Below are positions 1-64,000 of a stretch of 64,000 nucleotides of DNA, in pieces. The stretch's first letter is position 1. Each line of letters opens with the position of its first letter. The position numbers and the translations under genes are program-made. This DNA comes from an uncultured Geobacteraceae bacterium (GTDB taxonomy: Bacteria > Desulfobacterota > Desulfuromonadia > Geobacterales > Pseudopelobacteraceae), in contig CAJAFV010000043.1 of assembly GCA_903939115.1 (NCBI GenBank), positions 1-64,000 on the forward strand, written 5' to 3'. Under the pieces are notes generated by a model. That model saw only the letters and a program-made list of their open reading frames with translations. It ran no database searches and had not been told where the DNA came from.

Positions 1-228
1 GGTGAAGAGCCAGATATGGATTGCGCTCTGCATTTACCTGCTTGTAGCAATCACCAAGAAGCGGCTAAAGATAGAATGTTCGCTCTACACTTTTCTACAG
101 ATTCTTGAGGTCAATTTGTTTGAGAAAAAGACCATTACATCACTGGTTGCGGAGGCTCTCAAGCGAAATCCAGAGCAACCCAAATATAAACAGCTGAAAT
201 TATTCAGTTATTAACCGGACAGTAGTGA
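1..228 (+). mobile_element. Right end of an IS4-family insertion sequence
   Basis: The transposase tail is followed by TTAACCGGACAGTAGTGA (211-228), which resembles the terminal inverted repeats of IS4-group elements. I place the element end at about 226-228 by inference. The left end is outside the window, so neither the matching inverted repeat nor the target-site duplication can be confirmed. The DNA right after it codes for the middle of a large protein with no start of its own, as expected if the IS landed inside that gene. Confidence 0.6.
2..214 (+). CDS. IS4-family transposase, C-terminal fragment (cut by window edge)
   Basis: The 70 visible residues are the extreme C-terminus of an IS4-type DDE transposase. 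The region with IWIALCIYLLVA followed by LYTFLQILEVNLFEKK matches the usual conserved tail of this family, which ends shortly after a NLFE(K/R)(K/R) segment. The reading frame enters from before the window, so the GTG at position 2 is probably an internal codon. The stop (212-214) lies about a dozen bases before the presumed IS end. The DDE catalytic residues are not visible, so activity cannot be judged. Confidence 0.8.
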   Translation: MKSQIWIALCIYLLVAITKKRLKIECSLYTFLQILEVNLFEKKTITSLVAEALKRNPEQPKYKQLKLFSY

Positions 229-2012
229 GAAGGTACAAGGAACCATTGCCCTGTTATCTTCGTTGGAAGATAGAGAACTCGGCCTGGATCCCCAACGATG
301 CGGGGGATGCATTACGGCCGAGAGATTGCGTAATCGGCCAGCGAGCAATTGAGGCTCTTTTTCCGCGTCCACCGAAGCCCTCATCCGAGGCTATGGGTAA
401 TTTCGGCGTTTCGGATGCCGACTTGCTGGATGGCTGGCGCAGATCGGGCGTTCTGACCAGTTTCGCGGAGCTTGAACTTGATGACATTTATGCGCGTCTT
501 ATTGAAATGCCAAAGCGTGATCCCGAGGGGCGTCAGGCCAAAGCTTTGTATCGCTGGCTATTGGAAGCCTCCGATTCGGCGATGGGGCACGGGCAATCTG
601 CAAGAGAGGAGTTCATAAAAAACGGCAAAATGTGGGGACATTTCGGAGACGCTGCAGACTATTACCCGGTTTCTGAGTTGAGACATGCCGACTCCGAGGG
701 CTTGCCGACCAGCCTGCTGAATAATCTTAAAATAGTAGACCTCCCATTCAGAGTCGGTTCAGATAAAGTTGATCGCATTTTCGGAGTTAAGGCGATCGAT
801 CGTATGGGCATTGAGCAACGCGTGAAAAGTTTTCAGCTGGCAGAAAATCGAGATGAGGATTTCCAAAAGGCGAAACCGTTCTTATACCGCCTGCGCACGT
901 CTCAGACCAGCCAAACCCAGTATCTTAACGCCTTGAAACTTCTATCTCTCAAAGTCTGTTCCGAACTGATCGCAGTAATCCGCTATGAAGACCGGGAGTT
1001 CGATTTTATGCCCCCGGTATGGGGCTGGCTGATCGAGAATAATGTGATTTATGTACGAGCTGACCCGGCGGAGCCTCTTGATATAGCCCCTGATCTTCTT
1101 GCCGACTCCGTAGGGGCGGCTATCGCGTCAATCTTTCGCATCGGTGATGGTGGCGAATTTGCCAGGATGTTTCTCTGCAAGGAAAAAGACAGAAAAAGCC
1201 TTCTGAGAAAAATGAGGGGCGAAGAAGCAGATGAAAATATGGAACTGATCATCGAAGAATTCGGAGGTGCCGATACAGCAGCACGTGTTGCCGCCATGCC
1301 GACGAATCTGCCGATTCATGAACCCGAATCGAAACCTGAAGAGCAACCATCAGTTCCTATAAGTGATGCAAAGCCCGAAGTTCCGCCTGAGAAGGAAACT
1401 TTCCCGACCGATCAGCCCAATGGTGACGGCCCGTTACAGGTCGAACAGGCAACGCATGTCCCTTCAGGAGCTCCGAAGCGTCAGGATCTGAAAATCAATA
1501 AGACGACGGGAACTCCGAGGAAACATACGGCAGCCCATCGTGTAACTGACGGCGCGTTCTGCGAGAAGAAAGCCATGGAGTTCGAAGAAGCGAGCGAACC
1601 TGCCCGCTACCCGCTTCAGGTAGGTCAACTGACTGGAATTTCCGCGTTCGGCTGTGACATCATAAGTTTCGCCAGCATCGAGGAGCGGGAGGCATTCAAA
1701 TCTGGAGCGAGTAGACGCCTAGACAAGGTACTTCGATTCATCGAAGTGAAGGGGCGTAAGCATGAAAGCGGATCGATTGAATTGAAGGGCAACGAACGAA
1801 CGGCGGCAATTGAAAACAGGAATAAATATTTCATTTACAGGCTGTACAATTCAGGAGTCAACGAATACCAGTTGAGCATCTTGCAGGACCCACTCGGGCA
1901 AAAAGAAGCCCTTGAGCCCGCTGTTTATGTCGATTTGAATCGTGCGAATGAGACTCAGAAATATTCATTAATAGGCGGCATTCAAGAAGCCGGCACAGGT
2001 GGAACCGTATAA
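225..2012 (+). CDS. 5'-truncated DUF3883 (NO VEIN-type nuclease-fold) protein remnant
   Basis: 595 residues are readable, but the only start codon (GTG at 225) lies inside the presumed IS terminus, so this is probably the 3' part of a longer gene. Residues about 445-575 look like a DUF3883 domain: a GCDI motif near residue 476, FIEVKGR near 505 and then a conserved NE segment, a PD-(D/E)xK-like D...ExK layout. Residues 1-350 are unassigned and resemble the middle of large sacsin-type ATPase/DUF3883 proteins common in defence islands. Residues about 365-440 form a Pro/Glu/Lys-rich linker. The N-terminal ATPase expected for such proteins is missing. Function is not established; a disrupted antiphage or DNA-processing protein is an inference. 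Confidence 0.6.
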   Translation: MRRYKEPLPCYLRWKIENSAWIPNDAGDALRPRDCVIGQRAIEALFPRPPKPSSEAMGNFGVSDADLLDGWRRSGVLTSFAELELDDIYARLIEMPKRDPEGRQAKALYRWLLEASDSAMGHGQSAREEFIKNGKMWGHFGDAADYYPVSELRHADSEGLPTSLLNNLKIVDLPFRVGSDKVDRIFGVKAIDRMGIEQRVKSFQLAENRDEDFQKAKPFLYRLRTSQTSQTQYLNALKLLSLKVCSELIAVIRYEDREFDFMPPVWGWLIENNVIYVRADPAEPLDIAPDLLADSVGAAIASIFRIGDGGEFARMFLCKEKDRKSLLRKMRGEEADENMELIIEEFGGADTAARVAAMPTNLPIHEPESKPEEQPSVPISDAKPEVPPEKETFPTDQPNGDGPLQVEQATHVPSGAPKRQDLKINKTTGTPRKHTAAHRVTDGAFCEKKAMEFEEASEPARYPLQVGQLTGISAFGCDIISFASIEEREAFKSGASRRLDKVLRFIEVKGRKHESGSIELKGNERTAAIENRNKYFIYRLYNSGVNEYQLSILQDPLGQKEALEPAVYVDLNRANETQKYSLIGGIQEAGTGGTV

Positions 2013-2742
2013 TTTTGACTCAAATATCTTAGAAGCATCAACGTAATGGTAGATTGCTGTATCAATACGAAGTTGTTCCAATTTCCAGTGAATGTTGACG
2101 CTACTAGTAAAGGGGCCGTAAAGGGGTCAAACGGGCCAGAGTCATATGGGTCTAATAGAGGTCGAGTCTCAACTCGATACAAATTGTATGACAGCCAGAA
2201 AGAAACGATGACTGATCTCACAACCTCCATAAAACGCTTCGCCTCTCTCAACCGCGCCCCCGGCGCGACGTGGAACGAAGCAACCACGCGCAAGGCACCG
2301 CACAAGGGATGAGCTGTGCATAAAACCTCCATGGTGCTGTTAGAATTAACGGACCCATCCGGACTCACTCGGATCACACCGTTCACTATAATAATCTATA
2401 CGGGGGGGAAGGTCCGCGGTGCTCCGCAAGCCTATTTCTTTGCGATTTATTGCGTAACACGCCGAAATTACAGGAATAAAAAAATAATAAAAAAAGGCCA
2501 CTACCCCGATGGAGGTAATGGCCTTTGCATGTAGTGCATATGGAGACTCTGTTCAGTTACAGTAATGCTGTTTGCTGGCGAGTCTCATGCCGTGACCGTG
2601 GCCCGCTTGTGTCGGACCGGAATAATCAATTTGAGATCGTATAATACTCCTTCGGACAATAGCGTCAAGAGATAATTTAACTGAATACTTATATTAAACA
2701 GTATGTTACGCTTTGAATCGGATAGCGACGACCAGAAACATG
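2013..2742. other. Gene-poor island segment between the truncated DUF3883 gene and the integrase
   Basis: About 730 bases without a convincing gene. Short open frames exist on both strands but have no good ribosome binding site or recognisable composition. Visible structure is limited to a 6-bp inverted repeat (TCGAGT...ACTCGA, 2162-2177) and one terminator-like hairpin (2490-2526). I searched by eye for a second copy of the tRNA-Phe 3' end (an attachment site) and did not find one. Confidence 0.5.
2483..2526 (-). terminator. Rho-independent terminator, minus strand, downstream of the integrase
   Basis: Read on the minus strand, AAAGGCCA-T-TACC pairs with GGTA-G-TGGCCTTT around an 8-base loop, followed by a T-rich tract. 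It lies about 220 bases after the integrase stop codon and could end that transcript. Confidence 0.6.
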
Positions 2743-3987
2743 TCAGCCAACAGACCGCTCAGGCAGGTGGATGACTTTTGCAACAGTCTTCAGGTTACCG
2801 AGATAGTCAGCCCATGTCTGCATCATCTTTTTTCGCTCGTCGAGATGGGATGTGCGGTTGTACGCAGTTCCCAGTGCATCCCGGACAGAGTGGCTCAATT
2901 GGTGCTCGATAAAATCAGGCCTGACTTTAAGAACTTCATCAAGAATTGTCCTGGCAGAGGCCCTGAATCCGTGGGCGGTCGCTTCTTCTTTTGTGAACCC
3001 GAGCCGTCGGAGTCCGGCATTCAGGGCATTGTTCGACATGCAGCGCAGCGGGGAACGATGACAGGGGAAAAGGTATCTGCCATAACCGGTAAGTGGTTGC
3101 AACTCTTTCAGGATGGCAATAGCCTGCCGCGATAGTGGCACGATATGCGGCTGCTTCATTTTCATCCGTTCAGCTGGTATTTCCCAGATGCAGTCGTCAA
3201 AATTTATCTCTGACCATTCGGCCGCCCGTAGTTCACCAGGACGGCAAAACACCAGCGGTAATAACTGTAACGCTGATTTGACAATAAACGAGCCGTTGAA
3301 ATCATCGATTGACCGAAGAATCGGTGCAAGATCTTTGGGAGTGGTTGCCGCAGCATGATGACCGCCCTTGACTGGTGGCAGGGCTCCTCTGAGATCGGCG
3401 GCAATATCGCGTTCTGCATACTCATGCACAATTGCGTAACGGAAGATCATGCCACAGTGATGCCGGAGGCGGTGCGCCGAATCAAGTGCCCCACGACTGG
3501 CAATGCGTTCAAGAACAGTCAACAGCTCTTTTGGTTTGATTTCGGAGATTGGGCGAGATCCGAGTGGCGGAAAGATATCTTTCTCAAGGCGGTGCATAAT
3601 GTCGGCAGCATGGGTTGGTGACCACTTGCCGGCAGCGGAAAATTTCAGGTGCCATTGTCGTGCGATTACTTCAAACGTGTTGGCAGCCAACTCCTTGCCG
3701 GTCGACTTGAGCGTTTTTTTCATCGCTCCCGGGTCGATACCATTCGCCAGAAGTTTTTTTGCATCTTCGCGGCGTTGCCTGGCCTCAGCAAGGGTGACCG
3801 AAGGATAAGCGCCAAGAGCCAACATTTTGCGTTTGTTGTCAAACCTGTAATCGAAACGCCACAGCTTACCATTTGTCGGCGTAATCAGAAGAAAAAGGCC
3901 GAAACCATCCATAAGCTTGTAATCTTTTTCCTGCGGTTTTGCATTTTTTATCTGGGCATCAGATAGAGGCGCAATCCTTTTTGGCAT
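2743..3987 (-). CDS. P4-type tyrosine recombinase/integrase of a tRNA-Phe island
   Basis: A 414-residue site-specific recombinase that would integrate and excise the island. The N-terminal part (about 1-85; APLSDAQIKNAKPQ..., YKLMDGFGLFLLI, LALGAYPSVTLAEAR) is the DUF4102 arm-binding domain of P4-type integrases. A SAM-like core-binding domain follows, then the catalytic domain with R in GELRAAEWSEI, HGFRASART, HQLSHSV and the terminal AYNRT tyrosine. Length is normal and no frameshift is seen. I chose the ATG at 3987 because an AAAAAGGAG lies 8 bases upstream; a longer frame reaches 4023. The gene starts about 180 bases inside the 3' end of tRNA-Phe and reads away from it, the usual arrangement for P4-like islands. 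Confidence 0.9.
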   Translation of the reverse strand: MPKRIAPLSDAQIKNAKPQEKDYKLMDGFGLFLLITPTNGKLWRFDYRFDNKRKMLALGAYPSVTLAEARQRREDAKKLLANGIDPGAMKKTLKSTGKELAANTFEVIARQWHLKFSAAGKWSPTHAADIMHRLEKDIFPPLGSRPISEIKPKELLTVLERIASRGALDSAHRLRHHCGMIFRYAIVHEYAERDIAADLRGALPPVKGGHHAAATTPKDLAPILRSIDDFNGSFIVKSALQLLPLVFCRPGELRAAEWSEINFDDCIWEIPAERMKMKQPHIVPLSRQAIAILKELQPLTGYGRYLFPCHRSPLRCMSNNALNAGLRRLGFTKEEATAHGFRASARTILDEVLKVRPDFIEHQLSHSVRDALGTAYNRTSHLDERKKMMQTWADYLGNLKTVAKVIHLPERSVG

Positions 3988-4107
3988 GGGCATTTCTCCT
4001 TTTTGGAGGTATCCGGTATGCATGGAGGTATGTATCTCTCAATAGATACCTCCAAAACTCTTGGATTTTGCCATACCACAAAAGACGAATTCGGACAATA
4101 GATAAAG

Positions 4108-4137
4108 AAAAAGCCCCGATTTCTCGGGGCTTTTAAG
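4108..4137 (-). terminator. Rho-independent terminator of tRNA-Phe
   Basis: The stem AAAAGCCCCG / CGGGGCTTTTT with a short AGAAAT loop ends in a T run on the minus strand, 30 bases after the tRNA 3' end. The stem is symmetric enough to work on both strands. It lies between the tRNA and the integrase, so integrase expression probably needs its own promoter. Confidence 0.8.
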
Positions 4138-4166
4138 ACCATGTTGGTCATGGTCGGACATTCTAG

Positions 4167-4242
4167 TGGTGCCCAGGGACGGAATCGAACCGCCGACACG
4201 AGGATTTTCAATCCTCTGCTCTACCGACTGAGCTACCTGGGC
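4167..4242 (-). tRNA. tRNA-Phe (GAA)
   Basis: The minus strand gives a complete 76-nt cloverleaf beginning GCCCAGGTAGCTCAG and ending CCTGGGCACCA with the CCA encoded. The anticodon stem-loop GAGGATT-GAA-AATCCTC has anticodon GAA, and the T-loop GTTCGATTC is intact. The integrase downstream indicates that the 3' half of this gene is the attachment site. The tRNA itself remains complete on this side of the junction. Confidence 0.97.
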
Positions 4243-4254
4243 AAAAGGATCTCT

Positions 4255-4283
4255 CTTATAACTTTATCGTTGCGAAGTGTCAA
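4255..4283 (-). promoter_or_regulatory. Sigma70-type promoter of tRNA-Phe
   Basis: On the minus strand TTGACA (4283-4278) and TATAAG (4260-4255) are separated by 17 bases, and the tRNA 5' end is 12 bases further on. This is close to the consensus for a strong housekeeping promoter. Confidence 0.8.
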
Positions 4284-4298
4284 TAGGAAAGTTTAAAA

Positions 4299-5375
4299 CT
4301 ATTCTGATTTTTCTCGCTGCATTTTAATTGGGACATAATTGCAAAAGGGTTCTTCTTCCATGTAATCCCCGTGAACGGCATCGGCGCGGGCACGACATCC
4401 TCCGCAGACGTTAAGATATTCGCATTGGCCGCATTTTCCTTTGTAGGACTTAAAGTCGCGAAGATCGTTAAATAGTTCCGAACTTTCCCAGATCTCGCGG
4501 AAAGGAATCTCTTTGACATTGCCGGCGGTACGATGGAAATAGGAGCAGGGTTTTACGTTGCCATAGCAGTCAATCAGGCAGATAGACTGCGCGGCGATGC
4601 AGCCTTTGCCGCCTCCGGTCGAGAAGGTAAGTGAACGTCGCTCGAATTTGGTCCCCTCGGCTTTCGCTTTCTGCGGGACGATTCGATAATAGTGAGGAGC
4701 GCAGGTCGGACGCATCAAGATGTCATCTTCCATCTTTTCCTGCTGGTAGTGCCAGTCAAGAATTTCTTCGTAGTCCTCTTTTGAGATCAGTTCACTCATG
4801 ATCTCTTCGCCGCGACCGGTTGGGACGATCATAAACATGTACCAGGCCGTAGCTCCCAAGCCCTTTGCCGTCTTGAAGGTTGCTGCAATATCGGTTTGAT
4901 TGCGTTTGGTAAACGAGGAGTTGATCAAAAACTTCTGGCCATTTCGTATGAATATTTCAGCTGCCCGTACAACGCCATCAAATGAGCCGGGAGATTGGCG
5001 AAAATTATCGTGTACGGCGGCATTCGAGCCATCAAGAGACAACGAGACCATTTTAATGTCAGCCTTCTTCATTTTCTGGCAGATTTCGTCCGTAACCAGT
5101 GAGCCATTTGTGGCCATGCACATACGGAGGCCGAGCGAGGTGCCGTACTCAGCCAGTTCAAAGATGTCGGGACGTAACAGTGGCTCTCCTCCGGAAAGAA
5201 CGACAACCGGTTTTGAAAAGTCGGCAATGTCAGAGAGGAGTTTTTTCCCCTCTTCCGTTGTAAAGTCACCTTCTGACGAAGTGAGGTCAGAAGAACAACG
5301 ACAGTGTACGCAATGCAGATTACATTTTTGCGTGGTTTCCCAGGCAATCCATTTTGGTATAAATTCAGAGTTCAT
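4299..5375 (-). CDS. ahbD: Radical SAM protein of the AhbD/NirJ type (putative siroheme-route heme b synthase)
   Basis: 358 residues. The radical SAM cluster motif CNLHCVHC (CX3CX2C) is near residue 18, followed by [18 protein letters not shown] (GGEP motif). The C-terminal SPASM-like region has [20 protein letters not shown] and then [17 protein letters not shown] with [11 protein letters not shown], cysteines for an auxiliary 4Fe-4S cluster. This order and the [11 protein letters not shown] ending fit AhbD, which oxidatively decarboxylates Fe-coproporphyrin III to heme b in the siroheme-dependent pathway. Close relatives (AhbC, NirJ, SPASM peptide maturases) cannot be excluded from sequence alone. 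A GGGAG precedes the ATG. It stands alone, with no other ahb or nir genes beside it. Confidence 0.65.
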
Positions 5376-5512
5376 ACTGCTCCCATAACATATTTCGGTG
5401 ATAGGTTGAATCAGGTTACTTAATCGGGAAGCGTACCTGAATGACCGCGTAAACTCAAGAATTTATTCAGCGATGAGTCACTGCCATATTTAGAATTCGT
5501 ATAAACAAGCTC

Positions 5513-5541
5513 TTGCAATCACGTTGTACGTATAGTAGTAT
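5513..5541 (+). promoter_or_regulatory. Sigma70-type promoter upstream of the ppiD-like gene
   Basis: TTGCAA (5513-5518) and TAGTAT (5536-5541) are separated by 17 bases, about 60 bases ahead of the start codon. A short GCCGCC-TTTT-GCGGC hairpin sits in the presumed leader (about 5550-5565). Confidence 0.55.
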
Positions 5542-5603
5542 GTCGCTCCCGCCGCCTTTTGCGGCGTTTTACGTATATTACCTCTCTTAAGGAGCATCAA
5601 TTT

Positions 5604-7190
5604 ATGCTGAGTATCATGCGCAAACAAAAAGAATCAATTGTCATCAAGATCGTCTTTGTTATTATTGTTCTTTCCTTTGTCGGTACCATCTTTTTGGTGT
5701 GGGGAATGGGTAGTGAGCGGAATGGTGGGGGGAAGGGCGGTTATGCTGCTAAAGTAAACGGTACACGTATTACTCTTGAAGAGTATCAGAATGCCTATCA
5801 GCGCATCAGAAATATGTATCAGCAGATTTATGGCCAGTCCATTCCTCCTGAAATGGAGAAGATGCTGGGATTGAAAAAAGTTGCTCTCGATAGCCTGATT
5901 GACAGTCTGCTTGCGATGAAAGAGGCAAAGTCTCTTGGAATAAAAGTTTCAAAGGATGATATCTCTGCCGCAATTGAAGCTATGCCGATGTTCCAGAAGG
6001 ACGGGAAATTCAGTTTTGACCAGTATCAGCAGTTACTAAAGTCAAATCGTATGACTGCCAAGGATTATGAGGAAGGGCAGGAGATGGAAGTTACTCTCAA
6101 AAAAGTCCGACAATCCATCAAGGATAAAGCGGTTGTGACTGACGCAGAGACCTTGGCGCAGTTTAAAAAAGAAAATGATAAGTTGGAACTGGAGTATGTT
6201 GCGTATGCTCCGGCTGACGTGGTTTCAGAGGTAAAGCTTACTGAAGCGGATCTGAACGATTATCTGCAAAAGAATCAAAATGATTTTAAAACTGCTGAAA
6301 AGGTGGCTGTCTCCTATATTCTGCTTGATCCGGCGGCATTGAGCGCAAAAACAACGGTGTCCGAAGAGGAAATTCAGACTTTTTATCAGAAGAATGTTGA
6401 CCGTTGGCAGGGAAAAGATGGCATTCAGCCTCTGAGCGAAGTCAAGGATAAGGTTAAGGCGGAAGCGATTAAACAGAAAACGGCCAAGCAGGTGTTTGAG
6501 CTCGCTGCCGACACGTTATACAAAAACATCAAATCCGGAGACTTGAACCAGATTGCAACTGCATTGAAGCAAAATGTGCTGGAAACGGCTCTGTTTACTG
6601 CGAATACGCCTGCTCCTGCTCTGATTGGTGAAGCGGCAGTGATTAAAAAGGCTCTTGAGTTGAAACAGGGCGAGCTTGGCGGGCCGGTCGAAACAGCAAA
6701 GGGAATTTACATTCTGAAAGCAAAGGAGCGTAAGGCCGCTGCAGTTCCTGCGCTTGCTGAAATTAAAGGAGCCGTTGAGGAAAAAGCAAAAGCGGCAAAA
6801 GCGATCGAGCTGGCTAAGAAAAAAGCGGAAGAGGCTGCAAAGCAGCTGTCGACTAACGCCGCTATGAAAACCCAAACTACCGGAAGTTTTGGTTACTCCG
6901 CAAAAGGCGAAATTCCAACAATCGGCACGTCTCCAGAAATAGCTGAAGCCGTATTCAAACTCTCCGCGAAACAAGCGCCTGCCACCCCGTTTAAAGTCGG
7001 TAACCGGTGGTGTGCTGTTCGTGTCGCGAGTCGTACGGAAGCGTCAAAAGAGCAGTACAATGCGGCAAAGGAAGAGCTGAAAAAGAAAATGCTCCCCAAA
7101 AAACAGGAAGATGCATTGACTGAATGGGCTAAGGGATTACGGGAAAAAGCGAAGATCGAAATTAATCCGGCGCTTATCGCCGAGAAATAG
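5604..7190 (+). CDS. PpiD-like membrane-anchored periplasmic chaperone apparently lacking the PPIase core
   Basis: 528 residues. One N-terminal membrane anchor (about 12-35, IVFVIIVLSFVGTIFLVWGMG) leads to a SurA_N_3/PpiD N-terminal chaperone domain (VNGTRITLEEYQNAYQRI). In PpiD a parvulin rotamase domain should follow the strand-rich part ending EEEIQTFYQKNVDRW. Here the chain passes directly from there to PLSEVKDKVKAEAIKQK, the segment normally found after the rotamase, so the parvulin core seems absent. A Lys/Ala-rich helical C-terminus follows. Expected role: assisting folding of secreted proteins at the inner membrane. The ATG at 5604 is chosen for AAGGAG 9 bases upstream; an earlier in-frame codon at 5559 has no such site. 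purC follows after 9 bases. Confidence 0.8.
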   Translation: MLSIMRKQKESIVIKIVFVIIVLSFVGTIFLVWGMGSERNGGGKGGYAAKVNGTRITLEEYQNAYQRIRNMYQQIYGQSIPPEMEKMLGLKKVALDSLIDSLLAMKEAKSLGIKVSKDDISAAIEAMPMFQKDGKFSFDQYQQLLKSNRMTAKDYEEGQEMEVTLKKVRQSIKDKAVVTDAETLAQFKKENDKLELEYVAYAPADVVSEVKLTEADLNDYLQKNQNDFKTAEKVAVSYILLDPAALSAKTTVSEEEIQTFYQKNVDRWQGKDGIQPLSEVKDKVKAEAIKQKTAKQVFELAADTLYKNIKSGDLNQIATALKQNVLETALFTANTPAPALIGEAAVIKKALELKQGELGGPVETAKGIYILKAKERKAAAVPALAEIKGAVEEKAKAAKAIELAKKKAEEAAKQLSTNAAMKTQTTGSFGYSAKGEIPTIGTSPEIAEAVFKLSAKQAPATPFKVGNRWCAVRVASRTEASKEQYNAAKEELKKKMLPKKQEDALTEWAKGLREKAKIEINPALIAEK

Positions 7191-7199
7191 GAGACATTT

Positions 7200-8090
7200 A
7201 TGTCAAAACTTGTTATGCAGACCGATTTTTCCGGCTTGAAGCTGATGGCCCGCGGTAAAGTGCGTGATATTTATGACCTTGGTGAGACGCTGCTGCTGGT
7301 AACGTCAGACAGGATCTCTGCTTTTGACGTGATTATGAATGAGCCGATCCCCGATAAAGGGTTTGTCTTGACTCAGATATCGGCATTCTGGTTCCGTCAG
7401 ATGGAAGATATCGTCCCTAACCATATTATCTCGATTGATGTTGCTGATTATCCCGCAGAATGCCAGCCGTATGCTGAAATTCTCGAAGGGCGTTCGATGC
7501 TGGTAAAAAAAGCGACACCGCTGCCGGTCGAATGTATTGTGCGCGGTTATGTTTCCGGCTCAGGTTGGAAGGATTACAAGGCCACCGGAGAAATCAGCGG
7601 CATTAAACTGCCGGTTGGTCTCAAGGAGTCTGATCGCCTTCCCGAACCGATTTTTACACCTTCAACAAAAGCAGATCTCGGCGAACACGATGAAACAATT
7701 TCGTTTGAAAAGATGGTGGCTATCTGTGGCTCCGATTTAGCCGAAAAGGCCCGCGATTATACCCTTAAAATTTATACCCGTGCACGTGATCTTGCCGCTG
7801 AAAAGGGCATTATTATTGCCGATACAAAATTTGAATTTGGTGTATATAACGGTGAGTTGATCATCATTGATGAATGTATGACACCAGATTCAAGCCGCTT
7901 CTGGCTCAAGGAAGCGTATCAGCCGGGGGGGGCTCAGCCGAGCTTTGACAAGCAGTTTCTACGTGATTATCTTGAGACGCTTGATTGGGGAAAATGCGCT
8001 CCGGCACCCGTATTACCGCAGGAAATTCTGGACAAAACCGCCGACAAATATCGTGAGGCGCTGCAGAGAATAGCCGGTATAACAGTTTAG
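7200..8090 (+). CDS. purC: Phosphoribosylaminoimidazole-succinocarboxamide synthase
   Basis: 296 residues, full length for the longer bacterial/fungal-type SAICAR synthase. It joins CAIR and aspartate using ATP in purine synthesis. Visible signatures are [12 protein letters not shown] near the N-terminus, [13 protein letters not shown], the [17 protein letters not shown] segment, [15 protein letters not shown] and [15 protein letters not shown]. The start ATG lies 7 bases after a GGAGA. It is 9 bases behind the PpiD-like gene and is probably co-transcribed with it, ending at the hairpin at 8112. Confidence 0.97.
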
Positions 8091-8111
8091 GATAGGCTGA
8101 ACATATAAGCG

Positions 8112-8145
8112 AGAGGCGGATCAATGACGCTCCGCCTCTTTTTTT
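8112..8145 (+). terminator. Rho-independent terminator after purC
   Basis: AGAGGCGGA pairs with TCCGCCTCT around a 10-base loop and is followed by seven T residues. Confidence 0.85.
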
Positions 8146-8155
8146 GTGCACGCTC

Positions 8156-8183
8156 TTGACTGTACAGTATAGTACGATAAAAT
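8156..8183 (+). promoter_or_regulatory. Sigma70-type promoter of the small four-cysteine protein
   Basis: TTGACT (8156-8161) and TAAAAT (8178-8183) with a 16-base spacer, about 58 bases before the start codon at 8242. The gene lies between two terminators, so this promoter would drive it alone. Confidence 0.65.
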
Positions 8184-8241
8184 GGCTTTGAACTGTTGCT
8201 CCCACTACTATTGTCGAATTACAAACAGAGGAGAATTGGAA

Positions 8242-8421
8242 ATGAAACTGGAAGACATTAAAGAAGTTGCAAAGAAGTATGACATTAAAGTTGGTAAGCT
8301 TAAAAAAGCTGAACTGGTACGAACCGTACAGGTTGCTGAGCTGAACGACCCGTGCTTTGAAACCGGGAAAGCTGCTGAATGTGGCCAGGCAGAGTGCCTC
8401 TGGCGCGAAGACTGTAAATAA
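8242..8421 (+). CDS. Small SAP-like protein with a four-cysteine tail
   Basis: 59 residues. The first 35 (MKLEDIKEVAKKYDIKVGKL, then KKAELVRTVQ) have the helix-turn-helix-like pattern of SAP or Rho N-terminal domains, small nucleic-acid-binding modules. The tail CFETGKAAECGQAECLWREDC has cysteines spaced C-x8-C-x4-C-x5-C, which could bind metal. Start chosen at 8242 for a GAGGAGA 8 bases upstream; the frame extends back to 8182 without a site. It has its own promoter and terminator, so it is expressed as a single gene, perhaps at high level. Function is unknown; nucleic-acid binding is an inference. Confidence 0.8.
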   Translation: MKLEDIKEVAKKYDIKVGKLKKAELVRTVQVAELNDPCFETGKAAECGQAECLWREDCK

Positions 8422-8433
8422 GTATGGAGAGGC

Positions 8434-8467
8434 AGGGGGGCACTGATCACGCCCCCCTGTTTTTTTC
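8434..8467 (+). terminator. Rho-independent terminator after the small SAP-like gene
   Basis: AGGGGGGC and GCCCCCCT form a strong stem around TGATCA-containing loop bases, followed by a run of seven T residues starting at 8460. It ends 30 bases before the convergent protease gene. Confidence 0.85.
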
Positions 8468-8496
8468 GTAGATGGACTTTTACAACTGCTGTCGTA

Positions 8497-10926
8497 TTAC
8501 ACTTTTTTCGTAACCGGCTTTTTCTTAGTTTTCGGCTTCTGCTTTTGCTCGTTCATTTTGTCGGCCATTGTCTGCAGACGGGTGTCCACCCGTTGGTAAA
8601 TTGACCCTTTGGGGAATGCGCCGTTTTTACCGCGTTGCCCCGCCTTGATGCCGGTGAGGATTTCGATTCCCTGCTCTATCGTTTCGACACTCCACACATG
8701 AAATTGCCCGGCGTTGACCGCCTGAATAACATCATCGTGCAGCATCAGATGGCGCTCGTTTGATTTTGGTATCATGACCCCCTGCTGTCCGGTCAGTCCC
8801 TGTGACCGGCACACTTCAAAGAACCCCTCTATCTTGTGATTTACGCCGCCAATCGCCTGGATTTTACCGCGTTGATTTACGCTTCCTGTCACGGCAATCC
8901 CCTGCTTGATAGCAACACCGGACAATGCTGACAGAAGTGCATAGAGTTCAGTAGAAGAGGCGCTGTCACCTTCGATGCCATTGTAGGACTGCTCGAAGCA
9001 GATCGACGCTGATAATGACAGGGACCGGTCGGATGCAAAGGTTCCTCCCAGATACCCTGTCAAAATCAATACACCCTTGTCATGGATCGGGCCGGAAAGC
9101 TTGACCTCGCGTTCGATGTTAACCATTCCGTCCTGCCCGGTATAGACCGATGCGGTAATGCGAGTCGGGCGACCGAAGGTATGATCTCCGAGACCGATGA
9201 CTGACAGGCCGTTAATCTGTCCGACAACTGCACCGGAAGTATCAACCATGATAATGCCGTCATCGTACATCTCCTGCATCCGCTCTTCTATTCGGTTTAC
9301 GCGGTAGAGGCTTTCTTCTGCCGCCGCTCGGACATCATCGCCATTGATTATGGTCCGGTCCGCTTTCGAGGCCCAGAAGCTGATTTCACGGATGAAATCC
9401 GCTATTTCCATAAACTGTGACGACAGCTTGGATTGGTCGTCAGCCATGCGAGCAGTATGTTCCAGTAAGGCTGCAACGCCACTTTTGTGAAATGGCAGCA
9501 ATCCTTCAGAGCGGCAATGGCTGGCAACAAAGAGAGAGTAATCGTGCATTATTTCAGGGGTCCGGGCTACGCGGCTGTCAAATTCAGCTTTTACTTTGAA
9601 GAACTTGCGATAATCCGGATCAAGGTGAAAAAGCAGGTAATAAATCCACGGAGTACCGATCAGGACAATTTTAGCCCGCATTTGAACAGGTTCCGGCTTG
9701 AGTGAAACCATCGTCATGAACCGATACTGTTCCAAAACATCTTCTATTCTAATTTCATGGTTGCGAATACACCGCTTCAGAGAATCCCATACAAAAGGAT
9801 TTATCAGTACTTCACGTGCGTCGATAATCAGGTAGCCGCCGTTAGCGCGATGCAGTGCTCCGGCACGAATCATGGTGAAATCGGTAACAGCTACCCCGCC
9901 GTACTGCATGACATGCTCAATCCGCCCGAAGAGGTTGTTGTACGTGGGGTTGGACTCAAATACGACCGGTGCCCCGTCACTGTTCTTATTGTCCACCAGG
10001 ATATTTACCTGATAGCGGTCAAAGGTTGGTTCCTGGCGCGGCAGCTTGATGCCGGGAATCTGGGGTTGCGTCGACTGCGGCTTGAAATCTTCAAGTGTGT
10101 TGAGAATGTCCTCCTGAACAGAATCCAGATAATTAAGAACTTTCAAAAGGGCAGAGTATTTTTCTCTCAGCGGATCAAGGCGGTGTCCCAGGCACGACAT
10201 GCCGAGGTCACGATCGGCCTGTGCCAGGGAGTCTTTAGTAATCTTCTCCTGTTCACGTACCTGACGGAGAACGTCGTTCAGCTGTTCAGTCAGTTCCTTG
10301 CCCTGTTTCTCGAGCTTCAGGCGCTTTTTTTCGTTGAGGGCGTCATACTCCTCCTGGCTATAGTTATGTCCCGCTTTCTGGGGTACGATCACCAGTCCCG
10401 AGACGGTCCGCTGTAATGAAAATCCCAGCTTTTCTGACGCTTTTTCCAGCTCCTGGAAAAGCTCGTTTGAAGCAGCCTGGTAGTTCTCAAGCAGTTCGGT
10501 CCGTCTGCTTTCATACTCACTGCTTTCAAGCGCTTTTGGGATGTCCTTGCGAAATGCTTCGATCAGTTCCTTCATGTCAGCCGACAGTTCACTCCCCATT
10601 CCGACCGGAAGATCAAGCGAGATAGCTGAATCAGAATCTTTGAAATTGTTGACGTAGACCCAGTCGTGTGGCTGTGGCTCACTTTTAGCTCTCTTGTGAA
10701 GTATGCTGGCAATTGTCGATGTCTTACCTGTCCCGGTCTCGCCGGAAATATAGAGGTTGAAGCCGGGACCATCAACCCCCAGGCCGAACTCAATTGAACG
10801 GAGTGCCCGCTTCTGGCCGATGGCATCATTAAAATCGGGGAGCTCTGCGGTGGTTTCAAAGCCGAGGAGTTCCGGATTACAGTTCCAGCGAAGTTTCTCA
10901 GCAGGTATGAGGCAGCGGTCAGACAT
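8497..10926 (-). CDS. LonB-type ATP-dependent protease (AAA_32/Lon S16 family)
   Basis: 809 residues. After a short N-terminal segment comes an AAA+ module with Walker A SGETGTGKTS near residue 60, interrupted by a long helical insertion (about 150-260, rich in Glu, Lys and Gln), and a conserved GGYLIIDAREVL segment. The C-terminal Lon protease domain has the catalytic Ser in GDSASSTE (near residue 653) and Lys in GGVNHKIEGF (near 696). There is no Lon substrate-binding N-domain, which separates it from classic LonA. No membrane segment is obvious. Expected role: cytoplasmic ATP-dependent protein degradation. The ATG has an AAAGGAG 6 bases upstream. The last 20 residues are Lys-rich (KPKTKKKPVTKKV). 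Confidence 0.9.
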   Translation of the reverse strand: MSDRCLIPAEKLRWNCNPELLGFETTAELPDFNDAIGQKRALRSIEFGLGVDGPGFNLYISGETGTGKTSTIASILHKRAKSEPQPHDWVYVNNFKDSDSAISLDLPVGMGSELSADMKELIEAFRKDIPKALESSEYESRRTELLENYQAASNELFQELEKASEKLGFSLQRTVSGLVIVPQKAGHNYSQEEYDALNEKKRLKLEKQGKELTEQLNDVLRQVREQEKITKDSLAQADRDLGMSCLGHRLDPLREKYSALLKVLNYLDSVQEDILNTLEDFKPQSTQPQIPGIKLPRQEPTFDRYQVNILVDNKNSDGAPVVFESNPTYNNLFGRIEHVMQYGGVAVTDFTMIRAGALHRANGGYLIIDAREVLINPFVWDSLKRCIRNHEIRIEDVLEQYRFMTMVSLKPEPVQMRAKIVLIGTPWIYYLLFHLDPDYRKFFKVKAEFDSRVARTPEIMHDYSLFVASHCRSEGLLPFHKSGVAALLEHTARMADDQSKLSSQFMEIADFIREISFWASKADRTIINGDDVRAAAEESLYRVNRIEERMQEMYDDGIIMVDTSGAVVGQINGLSVIGLGDHTFGRPTRITASVYTGQDGMVNIEREVKLSGPIHDKGVLILTGYLGGTFASDRSLSLSASICFEQSYNGIEGDSASSTELYALLSALSGVAIKQGIAVTGSVNQRGKIQAIGGVNHKIEGFFEVCRSQGLTGQQGVMIPKSNERHLMLHDDVIQAVNAGQFHVWSVETIEQGIEILTGIKAGQRGKNGAFPKGSIYQRVDTRLQTMADKMNEQKQKPKTKKKPVTKKV

Positions 10927-10957
10927 GTAAATCTCCTTTTACCAAATTCAGTGCGGC

Positions 10958-10982
10958 ATTGTGTGAAGTGGATGCGTATATG

Positions 10983-10986
<4 letters not shown>
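10958..10986 (-). promoter_or_regulatory. Possible promoter of the LonB-type protease
   Basis: On the minus strand TTGACA (10986-10981) and CACAAT (10963-10958) are 17 bases apart. The -35 overlaps the stop codon of the upstream HD gene, so the protease may be expressed separately as well as by read-through. Confidence 0.4.
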
Positions 10987-13888
<2,902 letters not shown>

Positions 13889-13903
13889 CGAGAGGAACCA
13901 ACT

Positions 13904-14803
13904 GTGGAAAAAGTAATAATGATGATAAAAGCCCGCAGGCTTTTTAAGGATACCAACGATCTGCCGACCCTTCCTGCGATTGTATCCAAAGTGGTTACTA
14001 TGCTTGATGACCAAGACGCCAGCTCAGATGATATCACCGACCTGATACTGTCTGATCAAGTCCTGGCCGCCAAGGTTATCAGGGTTGTCAACTCGCCGCT
14101 GTACCGTTCCAGCAATTCAATCGAATCGGTTAAGCGTGCATTGATCTACCTCGGTTTTAAAAGCGTACGTGAGATGATTCTGACCAGCTATTTTGTGGAC
14201 GGTTTCAAGAATAAGGAACAACCATTCGACATGAAAATATTTTGGATTCACTCTTTCAGTGTCGGTGCTATCTCCCGGCACATCGCCCGTCAGGTTAACT
14301 ATCCTGATATGGAAAAAGCCTATCTTGTCGGCATTCTTCACGACATAGGCAAGGTCTTCCTCGGGCACTACTGCAAGGATGAATACGGCCAGATGCTGGC
14401 CACTATTAGTAACACAAGCCGCACAACGTACGAGGCTGAATTTGAATGCTTCGGCACGACTCACTGCGAAATAGGTCTCTGTCTGGCACAGCGCTGGAAT
14501 TTTCCGTCAGTTTACAGTGACGTCATCTCCTATCATCACTCTCCAGAAATGGCCACAGAGGACCCGTTGCTGACCGCCATTGTTGCACTGGCAGATTTTT
14601 ACTGCTCGTCGCATGTAACTTCAGACAGTGTTGCCCAGGCGAGTATTCCTGGACCTTCAGAAGAAAGCGCCTGGCACCTTTTTACACAACATGCACCGGA
14701 CCAGTCTGCATCTGGTCTGGAACATTTTCTGTCCAATCTGGACGAAGAGTATGAAGCTATCGGTCAGGAAGTCGATGTGTTGTTTAATACCATGACCACC
14801 TAG
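13904..14803 (+). CDS. HDOD-domain signalling protein
   Basis: 299 residues. The HDOD domain spans about 15-220: LPTLPAIVSKVVTMLDD at its start, VIRVVNSPLYRSS, SVREMILTSYFVDGF, VGILHDIGKVFLGHY and ISYHHSPEMA. HDOD domains are HD-like folds that usually lack catalysis and serve in signal transduction and stress or motility control. The last 70 residues have no recognised domain. It starts at GTG with AGAGGA 7 bases upstream. It is placed between ligA and the DUF1847 gene in a probable short operon. Confidence 0.85.
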   Translation: MEKVIMMIKARRLFKDTNDLPTLPAIVSKVVTMLDDQDASSDDITDLILSDQVLAAKVIRVVNSPLYRSSNSIESVKRALIYLGFKSVREMILTSYFVDGFKNKEQPFDMKIFWIHSFSVGAISRHIARQVNYPDMEKAYLVGILHDIGKVFLGHYCKDEYGQMLATISNTSRTTYEAEFECFGTTHCEIGLCLAQRWNFPSVYSDVISYHHSPEMATEDPLLTAIVALADFYCSSHVTSDSVAQASIPGPSEESAWHLFTQHAPDQSASGLEHFLSNLDEEYEAIGQEVDVLFNTMTT

Positions 14804-14814
14804 GGAGAGCGCTG

Positions 14815-15540
14815 ATGTCAGAACCGATTGCAGTCACTTGTGCAAAGTGCAGTTCTGTTTGGCAGAACCATGGCACCACACATTGCTGGAGTGGTGATCC
14901 GGCTCTGGCACCACCACAACCGGGCAACTGCCCGTCTGATGCCTATGGTGATGTTGTGCAGGAATCGTTTGATGAATATCGCGGTGACAGCGAGGACGCG
15001 AAGATCGCCTTTGTTGCCGCACGGGTCGAAGGGCTCTGCTACCAGCCGGTGCCGGGAAGTGACGCCGTCAACGCCCGGTGGACCCGGGTAGAGGATACGA
15101 TCGCGTTTGCAAGGCTGATGGGGTACAAAAAAATCGGCATGGCTACCTGTATCGGGCTGTTGGACGAGTCGGAGCGCCTGGCTAAAATTCTTACGGCACA
15201 AGGGTTTGAGCCGGTCAGCGTCTGCTGTAAGGCCGGCAGTATCGACAAGCTGGAGCTCGGATTGGCTGAAACTGACAAGGTCAGGCCGGGCACGTTCGAG
15301 CCGGCCTGTAATCCGATTGCCCAGGCCGAAATCTGCAACCGGATGGGAACAGACATGAATATCATCGTCGGACTCTGTGTCGGTCACGATATGCTTTTTA
15401 ACAAACACTCTACGGCGCCGGTGACAACCCTGATCGTCAAGGACCGCGTAACCGGTCACAACCCGATCGCCGTATTGTATGGGCAAAATTTTTACTATAA
15501 ACGGCTGCAAAAGCAGATGGTGCTGCCGGTTAACGAATAG
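14815..15540 (+). CDS. DUF1847 metal-binding protein
   Basis: 241 residues. The N-terminus has a cysteine cluster (CAKCSSVWQNHGTTHCW, later NCP near residue 38), and the remainder has Rossmann-like stretches (ARLMGYKKIGMATCIGLLDES, MNIIVGLCVGHDMLFNKHS). Conserved Cys also occur at VCCKAGSID and FEPACNP. These match DUF1847, a family frequent in anaerobes and annotated only as metal-binding. The biochemical role is unknown. It starts 11 bases after the HDOD stop and converges with the cobyrinate synthase gene (7-base gap). Confidence 0.85.
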   Translation: MSEPIAVTCAKCSSVWQNHGTTHCWSGDPALAPPQPGNCPSDAYGDVVQESFDEYRGDSEDAKIAFVAARVEGLCYQPVPGSDAVNARWTRVEDTIAFARLMGYKKIGMATCIGLLDESERLAKILTAQGFEPVSVCCKAGSIDKLELGLAETDKVRPGTFEPACNPIAQAEICNRMGTDMNIIVGLCVGHDMLFNKHSTAPVTTLIVKDRVTGHNPIAVLYGQNFYYKRLQKQMVLPVNE

Positions 15541-15546
15541 CAGCGG

Positions 15547-16944
15547 TTATCGGGTTGCTCGGCACGCGGCAACAAACATCACGGCAATATGCGGATTGCT
15601 GCCGAAATGCAGATGGATGTACGATGCAAGGCAGTTGCGAATGCGGAACCCTTCTCTCCCTAACACAACTCCCCGCCGGGAAACCTCGTAACAACGGCGA
15701 AGCTCTTCCGTCATGGTGCCGATCTCTGAATAGTGAAATTCATGCCCCCGGACGACCGCACCCTGTTCCCCAATTATGACATTTTCTGTCAGTTCTGCCT
15801 GGCGGTAGCCGAGAGCCTTACGGCGTGACAACATACGGCAGCGCACCGGAAACACCCCCGCAAAATCGGCTGACGGCTGATTGTCAGAACCATCAATCCC
15901 CTCAGTGAGATAGACAAAACCACCACATTCGGCATACACCGGCATATCTGCCGCTATTGCAGCACGGATGCCTTCTTTCATGCCGACGTTATCATGCAGT
16001 GCCTCAGCATACAGTTCCGGGTAGCCGCCAGGCAGATAGATGCCATGAATACCGGCGGGAAGGGTGGCGTCATTCAGCGGAGAAAAAAAGGTGAGCTGTG
16101 CGCCGGCTTGCTTCAGCAGGCGCAGATTATCCTCATACATGAAACAGAACGCGGGGTCACGAGCCACGGCGATACGGATTGCCGCCTCACCCCGGCCCTC
16201 TCCCTCAGGGAGAGGGGGGAATGCGTTGTCCTCCTCCTTTTTGGTAAAAGGCTGAGCTGGGTTGAAGCCAAGTCCACTCAGTCCTTCCAGATCCAGACAG
16301 CGTTCCGCTATATCCGCCAGCTTTGCGATGAACTCAACTGTGAGCGGGTTGTCCTCCGCCGTTACCAGGCCGAGGTGGCGCGAAGGGATTCCCAGTGATT
16401 CATCGCGGGGAATACAACCAAAACAGAGAACTTCAGGGCAATGGGTGGCAACTGCTTCTCTCAGAAGCTCGCCGTGCTGTTCGCTCCCGACATTATTAAA
16501 GATAACGCCTGCCATCCTGATCTGCGGATCAAAACCGGCAAAGCCTTTAACCAGAGCTGCCGCGCTAGCCGCCATGCCGCGGGCATTGACAACCAGAACT
16601 ACCGGCGCACCGGTCAGAGCGGCAATCTGGGCGCTGCTTCCCTCCCGACTGGAGGCGCCCAAGCCGTCAAAAAGGCCCATGGCCCCCTCAATAACGGCGA
16701 CAGCCTGGTCGTCAGTGTGGACCAAGAACGTATTCCGGACAAACTCTTCGCCACACATCCAGCCGTCAAGGTTAATCGAAGATCGCCCGGTCACCGCCCG
16801 ATGATAGCCGGGATCTATAAAATCCGGTCCGCACTTGAACGGCGCTACGGTAGCCCCGCGCCTCGCCAGTGCCGCCATGATCGCAAGGCTGACCGTGGTT
16901 TTGCCGCTGCCACTCTGCGGAGCGGCGATAAGGAATCCATTCAT
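15547..16944 (-). CDS. cbiA: Cobyrinate a,c-diamide synthase
   Basis: 465 residues. It amidates the a and c side chains of cobyrinate with glutamine and ATP in anaerobic cobalamin synthesis. The N-terminal P-loop is [13 protein letters not shown] with [11 protein letters not shown] behind it. The C-terminal class I glutaminase domain has the nucleophile in [10 protein letters not shown] and the His in RGHEFHYS. Residues about 243-255 ([13 protein letters not shown]) are encoded by a palindromic repeat inserted in frame, which is not part of the family consensus. The ATG at 16944 has GAGGTG 6 bases upstream; a GTG at 16953 overlaps the tonB-like stop as GTGA. It is the last gene of a minus-strand series. 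Confidence 0.95.
16184..16222. repeat. Intragenic REP-like palindrome in cbiA
   Basis: The core CCCTCTCCCT-C-AGGGAGAGGG (16196-16216) is a near-perfect 21-base palindrome preceded by CCTCACCCCGG. This sequence type is widespread as an intergenic repeat in proteobacterial genomes. Here it lies in frame in cbiA and encodes [10 protein letters not shown] on the minus strand. Confidence 0.75.
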
Positions 16945-16949
16945 GCTTT

Positions 16950-17804
16950 TCACCTCAGTGCCCTTCTTGCGCCGCCGTACTGAAAAAAAGCAATCAGATG
17001 AAACTCATCCTTATCATACCCTTTGGGAAAGCCGCCCACCGGGCCTATCGCCCGCAAGGTCCGCAGTACCTCCTCATCCAATATTCTTGCCCCTGAACTC
17101 TCCAATTGCTGGATATTGGTGATTTCTCCGCGTCGATTGAATGTTATCCTGACCGGAGTGATCCCTTCGATTCCTCTCAAAGCTGCTTCCTGAGGGTAAC
17201 GCCAGACACCGTAGACCGCTCCTTCAAAGCGGCGGAGAAACGAGCCGAAGACAATGTCGTCGCTGTTCAGGAAGCGGGTGTCCCCTTCGGCAACATCCTT
17301 CTCAAATTTGCGTCGATAACTCTCTTCAAGTTTTGCCAATCCACTCGCTCCGGGGAACAGTTGTGCAACGGTTGGTGCTTGCCGTACCGTCTGTTCTTTT
17401 GGCTTCAGCAGGCTGGCTACTGAAGAGCCGGGAGCCATCTGCGGCTGCCGGGGAGCAGTTTGTGACGGCTGTGATGACTGCCTGGCTGCTGGCGACGGAC
17501 GTCGTTCATTTGCTGGTGCTGTCTGTGGTTGATGCGTCTGGCGGTCCTGAGGTGCATCACCACGCGGGGCCGTTTCTTTGGGTACCCTGACCTGCTGCTC
17601 AGACCGCCTCCTGGTCTCCTGCTGGCGTGGTTGACGAGGTTGCTTTAGCTCAGGCGCCTGCTGCAGATCAATAAAAACAGGCTCTTTCGGAGGCTCATGG
17701 TGCGACGGAGGAAAGTAATATAACCACGCAAACAGCCCGGCATGCAGAATGAGCGAGATGCAGAGAAGGTAGAGAAATGATTTTTCAATAAATCGATTAG
17801 ACAT
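16950..17804 (-). CDS. TonB-family protein with C-terminal TonB domain
   Basis: 284 residues. One N-terminal membrane anchor (about 10-30, [19 protein letters not shown]), a long Pro/Gln/Arg-rich periplasm-spanning linker (35-150), and a C-terminal TonB-like domain (about 205-280: [51 protein letters not shown]). TonB proteins couple the inner-membrane proton gradient to outer-membrane receptors. No exbB/exbD or receptor gene is adjacent. Its stop overlaps the start region of the cobyrinate synthase, hinting at (not proving) a link to corrinoid uptake. Confidence 0.8.
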
Positions 17805-17825
17805 AAAGCACGGTTAATGGTGGTT

Positions 17826-18671
17826 TCATATAGTTTGCGACGCCTGTATCGTTTCCTGCATGTACAAACGCGGGGAATCATCCTGAGGGCTGGTTTCCGC
17901 GCGCAGGAAAGAGACTATTTCTTTCAGACTTTCCAAAATATTGTGTTCTCCTTTGGGGAATTCATTCGGATCGAGTTCAAGTGTGACCGTGCTTTGATAT
18001 TCAGTATTGCGTAAATGGTTAAGAAAGCGGGTCAGTGGCAGAATCCCATGCCCCGGAAGCAGATGTTCGCGCCCATGCCCGTAATCGGAAAAATGGATGT
18101 TCCTAATGCGTCCCGAGTCGTAACAGAGAAAAAAGTCAGTAATGAAATTTGTTTTTCCTGATCCCATGTGGGTGCAGTCAAAAGTCATGTACAGATTGTG
18201 TTCACCAATGAAGTCAACCATCCGCTGTGTATTGGAGAGAATATTCGGATTGATCTTCCATTTCCCGGTCCACGGCATGTTTTCCAGAGTAATGGTTACG
18301 TTACCATCCATCCCGATTTCTTTCTGGAAGTCACGTATGCTGTAAAGCCAGCGCCAGAAACCGATTTCAAGACCCATCCAGGAAGGTGGATGGAAATTGA
18401 CCACCGGAATACCGCATTCGGCCGCCAGTTTTACGGAAAGTTTGAGCGAATCAATCTTCCCCCCCCAACCATCTAATTCCATAAATGGTGAGTGAATGGA
18501 GTGGATTGTCGTTATCTCTTGCAGCGAACGAACCAGCGTAACAGCATCAGTACGCTGAAAATGCTGGTTAATTATCAGTTCAACCCCGTCAAATCCAGCT
18601 TCGGCAGACAATTCGAATATCCTGTGAAACGGCAGGGTAAACAGGCATCCGGTGGAAAGCGAGAGAATCAT
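17826..18671 (-). CDS. Xylose-isomerase-like TIM-barrel sugar phosphate isomerase/epimerase-type protein
   Basis: 281 residues. The sequence shows the alternating pattern of the AP-endonuclease-2/xylose isomerase-like barrel: FDGVELIINQHFQ, TIHSIHSPFMELDG, IPVVNFHPPSW, ITLENMPWTG, LYMTFDCTHMGSG, IRNIHFSDYGHGREHLLPG and VTLELDPNEF. The His, Glu and Asp at these strand ends form the usual divalent metal site. The substrate is not predictable. The ATG at 18671 has GAGGAA 9 bases upstream; the frame continues back to 18737 without one. It lies between the symporter and the TonB-like gene. Confidence 0.8.
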   Translation of the reverse strand: MILSLSTGCLFTLPFHRIFELSAEAGFDGVELIINQHFQRTDAVTLVRSLQEITTIHSIHSPFMELDGWGGKIDSLKLSVKLAAECGIPVVNFHPPSWMGLEIGFWRWLYSIRDFQKEIGMDGNVTITLENMPWTGKWKINPNILSNTQRMVDFIGEHNLYMTFDCTHMGSGKTNFITDFFLCYDSGRIRNIHFSDYGHGREHLLPGHGILPLTRFLNHLRNTEYQSTVTLELDPNEFPKGEHNILESLKEIVSFLRAETSPQDDSPRLYMQETIQASQTI

Positions 18672-18708
18672 TACACCGTATTCCTCAATGGTGGTAGCTG
18701 AAAGTTCA

Positions 18709-20238
18709 TCAGTTTTCGTGATAATCATGCACTTCACGGCTTATAAACAGCCGGATGGCAGCAGAAGGGGGCGCAGTCAGCAATGAGGCACAGACCATGA
18801 CTGTTATGACCAGCGGCACACCAATGAACGCGGATGACGTGAACGGGAATAATTGTGAGATGAAAGGGAGCCTGTCCCCAATGAAAAGAGGCGCGAAACT
18901 GATGAACAAGCCGGCCAGCATGCCGCTGATGACGCCTGTGGCGTTGGCCCTGGGCCACCAGATACCAAGCAGAAAAGCCGGAAAAATGGTGTTGCCGGCG
19001 AGAGCAAAGGCAAAGGCGGCAATCTCGGCGATCATTCCCCACGGTTGGAAGGTCAGTGTCATAACAACAGCTGCCAGAATCAGAAACCCCCCTTTTGCAG
19101 CAAAAACCTTGTCACGTTCGGAAGCGTCCGGGCGGATCAACCGAGGATAAATATCATATGAAAAAGAGGCAGAACCGGTCATCAGCAGTCCTGCTGACGC
19201 TGAAAAAGCTGCGCTCATGCCTCCGGCTGCGAGGATGCCGATAGCCCAGAGCGGCAGTCCGCCAAGTCCGGCTGCCGAGAGCACAATCATATCGGCTGTA
19301 TCGGCCCCGGTCGCATTGAGAGTGAGGCCGTTCCGTGCCTCAAAAAGGCGGGCTAATACACCGTAGGCGGGTGCGGACCAGTATATCAGAGCAATAAAAA
19401 AGAGCCCCCAGACGACACCCCACCGCGCATCGCGTATGCCGGGAACCATGTAAAAACGGGAAAGCACGTGGGGAAGTCCGGCAGTGCCGAACATCAGGGT
19501 GAAGCAGAGTGCGAGCCACTCGAAGAGTGTGGTGGTGCCGAAGGGTTCCGACCAGTTAAAGCCGAACTGCTGTTGGAGTTCGCCGATTGCGGCCCCGTAG
19601 CCGAACTGGGGCAGTATCCAGAAATAGCCCAGCTTGCGGGTAAGGAGCATCAGAGGCAGGATAAAGGTGATGATAAGTACAAAGTAGTGCAGCTTCTGAT
19701 TGCGAACCACTCCCATTGCACCGGATACGACAACGTGTGAAACAAGCAGTAACGTCCCGACAATAACAGCGGGGATGTAGGCGATGCCAAACAGCCAGGA
19801 AACGAGCAGGGCGATGCCACGGAATTGGGCGATGCAATAAATGATCGAGATGATGATTGAAATCAGTGCCGCCAGAGTTCGGGCCGTGTCCGACTCATAC
19901 CGGAAGCCGACAAAATCGGGCGTAGAAAATTTACCAAAGCGCCTGATCTGGGTGGCCATCAGTACCAGCAGCAGGACATACCCTCCGGTCCACCCCACTA
20001 CATAGGCCATGGCAAAATAACCCTTCAGATAAAACACGCCTGCCAGGCCCAGAAAGCTGGCTGCGCTCATCCAGTTGCTGGCTATGCCCGCTCCAATGCC
20101 GATCCGTCCGGTGTAGCTGCCGCTTAAACCGTAATCAACACTCTGGCTGCTCCTGCTGCGCAGTCCGGAAAAGATGAAGAGTGCAAACATCGCAGCTACA
20201 ATGATTATCGGCACCAGCTGAATCATACCGTATGCCAT
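18709..20238 (-). CDS. Sodium:solute symporter large subunit (acetate/organic-acid type)
   Basis: 509 residues with about 12-13 hydrophobic segments. Solute:sodium symporter hallmarks are visible: GIGAGIASNWMSAASFLGLAG, ATQIRRFGKFSTPDFVGFRY, LMFGTAGLPHVLSRFY and GGMSAAFSASAGLLMT. It belongs to the ActP-like branch whose members pair with a small DUF4212 subunit, encoded just upstream with no gap. Such pairs transport acetate or other short-chain organic acids at the inner membrane; the exact substrate is inference. The start is the ATG at 20238, directly after the small-subunit stop. Confidence 0.88.
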   Translation of the reverse strand: MAYGMIQLVPIIIVAAMFALFIFSGLRSRSSQSVDYGLSGSYTGRIGIGAGIASNWMSAASFLGLAGVFYLKGYFAMAYVVGWTGGYVLLLVLMATQIRRFGKFSTPDFVGFRYESDTARTLAALISIIISIIYCIAQFRGIALLVSWLFGIAYIPAVIVGTLLLVSHVVVSGAMGVVRNQKLHYFVLIITFILPLMLLTRKLGYFWILPQFGYGAAIGELQQQFGFNWSEPFGTTTLFEWLALCFTLMFGTAGLPHVLSRFYMVPGIRDARWGVVWGLFFIALIYWSAPAYGVLARLFEARNGLTLNATGADTADMIVLSAAGLGGLPLWAIGILAAGGMSAAFSASAGLLMTGSASFSYDIYPRLIRPDASERDKVFAAKGGFLILAAVVMTLTFQPWGMIAEIAAFAFALAGNTIFPAFLLGIWWPRANATGVISGMLAGLFISFAPLFIGDRLPFISQLFPFTSSAFIGVPLVITVMVCASLLTAPPSAAIRLFISREVHDYHEN

Positions 20239-20586
20239 TTATTCATCCTCCCCTCTTACCGCTTTAATGCGAAAGCGGAGCGAGCCTTCCCGGGATTGCA
20301 CCGAGTGGCGATCCATCCATATATTGAACAGTACACAGAGGATAATAAACCAGAGCGGCAGAAGTTGGCCGCTTAGCCAGAATTGAATCGGCAGGTTGAA
20401 AAAGGTCAAATCTTCAAGAAGCAGTTCGGAATAATTTACTTCCAGTATGTAGGCAAAGAGCTGGAACCCGACAATAGCAATCAGCCAGCCGCTCAGAATA
20501 AACTTGATGACGCGAACCTCGCCCTGCATGGTTGCACCACGTGGTTTGAAAAAGCCTGGATCAGTACCTGAGGATGTGTCGCTCAT
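20239..20586 (-). CDS. DUF4212 small subunit of the sodium:solute symporter
   Basis: 115 residues with two membrane segments (about 29-50, IKFILSGWLIAIVGFQLFAYI; about 75-95, LPLWFIILCVLFNIWMDRHS), matching the DUF4212/small-subunit family that accompanies ActP-like symporters. Start chosen at 20586, with AGGGG 4 bases before the ATG; the frame reads back to 20769 but that part overlaps trmB and has no family similarity. The stop touches the symporter start, so translation is probably coupled. Confidence 0.85.
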   Translation of the reverse strand: MSDTSSGTDPGFFKPRGATMQGEVRVIKFILSGWLIAIVGFQLFAYILEVNYSELLLEDLTFFNLPIQFWLSGQLLPLWFIILCVLFNIWMDRHSVQSREGSLRFRIKAVRGEDE

Positions 20587-20593
20587 GAGGCCC

Positions 20594-21208
20594 CTATACT
20601 TTCCGGTAATGAACGTAATAAATCGGCTGGCCCATATCCAGAAAACGTCGCATATATTTTGAAATTGGATAGCCTTCCAGATTGTGACGGAAAGTGTCCG
20701 GAGCAAGCTGATTGTCAAATCCTTGCTGAACTGCCATGAACTCGGCGACATCCAGGCCGTAGTCCACAAAATCGGTTGCGAAATACAAGTCGGCGTCCTG
20801 TTTCATAAAGCGTGACAGATAGGCCACAAAATCCGTGTTGACGAGCCGTCTCTTTCGATGTCGCAATTTAGGCCAGGGATCCGGACAGTTTATGACGGTC
20901 ATCTGCAGCGTCCCCGCCGGGATACACGCCTCGATAAAGCTGCGCGCTTCGGCACGGAGCACAAGTACATTGGTCAGTTCTGCCTTGTCAATCCGTTTGC
21001 AGGTTTTGATGCACCCCTTGTTATAAAAATCAAGTGCAATAAAATTAACGTCGGGGTGCAAAACGGCCATCTGCACGATAAAGTCCCCCACGCCGCAGCC
21101 GATTTCGAGTGCCAAGGGGTTGTCATTGCCGAATATTTCGCTCCAGACCGGAGCGGGGTCGTTGTCTTCCCAGGGAAGGAAGGTTGGGGATGTATTAGGG
21201 ATCAGCAT
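20594..21208 (-). CDS. trmB: tRNA (guanine-N7-)-methyltransferase
   Basis: 204 residues, a Rossmann-fold SAM-dependent methyltransferase that makes m7G46 in the variable loop of tRNAs. Visible motifs are [16 protein letters not shown] (SAM-binding loop), [11 protein letters not shown], the family signature [18 protein letters not shown] and [15 protein letters not shown]. Length is slightly short but typical. It lies 27 bases after the tag gene and 7 bases before the symporter small subunit in the minus-strand series. Confidence 0.93.
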
Positions 21209-21235
21209 GGATGGTCCTTTGCGAAATTTCGTAAG

Positions 21236-21853
21236 CTATAGCATATGTTGCGGGTTGGCGGGAGGGATTTTTGCGCTGGGCAGTGGCGCATTGTAACAAT
21301 GGCATCCCGTCAGGTGGTCATTTACCATGCCGGTCGCCTGCATAAAGGCATAGCAGATTGTCGAACCGACAAAGCGAAATCCACACCGTTTCAGATCTTT
21401 ACTCATGGCGTCAGAAAGCGGTGTCCTGGCAGGAATTTCTGCCATTGTCTGCCAATGATTCCGTATTGGGACTCCATTAACAAAACTCCAGAGATAGCTG
21501 TCAAGACTCCCATGACGTGCTTGGATATCGATTACGGCGCGTGCGTTCGTGATGGTGGATGCAACCTTGAGACGATTGCGGACAATGCCGGAATCGGCCA
21601 GGAGCCTCGCTGTATCAGCATCGTTGAACTCCGCGACTTTTTGAATATCGAATCCAGCAAACGCCTGGCGATACCCGTCACGTTTCCGCAGAATAGTCAG
21701 CCAGGAGAGGCCCGCCTGCGCCCCCTCCAGTGTCAGCATCTCGAACAGGGGGACGTCTCCGTGAAGCGGCACCCCCCACTGCCGGTCGTGGTAGGCCACG
21801 TAGAGCGGGTCAGTGCCACACCATGGGCAACGGGATATTGTTTCAGTTATCAT
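21236..21853 (-). CDS. tag: DNA-3-methyladenine glycosylase I
   Basis: 205 residues. It removes 3-methyladenine from DNA in base excision repair. The Tag signature is clear: RCPWCGTDPLYVAYHDRQWG (zinc ligands Cys and His), EGAQAGLSWLTILRKR (base-binding Glu), NRLKVASTITNARAV and the C-terminal zinc-binding GCHCYN. The ATG at 21853 has GGAGAG a few bases upstream; an upstream extension to 21919 is possible but does not resemble the family. First gene of the minus-strand series ending at cbiA. Confidence 0.95.
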   Translation of the reverse strand: MITETISRCPWCGTDPLYVAYHDRQWGVPLHGDVPLFEMLTLEGAQAGLSWLTILRKRDGYRQAFAGFDIQKVAEFNDADTARLLADSGIVRNRLKVASTITNARAVIDIQARHGSLDSYLWSFVNGVPIRNHWQTMAEIPARTPLSDAMSKDLKRCGFRFVGSTICYAFMQATGMVNDHLTGCHCYNAPLPSAKIPPANPQHML

Positions 21854-21924
21854 CAGCTCTCCGCTGCAAAAAGTTTTTTTCCCAAATGCTATTGAATAAT
21901 AAATATGTGTGTTATACAAAACAC

Positions 21925-21952
21925 TTGATACTCTGACAAGACCGATTACAAT
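21925..21952 (+). promoter_or_regulatory. Sigma70-type promoter of the diguanylate cyclase
   Basis: TTGATA (21925-21930) and TACAAT (21947-21952) with a 16-base spacer, 35 bases ahead of the TTG start at 21988. It lies in the divergent gap with tag. Confidence 0.6.
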
Positions 21953-21987
21953 ATGAGTTCATTATCACAAGTGCGGGAGGATTTATT

Positions 21988-22992
21988 TTGAGCATCACAA
22001 CATATCTTATCGTGTTTGGGTCCGGTCTGGTTGCCGGGATGTTGATTCTCTTTATTACCAATAAAGTCGGCTCAGGTGTGAACTTTGATCTGTTTGGCGG
22101 GATTGCCCGGCTGTTCTCGACGTTGTTCGGTGCCGATCGCAGCAAATCTGAGGCAGATAATAATCAGGGAGTGAACAAGTCAGATCTGCTGCTTCCAGTC
22201 GATCCCCGTGAGCAGAAACTCTATGATTCCTCTCAGGCGATCCGGGATATGCTGCTGGTTCTGGCAGCTAATATTCAGCGTACCGACAAAGCCGCCAGTG
22301 ACTCCTCAATTGTACTTGGGGACGTGAAAAGTGCTATCAACACGATGGACTTGCCGGCAGATCTGAGTCAGGCTCATTCTCTTCTTATGAAAGAGGTTGA
22401 CCGCGTCATTTTAAGCAATTCCGCGCTGAAAGTCGAACTCGCCCGAGCTCAAACAGTGCTATCAGAACGGCAGGATCAGATTGAGGATCTGCGTACTGCA
22501 GTGAGAATAGATGGGCTAACCCAGATTGCCAATAGAGCCTATTTTGATGAAAAGCTGCTTGAGATGATTTCGTTACATAAGCGCTATGGGGACCCGTTTA
22601 CGTTGCTGATGATTGATGTTGATCATTTTAAAACGGCTAACGATACGTACGGGCACCAGGCAGGCGACCGGATTTTGAAAGGGGTGTCATTGAAGCTCAA
22701 GGCTTCTCTCCGGGGAAGTGATTTCCTTGCCCGTTTCGGCGGCGATGAATTCGTCATTATTTTGTTTAAATCGAATCTTGTTACGGCGACAGAGGTCGCT
22801 TGGAAGTTGACTAAAGAGGTGCGGACAAGCCGCTTTATCCTCGACGATGCATCGCTTTCCATAACTCTTTCAATCGGGGTTGCCGAAGTGCACGGTGATG
22901 ATACCAGTGAATCAATACTGAAACGTGCCGACGCGGCTCTGTATCGTACTAAAATAGGCGGACGGAACGGTGTTTCTGCTGACAGTGCGTAG
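21988..22992 (+). CDS. Membrane-anchored GGDEF diguanylate cyclase
   Basis: 334 residues. One N-terminal membrane segment (about 5-23, YLIVFGSGLVAGMLILFIT), a helical linker of about 130 residues, then a GGDEF domain (about 165-330). The active site is the canonical RFGGDEF, and an inhibitory site RGSD lies five residues before it, so feedback inhibition by c-di-GMP is likely. DGLTQIANRAYFDEKL and MIDVDHFKTANDTYGHQAGD are the other conserved segments. It starts at TTG with GGGAGGA upstream. The sensory input is not evident; the linker may be a coiled-coil dimeriser. Confidence 0.92.
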   Translation: MSITTYLIVFGSGLVAGMLILFITNKVGSGVNFDLFGGIARLFSTLFGADRSKSEADNNQGVNKSDLLLPVDPREQKLYDSSQAIRDMLLVLAANIQRTDKAASDSSIVLGDVKSAINTMDLPADLSQAHSLLMKEVDRVILSNSALKVELARAQTVLSERQDQIEDLRTAVRIDGLTQIANRAYFDEKLLEMISLHKRYGDPFTLLMIDVDHFKTANDTYGHQAGDRILKGVSLKLKASLRGSDFLARFGGDEFVIILFKSNLVTATEVAWKLTKEVRTSRFILDDASLSITLSIGVAEVHGDDTSESILKRADAALYRTKIGGRNGVSADSA

Positions 22993-23080
22993 GAGGAATG
23001 GACCAAAGTCCGGCAGGAAAATTAAAGAAGGAGAGCTTCAATTACATCCGCAGCCTCTGCTACAAATTTCAGCTTATTTT

Positions 23081-23109
23081 TTGACTTCCACCCCTCCCTG
23101 TGCTATAAA
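23081..23109 (+). promoter_or_regulatory. Strong sigma70-type promoter of the lysA-dap operon
   Basis: TTGACT (23081-23086) and TATAAA (23104-23109) with a 17-base spacer, 57 bases before the lysA start. No other comparable promoter was seen between here and dapL. Confidence 0.75.
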
Positions 23110-23165
23110 TGCCCACTTTTTCTCAGTCTGTTTCCCACGATAATTCATACCATAAAGGAGCAAAA

Positions 23166-24419
23166 ATGAATCATTTCCAGTACAAAGGTACCGCGCTGTA
23201 CGCCGAGGACGTTGCACTTAATGACATCGCCGCAACGGTTGGCACCCCTTTCTACGCATACTCATATGCCACCCTGACCCGTCACTTCAAGGCTTTCGAC
23301 GAATCTTTTGCCGCTGTACCTCATACGATATGCTATTCGGTCAAAGCCAACTCCACTCAATCGGTTTTGAAAACATTCATAAACTTGGGTGGCGGAGTGG
23401 ATATCGTCTCCGGCGGCGAGCTCTATCGCGCTCTTAAGGCGGGTGTAGACCCGAAAAAAGTGGTTTATTCCGGTGTCGGCAAAAAGGACGATGAGATTGA
23501 ATTTGCCCTTACCACCGGTATTTTGATGTTCAATGTTGAGTCAGAGCAGGAGCTGACCCGCATTTCAGAAATAGCCAGTCGCATGGGAAAGAAAGCGGGT
23601 ATCGCGATCCGTGTAAATCCGGATGTTGATCCGGGCACCCACCCCTATATTACTACCGGTCTGAAAAATGCCAAGTTCGGTATCACAATTGACCGTGCCA
23701 TGCAAGAGTACACCCGCGCTGCAACGCTCCCCGGCATTGATGTCATCGGCATTGATATGCATATTGGCAGCCAGTTGACAAAAGTTAACCCTTTTGTCGA
23801 TTCCATCGAAAAGCTCAAGATCATGATCGGTAATCTGCAGAGCCAGGGGATTGATCTGAAATACTTTGATTGCGGTGGCGGTCTTGGCATTCAGTACAAC
23901 GATGAAGAGCCGCCTCTGCCGGCTGATTACGGCAAGCAGATAGCCGCCGCGACCAAAGATCTCGGTCTGCACCTGATCTTCGAACCGGGGCGCAATCTCG
24001 TCGGAAATGCCGGTATCCTGGTCTCAAAATGCCTTTACACGAAGGCTCGCGACGAGAAAAATTTTATCATGATTGACGCCGGTATGAACGATCTGGCGCG
24101 TCCTGCGCTATACGGCTCTTTTCATGGCGTGTTACCGGTGGAAAAAAAACAGGATGGTATGATCGTTGCCGATATAGTCGGCCCGATCTGTGAATCGGGG
24201 GACTTCCTCGTAAAAGAGCGTGAAGTCCCGATGTTCAAGCAGGATGACCTGATGGCCTTCACGTCTGCCGGTGCATACGGCTTCGCCATGAGCAGTTCTT
24301 ACAACAGCCGCCCGCGTGTTGCCGAAGTAATGGTAAAAGGCGATAAATTTGAGGTTATCCGTGAACGGGAAACAATCGAAGATTTGATAAAGGGTGAAAA
24401 AATAGCATCTTTTCTGTAA
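23166..24419 (+). CDS. lysA: Diaminopimelate decarboxylase
   Basis: 417 residues. It is the PLP enzyme that decarboxylates meso-DAP to lysine. The alanine-racemase-type barrel has the PLP lysine in CYSVKANSTQSVLK, HIGSQLTKV, DCGGGLGIQY and EPGRNLVGNAG. The C-terminal substrate loop is GPICESGDFL with GAYGFAMSSSYNSRPR. Start ATG at 23166 with AAGGAG upstream. It leads an operon with dapA, dapB and dapL, from which it is separated by a toxin-antitoxin pair. Confidence 0.97.
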   Translation: MNHFQYKGTALYAEDVALNDIAATVGTPFYAYSYATLTRHFKAFDESFAAVPHTICYSVKANSTQSVLKTFINLGGGVDIVSGGELYRALKAGVDPKKVVYSGVGKKDDEIEFALTTGILMFNVESEQELTRISEIASRMGKKAGIAIRVNPDVDPGTHPYITTGLKNAKFGITIDRAMQEYTRAATLPGIDVIGIDMHIGSQLTKVNPFVDSIEKLKIMIGNLQSQGIDLKYFDCGGGLGIQYNDEEPPLPADYGKQIAAATKDLGLHLIFEPGRNLVGNAGILVSKCLYTKARDEKNFIMIDAGMNDLARPALYGSFHGVLPVEKKQDGMIVADIVGPICESGDFLVKEREVPMFKQDDLMAFTSAGAYGFAMSSSYNSRPRVAEVMVKGDKFEVIRERETIEDLIKGEKIASFL

Positions 24420-24437
24420 ACGTGGCGAGGTGTATGT

Positions 24438-24656
24438 ATGCTTAAAAGCAGCAATCCGATCATTAAACAGGCGACCGGACTTCCACCGCTTGACCGGCTT
24501 GAGCTTGTAGATCGCATTCTCGAATCACTCGATATTCCAGATGAAACACTTCAAAAGTTTTGGGTGGACGAGGCTGTGCATCGTTGGAATAGTTATAAAG
24601 CTGGTGAAATTAAATCAGTTTCTGCGGCTGAAGTGTTCGAGAAATACAAACCGTGA
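24438..24656 (+). CDS. Addiction-module antitoxin (TIGR02574/Unstab_antitox type)
   Basis: 72 residues. LPPLDRLELVDRILESLD and the following FWVDEAVHRWNSYKAGEIKSVSAAEVF match the short antitoxins of the addiction-module family paired with RelE/ParE toxins. It would bind and neutralise the toxin encoded downstream and may autorepress. A GAGGTG lies 6 bases before the ATG. Its stop overlaps the toxin GTG start by 4 bases. The pair sits inside the lysine operon, 18 bases after lysA. Confidence 0.85.
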   Translation: MLKSSNPIIKQATGLPPLDRLELVDRILESLDIPDETLQKFWVDEAVHRWNSYKAGEIKSVSAAEVFEKYKP

Positions 24657-24955
24657 CGATACGCTTTCTTGAGCCTGCCCAGATCGAGCTTGATGATGCG
24701 TTTACATGGTACGAAACCGAACAGAAAGGGCTTGGCAGGTTTTTTGTCAAAGAAGTTCAGCATGCCTTGAGACGCATAAGCGTTTTTCCGGAGAGCTGTC
24801 AATGTATCGTACCGGGGTTGCGCCGCTGCTTGACTCGGCGCTTCCCATACATGGTGATATATGGCATGGAAGTGGATGCAATTATTGTTGTAGCAATAGC
24901 CCATATGCACCGGGAACCGCTTTATTGGCAAAACAGAATTAGTATAGCAACGTAA
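24653..24955 (+). CDS. RelE/ParE-superfamily toxin
   Basis: 100 residues. IRFLEPAQIELDDAFTWYETEQKGLGRFF is the typical ParE N-terminus, followed by ISVFPESCQCIVPGLRRCLTRRFPYMVIY and the closing strand IIVVAIAHMHREPLYW. Partners of this antitoxin type are usually ParE-like; whether it inhibits gyrase or cleaves mRNA cannot be told from sequence. It starts at GTG, overlapping the antitoxin stop, so it is translationally coupled. dapA begins 20 bases downstream. Confidence 0.87.
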   Translation: MTIRFLEPAQIELDDAFTWYETEQKGLGRFFVKEVQHALRRISVFPESCQCIVPGLRRCLTRRFPYMVIYGMEVDAIIVVAIAHMHREPLYWQNRISIAT

Positions 24956-24975
24956 ATATACGGAGGTACGAGGTT

Positions 24976-25848
24976 ATGTTCAAAGGAAGCATAGTAGCAA
25001 TTGTAACGCCATTCAGCAACGGAGCGGTTGACGAGAAGAAACTGCGGGAGTTGGTTGATTTTCAAATCGAGAACGGCACCGATGCCATAGTTGCCTGCGG
25101 CACCACCGGTGAGTCCTCTACTCTGGATAATGAAGAGCACCTGGACGTAATCAGGATAGTCTTTGAACAGGTCAACAAACGCGTTCCGGTCATTGCCGGA
25201 ACCGGCTCTAACTCTACCGCCGAGGCCATTGAAATGTCCCAGAAGGCGAAAGATCTGGGCGTTGCCGGTGTGCTGCTGGTGACCCCTTATTACAACAAGC
25301 CGACCCAGGAAGGGCTCTACCGTCACTACACCGCTATTGCTGATGCCGTTGACATTCCACAGATCCTCTATAACGTGCCGGGTCGCACCGGTGTCAACCT
25401 GCTCCCGGAGACCGTAGCGCGTCTGGCGCCTCATAAAAACATCGTGGCAATCAAGGAGGCTACCGGTTCCCTGCAGCAGGCTTCTGAAGTAATAGCGCTG
25501 TGCGGCGACCAGATTGACGTCTTTTGCGGCGACGACTTCATCACCTTCCCGATGATGGCCTGCGGCGCCAAAGGGGTCATCTCGGTGCTGGCCAATATTA
25601 TGCCCAAGGCAGTGGGTGACCTTACCGACGCTTATTTTGCCGGCGATCTGGCCAAAGCGCGTCAGTTGCACCTGGATACCTTGAAAATCGGGAACGCCAT
25701 GTTCATAGAAAGCAATCCGATCCCGGTCAAGACGGCCCTCGGCCTGATGGGTAAATGTTCGGATGAGGTGCGCCTGCCGCTCTGCGAGATGGGCGAAGCA
25801 AACAAAGCGAAGCTGGCGGCAATTTTGAAAGAGTACAAGCTGATATAA
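24976..25848 (+). CDS. dapA: 4-hydroxy-tetrahydrodipicolinate synthase
   Basis: 290 residues, full length. It condenses pyruvate with aspartate semialdehyde, the first committed step to DAP and lysine. Visible are GSIVAIVTPF, CGTTGESSTL (pyruvate-binding), the catalytic Tyr in TPYYNKPTQEGLYRHY, ILYNVPGRTGVNL, and the Schiff-base Lys in IVAIKEATGS. A GGAGG lies before the ATG. It follows the toxin gene by 20 bases and precedes dapB by 23. Confidence 0.98.
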   Translation: MFKGSIVAIVTPFSNGAVDEKKLRELVDFQIENGTDAIVACGTTGESSTLDNEEHLDVIRIVFEQVNKRVPVIAGTGSNSTAEAIEMSQKAKDLGVAGVLLVTPYYNKPTQEGLYRHYTAIADAVDIPQILYNVPGRTGVNLLPETVARLAPHKNIVAIKEATGSLQQASEVIALCGDQIDVFCGDDFITFPMMACGAKGVISVLANIMPKAVGDLTDAYFAGDLAKARQLHLDTLKIGNAMFIESNPIPVKTALGLMGKCSDEVRLPLCEMGEANKAKLAAILKEYKLI

Positions 25849-25871
25849 ATTTAATATTCAAGGATTTAATT

Positions 25872-26675
25872 ATGATAAAGATCGCAGTGTGCGGTGCAGC
25901 AGGACGGATGGGGCAGCGTATTATCGCCTCCATTATTGAAGCCGAAGGGGTTGAACTCTCCGGTGCGCTCGAGCGTCCGGGTCATCCCCAGACCGGGCAG
26001 GATGTCGGACTGGTTGCCGGTTGCGGCGCGCTGGGGGTGAACATCTCCGACGACCTGAATGCAGTTGTTGCCGGTTGTGACGTGCTGATCGATTTCACCT
26101 CACCCAAGGTGTCGCTGAAGAATCTGGAGGTCTGCGCCCTCAAACGAAAATCGATCGTGATCGGCTCCACCGGTTTCACCCCTGAGGAGCGGGTCTTTGC
26201 CGCTGAACTGACGAAAGATATTCCGGCTGTTCTTGCGCCAAATATGTCGGTGGGCGTTAACGTCTGTTTAAAGGTTCTCAAGGATGTCGCCAAGACACTC
26301 GGTGATGATTTTGATGTCGAGATCGTTGAACTCCACCACAACAAGAAAAAAGATGCACCGTCCGGTACCGCCGTGCGTATGGGCGAAGTCGTTGCCGAAG
26401 CGCTCGGGCGCGACTACGACAAAGTGGCCAACTATCACCGCGAAGGGCTCTGCGGGGAGCGTACGAAAGAAGAGATCGGCATGCAGACGGTGCGCGGTGG
26501 TGATATCATCGGTGAACACACCGTTTATTTCATCGGCATGGGGGAGCGCATAGAGATCTCCCATCGCGCAATGACCCGCGACATGTTCGCGCGTGGTTCT
26601 GTTCGCGCCGCGAAGTGGGTGGTGGGCAAAGTGCCGGGACTGTATGATATGCAGGATGTGCTGGGCTTGAAATAA
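25872..26675 (+). CDS. dapB: 4-hydroxy-tetrahydrodipicolinate reductase
   Basis: 267 residues. It reduces the DapA product with NAD(P)H. The nucleotide-binding loop is [12 protein letters not shown], followed by [30 protein letters not shown], the catalytic [15 protein letters not shown] and the C-terminal [20 protein letters not shown]. Third biosynthetic gene of the lysine operon; dapL starts 25 bases on. Confidence 0.98.
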
Positions 26676-26700
26676 ATTATTTTTGGAGGAATATTTCGTA

Positions 26701-27933
26701 ATGGCAAAGATAAACGAAAACTACCTGAAATTGAAAGCCGGCTACCTGTTCCCTGAGATCGGTCGCCGTGTACGTGCCTTTGCTGAAGCCAATCCGACGG
26801 CAAAGGTCATCCGTCTCGGTATTGGCGATGTAACCCGTCCGCTGGCCCCGGCAGTTCTGAAAGCGTTTCATGACGCGGTCGATGATCTTGCTACGACAGA
26901 ACAGTTCGCCGGCTACGGCCCGGAGCAGGGGTATGACTGGCTGATCAACGCGATCATCGAAAAATCGTACAAACCGCTCGGCGTTTCGCTCAAAACGGAG
27001 GAGATGTTTATCTCCGACGGTTCCAAGTGCGATTGCGCCAACATCCTCGATATCTTTTCCCTGGACAACATAGTTGCCATCGGTGATCCGGTCTATCCGG
27101 TCTACAACGATACCAACGTCATGATCGGTCGCACCGGAGAAGCTGACGCGAAGGGCTACTACGAGAACATCGTCTACCTCCCCTGCAACGAAGCTAACGG
27201 CTTTATTCCGGCACTGCCGACCACAAAAGTGGACATTATCTATCTCTGCTTCCCCAACAATCCTACCGGCACCGTGGCCAGTAAAGCCGAGCTGAAGAGA
27301 TGGGTCGATTATGCCAACGCCAACGACGCGATCATCTTCTTTGACGCCGCGTATGAGGCCTTCATTACCAATCCGGATATTCCGCACTCTATCTACGAAA
27401 TTGAAGGGGCCAAAAAGTGTGCCATAGAATTCCGCTCCTTCTCCAAAACTGCCGGTTTTACCGGCGTGCGCTGCGGTCTGGTTGTCGTGCCTGAAGAGGT
27501 TATGGGCACCACCAGCACGGGCGAGCGCTACAGCTTCAACAAACTCTGGCTGCGTCGTACCACTACCAAGTTCAACGGTGCTTCCTATCCGGTCCAGCGT
27601 GCCGCCGCTGCGGTATACTCCGACGAGGGGTGGAAACAGACGAAGGAGAGTATCGACTACTACATGGAAAATGCCCGCATCATCCGCGAAGGACTTACGG
27701 AAGTTGGCGTAACGATCTTCGGCGGGGTGGACGCCCCCTACATCTGGCTCAAGACTCCGGGCGGCATGACCAGCTGGGACTTCTTCGACAAGCTCCTGAC
27801 CGAATGCAACGTGGTCGGGACGCCGGGAAGCGGTTTCGGACCGAGCGGGGAAGGATATTTCCGGTTGTCGGCCTTTGGGAATCGAGACAATGTAATTGAG
27901 GCGGTTGAGAGGATAAAGAAAAACTTGAAATAA
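26701..27933 (+). CDS. dapL: LL-diaminopimelate aminotransferase
   Basis: 410 residues, a fold-type I PLP aminotransferase converting tetrahydrodipicolinate directly to LL-DAP. Features include [56 protein letters not shown], the PLP Lys in [17 protein letters not shown] and a C-terminal arginine in [11 protein letters not shown]. Its presence means the succinyl or acetyl branch (dapC/D/E) is not needed. The ATG at 26701 has GGAGG upstream. Last gene of the operon. Confidence 0.97.
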
Positions 27934-27943
27934 GATGGAGCAC

Positions 27944-27972
27944 GAAAGGCGGCCGATGAGGTCGCCTTTTTG
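27944..27972 (+). terminator. Rho-independent terminator of the lysine operon
   Basis: AAAGGCG and CGCCTTT(TT) form the stem around GCCGATGAGGT, ending in five T residues. Confidence 0.7.
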
Positions 27973-27997
27973 CGAAATATTCTAGAAAAAGCATTTA

Positions 27998-28134
27998 AAC
28001 ACAGAGGCCACAGAGAACACAGAGTAAAATCGGAGAGTTATAAACTAAAAAAGGTTTTATGACTCACCCAAAAGGATTACAGTTTTTTTTGTTTTAAGCC
28101 CTTGATTTCTCTGTGTTCTCCGTGTCTCTGTGTT
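27998..28134. repeat. Long imperfect inverted repeat (ACAGAG-rich)
   Basis: The left arm (27998-28024, AACACAGAGGCCACAGAGAA then CACAGAG) and the right arm (28109-28134) are reverse complements with few mismatches, 84 bases apart. The arms consist of CACAGAG-type units. Similar sequences occur as dispersed intergenic repeats in many bacterial genomes. No gene is seen inside. Confidence 0.7.
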
Positions 28135-28156
28135 ATTGTACTGCCGTTTTTGGTTA

Positions 28157-29965
28157 TTAAGGCATGTCAGTCTGCGTGGTTGTTTTCGTCTTCTCCAGCA
28201 TCGCTTGCAGTTTCTGACGATACGCCGATACGCTGATCTGGGCAGTAGTGTATTGTAATAATGCCTCCAGATAGCGAAGCGATGGAGTTGCGGCCGGTTT
28301 TGATCCGAAATCGGCGTAGATTAAAGCTACGACTGTGTTCGCACGTATGAGAGGAAAAAGGAGCACTTCCGGTTCCTCCATTCTGCCGATCAGCCGGTAA
28401 AGCTGGTGCGGCCACGTCGAATCGCTATGAAACCCAAAGTACATCTGCCCCGTTTTAATCACATCCTCAAAAATCTGCTGATCGTCAAGCGGGATTGTCA
28501 GATTGGCAAGGAGCTCCACTCCTTCGCCTTTTTCCCCCTTGATCCCGAAAGATTTTTCCGCGACAAGTTCTGATTCCGTCACCGAAAAAACAATGGCCCG
28601 CTCGAACAGTTCTATCAGGTATGCAAGGATAGCGTCGGCTATCTCCGTACGTGTCTTGCAGTCGCGCAATCGGTCTATGCAGGTGAAAAAGCGCTGGTCA
28701 TCGCTGCTGCGGTATTCCAGCGATAATGACCGAAGAAAGGCTCCCAGGCCTGAGCAGAAAGCAAGCGCCTGTAGTGCCGCTGATTCTTCTGCACATTCTT
28801 TGCAGGGTCTTGGAATAATGGAACGTATTCCGGAACTGAGTGTCTGCAGACCCAGAGATGTCCAGAAACGCGAACAGGCAATCAGCACAAAGGAAGCCTG
28901 TGGGTATTTCTGCAGCTCTGTGCAGATTTGTATCGTGTCATCTGTGGCCTCGTCATGCGGGACGTCAAGAAAAATGACCAGCTGTACCGTTTGACAGAGC
29001 AACAACCTGATATTGATGGCAAGTGAGGTTATGTTCTCCGCAGAAACCGAATAGACTCTTTCCTGAAAACAGGTCGACCGTACCATTGTCGACAGCATCG
29101 GTGACTTCGTAATCACTATCACCGCTATGTCCGGAGGAGGAATAGTTGTGTCACCTATCGGTGCTGAGCCTGTCAGTAACGTCACCAGTTGCCGCTGCTG
29201 CTCTTTTGCTGCAAAGGGAAACTCCTCAATAACGAGCTTCTTGACCGCATTCACTTCGCGATAGCCTTGATCGCTGCTCCGTTGAATCATCTCCCGTTGC
29301 GCTGTCAGGAGGTGCTGGAGTCCCGGCAGGGCATCACCCGGGTCACGTCCGTTTGATGTGATTGCAGGGGTATTGTTTCCCGGTTGTTCCGCATCCAGAT
29401 CCAGATTGGTGACGCCGGCAATACTCAGGATCTCATCCATGGTGCCATTACGCACCTTTTCGTCAAAGATACGTAATGATTCCATCAGGATCCTCTGAGC
29501 GTTCAACAGGATTCTTTGCGGGAACTTTGTCCTGGAAAAATGGTAGCCATCGGCATAATCGCTTTTGGCAATTTCCAGGGAGAATTCCCCTGTTTTCCAG
29601 GTCAGAACCTCAACAATGGTCATCTCGATTAATGATTCTATGCCGTTATAGGCAGCAGTTTCTTCAACCATGTTATGGTCGAGCAGTGTAATGACAAGTG
29701 GCTTGCGATCGTCCCCGGCATTTTTCTGAATATCCAGCACTTGATCCAACTGTTGTTCCGTTATTGCCCCGGCGCTGACCAGGACCTGCCCGATCCGCAC
29801 CCGGTTATTGAGGTAGTTGGCACTGACAAGATCTCCATCATGGAACACCAGTTGACTCTCCCCCTTTTCACTGGAGAGTCTCAATACACCTGATTTTCTG
29901 GTGCCATTCAGCAGCTGGATGATATCGATTATCGGGAAGCTGCCGAGATCGCCTTTTAGTGACAT
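28157..29965 (-). CDS. DUF4388 (PATAN) protein with C-terminal GAF-like domain
   Basis: 602 residues. The N-terminus (SLKGDLGSFPIIDIIQLLNG, TRKSGVLRLSS, LVFHDGDLVSA) is a DUF4388/PATAN domain, a regulatory module in signalling proteins of delta-type proteobacteria. A helical region and a receiver-like segment (about 290-400, PDIAVIVITKSPMLSTMV, VQLVIFLDVPHDEA) follow, then a GAF-like domain near the C-terminus (about 440-590). No catalytic output domain is visible. The start at 29965 has GGAG 10 bases upstream; the frame extends to 30073. Divergent from the Ig-like lipoprotein gene. Confidence 0.75.
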   Translation of the reverse strand: MSLKGDLGSFPIIDIIQLLNGTRKSGVLRLSSEKGESQLVFHDGDLVSANYLNNRVRIGQVLVSAGAITEQQLDQVLDIQKNAGDDRKPLVITLLDHNMVEETAAYNGIESLIEMTIVEVLTWKTGEFSLEIAKSDYADGYHFSRTKFPQRILLNAQRILMESLRIFDEKVRNGTMDEILSIAGVTNLDLDAEQPGNNTPAITSNGRDPGDALPGLQHLLTAQREMIQRSSDQGYREVNAVKKLVIEEFPFAAKEQQRQLVTLLTGSAPIGDTTIPPPDIAVIVITKSPMLSTMVRSTCFQERVYSVSAENITSLAINIRLLLCQTVQLVIFLDVPHDEATDDTIQICTELQKYPQASFVLIACSRFWTSLGLQTLSSGIRSIIPRPCKECAEESAALQALAFCSGLGAFLRSLSLEYRSSDDQRFFTCIDRLRDCKTRTEIADAILAYLIELFERAIVFSVTESELVAEKSFGIKGEKGEGVELLANLTIPLDDQQIFEDVIKTGQMYFGFHSDSTWPHQLYRLIGRMEEPEVLLFPLIRANTVVALIYADFGSKPAATPSLRYLEALLQYTTAQISVSAYRQKLQAMLEKTKTTTQTDMP

Positions 29966-30114
29966 TTTTCTGAATCTCCGGAAGGAATGCGCGAGTTTGA
30001 GGGTGACCTCTTTTACCATAGTTGATCTGTTGTCGTGAAGTGATAAAATTTTCATAGCCTGCTCTCGTAACACCTGTTATTATGCGCGCCATTACTGTTT
30101 CGTGGAGGGTCTGC

Positions 30115-31290
30115 ATGGTCAACCGGTTCTGGTTAATTTTATTTGCAATGCTGCTGCTATCCGGCTGCGGTTGGGACGGCACTCCGACCCGCCCCAATGA
30201 TTTCACCCCGCTGACGTCAATTACGATCAGTGCGGTTTCTTCGACGATTGCCAATGGAACATCCACCAAACTTACTGCAACCGGCCACTATTCCGGTCAG
30301 TTCAGCCGTGATGTTACCGAACAGGCGGTCTGGTCGAGCGCTTCACCTGCCGTGGCTGATTTCAAACATACGACTGCACCGAATATAAACCGGGTGACTG
30401 CCGTTGCTCCGGGGACTGCAGTTGTGACTGCAACGGTAGAGGGGGTATCAGCTCCCTACACGGTGACGGTGTCGAGCGCCACTATACAAAACATGACAAT
30501 CACGCCTGCCACTGTATCAGTGGCTAACGGTTTGACCACTCAGTTTGAGGCAAAGGGTGTTTTTTCGGACACATCAATCCAGAACCTGACTTTTGATGCG
30601 ACTTGGACTGTTACTAAAATTTCGGATCCGATCGCTGCGAGCATCAGTAACGACCCAGCCAGCAAGGGCCTTGCCAAAGGTCTTGCTGAAGGGAGTGCGA
30701 CTATTTCTGCTGCCTTTGGTGGTATCGCAACTTCTCCGACAGCCACACTTACTGTTACACCAGCGATACTGCAGTCGATTACGGTCACGCCGGCGAACTC
30801 TTCAATCGTAGGGTTCTCAAAAACAGTGACTTTCGTAGCTAAGGGTACTTATTCCGACGGAACAATTTCTGACATCACCACTGCTAGCTGGAGTTCATCT
30901 GCACCCGGCGTTGCTAGTATTATTGCCAGCAGCGGTGTCGCTACCACCGTTGCAGAGGGTACGACAATAATCACTGCCACTCTAAACGGTATCAACGGAA
31001 GAACAAACCTTACGGTTACGGCTCCAGTTCTGAGTGCAAATGGATTACAGATCACTCCGGCCAACCCAGTTCTGCCTGTCGGCACTTCTCTACAACTGGC
31101 GCTAAACGCAACATTTAATGATGGCTCAGCAAAGGATGTGGCAGCTAACGGCACCACTTGGACATCCAACAGCATAACTGCAACTGTCAACGCTACTGGA
31201 TTGGTTTCTGGGGGGAATATTGCCGGATCTGCCATTATTACAGCTCAGTATGGCGGACAATTCGCAACAACCATAGTAAGAGTACAGTAG
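30115..31290 (+). CDS. Lipoprotein with four bacterial Ig-like (BIG2) repeats
   Basis: 391 residues. The signal peptide ends in a lipobox (LLLSGCGW, Cys near residue 20). About four repeats of 85-90 residues follow, each with the BIG2 pattern: SITI..., an ATGHYSGQFSRDVTEQAVW-like segment and a GTAVVTATVEGVS-like end (also DGTISDITTASWSSSAPGVA and NDGSAKDVAANGTTWTSN). Such proteins are surface or periplasmic and often adhesive. The ATG at 30115 follows GGAGGG by 5 bases. The outer-membrane barrel gene follows after 33 bases. Confidence 0.88.
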   Translation: MVNRFWLILFAMLLLSGCGWDGTPTRPNDFTPLTSITISAVSSTIANGTSTKLTATGHYSGQFSRDVTEQAVWSSASPAVADFKHTTAPNINRVTAVAPGTAVVTATVEGVSAPYTVTVSSATIQNMTITPATVSVANGLTTQFEAKGVFSDTSIQNLTFDATWTVTKISDPIAASISNDPASKGLAKGLAEGSATISAAFGGIATSPTATLTVTPAILQSITVTPANSSIVGFSKTVTFVAKGTYSDGTISDITTASWSSSAPGVASIIASSGVATTVAEGTTIITATLNGINGRTNLTVTAPVLSANGLQITPANPVLPVGTSLQLALNATFNDGSAKDVAANGTTWTSNSITATVNATGLVSGGNIAGSAIITAQYGGQFATTIVRVQ

Positions 31291-31323
31291 CTTAAACTAT
31301 TTCCGCACTCAGGAAGGAACCAT

Positions 31324-31974
31324 ATGAAACGAATCTGCCGAATGATAATCACCCTCTGCCTGCCGCTGCTGCTCTGCAGCCCGGTTATGGCACAGCACTC
31401 GGGCCCCTACATCGGGATTTCCGCCGGGGGAAACGCGATGCTGGATGCGAAGAGCGATGACAGCCAGGGAGAATTCAAATTCACCTTTAAACCGGCTCTG
31501 CAGGGGAGCGCCGTACTCGGTTGGGATTTCGCGCCGGGCAATCCTGTCGGCGAGGGGCGGATTGAACTTGAATACACCCATCGCAGTAACCAGCTCGATG
31601 AGGTAACGTTTGCCGAAGGAACCTTCAAGGGGGCCGGCGACGTAAAGGCGGACAGCCTGCTGATTAACTTTTTCGGCGTTTACCCTGACAAAAAAAACTG
31701 GGTGCCTTATTTTGGAATCGGACTCGGGGTTGCCCGTATAGAGGCTTCTGATTTGAAGGTGACCGGTCAACCGTTGGCCACCGGTTCAGACACCGTCTTT
31801 GCGTACCAGTTGGGAACCGGGGTTGATTTCCCGGTGACTAAAAATCTGAATTTCGATCTTGGCTACCGCTTTTTCGGCAGCCTCCGCCCTGAATTAACCG
31901 AAGCAACCGGGCAGAAATTCAAGATGGATTATTTCTGTCACTCTGTTGTTCTCGGCTTGCGAGTAGGATTCTGA
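31324..31974 (+). CDS. Outer-membrane beta-barrel protein
   Basis: 216 residues. A signal peptide (MIITLCLPLLLCSPVMA, cleavage before QHSG) precedes an OmpA/OmpW-like eight-stranded barrel: GPYIGISAGGNAML, FKPALQGSAVLGWDF, GRIELEYTHRSNQ, SLLINFFGVYP, WVPYFGIGLGVAR and a terminal strand CHSVVLGLRVGF ending in Phe. Probable structural or minor porin protein of the outer membrane. AAGGAA lies before the ATG. Its TGA overlaps the proposed CTG start of the next gene. Confidence 0.88.
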   Translation: MKRICRMIITLCLPLLLCSPVMAQHSGPYIGISAGGNAMLDAKSDDSQGEFKFTFKPALQGSAVLGWDFAPGNPVGEGRIELEYTHRSNQLDEVTFAEGTFKGAGDVKADSLLINFFGVYPDKKNWVPYFGIGLGVARIEASDLKVTGQPLATGSDTVFAYQLGTGVDFPVTKNLNFDLGYRFFGSLRPELTEATGQKFKMDYFCHSVVLGLRVGF

Positions 31975-33908
31975 AGGCACTATTCCCCTTTGCAGCAGCT
32001 CTTTTCCTGTTCTTGACGCTCGCCTCCCCGGTTTGGGCCCAAGACAGTATTGCCACGTATCCACCCCTGCCGCTCGGTTATACATCAATAAAGATTTTCG
32101 ATAATAAGGGTCAGTTCGCCGGTAGAATTCTGCCGGATAAACGGTACTGGGTTACTATTGACCGAATCCCTGTTTTTCTGCAAAAGGCTGTCGTGGCTGT
32201 TGAAGATGCGCGTTTTTATGAGCATGGAGGCATCGATGTGCGCGGCATCGCGCGGGCTCTGGTGAAGGATGTCGTCAAGCGGCGTTTCGCCGAGGGGGGC
32301 TCGACCATCACCCAGCAGTTGATCAAAAACAGATATTTATCCAGTGAAAAGACTATCGAACGAAAATACGAAGAAGCCAAAATGGCTCTCGAATACGAGC
32401 AAAAGTACACCAAGAAGCAGATTCTGGAGATGTATTTCAATGAAATTTATTACGGCAATGGGGCCTGGGGTGTTGCCCAGGCGGCCCGGCTCTATTTTGA
32501 TAAAAGTCCGGAGGAGCTGAACGAAGCCGAGTGTGCCCTGCTGGCAGGTGTGCAGAAAAACCCGGCCCGCTACAATCCGCTCGGTAAATCTGCCCAGGTC
32601 ACCGGGCGGCGGGATGCCGTACTCACGCGGATGGTGACTCTGGAGATGATCACCCCCGCTCAGCGGGAGAAGCTGAGAAACCAGCGCGTTACCTTCACTC
32701 AGCCGAGTCAGGCGCCGCACTATATTGCTCATATCCGCAGTAAATTGATAGAACGATATGGAATGGGTGTTCTCGAGCAGGGTGGTCTTGAAGTTACCAC
32801 TGCCATGGATCTGGCTTTGCAGAAGAGTGCAGAAGTGGCGTTAGAGGAAGGGGTAAAGAAATTATCGCCAGGGCTGCAGGGGGCTTTGGTCAGCCTTGAT
32901 CCGGTTACCGGCGATGTTCTTGCCGCAGTGGGTGGGGTAGACGGTATTCGCAACTCCTATAACCGCGCATTTTTCGCCAAACGTCAACCTGGCTCCGCAA
33001 TAAAGCCGCTGATTTATGCCGCTGCCCTGGAAAAAGGATTTACGGCCGCCAGCTTGTGGGATGACTCTCCGGTTTCATATCCGAGTGGTGCCAATGAAAC
33101 CTGGAAACCACAGAACTACGGTAAGGAGGTCTACGGAGAGCTGAGCCTCAGTCAGGCCCTGGCATATTCCAATAACGTCATAGCGGTTAAGCTGCTGGAT
33201 GCCGTCGGTATCCCTTCTTTTGTCGAATTTGCCGGAAAAATGGGGTTGTCGATACGCGCGGAGAATGGTCTTTCGCTTGCGCTGGGGACAGACGAAGTGA
33301 CCTTAAGTGAGCTTCTGTTGGCGTATGCCCCACTCGCCAACGGTGGTGTGCGTCCTGAGGCGAGAACCATTATCAAAATATATGACCGCAAACGCAATGT
33401 CTGGGTCGACATCCCTCCCGCAACCCTCCCGGTTCTTTCTCCCGCTGTGGCTTTTGTTACCACGCAGATGCTCAAAGGCGTCATGACGTATGGCACCGCA
33501 AAAAGTCTTAAAAAATTCAGCCTGGCTCATCCCTCCGCCGGAAAGACCGGAACGACTGATGACTATCGCGATGCCTGGTTTGTCGGCTATACCCCGCAGA
33601 TTATAACCGGGGTCTGGGTCGGCTACGACAAACCGAAGCCCGGAGGGAAAGGTTTTACCGGCGGGGCGGTTGCTGCTCCGATTTGGGAAAAATTCATGCG
33701 TAAAGCGGTGGCAACCAGACCGGCGGCTGATTTTTCGCGCCCGGATACGGTGGTCTCTGTTGGCATTGACCCTGAAACAGGATATCTGGCGACTCCTGAC
33801 TGCCCGAAAAAACGGGATGAGTATTATCTCCCGGGGACGGAACCTACAGAGTACTGTCCCAGACATGGAAGAAATGACACACCAATACCAACTGTGCCGG
33901 ATGAATGA
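31971..33908 (+). CDS. Class A penicillin-binding protein (PBP1A-like), probable CTG start
   Basis: 645 residues. The glycosyltransferase domain (about 50-220) has AVEDARFYEHGGID and EGGSTITQQLIKN; the transpeptidase domain (about 285-590) has the nucleophile in RQPGSAIKPLIYA, the YSNN motif and SAGKTGTTDDYRDAW. It polymerises and cross-links peptidoglycan. An in-frame TTG at 32013 has no ribosome binding site and cuts into a hydrophobic leader. Reading back to CTG at 31971 restores KALFPFAAALFLFLTLASP then VWAQ, a complete signal sequence, and CTG overlaps the upstream TGA (CTGA). A cleavable-looking AxA site is unusual for a PBP, which normally keeps its anchor. Confidence 0.85.
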   Translation: MKALFPFAAALFLFLTLASPVWAQDSIATYPPLPLGYTSIKIFDNKGQFAGRILPDKRYWVTIDRIPVFLQKAVVAVEDARFYEHGGIDVRGIARALVKDVVKRRFAEGGSTITQQLIKNRYLSSEKTIERKYEEAKMALEYEQKYTKKQILEMYFNEIYYGNGAWGVAQAARLYFDKSPEELNEAECALLAGVQKNPARYNPLGKSAQVTGRRDAVLTRMVTLEMITPAQREKLRNQRVTFTQPSQAPHYIAHIRSKLIERYGMGVLEQGGLEVTTAMDLALQKSAEVALEEGVKKLSPGLQGALVSLDPVTGDVLAAVGGVDGIRNSYNRAFFAKRQPGSAIKPLIYAAALEKGFTAASLWDDSPVSYPSGANETWKPQNYGKEVYGELSLSQALAYSNNVIAVKLLDAVGIPSFVEFAGKMGLSIRAENGLSLALGTDEVTLSELLLAYAPLANGGVRPEARTIIKIYDRKRNVWVDIPPATLPVLSPAVAFVTTQMLKGVMTYGTAKSLKKFSLAHPSAGKTGTTDDYRDAWFVGYTPQIITGVWVGYDKPKPGGKGFTGGAVAAPIWEKFMRKAVATRPAADFSRPDTVVSVGIDPETGYLATPDCPKKRDEYYLPGTEPTEYCPRHGRNDTPIPTVPDE

Positions 33909-33935
33909 AATATAACTTATAAGGAGAACGCACTC

Positions 33936-35309
33936 GTGACACCACCTAAAAATGATTTTCTGCACTCCCTCTGGGATTTCTTCTGTTCATTGAAGCTGAC
34001 CATGTTCCTGCTGATCTCTCTGGCGGTCATCTCGATTATCGGGACGGTTATTCCTCAGGGGATTCCCGCCGAGGAATATCTCGCCCAGATCAGCCCCGCA
34101 AAAATAAAGCTGTACAAGGCCGTCGGCTTTTTTGATATGTACCATTCCTGGTGGTTCATTCTGCTGCTGTATCTGCTGACGGTTAACCTGGTCGCCTGCT
34201 CTTTCAAGCGTTTGCCGCATATCTGGAAGATGATTTCCCATCCGGTAACGACGCTGAGTGTCGGCCTGGAGAAGTCTCTTGCCAATGTGGCAACAATAAA
34301 AACTTCGTCTGAACCGTCTGCAGTCAAAGAGCGGCTTGTTGCCTTTCTCGGCGCGGAATTTTCCACTCCGGTCGTCTCCGAGGTTGATGGCGCCTGGCAC
34401 CTCTTTGCCCAGAAAACCCCCTGGTGCCGACTCTCGGTCTATTTCGTCCATCTGAGCATCATTATTATCTTTATCGGTTCCATAGTCGGCTCGCTCTTCG
34501 GCTTCAAAGGCTATGTGAATATTCTCGAAGGTGAAAGTGTCGCCAAAGTCATGACCCGCTCGGAAAAAGAGATCGACCTTGGCTACTCCGTACGCCTCGA
34601 AAAATTCAGTATGGCCAAATACCCGAGCGGAGCCCCGAAAGAGTTCAAAAGCATCCTGACGGTACTGGAAAATGGCAAACCGGTCCCCGACTACACGAAC
34701 GTACGTGTCATCGTCAACGATCCTCTTAGTTACAAAGGGATTACCTTCTATCAATCGAGCTATGGCAATGCCGGTAACTATTTCCTGACTGTCACGGACC
34801 TTGACGGCAAAAATCCTGTTAATCTGACTGTTTCCGGTCAAGCTTCCGTGAGCCTGCCCGACGGCAGCAGCCTGCACATCATGGAAGCGACAAAGGATAT
34901 TGCACCATTTGTTGCGGGGCTGACCGGGGCTGCTGCTCAGGTAGAACTGCACACGGCAAGCGGAAAAACGGAGAAGTTTGTGATCTACGCCAACCATCCT
35001 GAATTGAATATCAAGCACGCACAGGAACATGGTACCGGGCCGGTAATCCATTACAAGGGAGCTGAGGAACGGATGTACACCGGCTTGCAGGTGGCCAGAG
35101 ATCCCGGAGTTGAGATCGTCTGGCTGGGATGCTTTCTGATGGTTATCGGCATCTATATCGCCTTTTTTATGTCCCACCGTCGCATCTGGATCCGCATTCA
35201 GGATGGTGCGGTAACGGTCGGCGGCAATGCCAGCAAAAATCCGGGTTCCTTTCAGCAAACGTTCGAACTGCTAGTCGAGCGGCTTAAATCAGATCTCGGT
35301 AAAGATTAA
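33936..35309 (+). CDS. resB: ResB-like cytochrome c biogenesis protein
   Basis: 457 residues. Membrane segments are near residues 17-37 (LTMFLLISLAVISIIGTVIP), 68-88 (WWFILLLYLLTVNLVACSF), 170-190 (VYFVHLSIIIIFIGSIVGSL) and at the C-terminus (VWLGCFLMVIGIYIAFFMSH), with a large periplasmic domain between the last two. This is the ResB/CcsB layout; with ResC/CcsA it carries heme across the membrane for cytochrome c maturation. No ccsA lies next to it here. It starts at GTG with AAGGAG upstream and follows the PBP by 27 bases. Confidence 0.9.
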   Translation: MTPPKNDFLHSLWDFFCSLKLTMFLLISLAVISIIGTVIPQGIPAEEYLAQISPAKIKLYKAVGFFDMYHSWWFILLLYLLTVNLVACSFKRLPHIWKMISHPVTTLSVGLEKSLANVATIKTSSEPSAVKERLVAFLGAEFSTPVVSEVDGAWHLFAQKTPWCRLSVYFVHLSIIIIFIGSIVGSLFGFKGYVNILEGESVAKVMTRSEKEIDLGYSVRLEKFSMAKYPSGAPKEFKSILTVLENGKPVPDYTNVRVIVNDPLSYKGITFYQSSYGNAGNYFLTVTDLDGKNPVNLTVSGQASVSLPDGSSLHIMEATKDIAPFVAGLTGAAAQVELHTASGKTEKFVIYANHPELNIKHAQEHGTGPVIHYKGAEERMYTGLQVARDPGVEIVWLGCFLMVIGIYIAFFMSHRRIWIRIQDGAVTVGGNASKNPGSFQQTFELLVERLKSDLGKD

Positions 35310-35348
35310 AGATAGCGGGATCTCGCCGTGGCGGAAAATAAATGCTGC

Positions 35349-35377
35349 TTGACAAACCCGGTGCAGATCAATTAGAG
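35349..35377 (+). promoter_or_regulatory. Possible promoter of the riboswitch-terC transcript
   Basis: A consensus -35 TTGACA lies at 35349-35354. A matching -10 is poor (ATTAGA/TTAGAG around 35371-35377), so this is tentative. It would put transcription start just before the riboswitch at 35391. Confidence 0.35.
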
Positions 35378-35390
35378 TCCAATCACCTAT

Positions 35391-35496
35391 AAAGGGGAGT
35401 AGCTATCAGCCGGAGACATGGCTGATCCCGTGTTCGTCAGCACAGTCGCAAGACTCGGACCGGGAACGATAACCATCGCAAGCAAGACCTTTATCC
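35391..35496 (+). promoter_or_regulatory. yybP-ykoY manganese riboswitch aptamer
   Basis: The leader begins AAAGGGGAGTAGCT and ends CGCAAGCAAGACCTTTAT, the two conserved strands of the yybP-ykoY aptamer, with ACAGTCGCAAGACTCGG between them. This family binds Mn2+. The 3' strand (CCTTTAT) can pair either with the 5' AAAGG as aptamer P1 or with the terminator arm downstream, so Mn2+ binding should favour read-through into the TerC-family gene. Confidence 0.88.
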
Positions 35497-35533
35497 AATG
35501 CGTATAATCACGCGGTGGATAAAGGTCTTTTTT
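35484..35533 (+). terminator. Riboswitch-controlled intrinsic terminator
   Basis: AAGACCTTTATCC (35484-35496) pairs perfectly with GGATAAAGGTCTT (35517-35529), followed by T residues. The left arm contains the closing strand of the Mn2+ aptamer, which makes aptamer and terminator mutually exclusive. Confidence 0.88.
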
Positions 35534-35576
35534 ATTGTATGCAATGTAAGCAAAAGAGGAAAAGGAGACAACAACC

Positions 35577-36326
35577 ATGGCATGGGTAATGGATCCGCAG
35601 GTCTGGATGGCGCTGGTGACGCTGAGTGCACTGGAGATTGTACTCGGCATTGACAACATTATTTTTATCTCCATCCAGGCGAGCAAATTACCGGCATATC
35701 AGCAGGAGAAAGCCCGGCTGGTCGGTCTTGGGCTGGCAATGTTCATCCGTATCGCGCTGCTTTTTTCGCTTACCTGGCTAATGGGGTTGACTGCTCCGTT
35801 GTTTGCGGTGCTGGGCAACGAAATTTCCGGACGGGACCTGATTCTTATTTCCGGCGGTCTGTTCCTGCTCTGGAAAAGCACCATGGAGATTCACGAGAAG
35901 CTTGAGGGTGAGGAGAAAATCTCATCCGCCCGTGTCGGGTCTACGTTTGGTGCGGTGCTTGTCCAAATACTCCTGCTGGACATAGTCTTCTCGCTTGATT
36001 CGATCATCACCGCACTGGGGATGGCCAGTCAGCTTGCTATAATGATCGCCGCAGTTGTCATTGCTGTTGGATTTATGATGCTTTTCTCCGGTAAAATCAG
36101 TGCCTTCGTAGAAAAACATCCGACCATTAAGATGCTTGCGCTCAGTTTCCTGATTTTGATCGGGGTCGCATTGATCGGAGATGGCTTTGATATGCATATC
36201 CCCAAAGGATACATTTATTTTGCCATGGCTTTCTCGGTGCTGGTTGAGATGCTCAATCTGCGGCTCCGGAACGGTACGCCGGTCAAACTTCATCAGCCAC
36301 ATCTGGAACATTCTGTTGGAAAGTAA
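35577..36326 (+). CDS. TerC/YkoY-family membrane protein, probable Mn2+ exporter
   Basis: 249 residues with about seven membrane segments. The TerC signature is clear: LSALEIVLGIDNIIFISI and, in the second half, LLDIVFSLDSIITALGMA, both with acidic residues inside membrane helices. YkoY, MeeF and Alx relatives export manganese and help metallate secreted proteins. The Mn2+ riboswitch in its leader supports this role. A RBS AAAGGAG lies 9 bases before the ATG. The CBS gene follows after 64 bases. Confidence 0.92.
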   Translation: MAWVMDPQVWMALVTLSALEIVLGIDNIIFISIQASKLPAYQQEKARLVGLGLAMFIRIALLFSLTWLMGLTAPLFAVLGNEISGRDLILISGGLFLLWKSTMEIHEKLEGEEKISSARVGSTFGAVLVQILLLDIVFSLDSIITALGMASQLAIMIAAVVIAVGFMMLFSGKISAFVEKHPTIKMLALSFLILIGVALIGDGFDMHIPKGYIYFAMAFSVLVEMLNLRLRNGTPVKLHQPHLEHSVGK

Positions 36327-36390
36327 TAATATGCTGGTATCAGTCGCGGTAGCACAATAATTTCGCACCAAGAGCAGAAAGGGTAATGCC

Positions 36391-37017
36391 ATGTTTTCGA
36401 TCTACGGTATAACAGGACAGGTGTTCAGCGGCTCCCTTGAAGCAATGAACCGGGTACATGCGCTTTCAAAGGCACGGGCTTCACGTCCTGTAACTCAAGA
36501 TGGTGAGGAGCCTGAGGTTATGACCCACCCGGTCGGCCGGCCTCATGAAGATGCCGTCCGCGCGTACCTTGCCATGCTGCCGCAAGAGATCGATCGAGGG
36601 CCGCTCTATCATGCCGAACAGATCATGCAGCATAGAGTTATCACCGTTTTGGATGGCAACGATGTGGCGCAGGCCTGGCGGACTCTGCGTGATCACCACA
36701 TTCATCAGGCACCGGTGCTTAATGACAACGCACAACTTGTCGGCATCGTCAGCGAGCGCGATCTGCTGACCGCCATCAACATTGATGGCGAACAGATTGT
36801 TGAAAGCCTCAGTCGTCGGGTTCGCGATGTCATGACTACTCCTGTTGTCGCAGCTTCACCGGTGACCGATATTCGGCGTATTGCCTCCGTCATGCTCGAC
36901 AATGGTGTGGACGGAGCTCCTATCACGAACGACAGCGGACTTCTGGTAGGCTTCATCTCTCGCAGTGATATTCTGCGTGCGGTCGTCACTGATCCGCCGC
37001 TGAGCCTCTGGCGCTGA
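36391..37017 (+). CDS. Protein with a tandem CBS-domain pair
   Basis: 208 residues. Two CBS domains: about 75-130 (AEQIMQHRVITVLDG, LRDHHIHQAPVLNDNAQLVGIVSERDLL) and 145-200 (VRDVMTTPVVAASPVTDI, DNGVDGAPITNDSGLLVGFISRSDIL). CBS pairs bind adenosine ligands and regulate partner proteins. The first 70 residues have no recognised domain. No enzymatic domain is attached, so it may act on another protein. It lies 64 bases after the TerC-family gene and could share its riboswitch-controlled transcript. Confidence 0.85.
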   Translation: MFSIYGITGQVFSGSLEAMNRVHALSKARASRPVTQDGEEPEVMTHPVGRPHEDAVRAYLAMLPQEIDRGPLYHAEQIMQHRVITVLDGNDVAQAWRTLRDHHIHQAPVLNDNAQLVGIVSERDLLTAINIDGEQIVESLSRRVRDVMTTPVVAASPVTDIRRIASVMLDNGVDGAPITNDSGLLVGFISRSDILRAVVTDPPLSLWR

Positions 37018-37058
37018 TACCAGGTCGTAATCAAACGATTACGTTGTTGTTGGCTCCA
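37017..37058. repeat. Partial copy of a dispersed intergenic repeat
   Basis: ATACCAGGTCGTAATCAAAC followed by GATTACGTTGTTGTTGGCTCC matches the first 40 bases of the longer element at 49726, with two substitutions and a 3-base insertion. Both begin at the end of a coding sequence. Confidence 0.7.
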
Positions 37059-37112
37059 TCGGTGGCACGAATGGTTCTGGTCACAGAAATTGTATGATAA
37101 GAGGAGTATTAC

Positions 37113-39788
37113 ATGTTTAAAAACAAATTTATTCTGGTTCTGATTCTCGTTACGGTAGTACTGCCCTTTGTATCTTCCCTGCTCAATTACTACACGGATT
37201 GGCTCTTTTTTGTTGAAACCGGTTTTGCTTCGGTTTTTACGACGACTCTGTATGCAAAAACCGGGGTAGGGCTCCTTTTCGGCGTGTTCCTGTGCGCCTT
37301 TATCATGGTCAATCTAATGTATGCGAACAGGGCGCAATTCCCTTACAGCGGCATTTCCATCGTAGGCGGCGGCAACTTCCGTGTGAACAGGGATGATGCG
37401 ATCCGCTTTGTTAAGCCGTTAGCCATCCTCGCCACTGTCATCTTGTCTCTCCTTGCTGCAAACTGGGGTGCGCTGCGCTGGGAAGAGGCGCTGCTCTTCA
37501 CGAACAGGGTGGATGTCGGAACCGTCGACCCGGTCATCGGTAAGGATATCGGTTTCTATCTGTTCAGTCTGCCATTCTGGGAAATACTCAATGGCTTTGC
37601 CGGTTTCGTGCTGCTGGCGGCCACAGCTTTGGCAGCAGCGGTCTATTATGTCCGGGGCGGCATCATTCTGTCAGAGCGGGGCGCAGTAATTGATGTGAAG
37701 GTTCGGCGGCATCTTGCGATTCTGGTAGGGATTTTCTCCTGCGTCATTGCCGCCGGTTTCTCTCTGGACGGTTTCCAGCTGCTGTTTTCCAACAACGGTT
37801 CCTTTTATGGCGCCGGATATGTGGATGTGAACTCCCGCCTGCTCACCTATAAAATCCTGACATTCCTGACGCCACTGGCGGGGATACTGCTGGCAGCCGG
37901 GATCTGGAAAGGCGCCTGGCGGGTGGCGCTGCTGCCGCCGCTGGTCGTTGTCGTGCTCTACGTCATCGGTATCCGCATCTATCCGGGTCTGCTGCAGAAA
38001 TTCAAGGTTGCCCCCAACGAGCTGGCACTTGAAACACCATATATCGAGAACAATCTCAAATTTACCCGTTTCGGCTTCGATCTGGAAAAGATCGAAACCG
38101 TCCCCTTCGATGTCGATACGAAACTGACCGCTGCCGATATCGCCAACAATGATGCCACCATCAAAAATATCCGCCTCTGGGATCACGCCCCGCTGCTGAA
38201 GACCTACAGTCAGCTGCAGCAGATCAGAACCTACTACAAATTTTTCGATGTGGATAATGACCGGTACAAGGTGAACGGTCAGTACACGCAAGTCATGCTG
38301 TCACCGCGTGAACTCTCCTACGCTGATCTCCCGAGTAAAAACTGGATTAACGAACGCCTGATCTTTACTCACGGCAACGGCATTACGTTTGGCCCGGTCA
38401 GTCGCATCAGCAAAGAGGGGCTGCCGGAGTTTTTCGTCAAGGATATTCCCCCGATCAGTCTGGCGGATATCAAAGTAACCAGACCGGAAATCTATTTTGG
38501 TGAGTTGTCAAACGACTATGTCGTCGTCAAGACAAAGGTCCCCGAATTCAGCTATCCGACAGCCACCGGAAATATCAATACAACCTACGCCGGCAAGGGT
38601 GGGGTGCCGATCGACTCGCTCCTCAAAAAAGCGCTGTTCGCTGCTACGTTCAAAACGGAAAAAATCCTGCTTTCGTCAGATATCACCGCCGAAAGCCGTA
38701 TTATCTACAACCGCAACATCAACGAGCGCGTCAGAGCGATAGCACCGTTCCTTCGTTTTGACGGTGATCCCTACATGGTGGTCGATGCAACGGGACGGCT
38801 GAAATGGATAATCGATGCCTATACGTATTCGGATCGACTCCCCTATTCAAAGCCGATCCAGGGGGGGATCAACTACATGAGGAATTCGGTCAAGGCGACT
38901 ATTGATGCCTATGACGGTACACTCAATTTCTATATCAGCGATCCGAATGATGTCCTGGCAAAAGTGTACGCCCGGATGTTTCCGGCGCTCTTCAAACCGC
39001 TGGCCGACATGCCGGCAGATATGCGCAGCCATGTGCGCTATCCGCATCAATTTCTCCAGCTGCAGGCGGCCATGTTCGCCGCGTATCATATGACCGACCC
39101 GAAGGTCTTCTACAACAAAGAGAATCTCTGGCAGGTTCCAGCTCTGGGTGAAAAACCGATGGAGCCTTATTACACCATTATGAAACTGCCGGGAGAGAAG
39201 GTGGAGGAGTACATTCTGCTGCTGCCGTTTACACCGTCAAAACGTGACAATCTCGCTGCCTGGTTGACCGCCCGCTGTGATGGGGAGAATTACGGAAAAA
39301 TCCGCGCCTACACATTCCCGCGCGACCGGCTGATCTACGGTCCGAAACAGATCGACGCCCGCATCAATCAGGACTCCTTCATCTCCCAGCAGTTGACCCT
39401 CTGGAATCAGCGCGGTTCCGAGGTTATCCGGGGGAGCCTGCTGGTCATCCCGATCGAGAAATCACTGCTCTATGTGCAGCCGCTGTTCCTTGCTGCGGAT
39501 AAAGCCGGTCTGCCGGAATTAAAGCGGGTTATTGTCGCCTTCGGTGATCAGGTGGTTATGGAGGAGAATCTGGAGCTGGCACTGCAGCGGCTCTTTGGTG
39601 GTAAAAAAGCTGTTGTCGCATCAGCTGCAATGGTAACATCAGGCGCAAAAGCATCTCCCGCCGCTTTGGCAAAAGAAGCAATGAGCATTTATGAGAAGGC
39701 GACCACCCTGCAGCGCCAGGGGAACTGGTCGGGGTATGGCGAGGAGTTGCGCAAGCTGGAGCAGATTCTGAAGCAGATGGCACAGTAG
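37113..39788 (+). CDS. UPF0182 family membrane protein
   Basis: 891 residues, normal for the family. Seven N-terminal membrane segments (to about residue 290; FILVLILVTVVLPFVSSLL, LLFGVFLCAFIMVNLMY, LAILATVILSLLAANWG, and others) are followed by a 560-residue extracytoplasmic part containing family-typical segments such as YIENNLKFTRFGFDL, IRLWDHAPLLKTYSQLQQIRTYYKF and PYSKPIQGGINYMRNSVKATIDAYDG. No biochemical function is established for UPF0182. A GAGGAG lies upstream of the ATG. Confidence 0.93.
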   Translation: MFKNKFILVLILVTVVLPFVSSLLNYYTDWLFFVETGFASVFTTTLYAKTGVGLLFGVFLCAFIMVNLMYANRAQFPYSGISIVGGGNFRVNRDDAIRFVKPLAILATVILSLLAANWGALRWEEALLFTNRVDVGTVDPVIGKDIGFYLFSLPFWEILNGFAGFVLLAATALAAAVYYVRGGIILSERGAVIDVKVRRHLAILVGIFSCVIAAGFSLDGFQLLFSNNGSFYGAGYVDVNSRLLTYKILTFLTPLAGILLAAGIWKGAWRVALLPPLVVVVLYVIGIRIYPGLLQKFKVAPNELALETPYIENNLKFTRFGFDLEKIETVPFDVDTKLTAADIANNDATIKNIRLWDHAPLLKTYSQLQQIRTYYKFFDVDNDRYKVNGQYTQVMLSPRELSYADLPSKNWINERLIFTHGNGITFGPVSRISKEGLPEFFVKDIPPISLADIKVTRPEIYFGELSNDYVVVKTKVPEFSYPTATGNINTTYAGKGGVPIDSLLKKALFAATFKTEKILLSSDITAESRIIYNRNINERVRAIAPFLRFDGDPYMVVDATGRLKWIIDAYTYSDRLPYSKPIQGGINYMRNSVKATIDAYDGTLNFYISDPNDVLAKVYARMFPALFKPLADMPADMRSHVRYPHQFLQLQAAMFAAYHMTDPKVFYNKENLWQVPALGEKPMEPYYTIMKLPGEKVEEYILLLPFTPSKRDNLAAWLTARCDGENYGKIRAYTFPRDRLIYGPKQIDARINQDSFISQQLTLWNQRGSEVIRGSLLVIPIEKSLLYVQPLFLAADKAGLPELKRVIVAFGDQVVMEENLELALQRLFGGKKAVVASAAMVTSGAKASPAALAKEAMSIYEKATTLQRQGNWSGYGEELRKLEQILKQMAQ

Positions 39789-39826
39789 CCCATTTCGCTC
39801 TCTGATGTAACGAGGTTCATAGAAGA

Positions 39827-40054
39827 ATGAATCATCTTATGCTTAGGACTCTAACGCAGGCCAGGCGCCTGATAGTGGTTGTGGTCGGCTTCACGATCCT
39901 GTTTGCCGGGGTAGCCATGATCGTGTTGCCGGGACCGGCATTCATAGTTATCCCGATCGGGTTGGCGATACTGGCCACGGAATTCATCTGGGCCAGAAGG
40001 CTTCTGGACCGGGTAAAAGAGCGCATTGAACGTATGAAAAAAAGCGTGAAGTAA
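39827..40054 (+). CDS. Small PGPGW-type transmembrane protein
   Basis: 75 residues. A hydrophobic hairpin (LIVVVVGFTILFAGVAMIVL then PGPAFIVIPIGLAILATEF) is followed by a basic amphipathic tail (RRLLDRVKERIERMKKS). The central LPGPAFIVIPIGLAIL matches the putative transmembrane PGPGW family. Function unknown. It sits between the UPF0182 gene and htpX, 37 bases from each. Confidence 0.8.
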   Translation: MNHLMLRTLTQARRLIVVVVGFTILFAGVAMIVLPGPAFIVIPIGLAILATEFIWARRLLDRVKERIERMKKSVK

Positions 40055-40091
40055 TTGAACTGACAGATCAGACAAGCAGGAGGTACTCACA

Positions 40092-40949
40092 ATGAACAAC
40101 ATCTTTAAAACCACTTTTCTCCTTTCCCTGCTGACCATTTTGCTGGTCGTCATGGGCGGAGCTGTCGGGGGGCAGGGGGGCATGGTCTTCGCCTTCCTGA
40201 TGGCTGTCGTTATGAACTTCGGCTCCTACTGGTTTTCCGACAAGATCGTGCTCAGGATGTACAACGCTCAGGAAATTACCCGCGAGGTTCATCCGGCATT
40301 CTATGGCATGATCGAGCGGTTGGCCGTTCGGGCAAAACTTCCCATGCCGAAGGTCTACATCATTCCGGATGACTCACCTAATGCTTTTGCCACCGGACGT
40401 AATCCCGGCCATGCCGCCGTCGCTGCAACGGAGGGGATTCTGCGCGTTCTTACGCCGGATGAGCTGGAAGGGGTCATGGCCCATGAGCTGGCCCATGTAA
40501 AGAACCGAGATATCCTGATCTCAACTATCGCCGCAACCTTTGCCGGTGCCATCGCGATGATCGGCAACATGCTGCAGTGGGGCGCCATGTTTGGAGCCGG
40601 TCGCAGCGACGATAATGAAGGGGGCGGCATAGGCGGTATGGTCGGTTCACTGGCCATGGCGATTGTTGCCCCGATTGCAGCCATGCTGATCCAGATGGCG
40701 GTGTCACGTTCCCGTGAGTACCAGGCGGATGCGTCCGGTGCGGAGATCTGCGGCAGGCCGCTGGCGCTTGCAGGTGCCCTGCGCAAGCTGCATACAGCAT
40801 CCCAGGCTATTCCTATGCTGGATGCACGGCCCGCCACCGCCCATATGTTTATTGTCAACCCGCTGACCGGGGGCGGCATGATGGCGCTCTTTTCTACCCA
40901 CCCGCCAATGGAGGAACGTATCGCACGGCTTGAAGCGCTGGCCAGATAG
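40092..40949 (+). CDS. htpX: HtpX membrane zinc metalloprotease
   Basis: 285 residues. Two N-terminal membrane segments (about 5-50), the zinc motif in [12 protein letters not shown] (near residue 130), two further hydrophobic stretches ([19 protein letters not shown] and a second after the Gly-rich loop) and the third ligand Glu in [13 protein letters not shown]. HtpX (M48) degrades misfolded inner-membrane proteins with FtsH. The ATG follows AGGAGG by 7 bases. It overlaps the following gene by 20 bases. Confidence 0.96.
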
Positions 40950-43353
40950 CTGGTATGGGATACGACCTTTGATACCACGCATCGTTTGCCTTGTTGTTTT
41001 TTTATCCGGCTTCGCTTCCCTGGGATACGAACTCTGCTGGATTCGCAAAGGGGCGCTTCTTGTCGGCGCCACCCCTCAGTCGCTCAGCATTGTTGTCGCT
41101 GTCTTCTTTGGTGGTTTAGCCGCAGGTGCATACCTTTTTGGACAACTTTCCACTCGTAGCGGTAACCCCCTCCTGTTATACGGGATTCTCGAATGTGCCA
41201 TCGGACTGATGGCGGCTGCTACGCCGACACTGTTCACTTTTGCCGGAGAACTCTCAGCGTATGTATACCAATGGGCAGGAATTAATCAGGCCCTCCATCT
41301 CCTGGTGCGGTCGGCGCTGGTCGCAGCTGTCATCCTGCCGACATGCCTGCTGGTGGGGGGAACCCTCCCGTTGCTCTGCCAATTTTCAATTTATAACAGG
41401 CAGGCGGATATCCGTTTTGCCGCAGGAATACTCTATGCGGTAAATACTCTCGGCGCTTTCCTCGGCTGCATGCTCTGCGGACTCTGGTTCATCCCCCTCC
41501 TCGGTATGAACGCTGCAATTTGGCTCAACGCTTCAATCAGCTTTGCCGTCGGTGCAGGAATTGTCCTTATCTCAAGAACATGCTCAGCTCCGTCTCTTTC
41601 CTGCAGCGCTGCACCGGTGTTACGGTCCTCCGAAGAAAACAGCGGGACTCTGGTTGATTCAAAACTCACCGGTTTTATTCTGTATGCTCTTTTTTTCTGG
41701 GCAGGATTCGTTGCGTTAGGATACGAGTTGCTCTGGGTACGGTTCCTGTCACTCATTATTCACAATACTGTGTACACCTGCATATTTTCACTTGGCGCAA
41801 TTCTCCTCGGCATCGCTGCTGGTGGATTGGCCGTTCTCGTAGTAAAGGAGCGTCCCGGTCAGGATGCCCTCCTGTTTGGTATCGCCAATATTTTCATAGC
41901 ATTCTCTGTCCTGTTGATCCTCCTTCAGCCGGTTGCCGCCTGGGACTGGATCCGGAATACCGGTTCCGTGCCGATGCAGGCTCTTCTCACTATTGTCATC
42001 ATCCTGATACCCTCTCTTGCCTCCGGAATATCGTTCCCTCTGGCATACCGGCTGATAGCGACACGATCGATTAATTCTGGCAGGGATTTCGGGGCTCTTA
42101 CGGCGGTCAGTACCCTCGGCGGAATTGCTGGTTCACTGCTGGTCGGATTTTATCTCCTCCCCGAAGCGGGCATGTTTGCGACGCTTATCATCCTTACCTG
42201 CATCAGTCTGACAGTCGGAACCTACACGATTTTTGTTTTTTCCGAACGGATGACCCTGCTGCGGAGGGGATTGATCGCAGGCGGAGTTACCATAGCGTGG
42301 TCTGTCGTACCGTTTTGCAGCACGGTCGACCTCCCGGGTGAATTTCTTGCCGGGAACCGGACGATGATTGAATATGCGGAGGGAATTTCTTCCTTTGTTG
42401 CGGTGGTTGAACAGGGCGGGATTAAAACGCTGGAAATTGACCGCATGTGGCAGGGGCAATACCAGAAGGGGCATCAGATCCTTACCGCCCACATCCCGAT
42501 GATCCTGCATCAGGACCCGAAACGGGTTTTGGTGATCGGCATGGGGACCGGTCAGACGGCGAGCCGGTTTCTGATGTATGGCATCGAGCGGCTCGATTGT
42601 GTTGATATTGAAAAAAACTTGCCCGGAATTTTGCAGCGCCATTTTGATGCCGACTGGCTCAGCGACGCACGGACGCACGTCATTCCCGATGATGGCCGCA
42701 ACTTCGCTTCCTCCACGAAAGCCACCTACGATATAGTTTCAGTTGAAGTCGGCCAATCTTTTCGACCCCAGATTGCTTCCTTTTACACGGTTGATTTTTA
42801 TCGTGATGTCAAAAAGCGGCTGAACAGTAACGGTCTGGCATGTCAGTTCGTACCGGTCGGGTTTTTTACGGAAGAGCAGTTTCGCGCGGTTGTGCGTAGT
42901 TTTCTTGAGGTGTTCCCGCAGAGTACGCTCTGGTACAACAAATACGCGGAGCTGATGTTAATCGGGAACGCGACGCAGTCGCCACGGTTATCTGCCGCGC
43001 GTTTGGGACTGCTGCGTAACGATGCAAAACTGAATACCGATCTTGAATACGCATTTAACGGCAAGTCGTTGCGTGTGATGAACAGGAAAGAGGTCTTTGC
43101 CGCAAACTTTCTGATGGGGCCGGATACGCTTGCAAAACTTGCTGCCGGCGCTCCTCTCTATAACGATGACCGTCCGACTCTTGAGTATCAAACTGCCCGA
43201 AACATCTATCTGCCGAGCCGTTTTCACCGGTTGATCGAGAAAAATCTTGAGAGCCCGGCGGCGATTTTCTCTCAGAAAATATCCCTGACGACGGAGGCCG
43301 CAATCAAAAAAAACCGGGAGGAAACGGTGCATGAAATGCTGGCGGAAAAATAG
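40930..43353 (+). CDS. Fused multi-pass membrane/spermidine-synthase-like protein
   Basis: 807 residues. The first 480 contain about 13-14 membrane segments in two homologous halves, each opening with the same motif: [14 protein letters not shown] near residue 25 and [14 protein letters not shown] near 258. The C-terminal part (about 510-700) is a spermidine-synthase-like Rossmann domain ([49 protein letters not shown]). The SAM-dependent aminopropyl or methyl chemistry of such fusions is not established. The ATG overlaps htpX by 20 bases; a TTG start at about 40972 is an alternative. Confidence 0.82.
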
Positions 43354-43389
43354 GGAGATATCCCCACTGGAGCTCCTATTCACTCTATT

Positions 43390-46300
43390 TTAATCCCGTT
43401 CCTGTCTGCCAGACGCAGGGTTGTCGCTCTTCGGCTGAACGGGTGGTAGATAGCTCATTAGAACGCGCACGGTATGTTCCATTTCGATAGCAAAAGAGGC
43501 GAGAGCGGCTTCGATTTGTTCGTGCGGTTCACCCCGGTCGATGGTGGTTTCGAGCTGCAGTGCCAGAGCCGTCAACGCCACTGCACCGATGCTTCCGGCG
43601 CTGCTCTTGATGGTATGGGCGTGGCGCATTGCCGACAGGGTATCCCCCCCGCTTAACGCTTCTTCTATCTCCTGCACTGCATTCGACTTGTTATCGACAA
43701 ACGAACGAAGCAGCCAGGTATAAAGATTCTCATTGCCTTCGAGACGTTCCAGAGCGGCGGCGGTGTCAAGCCCGGCAATGTCAGGAATTGCCGCGACAGC
43801 AGTACCACTTTCATGTCTGTCCGGAGCAGGCCCGTCTGATGCCTGCACGCCCAGAAATGACGCAATTGTCCGGAGCATGGTCCGGGCATCAACCGGTTTT
43901 GGGATGAGCGCGTTCATGCCGGTTTCGATGATTTTCGCCTGCTCCTCCTGCAGGGCATACGCCGTCATAGCGATGATCGGCAGGGTGGCAAAACGACGGT
44001 CCGCCCGTATCAGTCTGGTCGCCTCATAGCCGTCCATGACCGGCATTTGAACATCCATCAACAGCAGATCGTACCTTCTGCTGCCGGTTGTAACAAGCGT
44101 CACCGCTTCAGAGCCATCGGCAGCCACATCCACACCAGCACCGCTCTCTTTGAGCAGCTCAATAGCCAATTGCTGGTTGGTCTCATTGTCTTCCACCAGC
44201 AGAATGTGGAAAGCGGTAAAATCGTATGCCGGTCGCACCCCTTCCGTACCGCCGTAGAAGTTCATCTGGGACTGCTCCAGAAGGTCGCTTTCCCGGCCGA
44301 TGCCGAACCAGGCGGTGAAGCTGAAAACAGTGCCCAAGCCGGGTCTGCTCTCGCAGGATATTTCGCCCTCCATCAGTTCCAGTAACAGTTTGCAGATGGA
44401 CAGTCCCAGCCCGGTTCCGCCAAAGCGCCGAGTAGTGCTTTCGTCCGCCTGGGTAAAGGGTTTAAAGAGTTTTTTGATCTGCTCACCCGAAAGGCCGATG
44501 CCGGTGTCGCGTATGGAAACTTTGATCTGTTGCCGCCCATTATCCTGCTTCAGCACTGTTAAGGTGAGTTCAACTTCCCCCTGCTCCGTGAATTTGACGG
44601 CATTACTGAGCAGGTTGGTCATGATCTGGATAAGCCGGTGCGGGTCGCCAATCAGATACGGTGCAATCTCCGGTGATGTGTCGACCAGAAGTTGCAACCC
44701 TTTCTCAAAAGCTTTTTGCTGCACCATACTGATGACATTGTCAATTATGATGGCGGGCCGGAAGGTAATCTGTTCAATCTGCAGCTGCCGGGCCTCTACT
44801 TTGGAAAAATCCAAAATGTCATTAACAATGTTAAGCAGCAACTCCCCTGCGGAATGTATTTTTCCGATATAGTCATGCTGCCGGGGGGGGAGAGTGGTAT
44901 TCAAAAGTAGTGACGAAAAGCCGATGATTGCGTTCAGCGGCGTGCGGATTTCATGGCTCATATTCGATAAAAACTGGCTCTTGGCAGCGTTTGCCTGCTC
45001 AGTTGCAATCAGGGCCTCGTTCAGTTCGCTGTTCTTTTCTTTCAACAGCCGGGAAAAGGACAGGAGCTCTTCTTCTACCTGCTTTGCCTTGGTGATATCC
45101 CAGTTCGTGCCGAGCATGCTCACCGGTTGACCGGCAGCATCGCGTTGCACTTTACCGGCGGCGGAGATGGTGTGAATCGAATAATCAGGCCACACCACAC
45201 GGAAATCAAGTTCATACTCTTTTTCACCGCTTAGCGCCTTCCTGACGTCCTCGTTAACACGCAGAATATCATCCGGGTGCAGCACCGCCGTCCACGCCTG
45301 ATATACGTTTTCGAAGGTATCAGGCCGGACTCCGTAGAGGAGATACATCTGGTCGTCCCAATACAGTTTGTTGTTAATTACGTCATATTCCCAAAAGGCC
45401 ACACCACCGGCTTTTGCAGACAGTGACAGTTTTTCTTTGGCCGCTTCGGCAGTTGCTTTGGCCAGGCGTAACTCTTCTTCTGCCCGTTTACGTTCGGTGA
45501 TATCCCGACCGATACCGATAAATGCCAGCGCACCAGTGACCGGATCTGTTACCGGAGACGCATTCGCCTTGTACCAGACATATCTGCCATCCTTGCAGAG
45601 TACCCGATATTCCACCCCGCTCTGTTTTTTGCCTGACATTAACGTCAGGCGTATGAATTCGACACAGCCGGCAACATCATCAGGATGGACAAAGAGGCCG
45701 AACGGCTGACCGATTGTTTCGTTCGGCTCATAGCCAAATGCGTCCTGCCATAGGGGAGAGACATAACTGAAGTACCCTTCGGGTGTCAGAGAAAACAGGA
45801 CATCGTTGGCATTCTCAACAAAGGAGCGGAAGCGCAGCTCGCTGGCATGGAGGGTTTCAGACAGATTACTTTTATCAATAGCGATACTGGCCAGATTTGC
45901 GGCTTGTTCAATAGTGGTGATTTCGAGTTCGCCAGGTGTGCGTGCTTCATGGTGATAAATGGCAAAGGTACCAAGCACATGGCCGGATGACGAAAGAATT
46001 GGTTGCGACCAGCAGGCGCCCAGGCCGGCACTGGCTGCCAGCTCTTTGAAGGGGGCCCAATAGGGGTGGGTTGCAATGTCGTCCACGATGATGCGTTCAC
46101 CGGTAAAAGCGGCCGTTCCACACGAACCGACGCCCAGGCCGATCTCGATTCCCTCAATTGCGGCGTTATAGAAATCAGGTAGACTGAACGCGACTCCGTT
46201 ACCAAGATGTCTTCCTTCGCTATCCAGCAGCAATATGCTGCAGAGCATCGCCGGATTGAGCTGTTCCACCCCCCGTACGATGGCGGCAAGAATGACGGTG

Positions 46301-47706
46301 AGCGGCACATCCTGTGCGAGCAGTTCCAGCGTATGGCTTCGAAACTGTTCGAACTTTTCAGCCTGTTTGATTGCAGTTATGTCACGGGCAATATGGACAC
46401 TGCCTACCAGTTCCCCGTCATCAAAAAGCGGGGCTACTGAAATATGAAAATAGCGGTTTAACAGCGGATCCAGAATTTCTTCTTCATGTTTATTGCCATC
46501 GAAGAGAAGCGATATATGCGGGCAGTTCTCCAGCGGCTCATCCAGACCATGCTCAACATTGTGACAGTAACAGGTGAGATTGGTATCCGATATCCTGCAC
46601 GGAAGAGGTTCAGTCGCCTGGTTTGCATGAATAATCCGGTATTTGGTGTCCAGAATCATGATCTTGTCAGGAATGGCGTTGAACGTCCGTACCCACTCAT
46701 CACGCGACTTCCGCAGCTCCCGCGTTCGTTCCTCGACACGACGCTCCAGTAATTTGTGGACCCGCTGGCTCTTGATAAACCACCAGGTAAGACCGCACGC
46801 TGTCAGGGAAAGGAAGAGTACGCTCAGTAGCAGACGTTTTTTTACCGAGTAAATTGGGGCAAAGGCTTCTGCCGTTGGGAGCAGGGCTGCCACATACCAG
46901 CCTGCTGTCGGGATCCTATTGGTTGAGACCAACACTTGCATGCCCTGTTGCGTTGTAGTAACCCCTGAATCCTCAAAACCTTGAATAGCGCGGTCGATAA
47001 ACGGGTTTACGCCGGGAGCGGGAAGGATTTCCATGATGCGTTTTTTGTCGGTGGCCGAGACAATCAGCCGTTGTTGGGGTGCGACAACCAGATAGCCGCC
47101 GCTCTTGCCGTAGTGTTGATCCGCAATCCTGTCCAGAAAATTTGGTTTGCCAAGATTGGTCACTCCAACAATGGCGCCAATTACCTTGCCTTCGGCATTG
47201 CGAATAGGTGCGGCTGCAGAGAATACCGGAGACTTCAGGCTCTTGCCCAGTACCGGTCGGCCAATTGACGATCTCCCCTCTTTGAGGGCAGCGATCATGT
47301 AATCTCTGTCCATTACATTGCGGCCGAGTCGATCCGCCGAGACTGGAATATCCGCAATAGGGGTGCCATCAAGACCGGTAACGAAAACACCGGCGTTAAA
47401 CATTCCTTGAAGATGAAGATGTCCGTCGAGGTATGTCTGTGTGGATGCGGCGTTGCCCAGCTTGGCCGAAGTAATTGCTGAAGCTTCATTTTCCAGCGTT
47501 TTTATACGGAGCTCGAAATCGGAATTTATATCTGCCGCAACAATCGCAGTCGTTGAGGCCTGCTGATCAGTCAGCAGGTGTTGCATATCTTCCTGCAATA
47601 CATGGTTGACATAGCCTGTCAGCGACCAGACGCTGATCAGGAAAATGAGCAGAGTGAGGATGCATACCCGCGTATTGAGCGACAGCTTAAATATGCTAAC
47701 GTTCAT
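43390..47706 (-). CDS. Large hybrid sensor histidine kinase (Cache-PAS-GAF-PAS-PAS-HisKA-HATPase-REC-Hpt)
   Basis: 1438 residues. Membrane segments near 12-32 and 288-310 enclose a periplasmic dCache-type sensor. Then come a PAS domain carrying a Cys-rich insert (CRISDTNLTCYCHN then ENCPH), a GAF domain (about 460-600), two PAS domains with PAC ends (IGRDITERKRAEEEL), HisKA with MSHEIRTPLNAIIGF (His near 917), HATPase (ISIRDTGIGLSGEQ, GGTGLGLSICKLL), a receiver with Asp in LLLMDVQMPVMDGYEATR (near 1216) and an Hpt with RHAHTIKSSAGS (near 1363). It can run a full internal His-Asp-His relay. The single-domain regulator upstream is the likely partner. Signal unknown. Confidence 0.92.
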   Translation of the reverse strand: MNVSIFKLSLNTRVCILTLLIFLISVWSLTGYVNHVLQEDMQHLLTDQQASTTAIVAADINSDFELRIKTLENEASAITSAKLGNAASTQTYLDGHLHLQGMFNAGVFVTGLDGTPIADIPVSADRLGRNVMDRDYMIAALKEGRSSIGRPVLGKSLKSPVFSAAAPIRNAEGKVIGAIVGVTNLGKPNFLDRIADQHYGKSGGYLVVAPQQRLIVSATDKKRIMEILPAPGVNPFIDRAIQGFEDSGVTTTQQGMQVLVSTNRIPTAGWYVAALLPTAEAFAPIYSVKKRLLLSVLFLSLTACGLTWWFIKSQRVHKLLERRVEERTRELRKSRDEWVRTFNAIPDKIMILDTKYRIIHANQATEPLPCRISDTNLTCYCHNVEHGLDEPLENCPHISLLFDGNKHEEEILDPLLNRYFHISVAPLFDDGELVGSVHIARDITAIKQAEKFEQFRSHTLELLAQDVPLTVILAAIVRGVEQLNPAMLCSILLLDSEGRHLGNGVAFSLPDFYNAAIEGIEIGLGVGSCGTAAFTGERIIVDDIATHPYWAPFKELAASAGLGACWSQPILSSSGHVLGTFAIYHHEARTPGELEITTIEQAANLASIAIDKSNLSETLHASELRFRSFVENANDVLFSLTPEGYFSYVSPLWQDAFGYEPNETIGQPFGLFVHPDDVAGCVEFIRLTLMSGKKQSGVEYRVLCKDGRYVWYKANASPVTDPVTGALAFIGIGRDITERKRAEEELRLAKATAEAAKEKLSLSAKAGGVAFWEYDVINNKLYWDDQMYLLYGVRPDTFENVYQAWTAVLHPDDILRVNEDVRKALSGEKEYELDFRVVWPDYSIHTISAAGKVQRDAAGQPVSMLGTNWDITKAKQVEEELLSFSRLLKEKNSELNEALIATEQANAAKSQFLSNMSHEIRTPLNAIIGFSSLLLNTTLPPRQHDYIGKIHSAGELLLNIVNDILDFSKVEARQLQIEQITFRPAIIIDNVISMVQQKAFEKGLQLLVDTSPEIAPYLIGDPHRLIQIMTNLLSNAVKFTEQGEVELTLTVLKQDNGRQQIKVSIRDTGIGLSGEQIKKLFKPFTQADESTTRRFGGTGLGLSICKLLLELMEGEISCESRPGLGTVFSFTAWFGIGRESDLLEQSQMNFYGGTEGVRPAYDFTAFHILLVEDNETNQQLAIELLKESGAGVDVAADGSEAVTLVTTGSRRYDLLLMDVQMPVMDGYEATRLIRADRRFATLPIIAMTAYALQEEQAKIIETGMNALIPKPVDARTMLRTIASFLGVQASDGPAPDRHESGTAVAAIPDIAGLDTAAALERLEGNENLYTWLLRSFVDNKSNAVQEIEEALSGGDTLSAMRHAHTIKSSAGSIGAVALTALALQLETTIDRGEPHEQIEAALASFAIEMEHTVRVLMSYLPPVQPKSDNPASGRQERD

Positions 47707-47746
47707 GCCTTCGTCCTCTATGGTGAGGTAAGCTCTTTAAGCTACT

Positions 47747-48118
47747 TCAACTCGCCAGTACTTCGTTTACTACGGCTTTCAGTATTTTTAAATCGAGCGG
47801 CTTGGCGACAACTCTATCCGCGCGCATTAAATTGGCAGTCGACAGCAGGAGGTCCTTGTCAATTTTAGCCGTCCCGCCGGTCATCGCTATGATCTGTATG
47901 TCCGGGAATTTTCGTTTAATAGCGGTGATAACCTCCAAACCGTCCATTTCCGGCATGATTACGTCGGTAATCACCAGGTCATAGTGATTAAGCTCCACCA
48001 TACGCAGCCCGGTCTTGCCGTTTCCGGCGGTATCAACCTGGTGTCCTTCGTGTGTGAAAAACTCTTTCAAAATAAAGTGGATATCCGCTTCGTCGTCAAT
48101 TATCAGTATATGCGCCAT
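47747..48118 (-). CDS. Single-domain response regulator (CheY-like receiver)
   Basis: 123 residues, a stand-alone receiver. LIIDDEADIHFILKEFF provides the acidic pocket, DLVITDVIMPEMDGLEV the phosphorylated Asp (near residue 53), IIAMTGG the Thr switch and VVAKPLDLKIL the conserved Lys. It has no output domain, so it acts through protein contacts or as a phosphate shuttle. It lies 40 bases upstream of the hybrid kinase on the same strand, and the kinase Hpt domain is a plausible donor. Confidence 0.9.
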   Translation of the reverse strand: MAHILIIDDEADIHFILKEFFTHEGHQVDTAGNGKTGLRMVELNHYDLVITDVIMPEMDGLEVITAIKRKFPDIQIIAMTGGTAKIDKDLLLSTANLMRADRVVAKPLDLKILKAVVNEVLAS

Positions 48119-48637
48119 AGCGGTGTTCTCCTTTAGGTGCGAAGCAGCTGATGTCTGTGGTGGAAGTCCGGTTTTTAAGTGAAAGTAAGCGTATATAGAT
48201 TTTTAGTGAAATACAACGGTAAACCGCAAAAAATGTTAGATCAGTCGCTTCCTTACCGACAACAGTTTGGGGCAACCACTACAAACGATGATGAGGGTAT
48301 AAACTGTTTTTTACGGCATGGCATCCCCCGAAATCACGATAGCAGGCAACAGAGTCGGGAATACTTTATAATCGGATAGTCAAAATATTAGAACTTTTGC
48401 AGGATGTATATTCATGGAAATGATTAGAGGCGCATTTTTTTTGGCCTGTTTTTGAAGGATGTAGGAGTATCAAATAGCGATCTAACTCTTGTCAGCTGCC
48501 AGGATATTGGACAATTGCACAGTCAACCGCGCGATATCGGTACTGCCAAGGCAAGAGTCGCAAGGGTGCGCAAAACATGCCAGTGGCTGCAGCAGGCACG
48601 TATCAGAAGTATGCCCGCAACTGCTTTCATGCCGCAG
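48119..48637. other. Intergenic stretch with no recognised gene
   Basis: About 520 bases, relatively AT-rich (especially 48170-48450). Short open frames lack ribosome binding sites and family features. The promoter of the response-regulator/kinase pair is expected near 48119-48300 on the minus strand, but I cannot place it with confidence. No riboswitch, tRNA or repeat was recognised. Confidence 0.5.
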
Positions 48638-49018
48638 CTATTCCAGCGGTTTTGCGGCGACAGCATAATATTCTGATTCGCCAAAACAGTTGGTGGGAAC
48701 GCCTTTATGCTGTTCATAGGAGAGCGCCAGTTTCTTCCCCATGGATGCATTTATTTTGCTGATCAAGCTTTTATCACGTACAGAGAAAAGGAATTTTTCC
48801 GGCATCGCTCCCGGAACCGGCAGCATCTGCAGCTCCCCTTCCCAGGTTTTGCAGAGCCACCCTTTTTCAGAAAACTTTTGGACGTAGCCTACTCGCTCAC
48901 CCTTTGAATAGCTCACGTTAAGCACAATCATTACATACCCGGCAAACAGGCCACCCGCTGTCACGACCAGCAGCAGAGCTATTATGGCTGCTTTTTTACC
49001 TATGTTCTCAAGCGTCAT
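48638..49018 (-). CDS. Conserved hypothetical protein with one N-terminal membrane anchor
   Basis: 126 residues. A membrane anchor or signal (about 8-33, KAAIIALLLVVTAGGLFAGYVMIV) precedes a compact domain: YSKGERVGYVQKFSEKGWLCKTWEGEL, KFLFSVRDKSLISKIN and KKLALSYEQHKGVPTNCFGESEYYA. Two cysteines (CKTW, NCFG) could be paired in the periplasm. I recognise it only as a conserved small envelope protein of unknown function. Strong RBS (GGAGGAG) directly before the ATG. It has no co-oriented neighbour. Confidence 0.75.
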   Translation of the reverse strand: MTLENIGKKAAIIALLLVVTAGGLFAGYVMIVLNVSYSKGERVGYVQKFSEKGWLCKTWEGELQMLPVPGAMPEKFLFSVRDKSLISKINASMGKKLALSYEQHKGVPTNCFGESEYYAVAAKPLE

Positions 49019-49220
49019 CTCTCCTCCAATTGGTTTGGCATGCCGGTCACCTTATCATAAAATGTCCCGGGGAGTCGGTTTTTTTGCAGTGACATCGTTA
49101 TAGTCTGGACGATCCCGTCCCGTTCTGCTAGATTTCCTGCCCCGTTACGGATGTGATTTTAGCATTAACCCCAAAAACAGTTTTTTCCGGTAAAGCTCTC
49201 ATTTTACAAGTAGAGGCAAG

Positions 49221-49727
49221 GTGGCTGAAGGTATGAAAATTACCCTGTTGACCCATTTTAAAGAGTTCGACAAACGATCAAATACCGGTCGTCTGGTCGT
49301 TGACGTTTTAGGGAGCGCTGCTGAACAGATTCGGTGGGACCGGATGAATCCCCCGGCGCAGCTGGTTGAAGAAATCGAGGCGGGCGGCGTGGCCTTGATT
49401 TACCCCGGCGCTGTACATGAAAACGACAGTGATCTCAGTGGTATCACTCGCTGCATACTTATCGATGGCACGTGGCATGAGGCCCGAAAAATTCACCAGC
49501 GCAGTCCCTATCTTCAGACAATTCGACGGATCTGTCTGAAAACAGATGAAAAATCGGTATACAATCTCAGGAAAAATCAAAAGGATTTTGGGTTGTGTAC
49601 GGCTGAATGTGTCATCAGGGTGCTGAGGCTTTCGGGGCATAACGCAGAGGCGGAACAGTTGCAGGAACAGTTTTTGGCGTTTATCAGGCCGGTCGGAGCG
49701 ATGCGGGGAGAGGTGCCGGGGCATTAA
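49221..49727 (+). CDS. DTW-domain tRNA-uridine aminocarboxypropyltransferase
   Basis: 168 residues. The core shows ITLLTHFKEFDKRSNTGRLV, VALIYPGA, ILIDGTWHEARKIHQRSPYL and LCTAECVIRVL, as in DTW-domain enzymes (TapT/YfiP and YfiP-like) that add the acp group to uridine in tRNA. The motif here reads DGTW. The Cys-rich zinc-binding N-terminus of some relatives is absent, making this a short form. It starts at GTG with AGAGG upstream; the ATG five codons on is an alternative. Confidence 0.82.
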   Translation: MAEGMKITLLTHFKEFDKRSNTGRLVVDVLGSAAEQIRWDRMNPPAQLVEEIEAGGVALIYPGAVHENDSDLSGITRCILIDGTWHEARKIHQRSPYLQTIRRICLKTDEKSVYNLRKNQKDFGLCTAECVIRVLRLSGHNAEAEQLQEQFLAFIRPVGAMRGEVPGH

Positions 49728-49857
49728 TACCAAGTCGCAATCAAACGATTACGTTGTTGGCTTCGTCGATAGCTCCTCAACGTACTGAAGTACGCCTCGG
49801 TCGCTATCCTCCTCGCCGCCTCGTACTCATTTTGATTGCACCTTGCTATCAACCTGG
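49726..49857. repeat. Dispersed intergenic repeat, long copy
   Basis: Begins AATACCAAGTCGCAATCAAA and continues with CGATTACGTTGTTGGCT; its end TTTTGATTGCACCTTGCTAT is partly the inverse of the start (GCAATCAAA / TTTGATTGC). A small inner palindrome CGTACTGAAGTACG lies at its centre. The first 40 bases recur at 37017. No open frame or transposase is inside, so it is probably a REP- or MITE-like unit. Confidence 0.7.
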
Positions 49858-49864
49858 TTTTTTT

Positions 49865-50470
49865 TCAGGCTTTAAACCTGCTCTCCGTACCCGATAGCAG
49901 GCGTCTGATATTCTCGTGGTGACGCGCTATGACGATAAGAGCGATGATGAATGTTACCATGGTGATCGTTCGGCTCCCCCCCAGCAGATAGACCGCCAGC
50001 GGCATGGCTGCTGCCGCAGAGATTGAGCCGAGAGAAACATAGCGCCAGATGAACATCAAAACTGCAAACAACGCTATCGCAATGGCAACCGCAAGCGGAG
50101 CGAGTGCCAGAAATACTCCCAATGCAGTTGCAACACCCTTTCCACCTTTAAATTTGAGGAACAGAGAAAAAACATGACCGCAAAAAGCGGCCAGCCCTAC
50201 CCATGCGGCTAGCTCAGGCGGAAACGTGCTTAACTTTACTATCAGTACCGGTAACAGTCCCTTCAGGCAGTCGCCAAGCAGCGTGATAATACCGACTTTG
50301 CGCCCGACAGTCCGGTACAGGTTGGTCGCGCCGATGTTGCCGCTCCCCTCTTTACGGACATCTATCCCGTATGCTTTGCCGAGCAGAAGCCCGGTGGGAA
50401 TCGAGCCGATCAGATAGGCTGCGGCAATGACAATAAGCTGGGCTGCTATCGAAGGTATGTCGCCAGTCAT
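49865..50470 (-). CDS. plsY: Glycerol-3-phosphate acyltransferase PlsY
   Basis: 201 residues with about five membrane segments. It acylates glycerol-3-phosphate from acyl-phosphate, the first step of phospholipid synthesis. The three PlsY motifs are seen: AYLIGSIPTGLLLGKAYG, KEGSGNIGATNLYRTVGRK and FLKFKGGKGVATALGVFLAL. Its ATG overlaps the BamD-like stop by 4 bases (ATGA), so the two are translationally coupled. Confidence 0.96.
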   Translation of the reverse strand: MTGDIPSIAAQLIVIAAAYLIGSIPTGLLLGKAYGIDVRKEGSGNIGATNLYRTVGRKVGIITLLGDCLKGLLPVLIVKLSTFPPELAAWVGLAAFCGHVFSLFLKFKGGKGVATALGVFLALAPLAVAIAIALFAVLMFIWRYVSLGSISAAAAMPLAVYLLGGSRTITMVTFIIALIVIARHHENIRRLLSGTESRFKA

Positions 50471-51213
50471 GGTTTGTTCAAAGAATTCAAAGCCTTGTTG
50501 GCATCAGCAAAGTGTGTGCTTTTCGGAAATTCACGCGTAAGCTGCCCAAACACCTCCTGAGCTTTTGTTTTCTGACCATCCTCAAGATATGCTTTGCCGA
50601 GGTAATACAGCACCTCGTCGCGTCGCGTCGTTTCGGGGAACATTTTGAGTGATGTTTCAAGACGGGCGATTGCCGCTTTGTAGGCGTCAGTCTTCAAATA
50701 GAAACGCCCCACGTACAATTCGTACTGAAGTTGTTTGTCGCGGCAGTCACTGTTTTTTTCCTGCACCTCTGCGAGGTGTTCCCCGGCAGGATAGAGTGTC
50801 AGGTATGAGGCGAGGGTCGTCTGAGCATTTTTCACCGGAGTCTGGTCGGTATCAATGCTGTGAATCTGGTTGAAATGGCTTAATCCCTGGCGATACAGGG
50901 CAAAATCGCCCTGCGGATGTTTGGGGTGCAGTTTGCGGAAATCTTCATAGCCTGCCGCCGCTTCAATAAAATCATCATTCATGAAGTAGGCATTTGCGAT
51001 GCCTAACTCCGCCTTTGTCGTAAGTTCGGGCGACTGATACGTCTCCTTAACTTTTTTCCATTGGGCGATGGCGTCTACGTATTTCTTGTCCTGATAGAAT
51101 TGCTCACCCTCTTTATAGAGCAGGTCAGCAGACTTGTTCACCTGGGGGGTAGAACAGCCCAGAAAAGAGATGGAAGTGAGAATCATGAACGCGATCAATG
51201 TTACTGTTTTCAT
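50467..51213 (-). CDS. bamD: Outer-membrane assembly lipoprotein BamD
   Basis: 248 residues. A lipoprotein signal ends in SFLGCSTP (Cys near 20). The rest is TPR-like helix pairs: LLYKEGEQFYQDKKYVDAIAQWKKV, AELGIANAYFMNDDFIEAAAGYEDF, LHPKHPQGDFALYRQGLSHF and VLYYLGKAYLEDGQKTKAQEVF. The spacing and the PQGDFALYRQGLSHF segment match BamD (YfiO/ComL) of the outer-membrane protein insertion machine. AAGGGA lies before the ATG. It is followed by plsY with overlap. Confidence 0.88.
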   Translation of the reverse strand: MKTVTLIAFMILTSISFLGCSTPQVNKSADLLYKEGEQFYQDKKYVDAIAQWKKVKETYQSPELTTKAELGIANAYFMNDDFIEAAAGYEDFRKLHPKHPQGDFALYRQGLSHFNQIHSIDTDQTPVKNAQTTLASYLTLYPAGEHLAEVQEKNSDCRDKQLQYELYVGRFYLKTDAYKAAIARLETSLKMFPETTRRDEVLYYLGKAYLEDGQKTKAQEVFGQLTREFPKSTHFADANKALNSLNKP

Positions 51214-51239
51214 ACTAATCCCTTTTGATTCGATAGCAT

Positions 51240-52568
51240 TTATACGATTGCCGCCCCGCGATCATCTGCAAGCAGGCGGCTGATTATGTCGTGATTGAGC
51301 CACAAAGTTGATGACAGCGGGTTCCAGGAGCTGTGCAGCATCAATCTGCCGGTGGCGAGGAACACAATTCTTGATAATTCCGCGCAGACGAGCTGTTTCT
51401 GATCGGAATGCATCGCCATAAGCTCTGACGATGCCGTCAGCATCAGTTCTGCCTGTTCACGGGTATTGTGCTGCGGCCAGGTTGGAAAGTCCACAATCTG
51501 AGCCAAAAGCGGCGAAGAAAGATAGTCGTCAGCCCGTTTCAGAAGGCCGGCTACGGTTTCACCCTCCTTCAGCATCGCCTGACAACGGGCCTCAACAGCG
51601 GCCGCAACATGCTCTCCCGATTCACGACGAATAGCGCTCAAGAGCGGGTAGAGTGATATCTCGACCCCCAGAAAAAGGGCACTGGAATTGGTCTGGATTT
51701 CCGGACAATTGTACACGGTTGCCGGTATTCCCTGGGTAGTAGCCTCGGCGGCGATATCCTCAAGCCGTATCTTTGCAAAACCCTGGACATACGGTGTGTA
51801 GGACTGCCAGCGATACTCTCCGCCAACCAGCACTCCGGTGCCGTGGTAGCCGTACGCCGTGTAGCAGACGCGTGCTCCTGCACCGCTATTCCTGCCGCGC
51901 AGGGTGGCGGTGCCTTCGATCAGGTACCGGAATGTATCAGCAGTTACTTCGTTGAAGCTGGCACTGCAGAGATTACCAAGCGGGCTGTTCCAGAAAGCTT
52001 CAGAAGCAAGATATTTTTCGCCGGTCCCTTTGAAAATCCGGTTCAGGAGCGGCATGAAAACCCGGGCCCGGGGGATTCCGCCCGCCATTGAATGAGCAAG
52101 GAGGATATTGGCATCTGCCGGTATGAGCTTGATCAGCTCTGTTTCAAGTTGCGCCAAATGTGAACGGATACGTGCTGTGCCGGCGGCACACGCTTTTTCA
52201 ACACTCCCGTCGACAAAAGAGATCGTGGCAAAATCATCCGGACGCGCTTTTTTTAGCTGTTCAGCCACGGAGGGAATTCCGTCGACGCTCTCCATGTCAA
52301 AACCGGCTTCCAGCGGAATGTTTATGACCCGACCCCCAAGAAGTGCCTCTGCATCAATCAGCTCTTCAGGCGTAAGCGGTCGAAGGGTCCCATCGCTCTC
52401 TCTGCGTCCCACCGTCGTGCCGATCACGGTCATGCCGATACGTTTCGCTTCATCCACAAGACCGTTCGCATAGCCGCGGCCAAACAATTCCCCAACCAGT
52501 ACCAGCACGTCGCCGGCTTTGTATCCAGCTGGTTCAGGCAGCTGTTGCAGTGGTCTGTATTCAGTCAT
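51240..52568 (-). CDS. FabMG-like protein (putative enoyl-ACP reductase family)
   Basis: 442 residues. The N-terminus (GDVLVLVGELFGRGYANGLV, AKRIGMTVIGTTVGRR) looks like a nucleotide-binding Rossmann start and is typical of a family annotated as FabMG-type enoyl-ACP reductases. Middle segments such as ILLAHSMAGGIPRARVFMPL, ASFNEVTADTFRYLIEGTATL and CYTAYGYHGTGVL are conserved in that family by my recollection. If correct it would act in fatty-acid elongation. It is not a classical FabI, and the assignment rests on overall pattern only. RBS GGGGGA precedes the ATG. No fatty-acid gene is adjacent. Confidence 0.55.
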   Translation of the reverse strand: MTEYRPLQQLPEPAGYKAGDVLVLVGELFGRGYANGLVDEAKRIGMTVIGTTVGRRESDGTLRPLTPEELIDAEALLGGRVINIPLEAGFDMESVDGIPSVAEQLKKARPDDFATISFVDGSVEKACAAGTARIRSHLAQLETELIKLIPADANILLAHSMAGGIPRARVFMPLLNRIFKGTGEKYLASEAFWNSPLGNLCSASFNEVTADTFRYLIEGTATLRGRNSGAGARVCYTAYGYHGTGVLVGGEYRWQSYTPYVQGFAKIRLEDIAAEATTQGIPATVYNCPEIQTNSSALFLGVEISLYPLLSAIRRESGEHVAAAVEARCQAMLKEGETVAGLLKRADDYLSSPLLAQIVDFPTWPQHNTREQAELMLTASSELMAMHSDQKQLVCAELSRIVFLATGRLMLHSSWNPLSSTLWLNHDIISRLLADDRGAAIV

Positions 52569-52663
52569 TCAATCCCCCATGTCACGTAAAATAAGCAACC
52601 TGTTTACCATGAATTGCGCTCCCATGTGAACATAAAAAGCGGCCGTGACATGATCCCGCTCTG

Positions 52664-54745
52664 TTACAGATGCGGAATGGTGCCTTTGTGCCGGATGGCG
52701 CCACCGGTAAAGACAAGGGATCCATATTTACCGTAATGAGTGATTTTAGCCGCATACTGTTCCGCTGCCGTCTCCGAGAGCGGTAGAAAAAGAGCCGCGA
52801 TACGCACCGATGGGGCGGGAAACGGCAGTACCAGAAAAAGCAGGCCGTCCGGGGCAGGCACTACATCTTCGTTTATGGTAAAACCGGTACTCCGCAGGGA
52901 AATCCCGGAGGGGAGTGGAGGGAGCAGCGACCGCTGCTTCGGGATCCCGCAGAATATCAGGTCGTGTGTGCGCAGGCGTTCTTCGTCAAGTTTATCCTCT
53001 CTGATCACTGTTGTCCCACTTTTCCCCAGAGACTCCAGAAAACGCTTGAATGTTGCGTCACCGGCCCGACAATCTTCGGTGATAACGGCGAGGAGCTGTT
53101 TCGAACCTTTAATGCTGTTTACGGTTACCGGTATCTCGCCCGGAGCGAGCACGCGGAACAGTTCCGCATCGGGATCAAGGAGCAGTTGTTGTGGTTCTGT
53201 GGGAGTGGAAAAAGTAAACGGGGTCTCTGCCCCGGTGAGCGGAAGAATCTTCCGGATCGCCGCCCCGTCACTCTCCAGCCGAAGCGGCACCTGCAGTTCA
53301 TAGAACGGGGGAGACTGAACAACAGAGCCGGAAACCGTCCACCCCCGCCCATCTCTTTGGCCTTCACCTTGACCTTCACCTTCGTGGCGGTGCGTCACGT
53401 TCGAGAGAACGACACGCGGACCGCCGGGACGAGTAAGCCATTGCTGCATGAAGGCGGAGAGGTCTCGGCCGGAGCTACGGGAGAAAGCGCGGGTGAAATC
53501 GCCCCATGTTGCAGCACGGTAGCGGCGCTCCCGGTAGATTTCCCGCAGAGCACCAAAGAAGGCGCGGTCACCGATCTCGGTGCGGACCATATGGAAAACC
53601 ATGGCGCTCTTGCCGTAGCCGATTGAGCGCGAGGCCGGATCAACACGACTGCTGAAAGCAACGAGCGGAAAATCGGCAGCCGCTGTCACAAGCGTAGCGA
53701 AATCGGAGAGCAACTGCACCCGGTATTCCCGCCCCTCGGCAGTTGATCGCCGCTCCTTCAGCAGGTAGTCGGCAAGATAGGTTGCCAGCCCCTCCGCCCA
53801 GTTTCCTTCACTCTGATCGACCTCGATGGCGTTACCCCACCAGGAATGGGCGATCTCGTGAGGGAAGCTGGTGTCGATGATGAACGGGAGCCGGATGATT
53901 GCGCTGCCAAGGAGGGTGAATGAGGAAAATCCGTAGCCGGTCGGGAAAAAATTCTCCACTACGGCGAACTTCTCGAAAGGGTAGGGACCGAACAGGTCGC
54001 TGTAGAAACGGAGATACCTGGCGGCCGCATCCAGGTAGCGGGACGACAGGGAGGCGTTGTCCGGGTAAAAATAACTGTACAGATCAACCCCGGCCTCTCG
54101 CCGTTCCTCAATTCGATATGGCCCCGCGCAGAGAGTGAGGGTGCCGACCGGATGCTCCTCCTCCCAGAGAGATGAGGTGACGGAACCTTTCGTACTCCTC
54201 TTTACCCTTCTTCCGGCCGTGAGCGCCTCGGTGCCGGCTGGTGCAAAAACCTGGACGGAGCGCTTCAGCGGCACTGTCGGCGGGACCGGATACCATCCGG
54301 CCGCACCACCAAGGAACGTGCCCTGGGTGGTTATGGCTCCGTTCACTCCGTAGGTCGGGTCTTCGCTGCTGCCGGAGTGCTGCGGCAGCGGGTCGTTAAA
54401 GAGTGCGCGGTAGGTGACGGTAATCGGGACCGCCTCCTGGCCTGATGCTTTGGGAATATTCAGGGAAAGTGTGCCATCGGAAAACGAGAAGGGGAGCTTT
54501 GTCCCGGGAGCAGTGACGGACTCAATGTGTGCTGTCGGAGAGAGTTTCAGGAAGGCTCTCTGCGTGCCCGCAGCAAAGGTGACAGTACTCACGCCAAGCA
54601 AAAGATGCTCCGCCGGTTTCAGGGTAACCTCGATCTCCTGGCGCTGGAGTGCCGGTTCCTGCCGATCAGGTGAGTCAGCGTAAACGGGACATGAAAGAGA
54701 GAGGAAAATCATCGTCAGCAAAAGCAGGCGCATCACACACATCAT
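52664..54745 (-). CDS. Secreted M1-family metallopeptidase
   Basis: 693 residues. A signal peptide (MRLLLLTMIFLSLSCPVYA) precedes a beta-rich N-domain, then the gluzincin core: FPHEIAHSWWGNAIE with the third ligand in EGNWAEGLATYLADYLL, and VFHMVRTEIGD as the conserved Tyr/Met region. A short low-complexity GEGQGEG segment (near residue 455) interrupts the C-terminal part. The GXMEN exopeptidase motif is not evident (TLLGSAIIRLP lies at that position), so aminopeptidase activity is uncertain. GAGG lies 6 bases before the ATG at 54745. Divergent from the ChaN-like gene. Confidence 0.85.
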   Translation of the reverse strand: MMCVMRLLLLTMIFLSLSCPVYADSPDRQEPALQRQEIEVTLKPAEHLLLGVSTVTFAAGTQRAFLKLSPTAHIESVTAPGTKLPFSFSDGTLSLNIPKASGQEAVPITVTYRALFNDPLPQHSGSSEDPTYGVNGAITTQGTFLGGAAGWYPVPPTVPLKRSVQVFAPAGTEALTAGRRVKRSTKGSVTSSLWEEEHPVGTLTLCAGPYRIEERREAGVDLYSYFYPDNASLSSRYLDAAARYLRFYSDLFGPYPFEKFAVVENFFPTGYGFSSFTLLGSAIIRLPFIIDTSFPHEIAHSWWGNAIEVDQSEGNWAEGLATYLADYLLKERRSTAEGREYRVQLLSDFATLVTAAADFPLVAFSSRVDPASRSIGYGKSAMVFHMVRTEIGDRAFFGALREIYRERRYRAATWGDFTRAFSRSSGRDLSAFMQQWLTRPGGPRVVLSNVTHRHEGEGQGEGQRDGRGWTVSGSVVQSPPFYELQVPLRLESDGAAIRKILPLTGAETPFTFSTPTEPQQLLLDPDAELFRVLAPGEIPVTVNSIKGSKQLLAVITEDCRAGDATFKRFLESLGKSGTTVIREDKLDEERLRTHDLIFCGIPKQRSLLPPLPSGISLRSTGFTINEDVVPAPDGLLFLVLPFPAPSVRIAALFLPLSETAAEQYAAKITHYGKYGSLVFTGGAIRHKGTIPHL

Positions 54746-54889
54746 ACAACACCTCACAAGACGGCTCAATTGGGTTCCGTACCATACCAATTTTAGCATG
54801 AGGTGACTCGAATAATTTTACTACAGGATGTTTTTTTGCTATGGTTCCCCTGTTTCCCAGAATATTCCGCTTCAAAGAAGAGGTTCCAC

Positions 54890-55735
54890 ATGATCAAAAC
54901 AGTAACATGTATTCTGATCCTCATCTGCTGCATCGCCGTGCCGGCCAGTGCCGATGCCGACGGGGCGATCATGCGCATCAGTGACAGGCAGGCGGTCAGT
55001 TTTCAACAGATGATGTCTGATGCGCAGAGCTCGGATGTAACCATGGTCGCAGAAACCCACGACAGCAAAAAACATCACGTACTGCAGCTTGATATCATCC
55101 GCTCGTTCCAGGCTAAAAAGGTTCCGGTGGCAATCGGACTGGAAATGTTTCAAACAGACTACCAGAAGCAGCTTGATGACTGGATAGAGGGAAGGATTCC
55201 GGAGCAGAACTTCAAAGAAATCTACGCCAAAAACTGGTCGTATGACTGGTCCCTCTACCGGGAGCTGTTCATTTTTGCCCGGGACAATCGTATCCCGATG
55301 GTTGCTCTCAACGTTCCGAAGGGAATTGTCTTCAAAATAGCAAAAAACGGCTTTGAGTCACTGGCACCCGAAGAGCGAAAGAATCTCCCCTTGGGGGTCA
55401 CCTGCGATATCAACAAACCTCAAACCGAGTTCCTTAAGAAGACATTCGAAGGGGTCTTCGGGCATGAGGCAAAAGGACAGCTGTTTACCTATTTCTGTGA
55501 GGCGCAGGCGGTGCGCAACAGCGGCATGGCGATGATCATAGCGAACAACCAGAAGAGGTATCCGGGGAGAAAGCTCGTGGCAATCGCCGGCACCTGGCAT
55601 GCGGTCAAGCACGGTATACCCGAGCGTTTTCCGAACAGTAACAACGTGAGCTTCAGAGTCATACTTCCGGAAATCAGCGAACTGGGCGTAAGAAATACCA
55701 CGTCTGACATCGCTGATTACCTGATTGAATGGTAA
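54890..55735 (+). CDS. ChaN-family heme-binding-type protein, secreted
   Basis: 281 residues. A signal peptide (VTCILILICCIAVPASA) is followed by a ChaN (PF04187) domain: VAETHDSKKHHVLQLDIIRSF, VAIGLEMFQTDYQKQLDDWI, FKEIYAKNWSYDWSLYRELFIFARD, ALNVPKGIV, EAQAVRNSGMAMII and AGTWHAVKHGIPERF. Some relatives bind heme and are linked to iron uptake, others resemble Tiki/GumN proteases. No lipobox is evident, so it is probably periplasmic. The ATG at 54890 follows AGAGG by 5 bases. Confidence 0.82.
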   Translation: MIKTVTCILILICCIAVPASADADGAIMRISDRQAVSFQQMMSDAQSSDVTMVAETHDSKKHHVLQLDIIRSFQAKKVPVAIGLEMFQTDYQKQLDDWIEGRIPEQNFKEIYAKNWSYDWSLYRELFIFARDNRIPMVALNVPKGIVFKIAKNGFESLAPEERKNLPLGVTCDINKPQTEFLKKTFEGVFGHEAKGQLFTYFCEAQAVRNSGMAMIIANNQKRYPGRKLVAIAGTWHAVKHGIPERFPNSNNVSFRVILPEISELGVRNTTSDIADYLIEW

Positions 55736-55845
55736 TTCCCGGGAAAAGCAGAAGAACCTTTTCTTACAGGAAAACTGCAAAAGCTGCCGTGACATAAAGC
55801 CGCTTTCGTGCTATCTGTAACGCTAAATTCTGGAGACCCATATAC

Positions 55846-56859
55846 GTGAATAATGACCTCATTCTTCTAGGCCATGGCAGTGGCGGCCGTCTTTCGCACC
55901 AGTTACTTGATGAACTGATCATACCGATTGTCAGCGGGGTGTCGAGCTCGGGGCAAAATGACGCCGCTCTGCTGGAGAACTTTCCCGGTCGGATCGCGTA
56001 CACGACCGATTCATTTGTTGTTGATCCGATTTTTTTCCCGGGGGGAACCATCGGCAGTCTGGCAGTACATGGTACTGTCAACGATCTGGCCATGATGGGG
56101 GCACGACCGCTCTGGCTGAGTGTCGGGTTAATCATCGAAGAGGGCTTCAGCAAGGCGGATTTGAAAATAATTCTGGAGGACATGCGCTCGGCAGCAGATG
56201 CTGCCGGCGTTTCAATCGTTACCGGAGATACCAAAGTTGTGCCGCGCGGCAAGGCCGACAAAATCTTCATCACAACATCCGGTGTCGGTGCGGTTGAACA
56301 CGCGCTGCACATTCATGGCGCCAACGCACAACATGGTGATGTTATTATTATTAACGGCACGATCGGTGACCACGGCATTGCCGTTATGGCGGGACGCGAA
56401 GGACTTGAGGTCAGTACCGAAATTACGAGCGATTCAGCCGCATTGAACGGTCTCGTTGCCGCGCTTATTGCTGATGTGGGTGATGCTGTCCATGTCTTGC
56501 GCGATCCGACCCGGGGCGGTGTGGCGACTACCATCAAGGAAATCGCCCAGCAGTCAGGCGTCTCGATAACCCTGCACGAAACGGCGTTGCCGGTTAAGCC
56601 GGCGGTCAGGGGGGTCTGCTCGATTCTTGGACTCGACCCGCTCTTTGTCGCGAATGAAGGCAAACTGTTGGCATTCGTCTCCGCCGCTGCCGCTGATACC
56701 GCTTTGGCCTCCATTAGGAAGCATTCTCTCGGCGCCGGCGCTGCTGTCATCGGCACGGTCGAGGCCGGTCCCGCCGGGCGGGTGCAGATGGAGACAGTCA
56801 TCGGCGGTATGAGGTCTGTCGATATGCTTTCCGGGGAACAGTTGCCGAGGATCTGTTGA
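55846..56859 (+). CDS. hypE: Hydrogenase maturation protein HypE
   Basis: 337 residues, full length. It dehydrates the HypF-carbamoylated C-terminal cysteine to a thiocyanate that becomes the CN ligand of [NiFe] hydrogenase. HGSGGRLSHQLLDELI, TTDSFVVDPIFFPGG, GTVNDLAMMGARP, GDTKVVPRGKAD and DPTRGGVATTIKEIA are family motifs, and the protein ends in the required PRIC. GTG start at 55846. No hypABCDF gene is nearby; the YbaK gene follows with a 1-base gap. Confidence 0.95.
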   Translation: MNNDLILLGHGSGGRLSHQLLDELIIPIVSGVSSSGQNDAALLENFPGRIAYTTDSFVVDPIFFPGGTIGSLAVHGTVNDLAMMGARPLWLSVGLIIEEGFSKADLKIILEDMRSAADAAGVSIVTGDTKVVPRGKADKIFITTSGVGAVEHALHIHGANAQHGDVIIINGTIGDHGIAVMAGREGLEVSTEITSDSAALNGLVAALIADVGDAVHVLRDPTRGGVATTIKEIAQQSGVSITLHETALPVKPAVRGVCSILGLDPLFVANEGKLLAFVSAAAADTALASIRKHSLGAGAAVIGTVEAGPAGRVQMETVIGGMRSVDMLSGEQLPRIC

Positions 56860-56860
56860 T

Positions 56861-57346
56861 ATGGCGAAGGAAAAAACACCGGTAACCGCTGCCGTTCGTC
56901 AGCTTCGCACGGAGCAGGTTACGTTTAGCGACCACCTCTACGTTTACGAGGAAAAAGGGGGCACAGCGGCCTCTTCGCGTGAATTGGGACTTGATGAGCA
57001 CGCTGTTATTAAGACTCTGGTTATGGAGGACGAACGCTCCAGGCCGTTGATCGTGCTTATGCATGGGGATCTGCAGGTCTCGACCAAAGAGCTGGCACGG
57101 GTGATCGGGGTGAAGCAGGTCTCACCATGTTCCGCGGAGGTCGCCCAGAAGCAGAGTGGCTACCTGTTCGGCGGGACATCTCCCTTCGGGACCCGGCAGT
57201 TGCTGCCGGTCTATATGGAAGAAAGTATCGCCGGTCTGCCAAGGATTTACATCAACGGCGGCAAGCGTGGCTACCTGGTCGGGATGGTGCCGTCAGAGCT
57301 GGTCAGGGTCTTGAAGCCGCAGATGGTAACTGTCGGCATCCGTTAG
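56861..57346 (+). CDS. ybaK: YbaK/EbsC-type Cys-tRNA(Pro) deacylase
   Basis: 161 residues. It hydrolyses mischarged tRNAs, typically Cys-tRNA(Pro). Features: VTAAVRQLRTEQVTFSDHLYVYEE, LGLDEHAVIKTLVMED (catalytic Lys), GDLQVSTKELARVIGVKQV, GYLFGGTSPFGTR and PRIYINGGKRGYLVGM. It begins one base after hypE and is probably co-transcribed with it. The acetyltransferase gene follows after 14 bases. Confidence 0.9.
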   Translation: MAKEKTPVTAAVRQLRTEQVTFSDHLYVYEEKGGTAASSRELGLDEHAVIKTLVMEDERSRPLIVLMHGDLQVSTKELARVIGVKQVSPCSAEVAQKQSGYLFGGTSPFGTRQLLPVYMEESIAGLPRIYINGGKRGYLVGMVPSELVRVLKPQMVTVGIR

Positions 57347-57360
57347 AAAAGGGGAATTGT

Positions 57361-57810
57361 ATGATCAGAAAAGCACAGATTGCCGATGTAAAAAATATCC
57401 AGAAGTTGCTGATGACATTTGCCAATCGGGGCGACATGCTTTCCCGCTCGCTGTCGGAGCTGTACGAATCGTTACGAGATTTTTACGTGGCTGAAGAGGA
57501 TGGCGTGATTCTGGGCGCAGCTGCACTGCATATCGTGTGGGAAGATCTTGCCGAAGTGCGCTCTGTGGCTGTGCTGGAGGATTCCGGTCGTAAGGGAATC
57601 GGCAGTCGTCTGGTGCAGGCGTGCATTTCTGAAGCGCACGACCTGGGTTTGAGGCGGATCTTCTGCCTGACCTATAAACCGGATTTTTTCGGTAAGCATG
57701 GTTTCCGTTTGGTGGATAAATCTGAATTGCCGCACAAAGTGTGGGGTGACTGTATAAAATGCCCGAAATTCCCGGATTGTGATGAAAACGCGATGATCCT
57801 GGATATGTAA
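57361..57810 (+). CDS. argA: Short GNAT-type N-acetyltransferase, ArgA-like
   Basis: 149 residues. A GNAT fold with the acetyl-CoA loop VLEDSGRKGIGSRLVQACI and the conserved FCLTYKPDFFGKHGFRLVDK. The C-terminal CIKCPKFPDCDE cysteines are typical of the short stand-alone N-acetylglutamate synthases found in Geobacter-like bacteria, which start arginine synthesis from glutamate. A different GNAT substrate is possible because no arg gene is nearby. The start is the ATG at 57361, behind an AGAAAAGGGGA. Confidence 0.75.
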   Translation: MIRKAQIADVKNIQKLLMTFANRGDMLSRSLSELYESLRDFYVAEEDGVILGAAALHIVWEDLAEVRSVAVLEDSGRKGIGSRLVQACISEAHDLGLRRIFCLTYKPDFFGKHGFRLVDKSELPHKVWGDCIKCPKFPDCDENAMILDM

Positions 57811-57871
57811 TGCCGATTCAGGATTGGTGTCGTGCGCACGGTTTGAATCGTATCCCGAAAGGAGATCCATC

Positions 57872-58375
57872 TTGACCATCCATGCAGTGGTAAAAGCAGG
57901 CGCTGTTTCAAAGAGTAATGAACTGATCCAGTTGGTCAGCTTTAAGCTGGCTGCTGAAGAGTATGGAGTTGAAGTATTAAAGGTCCGCGAGATAATCCGT
58001 GTGCCGATCATTACCAAGATGCCCAATGCCCCACAGCATGTCGAAGGAGTCATTAACCTGCGCGGCAAGGTCATTCCGATCATTTCCATGCGCCGGCGCT
58101 TCAATCTAAAGGAGATTGAAAACAGCAGTCATACCCGAATTATCATCATGGACGTCCGCGGCACGCTGACCGGCTTCATTGTCGATGCTGTCTCGGAAGT
58201 CATCCGCTTCGCCAGCAGCGAGATCCAACCACCGCCGTCAATGGTTCTCTCCGGCGGCATCGGCCAGGAGCTCATCACCGGTGTCTTTAATCATACCGCA
58301 CATTTGCTGATCATTCTGGATGTTGACCGGATGTTTTCGGATGATGAAGTGGAGCGTTTAGGTGAGAATAAGTAA
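57872..58375 (+). CDS. cheW: CheW-like chemotaxis coupling protein
   Basis: 167 residues, a single CheW domain: LIQLVSFKLAAEEYGVEVLKVREI, IITKMPNAPQHVEGVINLRGKVIPIISMRRRF, IIIMDVRGTLTGFIVDAVSEVIR and LLIILDVDRMF. It would link a receptor to a CheA kinase. TTG start at 57872 with AAAGGAG 7 bases upstream. No cheA, cheY or receptor gene is adjacent; the hybrid kinase begins 17 bases downstream and may be co-transcribed. Confidence 0.9.
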   Translation: MTIHAVVKAGAVSKSNELIQLVSFKLAAEEYGVEVLKVREIIRVPIITKMPNAPQHVEGVINLRGKVIPIISMRRRFNLKEIENSSHTRIIIMDVRGTLTGFIVDAVSEVIRFASSEIQPPPSMVLSGGIGQELITGVFNHTAHLLIILDVDRMFSDDEVERLGENK

Positions 58376-58392
58376 CAGTATGGAGAACATCC

Positions 58393-60789
58393 ATGGATAA
58401 ACGCTATAGAATTTTAGCTGTGGACGATGAATATGTTAATACTCAGCTGATCAAATCCGTTCTTCATGAGGAATATGACATCCTCACGGCACTGGATGGT
58501 CATGAGGCCATTGCCCTGATTAAGCAGTACAAGCCCGACCTGATTCTTCTTGACGTGATGATGCCGGATCTGAGCGGCTTTGAAGTGTGTGAAATAATTA
58601 GGTCAGATGCCGAATATGACACTATTCCGATTATCTTCCTGACGGCACTGGATAGTCAGGAGGGGCAACTACAGGGACTTGAGCTCGGCGGCATTGATTA
58701 TCTGACCAAGCCGGTGAATCTGGCTCTGCTCAAGTTGCGGGTGCACAACCATCTGGCAATGAAGGAGCAGCGGGATCAACTGGTCAGCCAGAAGATAGAA
58801 CTGGAAGCGGCGCTTGCAGAAATGGAAGTACAGAATGAGCGGCAGCGTGTGGCCGACGATACGTTGCGTAAGAGCAAAGAACAGCTGAAAGTGATCTTTG
58901 AAGCTTCGGAAGCGGGGATAATTCTTGTCTCTCCGGCGGGTATCATAGATTTTGCAAACAGAGGGATGGCTGAAATGTTCGGAATGGAGCTGCCGGAATT
59001 GATCGGCACATCCTATTCTGAGCATCTGCACGATTCGGAAAAACTGGTCGGCAATGAGCGTATGAATCAGCTTATCAAGGGAGATATTCAGTCAGTGTGG
59101 CTGGACAGACGGTACATCCGCAAGGATGGCACGGAGTTCTGGGGGCATTTATCTGGCAGGCGCCTCGAAAACGCGGATGGCAGTCTGCGTGGTTTAGTCG
59201 GGGTTATTTCCGATGTCACCGAGCGCAGACGGGTGGAAGAGGCTTTAAAAGAAAGTGAATATCGCTGGAAATTCGCATTGGAAGGAGCCGGAGATGGTGT
59301 GTGGGATTGGAATATCCATACCGGTGAAGCGTTCTACTCGCATCGTTACAAAGAGATGCTCGGGTTTGAAGAGGTTGAAATCGGTAGCTCATCCGATGAA
59401 TGGTTGAAGCGCATCCACCCTGAGGATACCTCCGGGGTACTGGTTGCACTGCAACCGTATCTTGAAGGCAAAACAGGGACCGCTGCGGTAGAGTTTCGCA
59501 TGTTGTGCAAGGATGGCAGCTGGAAACCGATACTTGGCCGTGGCATGGTAGTGAGCCGCGACAGCGCGGGGAAACCGCTGCGAATGATAGGCACAAACAC
59601 CGATCTCACCGAATTGAAAACTGCCGAGGAAGAGCGCCGCAGCATGGAGCTGCAGATGCAGCAGGTTCAGAAGCTGGAGAGCCTCGGTGTTCTTGCCGGC
59701 GGTATCGCCCACGACTTCAACAACATCCTCACCGTCATTGTCGGCAACGCTGACCTCGCTTTGATGCGGATCAACAAAGAATCACCTGCGGTTGACAACC
59801 TGCATCGCATTGAACAGGCAGCAGCGCGGGCCGCCGATCTCGCCAAGCAGATGCTGGCCTATTCCGGTAAAGGCAGATTCGTCATTGAAAACATCAACCT
59901 GAACACCCTGCTGGAAGAGATGCTGCGCATGCTGGAAGTATCAATCTCCAAGAAGGTGCTCCTTCGGCTCAACCCGTATCAACACCTTCCCACGGTTGAG
60001 GCGGATGCCACGCAAATGCGCCAGGTCATCATGAATCTGGTCATCAACGCCTCCGAAGCGATAGGCGAAAAGAGCGGCGTCATTGCGATCTCCACCGGTT
60101 GCATGGACTGTGACCGGAGCTACCTGAAGGATGTCTGGCTCGATGAAAACATCAGCGAGGGGCTCTACGTCTACCTGGAAATTGCCGATAGCGGCTGTGG
60201 CATGGATAAACAAACCATGGCCAAGCTGTTTGACCCCTTCTTCACCACTAAATTTACCGGTCGGGGATTGGGCATGGCTGCGGTGCTCGGTATTGTCCGG
60301 GGGCACAAAGGGGCCATCAAAGTCTACAGCGAACTGAACAGAGGGACCACCTTCAAAATCCTCCTCCCCGCCAGCAGCAAACCGGTTGAAATTTTTAACG
60401 GCACCAGCCTCCATGACGACTGGCAGGGGAGTGGCACCGTTCTGCTGGTAGACGACGAAGAAACCGTACGCGGCATCGGCGCAGAAATGCTCAGGGAGCT
60501 CGGTTTTACGGTTATTACCGCTGATGACGGTCGTGAGGGGGTGGAACAATTAAAAAACAACCCCGATATCAGCATTGTCATCCTCGACCTGACCATGCCG
60601 CACATGGACGGAGAACAGTGCTTCCGTGAACTTAAACAGCTGAGATCTGACATCAAAGTCATCATGTCCAGCGGCTTCAACGAGCAGGAGGTTACCGAGA
60701 AGTTCCTCGGCAAAGGGCTGGCCGGCTTTATTCAGAAGCCGTATAAGCTCTCTGTTTTAAAAGAGGCCATTCGGAAGATTCAGATGTAG
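58393..60789 (+). CDS. Soluble hybrid histidine kinase (REC-PAS-PAS-HisKA-HATPase-REC)
   Basis: 798 residues, with no membrane segment. An N-terminal receiver (LAVDDEYVNTQLIK, Asp in LILLDVMMPDLSG near 55), a coiled-coil linker (about 125-160), two PAS domains with PAC ends (VISDVTERRRVEEAL, TNTDLTELKTAEEE), HisKA with LAGGIAHDFNNILTVIVGNADLAL (His near 440), HATPase (IADSGCGMDKQTMAKLFDPF, TGRGLGMAAVLGIV) and a C-terminal receiver (LLVDDEETVRG, IVILDLTMPHMDG). The HDFNN H-box places it with NtrB-like kinases. It overlaps the convergent Rrf2 gene by 10 bases. Confidence 0.93.
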   Translation: MDKRYRILAVDDEYVNTQLIKSVLHEEYDILTALDGHEAIALIKQYKPDLILLDVMMPDLSGFEVCEIIRSDAEYDTIPIIFLTALDSQEGQLQGLELGGIDYLTKPVNLALLKLRVHNHLAMKEQRDQLVSQKIELEAALAEMEVQNERQRVADDTLRKSKEQLKVIFEASEAGIILVSPAGIIDFANRGMAEMFGMELPELIGTSYSEHLHDSEKLVGNERMNQLIKGDIQSVWLDRRYIRKDGTEFWGHLSGRRLENADGSLRGLVGVISDVTERRRVEEALKESEYRWKFALEGAGDGVWDWNIHTGEAFYSHRYKEMLGFEEVEIGSSSDEWLKRIHPEDTSGVLVALQPYLEGKTGTAAVEFRMLCKDGSWKPILGRGMVVSRDSAGKPLRMIGTNTDLTELKTAEEERRSMELQMQQVQKLESLGVLAGGIAHDFNNILTVIVGNADLALMRINKESPAVDNLHRIEQAAARAADLAKQMLAYSGKGRFVIENINLNTLLEEMLRMLEVSISKKVLLRLNPYQHLPTVEADATQMRQVIMNLVINASEAIGEKSGVIAISTGCMDCDRSYLKDVWLDENISEGLYVYLEIADSGCGMDKQTMAKLFDPFFTTKFTGRGLGMAAVLGIVRGHKGAIKVYSELNRGTTFKILLPASSKPVEIFNGTSLHDDWQGSGTVLLVDDEETVRGIGAEMLRELGFTVITADDGREGVEQLKNNPDISIVILDLTMPHMDGEQCFRELKQLRSDIKVIMSSGFNEQEVTEKFLGKGLAGFIQKPYKLSVLKEAIRKIQM

Positions 60790-61256
60790 TACATAACGCG
60801 GGGATCGACTTCGTTTTTGATGCCCATGTCATGGGCCCGCTGACAGAGCGTTTGTAAGGTCATGCCGCCAAATAGAGAGTCAAGCAGGGTGTTCGCTTCT
60901 TCCCAGACACTCTGGGTAACACATTTCCCTTCAAAAGGACATGCTGATTTCCGGCGGAGTTTTTTTGGCGTGGCCCCTGCGCAGTCGACCAGCAGCACAT
61001 CCTGCTCGGTAGCATTCAATATTTCCAGGACAGTGATTTCGTCCGGCTTGCGCGACAGTGCATATCCGCCCTGTGGCCCACGCTTGCTTTTCAGGAGGCC
61101 GGCACGCTTCAAATTCTGAAAAATCTGTTCCAGATACCGGGGAGAGATCTGTTGCCGCCGGGAGATGTCTTGAATCTGGGCAGGAGCAGGTCCGCAGTTG
61201 TAGGCGATGTCAAACATGGCTCGCAGGCCGTATCTGCTTTTTGTAGAGAGGCGCAT
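60780..61256 (-). CDS. Rrf2-family transcriptional regulator with three conserved cysteines
   Basis: 158 residues. The winged helix covers about 1-70: STKSRYGLRAMFDIAYN, IQDISRRQQISPRYLEQIFQNLKRAGLLKSKRG and GGYALSRKPDEITVLEILNAT. The C-terminal half has three Cys (VDCAG, SACPFEGKC), as in IscR/NsrR-type regulators that bind an Fe-S cluster. It could regulate Fe-S assembly, cysteine metabolism or NO response; no iscS or cysK is adjacent to decide. The ATG follows GGAG by several bases. Its 3' end overlaps the kinase gene. Confidence 0.88.
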   Translation of the reverse strand: MRLSTKSRYGLRAMFDIAYNCGPAPAQIQDISRRQQISPRYLEQIFQNLKRAGLLKSKRGPQGGYALSRKPDEITVLEILNATEQDVLLVDCAGATPKKLRRKSACPFEGKCVTQSVWEEANTLLDSLFGGMTLQTLCQRAHDMGIKNEVDPRVMYYI

Positions 61257-61349
61257 TCTGTCACTCCATTGTGTGTATTAACGTGCAGAATATTTACGGA
61301 AGCAGACCGTGATTGTCAAGAAAATAAACGGGAAATACGGTATGCCTGA

Positions 61350-62081
61350 TTATCTTGCCGTGCGGGCGATTGTTACCGCGATTACGGCTGATGCCCCCGC
61401 CTTTTTCAGCTCTTTGGCGCACTCGTCCATCGTGCTGCCGGTTGTCATCACATCATCAAGTAACAGAATCGATTTACCTGCAATACGCTCAGGTTCCTTC
61501 ACTGCAAAAGCTCCCCTGACATTTACCCTGCGCTCTGCTGCCGAAAGCTCAATCTGAGGTTCCGTCGCACGTGTTCTGACGAGAGCTGCCGGCGCCATCG
61601 GCAGAGCGAGATGGCGAGACAGTACCCGCCCAAGAAGTACCGCCTGGTTAAAACCGCGCTGACGTAGACGTGATCTATGGAGCGGTACAGGCACAATGAT
61701 GTTCGGATCGTGGTCTGCGATGACTCCGCTTATGCCTTCAAGGACAAGAAGTGCAAGCGGGTAGCGGAGGTGTGTCTTCCGATTGTATTTGAAGGCGTGG
61801 ATCAGGTCGCGTATCGGGCCTTCATAGAGAAAGTGCGCCCGGGCGGAATCAAAATGAGGAGGCTGGAGAGTACATGCACCGCAGCGGTGGTCGTTGCCGG
61901 TTCCGCTGAAAGGAATTCCGCAGAGGGTGCACAGCGGCGATGAAACAAGCGGTAAACGATCGTGGCATGTTTGGCAGATATGGAGGGTGCCGGCGTTAGG
62001 GATAAAGGAGTGGCAGATGTGGCAGATCGGCGGAAGAATAACGTCAAGCAGCGCATGAAAGAGCTGCTTGACGTTATTCAT
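61350..62081 (-). CDS. ComF-family phosphoribosyltransferase-like protein
   Basis: 243 residues. An N-terminal cysteine cluster (CHICHSFIPNAGTLHICQTC, CTLCGIPFSG, HRCGAC) is followed by a PRTase-like domain with ALLVLEGISGVI, IIVPVPLHRSRLRQRGFNQAVLLG and the PRPP loop SILLLDDVMTTGSTMDECAKELKKAG. This is the ComF/GntX family, involved in DNA uptake or carbon use in some bacteria but of uncertain role here. It begins 4 bases after the cyclophilin stop with AGGAAG as RBS. Confidence 0.92.
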   Translation of the reverse strand: MNNVKQLFHALLDVILPPICHICHSFIPNAGTLHICQTCHDRLPLVSSPLCTLCGIPFSGTGNDHRCGACTLQPPHFDSARAHFLYEGPIRDLIHAFKYNRKTHLRYPLALLVLEGISGVIADHDPNIIVPVPLHRSRLRQRGFNQAVLLGRVLSRHLALPMAPAALVRTRATEPQIELSAAERRVNVRGAFAVKEPERIAGKSILLLDDVMTTGSTMDECAKELKKAGASAVIAVTIARTAR

Positions 62082-62085
62082 CTTC

Positions 62086-62661
62086 CTATTTCACGACTTT
62101 TACAGATTTGATGGTGACAGGTTCAATAGGGACATTCTGGAATACGGAGTTTTTCCTGCTCTGCGGTGTTGATACGATCTTATCAACGACATCCATGCCA
62201 TCAATCACCTTGCCGAAGACTGCGTAGCCGAAGCCGTCAGGATTCGGGCGGTTGAGTGAGGCGTTGTTGGCAACATTAATGAAAAATTGTGATGTGGCGC
62301 TGTTCGGGTCGCCGGAACGGGCCATTGAAAGTGTGCCGCGATCGTTCTTCAGGCCGTTGTCCGCCTCATTTTTGATAGCGGGCAGATTACCCGGTTTTGG
62401 TGTCAGGTTCGCGGTCAATCCGCCCCCCTGAGCCATGAAGCCGGGGATGACGCGATGAAACGTAGTGCCGCTGTAGTAGCCGCTTTTTGTATAGTCGAGA
62501 AAATTCTTGACGCTGATAGGGGCTTCCTTCTCGAACAGTTCAATCTTGACGTTGCCAAGCGACGTTTCCATGATGACAACCGGGTTCTTCTTTCCTTCCG
62601 CACAGGCAATTCCAACCATAAAGCAGATGACTGCTACAATACTTAGCATCTTTTTAAACAT
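62086..62661 (-). CDS. Cyclophilin-type peptidyl-prolyl isomerase, secreted
   Basis: 191 residues. A signal peptide (SIVAVICFMVGIACA) precedes a cyclophilin domain: MDTSLGN-like METSLGNVKIELFEKEAPISVKNF, GTTFHRVIPGFMAQGG (catalytic Arg), NSATSQFFINVANNASLNRP and FGYAVFGKVIDGMDVVDKI. It is the PpiA-like periplasmic form. GGAGGG lies before the ATG. comF follows directly. Confidence 0.95.
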   Translation of the reverse strand: MFKKMLSIVAVICFMVGIACAEGKKNPVVIMETSLGNVKIELFEKEAPISVKNFLDYTKSGYYSGTTFHRVIPGFMAQGGGLTANLTPKPGNLPAIKNEADNGLKNDRGTLSMARSGDPNSATSQFFINVANNASLNRPNPDGFGYAVFGKVIDGMDVVDKIVSTPQSRKNSVFQNVPIEPVTIKSVKVVK

Positions 62662-62729
62662 GGTACCCTCCGGTGATATGTATCTTAATTTCTGCGCTAC
62701 TATACGTCAGGCAGGCCTGAAAATCAACC

Positions 62730-63683
62730 TCAGGCGACAGCGCCCCGCACCAGTTCCGCCAGGCACTGAATAAACAGAGGGGAGCTGTTGAGTGACTCCA
62801 TGCGGCGGAACGTGGTAATGCCGAGGTGCTCTGCAACTTCCCGATATTCGATGTCGATTTCGTGCAGTGTCTCAATATGGTCCGAAACAAATGAGAGCGG
62901 CACCATCAAAATGTCGGTATGCCCGGCTGCGGCCAGTTCCTTCAACTTGTCGCCGGTGGATGGTTCCAGCCACTTGACCGGACCGGCCCGTGACTGAAAA
63001 GCGAGGTGATGCGAAACATCGCCGATTTGAGCCATGACGAGTCGTACCGTTGCCTGAATATGATCAAGATAGGGATCGCCATCGGCGATAAATGACTGTG
63101 GCAGAGAGTGGGCCGAGAAAAAAAGCTGCACCTTTGAGCGATCGGTAAAAGTCGCTAATGACTGTTTAATTTTTTCAACCAGGGCCTTGATATAGAGTGG
63201 CTGATTGAAAAACTGGCGTACGGAGTGCACCTTAAACGCGGTTGAACAGCTTTTTAACGAGCGTTCCAGGTCATTAAAGCTTGATCCGGAGGTGGCGCGG
63301 GAATAATGCGGGTAGAGCGAGACGGCTACAATCTTTTTGATACCCTGTTTTTCGATGGCCGCCAGAGCCTCCGGTGCGAACGGATGCCAGTAGCGCATGG
63401 CAACGAAGCAGCGGTATGACTCTCCCAATTCACTTTCAAGTGCCGCTGCCTGCTGTTCCGTCAATTCACGAAGCGGTGATTTGCCGCCGATTTGACGATA
63501 GTTGTCGGCACTTTTAGGCGCCCGTTTTTTCACGATTTTTTTGGCGATGAACGGCTGCAGAAAAGCCGGACCGATCTTGATGATATCGCGGTCGGAAAAC
63601 AGGTTGTAGAGAAACGGTTCCACCGACTCCAACGAATCGGGGCCCCCCATCTGAAGCAGAATTACGGCAGTTTTTTCAGACAT
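62730..63683 (-). CDS. hemH: Ferrochelatase
   Basis: 317 residues. It inserts iron into protoporphyrin IX (or coproporphyrin III in some lineages). Conserved segments are [68 protein letters not shown], the iron-binding His in [36 protein letters not shown] and [19 protein letters not shown]. The ATG lies 3 bases after the cupin gene stop, so the two are probably in one operon. Confidence 0.96.
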
Positions 63684-63686
63684 ACT

Positions 63687-64000
63687 CTACGACCGAATCA
63701 TGACAAGCAGCATTTTGAATGGCTTGATCGCTTTCAGTTCATGGGGAATAGTGGCCGGCATGATTATTATCTGCCCTGCTGTTACGGTGTGTTTCTCGCC
63801 ATTAATGGTCACTTCCGCTTCACCGTCAACGATCTGAACAAACGCATCATACGGTACGGTATGCTCGCTTAAGCCCTGTCCAGCGCCGAAAGAAAACATT
63901 GTCACCGTGCCGACTTTCTTGTCGATCAGCGTCTTACTGACAACCGACCCCTCGTTGTAGGCAACAAGCTCACTTAGTGTCAGTGCATTTCCGATTAGTT
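63687..64000 (-). CDS. Cupin-domain protein, 5' end beyond the window
   Basis: About 104 C-terminal residues are visible. Reading in from the window edge gives LIGNALTLSELVAYNEGSVV and then the single cupin domain: MFSFGAGQGLSEHTVPYDAF, IVDGEAEVTINGEKHTVTAGQIIIMPATIPHELKAI. Metal-ligand positions (EHT, H in PHEL) are present. The in-frame GTG at 63905 is internal, because upstream codons continue the domain. Small cupins of this type bind metal, and their role is unknown. hemH follows after 3 bases. Confidence 0.85.
   Translation of the reverse strand, partial: LIGNALTLSELVAYNEGSVVSKTLIDKKVGTVTMFSFGAGQGLSEHTVPYDAFVQIVDGEAEVTINGEKHTVTAGQIIIMPATIPHELKAIKPFKMLLVMIRS

Follow-up and report, generated by a model that had tools for sequence, protein, structure and literature searches.

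Reinitiation at overlapping stop and start codons has been established in E. coli and Haloferax (PMC6728339, PMC10666635). Removal of the Shine-Dalgarno (SD) sequence from five overlapping gene pairs of E. coli is reported to have abolished reinitiation in one pair and to have cut it by 60-90% in three, while it had no effect in the fifth, which proved to be uncoupled (PMC6728339). Excess IF3 inhibits reinitiation without an SD, and does so less when an SD is present (PMC2268962). Start-codon selection is described as generally favouring AUG, with weak starts tending to have stronger SDs (PMC5622118). For CUG, initiation has been put at about 0.86% of that at AUG, and its share at 0.024% of bacterial starts (PMC11497404, citing earlier work). 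In a dnaA leader, a CUG preceded by an SD gave a toeprint signal but was reported not to be used in vivo (PMC8443254). Automatic annotation is said to rely largely on just three start codons, ATG, GTG and TTG (PMC5472188).

The window, by which we mean the whole analysed stretch of 64,000 nucleotides, belongs to a draft assembly of 4.76 Mb in 99 contigs. The first gene of a likely operon on its forward strand encodes a Big_2 (bacterial Ig-like) protein (30082..31290; Pfam Big_2 1.8e-23), a homologue of which also lies 5' of the barrel gene in the related loci L006 and L007. The outer-membrane beta-barrel gene (31324..31974 in the list of open reading frames, forward strand; Pfam OMP_b-brl 1.3e-09, PagL 1.1e-08) encodes a protein ending in ...GLRVGF and has GGA TTC TGA as its last codons. 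The class A penicillin-binding protein (PBP) that follows on the same strand (31971..33908 if counted from a CTG) belongs to the PBP1A family, with a single chain that combines a GT51 transglycosylase domain and a transpeptidase domain (Pfam Transgly 1.3e-64, Transpeptidase 1.6e-28) and a score of 581.5 bits against TIGR02074, which passes the cutoff of 508.75. A ResB-like gene (33936..35309, forward strand; Pfam ResB 1.2e-99) begins 27 nt 3' of the PBP, with a GTG start and a strong AAGGAG-type SD.

The PBP frame contains no stop from 31893 to 33908 and reads ATT CTG AAG across the end of the barrel gene. The first-pass annotation had proposed that the PBP starts at this CTG, overlapping the barrel stop as CTGA (31971..31974, forward strand). 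The overlap is present in the sequence, as it is in the related genomes G024 and G031: the CTG (31971-31973) and the TGA (31972-31974) share two letters, so that the start, provided that it is the CTG, overlaps a stop on the same strand. Inspection and a duplex scan located a weak SD-like stretch, GAGTAGGA, at the 3' end of the barrel gene (31961..31968, forward strand). While the intragenic SD was important in four of the five E. coli pairs (PMC6728339), the CTG is preceded here by GAG 7 nt upstream and AGGA just 2 nt upstream, with a duplex energy of -4.3 kcal/mol if the spacing may be as short as 3 and of -2.5 kcal/mol at a minimum spacing of 4. Translated from the CTG, the PBP would begin M-KALFPFAAALFLFLTLASPVWA|Q, and the codons at 31971..32039 (forward strand) would give what by eye is a complete signal sequence, ending in VWA-Q as had been claimed, with an AxA-type site of a kind common in the family.

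The first ATG, GTG or TTG of the PBP frame is a TTG (32013..32015, forward strand) inside the hydrophobic core. An ordinary start at this codon, the first canonical one available, would leave the PBP lacking a proper signal sequence; a TTG also occurs in G024, displaced by one codon downstream. The duplex scan, however, found no SD pairing before TTG 32013 (energy 0), as the earlier annotation had noted when it objected that this start lacks a ribosome-binding site and truncates the hydrophobic leader. With only nine codons left before the apparent cleavage site, most of the core is lost and the signal sequence is cut to M-TLASPVWA|Q. A PBP needs export in order to act. Nor does the place of this TTG look like the family start, since in 118 of 124 orthologues a canonical codon occurs 24-41 codons ahead of the mature end. 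Relatives starting at the place of TTG 32013, which had been named as a finding against the CTG, are thus not the rule, and we regard an ordinary start there as highly improbable. A few orthologues (L009, L118) have an ATG or TTG near this position with some SD, with a stronger SD at an upstream TTG.

These counts come from a census of the order, which we take to be Geobacterales. The relatives search covered 58 genomes, counting that of the window, and each gave a PBP match, which in G056 was at paralogue level only (2.0e-52). Across the order, 127 of 141 genomes match the PBP at E <= 1e-150, and the 5' ends of 124 of these were examined; G087 (L215) was left out for its short upstream sequence, and G058 and G088 because the match lacks the N-terminal part. 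Among the named loci, L143 was excluded for its shortness, identical copies were merged, and 16 extra rows stand outside the 124. The start was taken as the ATG, GTG or TTG with the best SD located 24-41 codons before the residue after the Q, a mechanical rule by which G008 (L008) is listed with a TTG without SD despite an ATG with an SD further upstream. TTG was assigned in 75 orthologues (66 with a strong SD, frequently in the form GAAGGAGTAAnnACC TTG), GTG in 29 (25 with a strong SD) and ATG in 14 (13 with a strong SD), and six had no canonical start in range: the window (L001), G024 (L007), L041, L047, L054 and L257. In the last of these, a strong SD precedes a GTG that narrowly misses the range of 24-41 codons. 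That no more than six of the 124 lack such a codon, and that two of these share the CTGA junction, makes the observation more than chance.

The signal-peptidase-like site was surveyed in the same 124 orthologues. In 88 of them, A-x-A occurs within the 12 positions searched around the expected cleavage site, although some of these matches are due to chance, the stretches being alanine-rich, and [AVST]-x-A-Q is found near the site in 66; a relaxed cleavage pattern fits 123 and is too loose to carry weight. The view that such a site is unusual for a PBP holds against the paralogue L003 (same genome, PBP1A), which by eye has an ordinary anchor without one, but not within the order, where the site is common. 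A hydrophobic segment such as would serve as an uncleaved anchor is present, but most members have A-x-A in the cleavage region; if cleaved, the PBP would be less firmly held in the membrane.

Some orthologues depart from the usual arrangement in other ways. In L023, L026 and L027 (G022, G011 and G025) the open PBP frame reaches back 237-464 codons from the mature end, and the start is a GTG with a weak SD. Two orthologues (G086:C276 and G065:C136) have one in-frame stop in the match, TAG and TAA, respectively. Six orthologues from Holophagaceae or Geothrix (L153, L154, L162, L165, L166, L171) are 64-67% identical to the window PBP, and five of them have a GAAGGA-type SD before a TTG near the usual place. 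Their hosts presumably belong to another phylum, and the similarity suggests gene transfer.

Three of the orthologues without a canonical start in range have a near-cognate codon at the homologous start place behind AAGGAG, namely ATT in L041 (G010) and L047 (G036) and ATC in L054 (G043). In addition, L054 has an ATG at -47 that directly adjoins an SD-like GGGAGG. In the PBP tree L041 has no resolved place within the genus, L047 groups with L028 and L029 (95/83) and L054 belongs to another family, which makes more than one ATT/ATC event likely. With seven codons allowed, a crude start caller chose CTG 53, ATC 37, ATT 21 and ATA 11 times out of 314; near-cognates thus often stand behind SD-like stretches by chance, and an SD before one of them proves little. 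What counts as evidence for a near-cognate start is a position homologous to the family start. Restricted to ATG, GTG and TTG, the same caller gave 24, 5 and 4 for 33 of 42 genes in the window, and 151, 44 and 59 for 254 of 397 genes in the named loci, PBPs included.

It could be imagined that the PBP is held at a deliberately weak start across the whole order, mostly TTG with a strong SD, drifting in separate lineages to ATT, ATC or a barrel-coupled CTG, and that IF3 or the translation of the outer-membrane protein sets the rate of PBP synthesis, which would tie cell-wall synthesis to outer-membrane growth. We consider this broader reading doubtful. ATG is assigned to 14 PBP orthologues, which speaks against over-reading the weak-start theme. 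The ResB-like gene, used as a control, starts with GTG in 27 of 28 loci and with TTG in one (G008), the window included, among 28 of 30 matches displayed. A conserved non-ATG start is thus not special here, although all 28 loci are from the window's genus and form a narrower sample than the PBP census. Two further control genes with TTG starts were considered: for gene 40930 the starts were not alignable (13 of 14 loci viewed), and gene 246 had a match at E <= 1e-60 only in the window's own genome among the 58.

The PBP tree was built from those 54 of the 57 loci (L001, L006-L061) that have at least 500 residues each. The window, G024, G031 and G008 form one clade (100/100), in which the window is sister to (G024,(G031,G008)) with 99/93, the pairing of G031 with G008 being weak (96/28). 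The PBP of G024 (L007) is 84% identical to that of the window, with a nucleotide difference of 16% over the mature part. Both genomes have the barrel stop TTC TGA, the CTGA overlap and the signal sequence, and neither has a well-placed canonical start: no ATG, GTG or TTG stands in frame before the hydrophobic core. In G031 (L006), the CTGA is followed by 33 extra in-frame, stop-free codons before the core; they contain TTG and GTG with weak SDs, so that G031 need not use the CTG. In the G008 genome the barrel has no match at E <= 0.001. The upstream neighbour of the PBP there lies on the opposite strand, and an ATG with AAGGA upstream opens the PBP frame, as expected if the barrel junction had been the start signal. 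The place of the window's CTG reads CTG AAA ACA CTC in G008, where the CTG is apparently internal. From the CTG through the signal sequence, the alignment of the window with G024 and G008 is gapless, with K after the CTG in all three, and a more distant orthologue (L012) has GTT CTT AAA at the matching place, which makes the CTG look like an old internal leucine codon.

The expectation that close relatives would show ATG or GTG in place of the CTG thus failed in the three nearest ones, of which two have CTGA (G024, G031) and one an internal CTG (G008). As a start, the CTG gains support from the comparison with orthologues as a whole, which points to it as the probable one. It is the main candidate in two species only, and the bare CTGA arrangement is known from two genomes, a metagenome-assembled genome (G024) and a draft genome (the window). 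Where a barrel gene lies closely 5' of the PBP in other genomes (G003, G004, G014, G035), the PBP has its own SD with GTG or ATG.

The draft status of both assemblies might raise the suspicion that a canonical start is hidden by an assembly or sequencing error, the other finding that was to speak against the CTG. However, the same junction and the same absence of ATG, GTG and TTG before the core recur in two genomes that differ this much in the PBP gene, and the barrel frame is open across the same bases in both. The absence in G024 argues against an error, which we hold to be extremely improbable, and for a non-canonical start.

Which non-canonical codon is used was examined by scanning the PBP frame for eight codon types, over a stretch that begins 36 codons ahead of the junction and ends two codons past it. 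Just two codons are start-like in L001, L007 and L006 alike, namely the CTG overlapping the stop and an ATT (31893) that lies 26 codons further upstream. The CTG is partly forced by the barrel itself, as nine of 24 barrel homologues, the window's included, end in TTC TGA; what counts for the CTG is its position together with the absence of a good alternative start. Among the alternatives, ATT 31968, ATT 31893 and CTG 31935 (the latter two inside the barrel gene) could serve instead, and ATT starts are known from infC (PMC5472188) and pcnB (PMC13009471) of E. coli; L041 and L047 even carry ATT at the family start site. Yet ATT 31968 is GTT in G024 and CTG 31935 is GAA there. ATT 31893, although kept in all three loci, has a weak SD (-2.0 in the window, -2.4 in G024) and lies 79 nt before the barrel stop, overlapping barrel codons. 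A start at one of these codons is therefore unlikely in our view.

It may also be asked whether the PBP is being lost in the window species, with its start gone and hardly any translation. The loss of both SD and start, the weakness of CUG and the other candidate starts in two of the four clade members (G031, G008) would fit such decay. On the other side, the 631 codons from TTG 32013 are open, dN/dS is 0.08-0.12 in all six clade pairs (dN 0.064-0.078, dS 0.66-0.85; 611-624 codons), and the PBP has no close match in the window's genome besides itself, the others being 36-45% identical over parts. Ongoing loss is thus very unlikely: the PBP is conserved and not decaying in the clade, and the purifying selection on the PBPs of the window and G024 makes a non-canonical start likely in both. 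Over the 23 codons after the CTG, dN and dS are 0.419 and 0.501 (window-G024), 0.345 and 0.974 (window-G008) and 0.29 and 0.245 (G024-G008). These leader codons, a stretch too short for a firm test and hydrophobic by eye, show no clear purifying selection on exact residues.

Other mechanisms at the junction were considered and rejected. A -1 frameshift fusing barrel and PBP was discarded since GGA TTC TGA is not slip-prone by eye. RNA structure as a control element was dismissed because three stretches (two from the window, one from G024) did not surpass their shuffled versions in folding (z +1.36, +1.20, +1.05). A promoter just before the PBP was not retained either, with five promoter-like sites against 3.2 expected in 29900-34100 on both strands; terminator-like sites numbered three against 4.8 expected in the same region and on both strands.

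We propose, with a probability of roughly 0.7, that the PBP is made by termination-reinitiation at CTGA, at a low level that depends on the barrel, after loss of a spacer, the SD and the old start. Ribosomes ending the barrel at the TGA would slip back and restart at the CTG with initiator fMet-tRNA. As the CTG shares the letters of the barrel stop, PBP production probably depends on barrel translation. The dnaA leader mentioned above is reportedly that of Caulobacter; weak CUG initiation and SD-poor reinitiation in the cited work lead us to predict that PBP output is low. Loss of the spacer, of the old SD and of the initial ~9 codons would have brought the 3' end of the barrel gene directly against PBP codons, whereupon an internal leucine codon was presumably taken as the start. 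The tree topology (99/93) suggests that the junction predates the split between the window and (G024,(G031,G008)). Judged from tree and alignments, the simplest history is probably a loss in the ancestor of the clade, with G031 and G008 having changed later.

Since annotation leans on ATG, GTG and TTG, the PBP would probably receive an annotation that lacks a functional signal sequence, and the starts of other genes may be miscalled likewise. If the proposal is true, the locus is a natural case of a stop-codon overlap rescuing a very weak start codon and a simple system for testing whether reinitiating ribosomes are less strict on the start codon than fresh ones. Stop-start reinitiation and non-canonical starts are known already, each separately; on the sequence data, the PBP is a new candidate instance of the two combined. 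Among titles and abstract beginnings in open-licence PubMed Central, we noticed no case of a CTG-started penicillin-binding protein, and the term CTG does not occur in the main texts of PMC6728339 and PMC10666635.

The overlapping stop-start pairs of those two studies (ATGA, GTGA, TGATG) have the same -4 nt overlap on the same strand, with the start on the stop codon (PMC6728339, PMC10666635). The junction described here differs in its CTG start and in that its coupling is putative, and the partners, an outer-membrane barrel and a PBP, are not evident subunits of one complex. Known non-canonical starts include infC (ATT/ATC/ATA), pcnB (ATT), cvfC1 (AUU) and ccpN (AUA) of S. aureus and sigR (GTC) of Streptomyces. 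With infC-type genes the PBP would share a weak start kept in relatives and the expectation of low output and IF3 sensitivity (PMC5472188, PMC13009471), but the bare CTG is found in two species only, unlike the conserved starts of these genes. The reported cvfC1 and ccpN starts have extended SD motifs, whereas the CTG has a weak SD whose role the overlap would take over. The closest comparison is with the TTG-started class A PBP orthologues of the order, which are the same gene with the same signal-sequence design and commonly an AxA-type site; they differ from the window in that, of the 124 orthologues, 66 combine a TTG in range with a strong SD and a further 38 have GTG or ATG with a strong SD.
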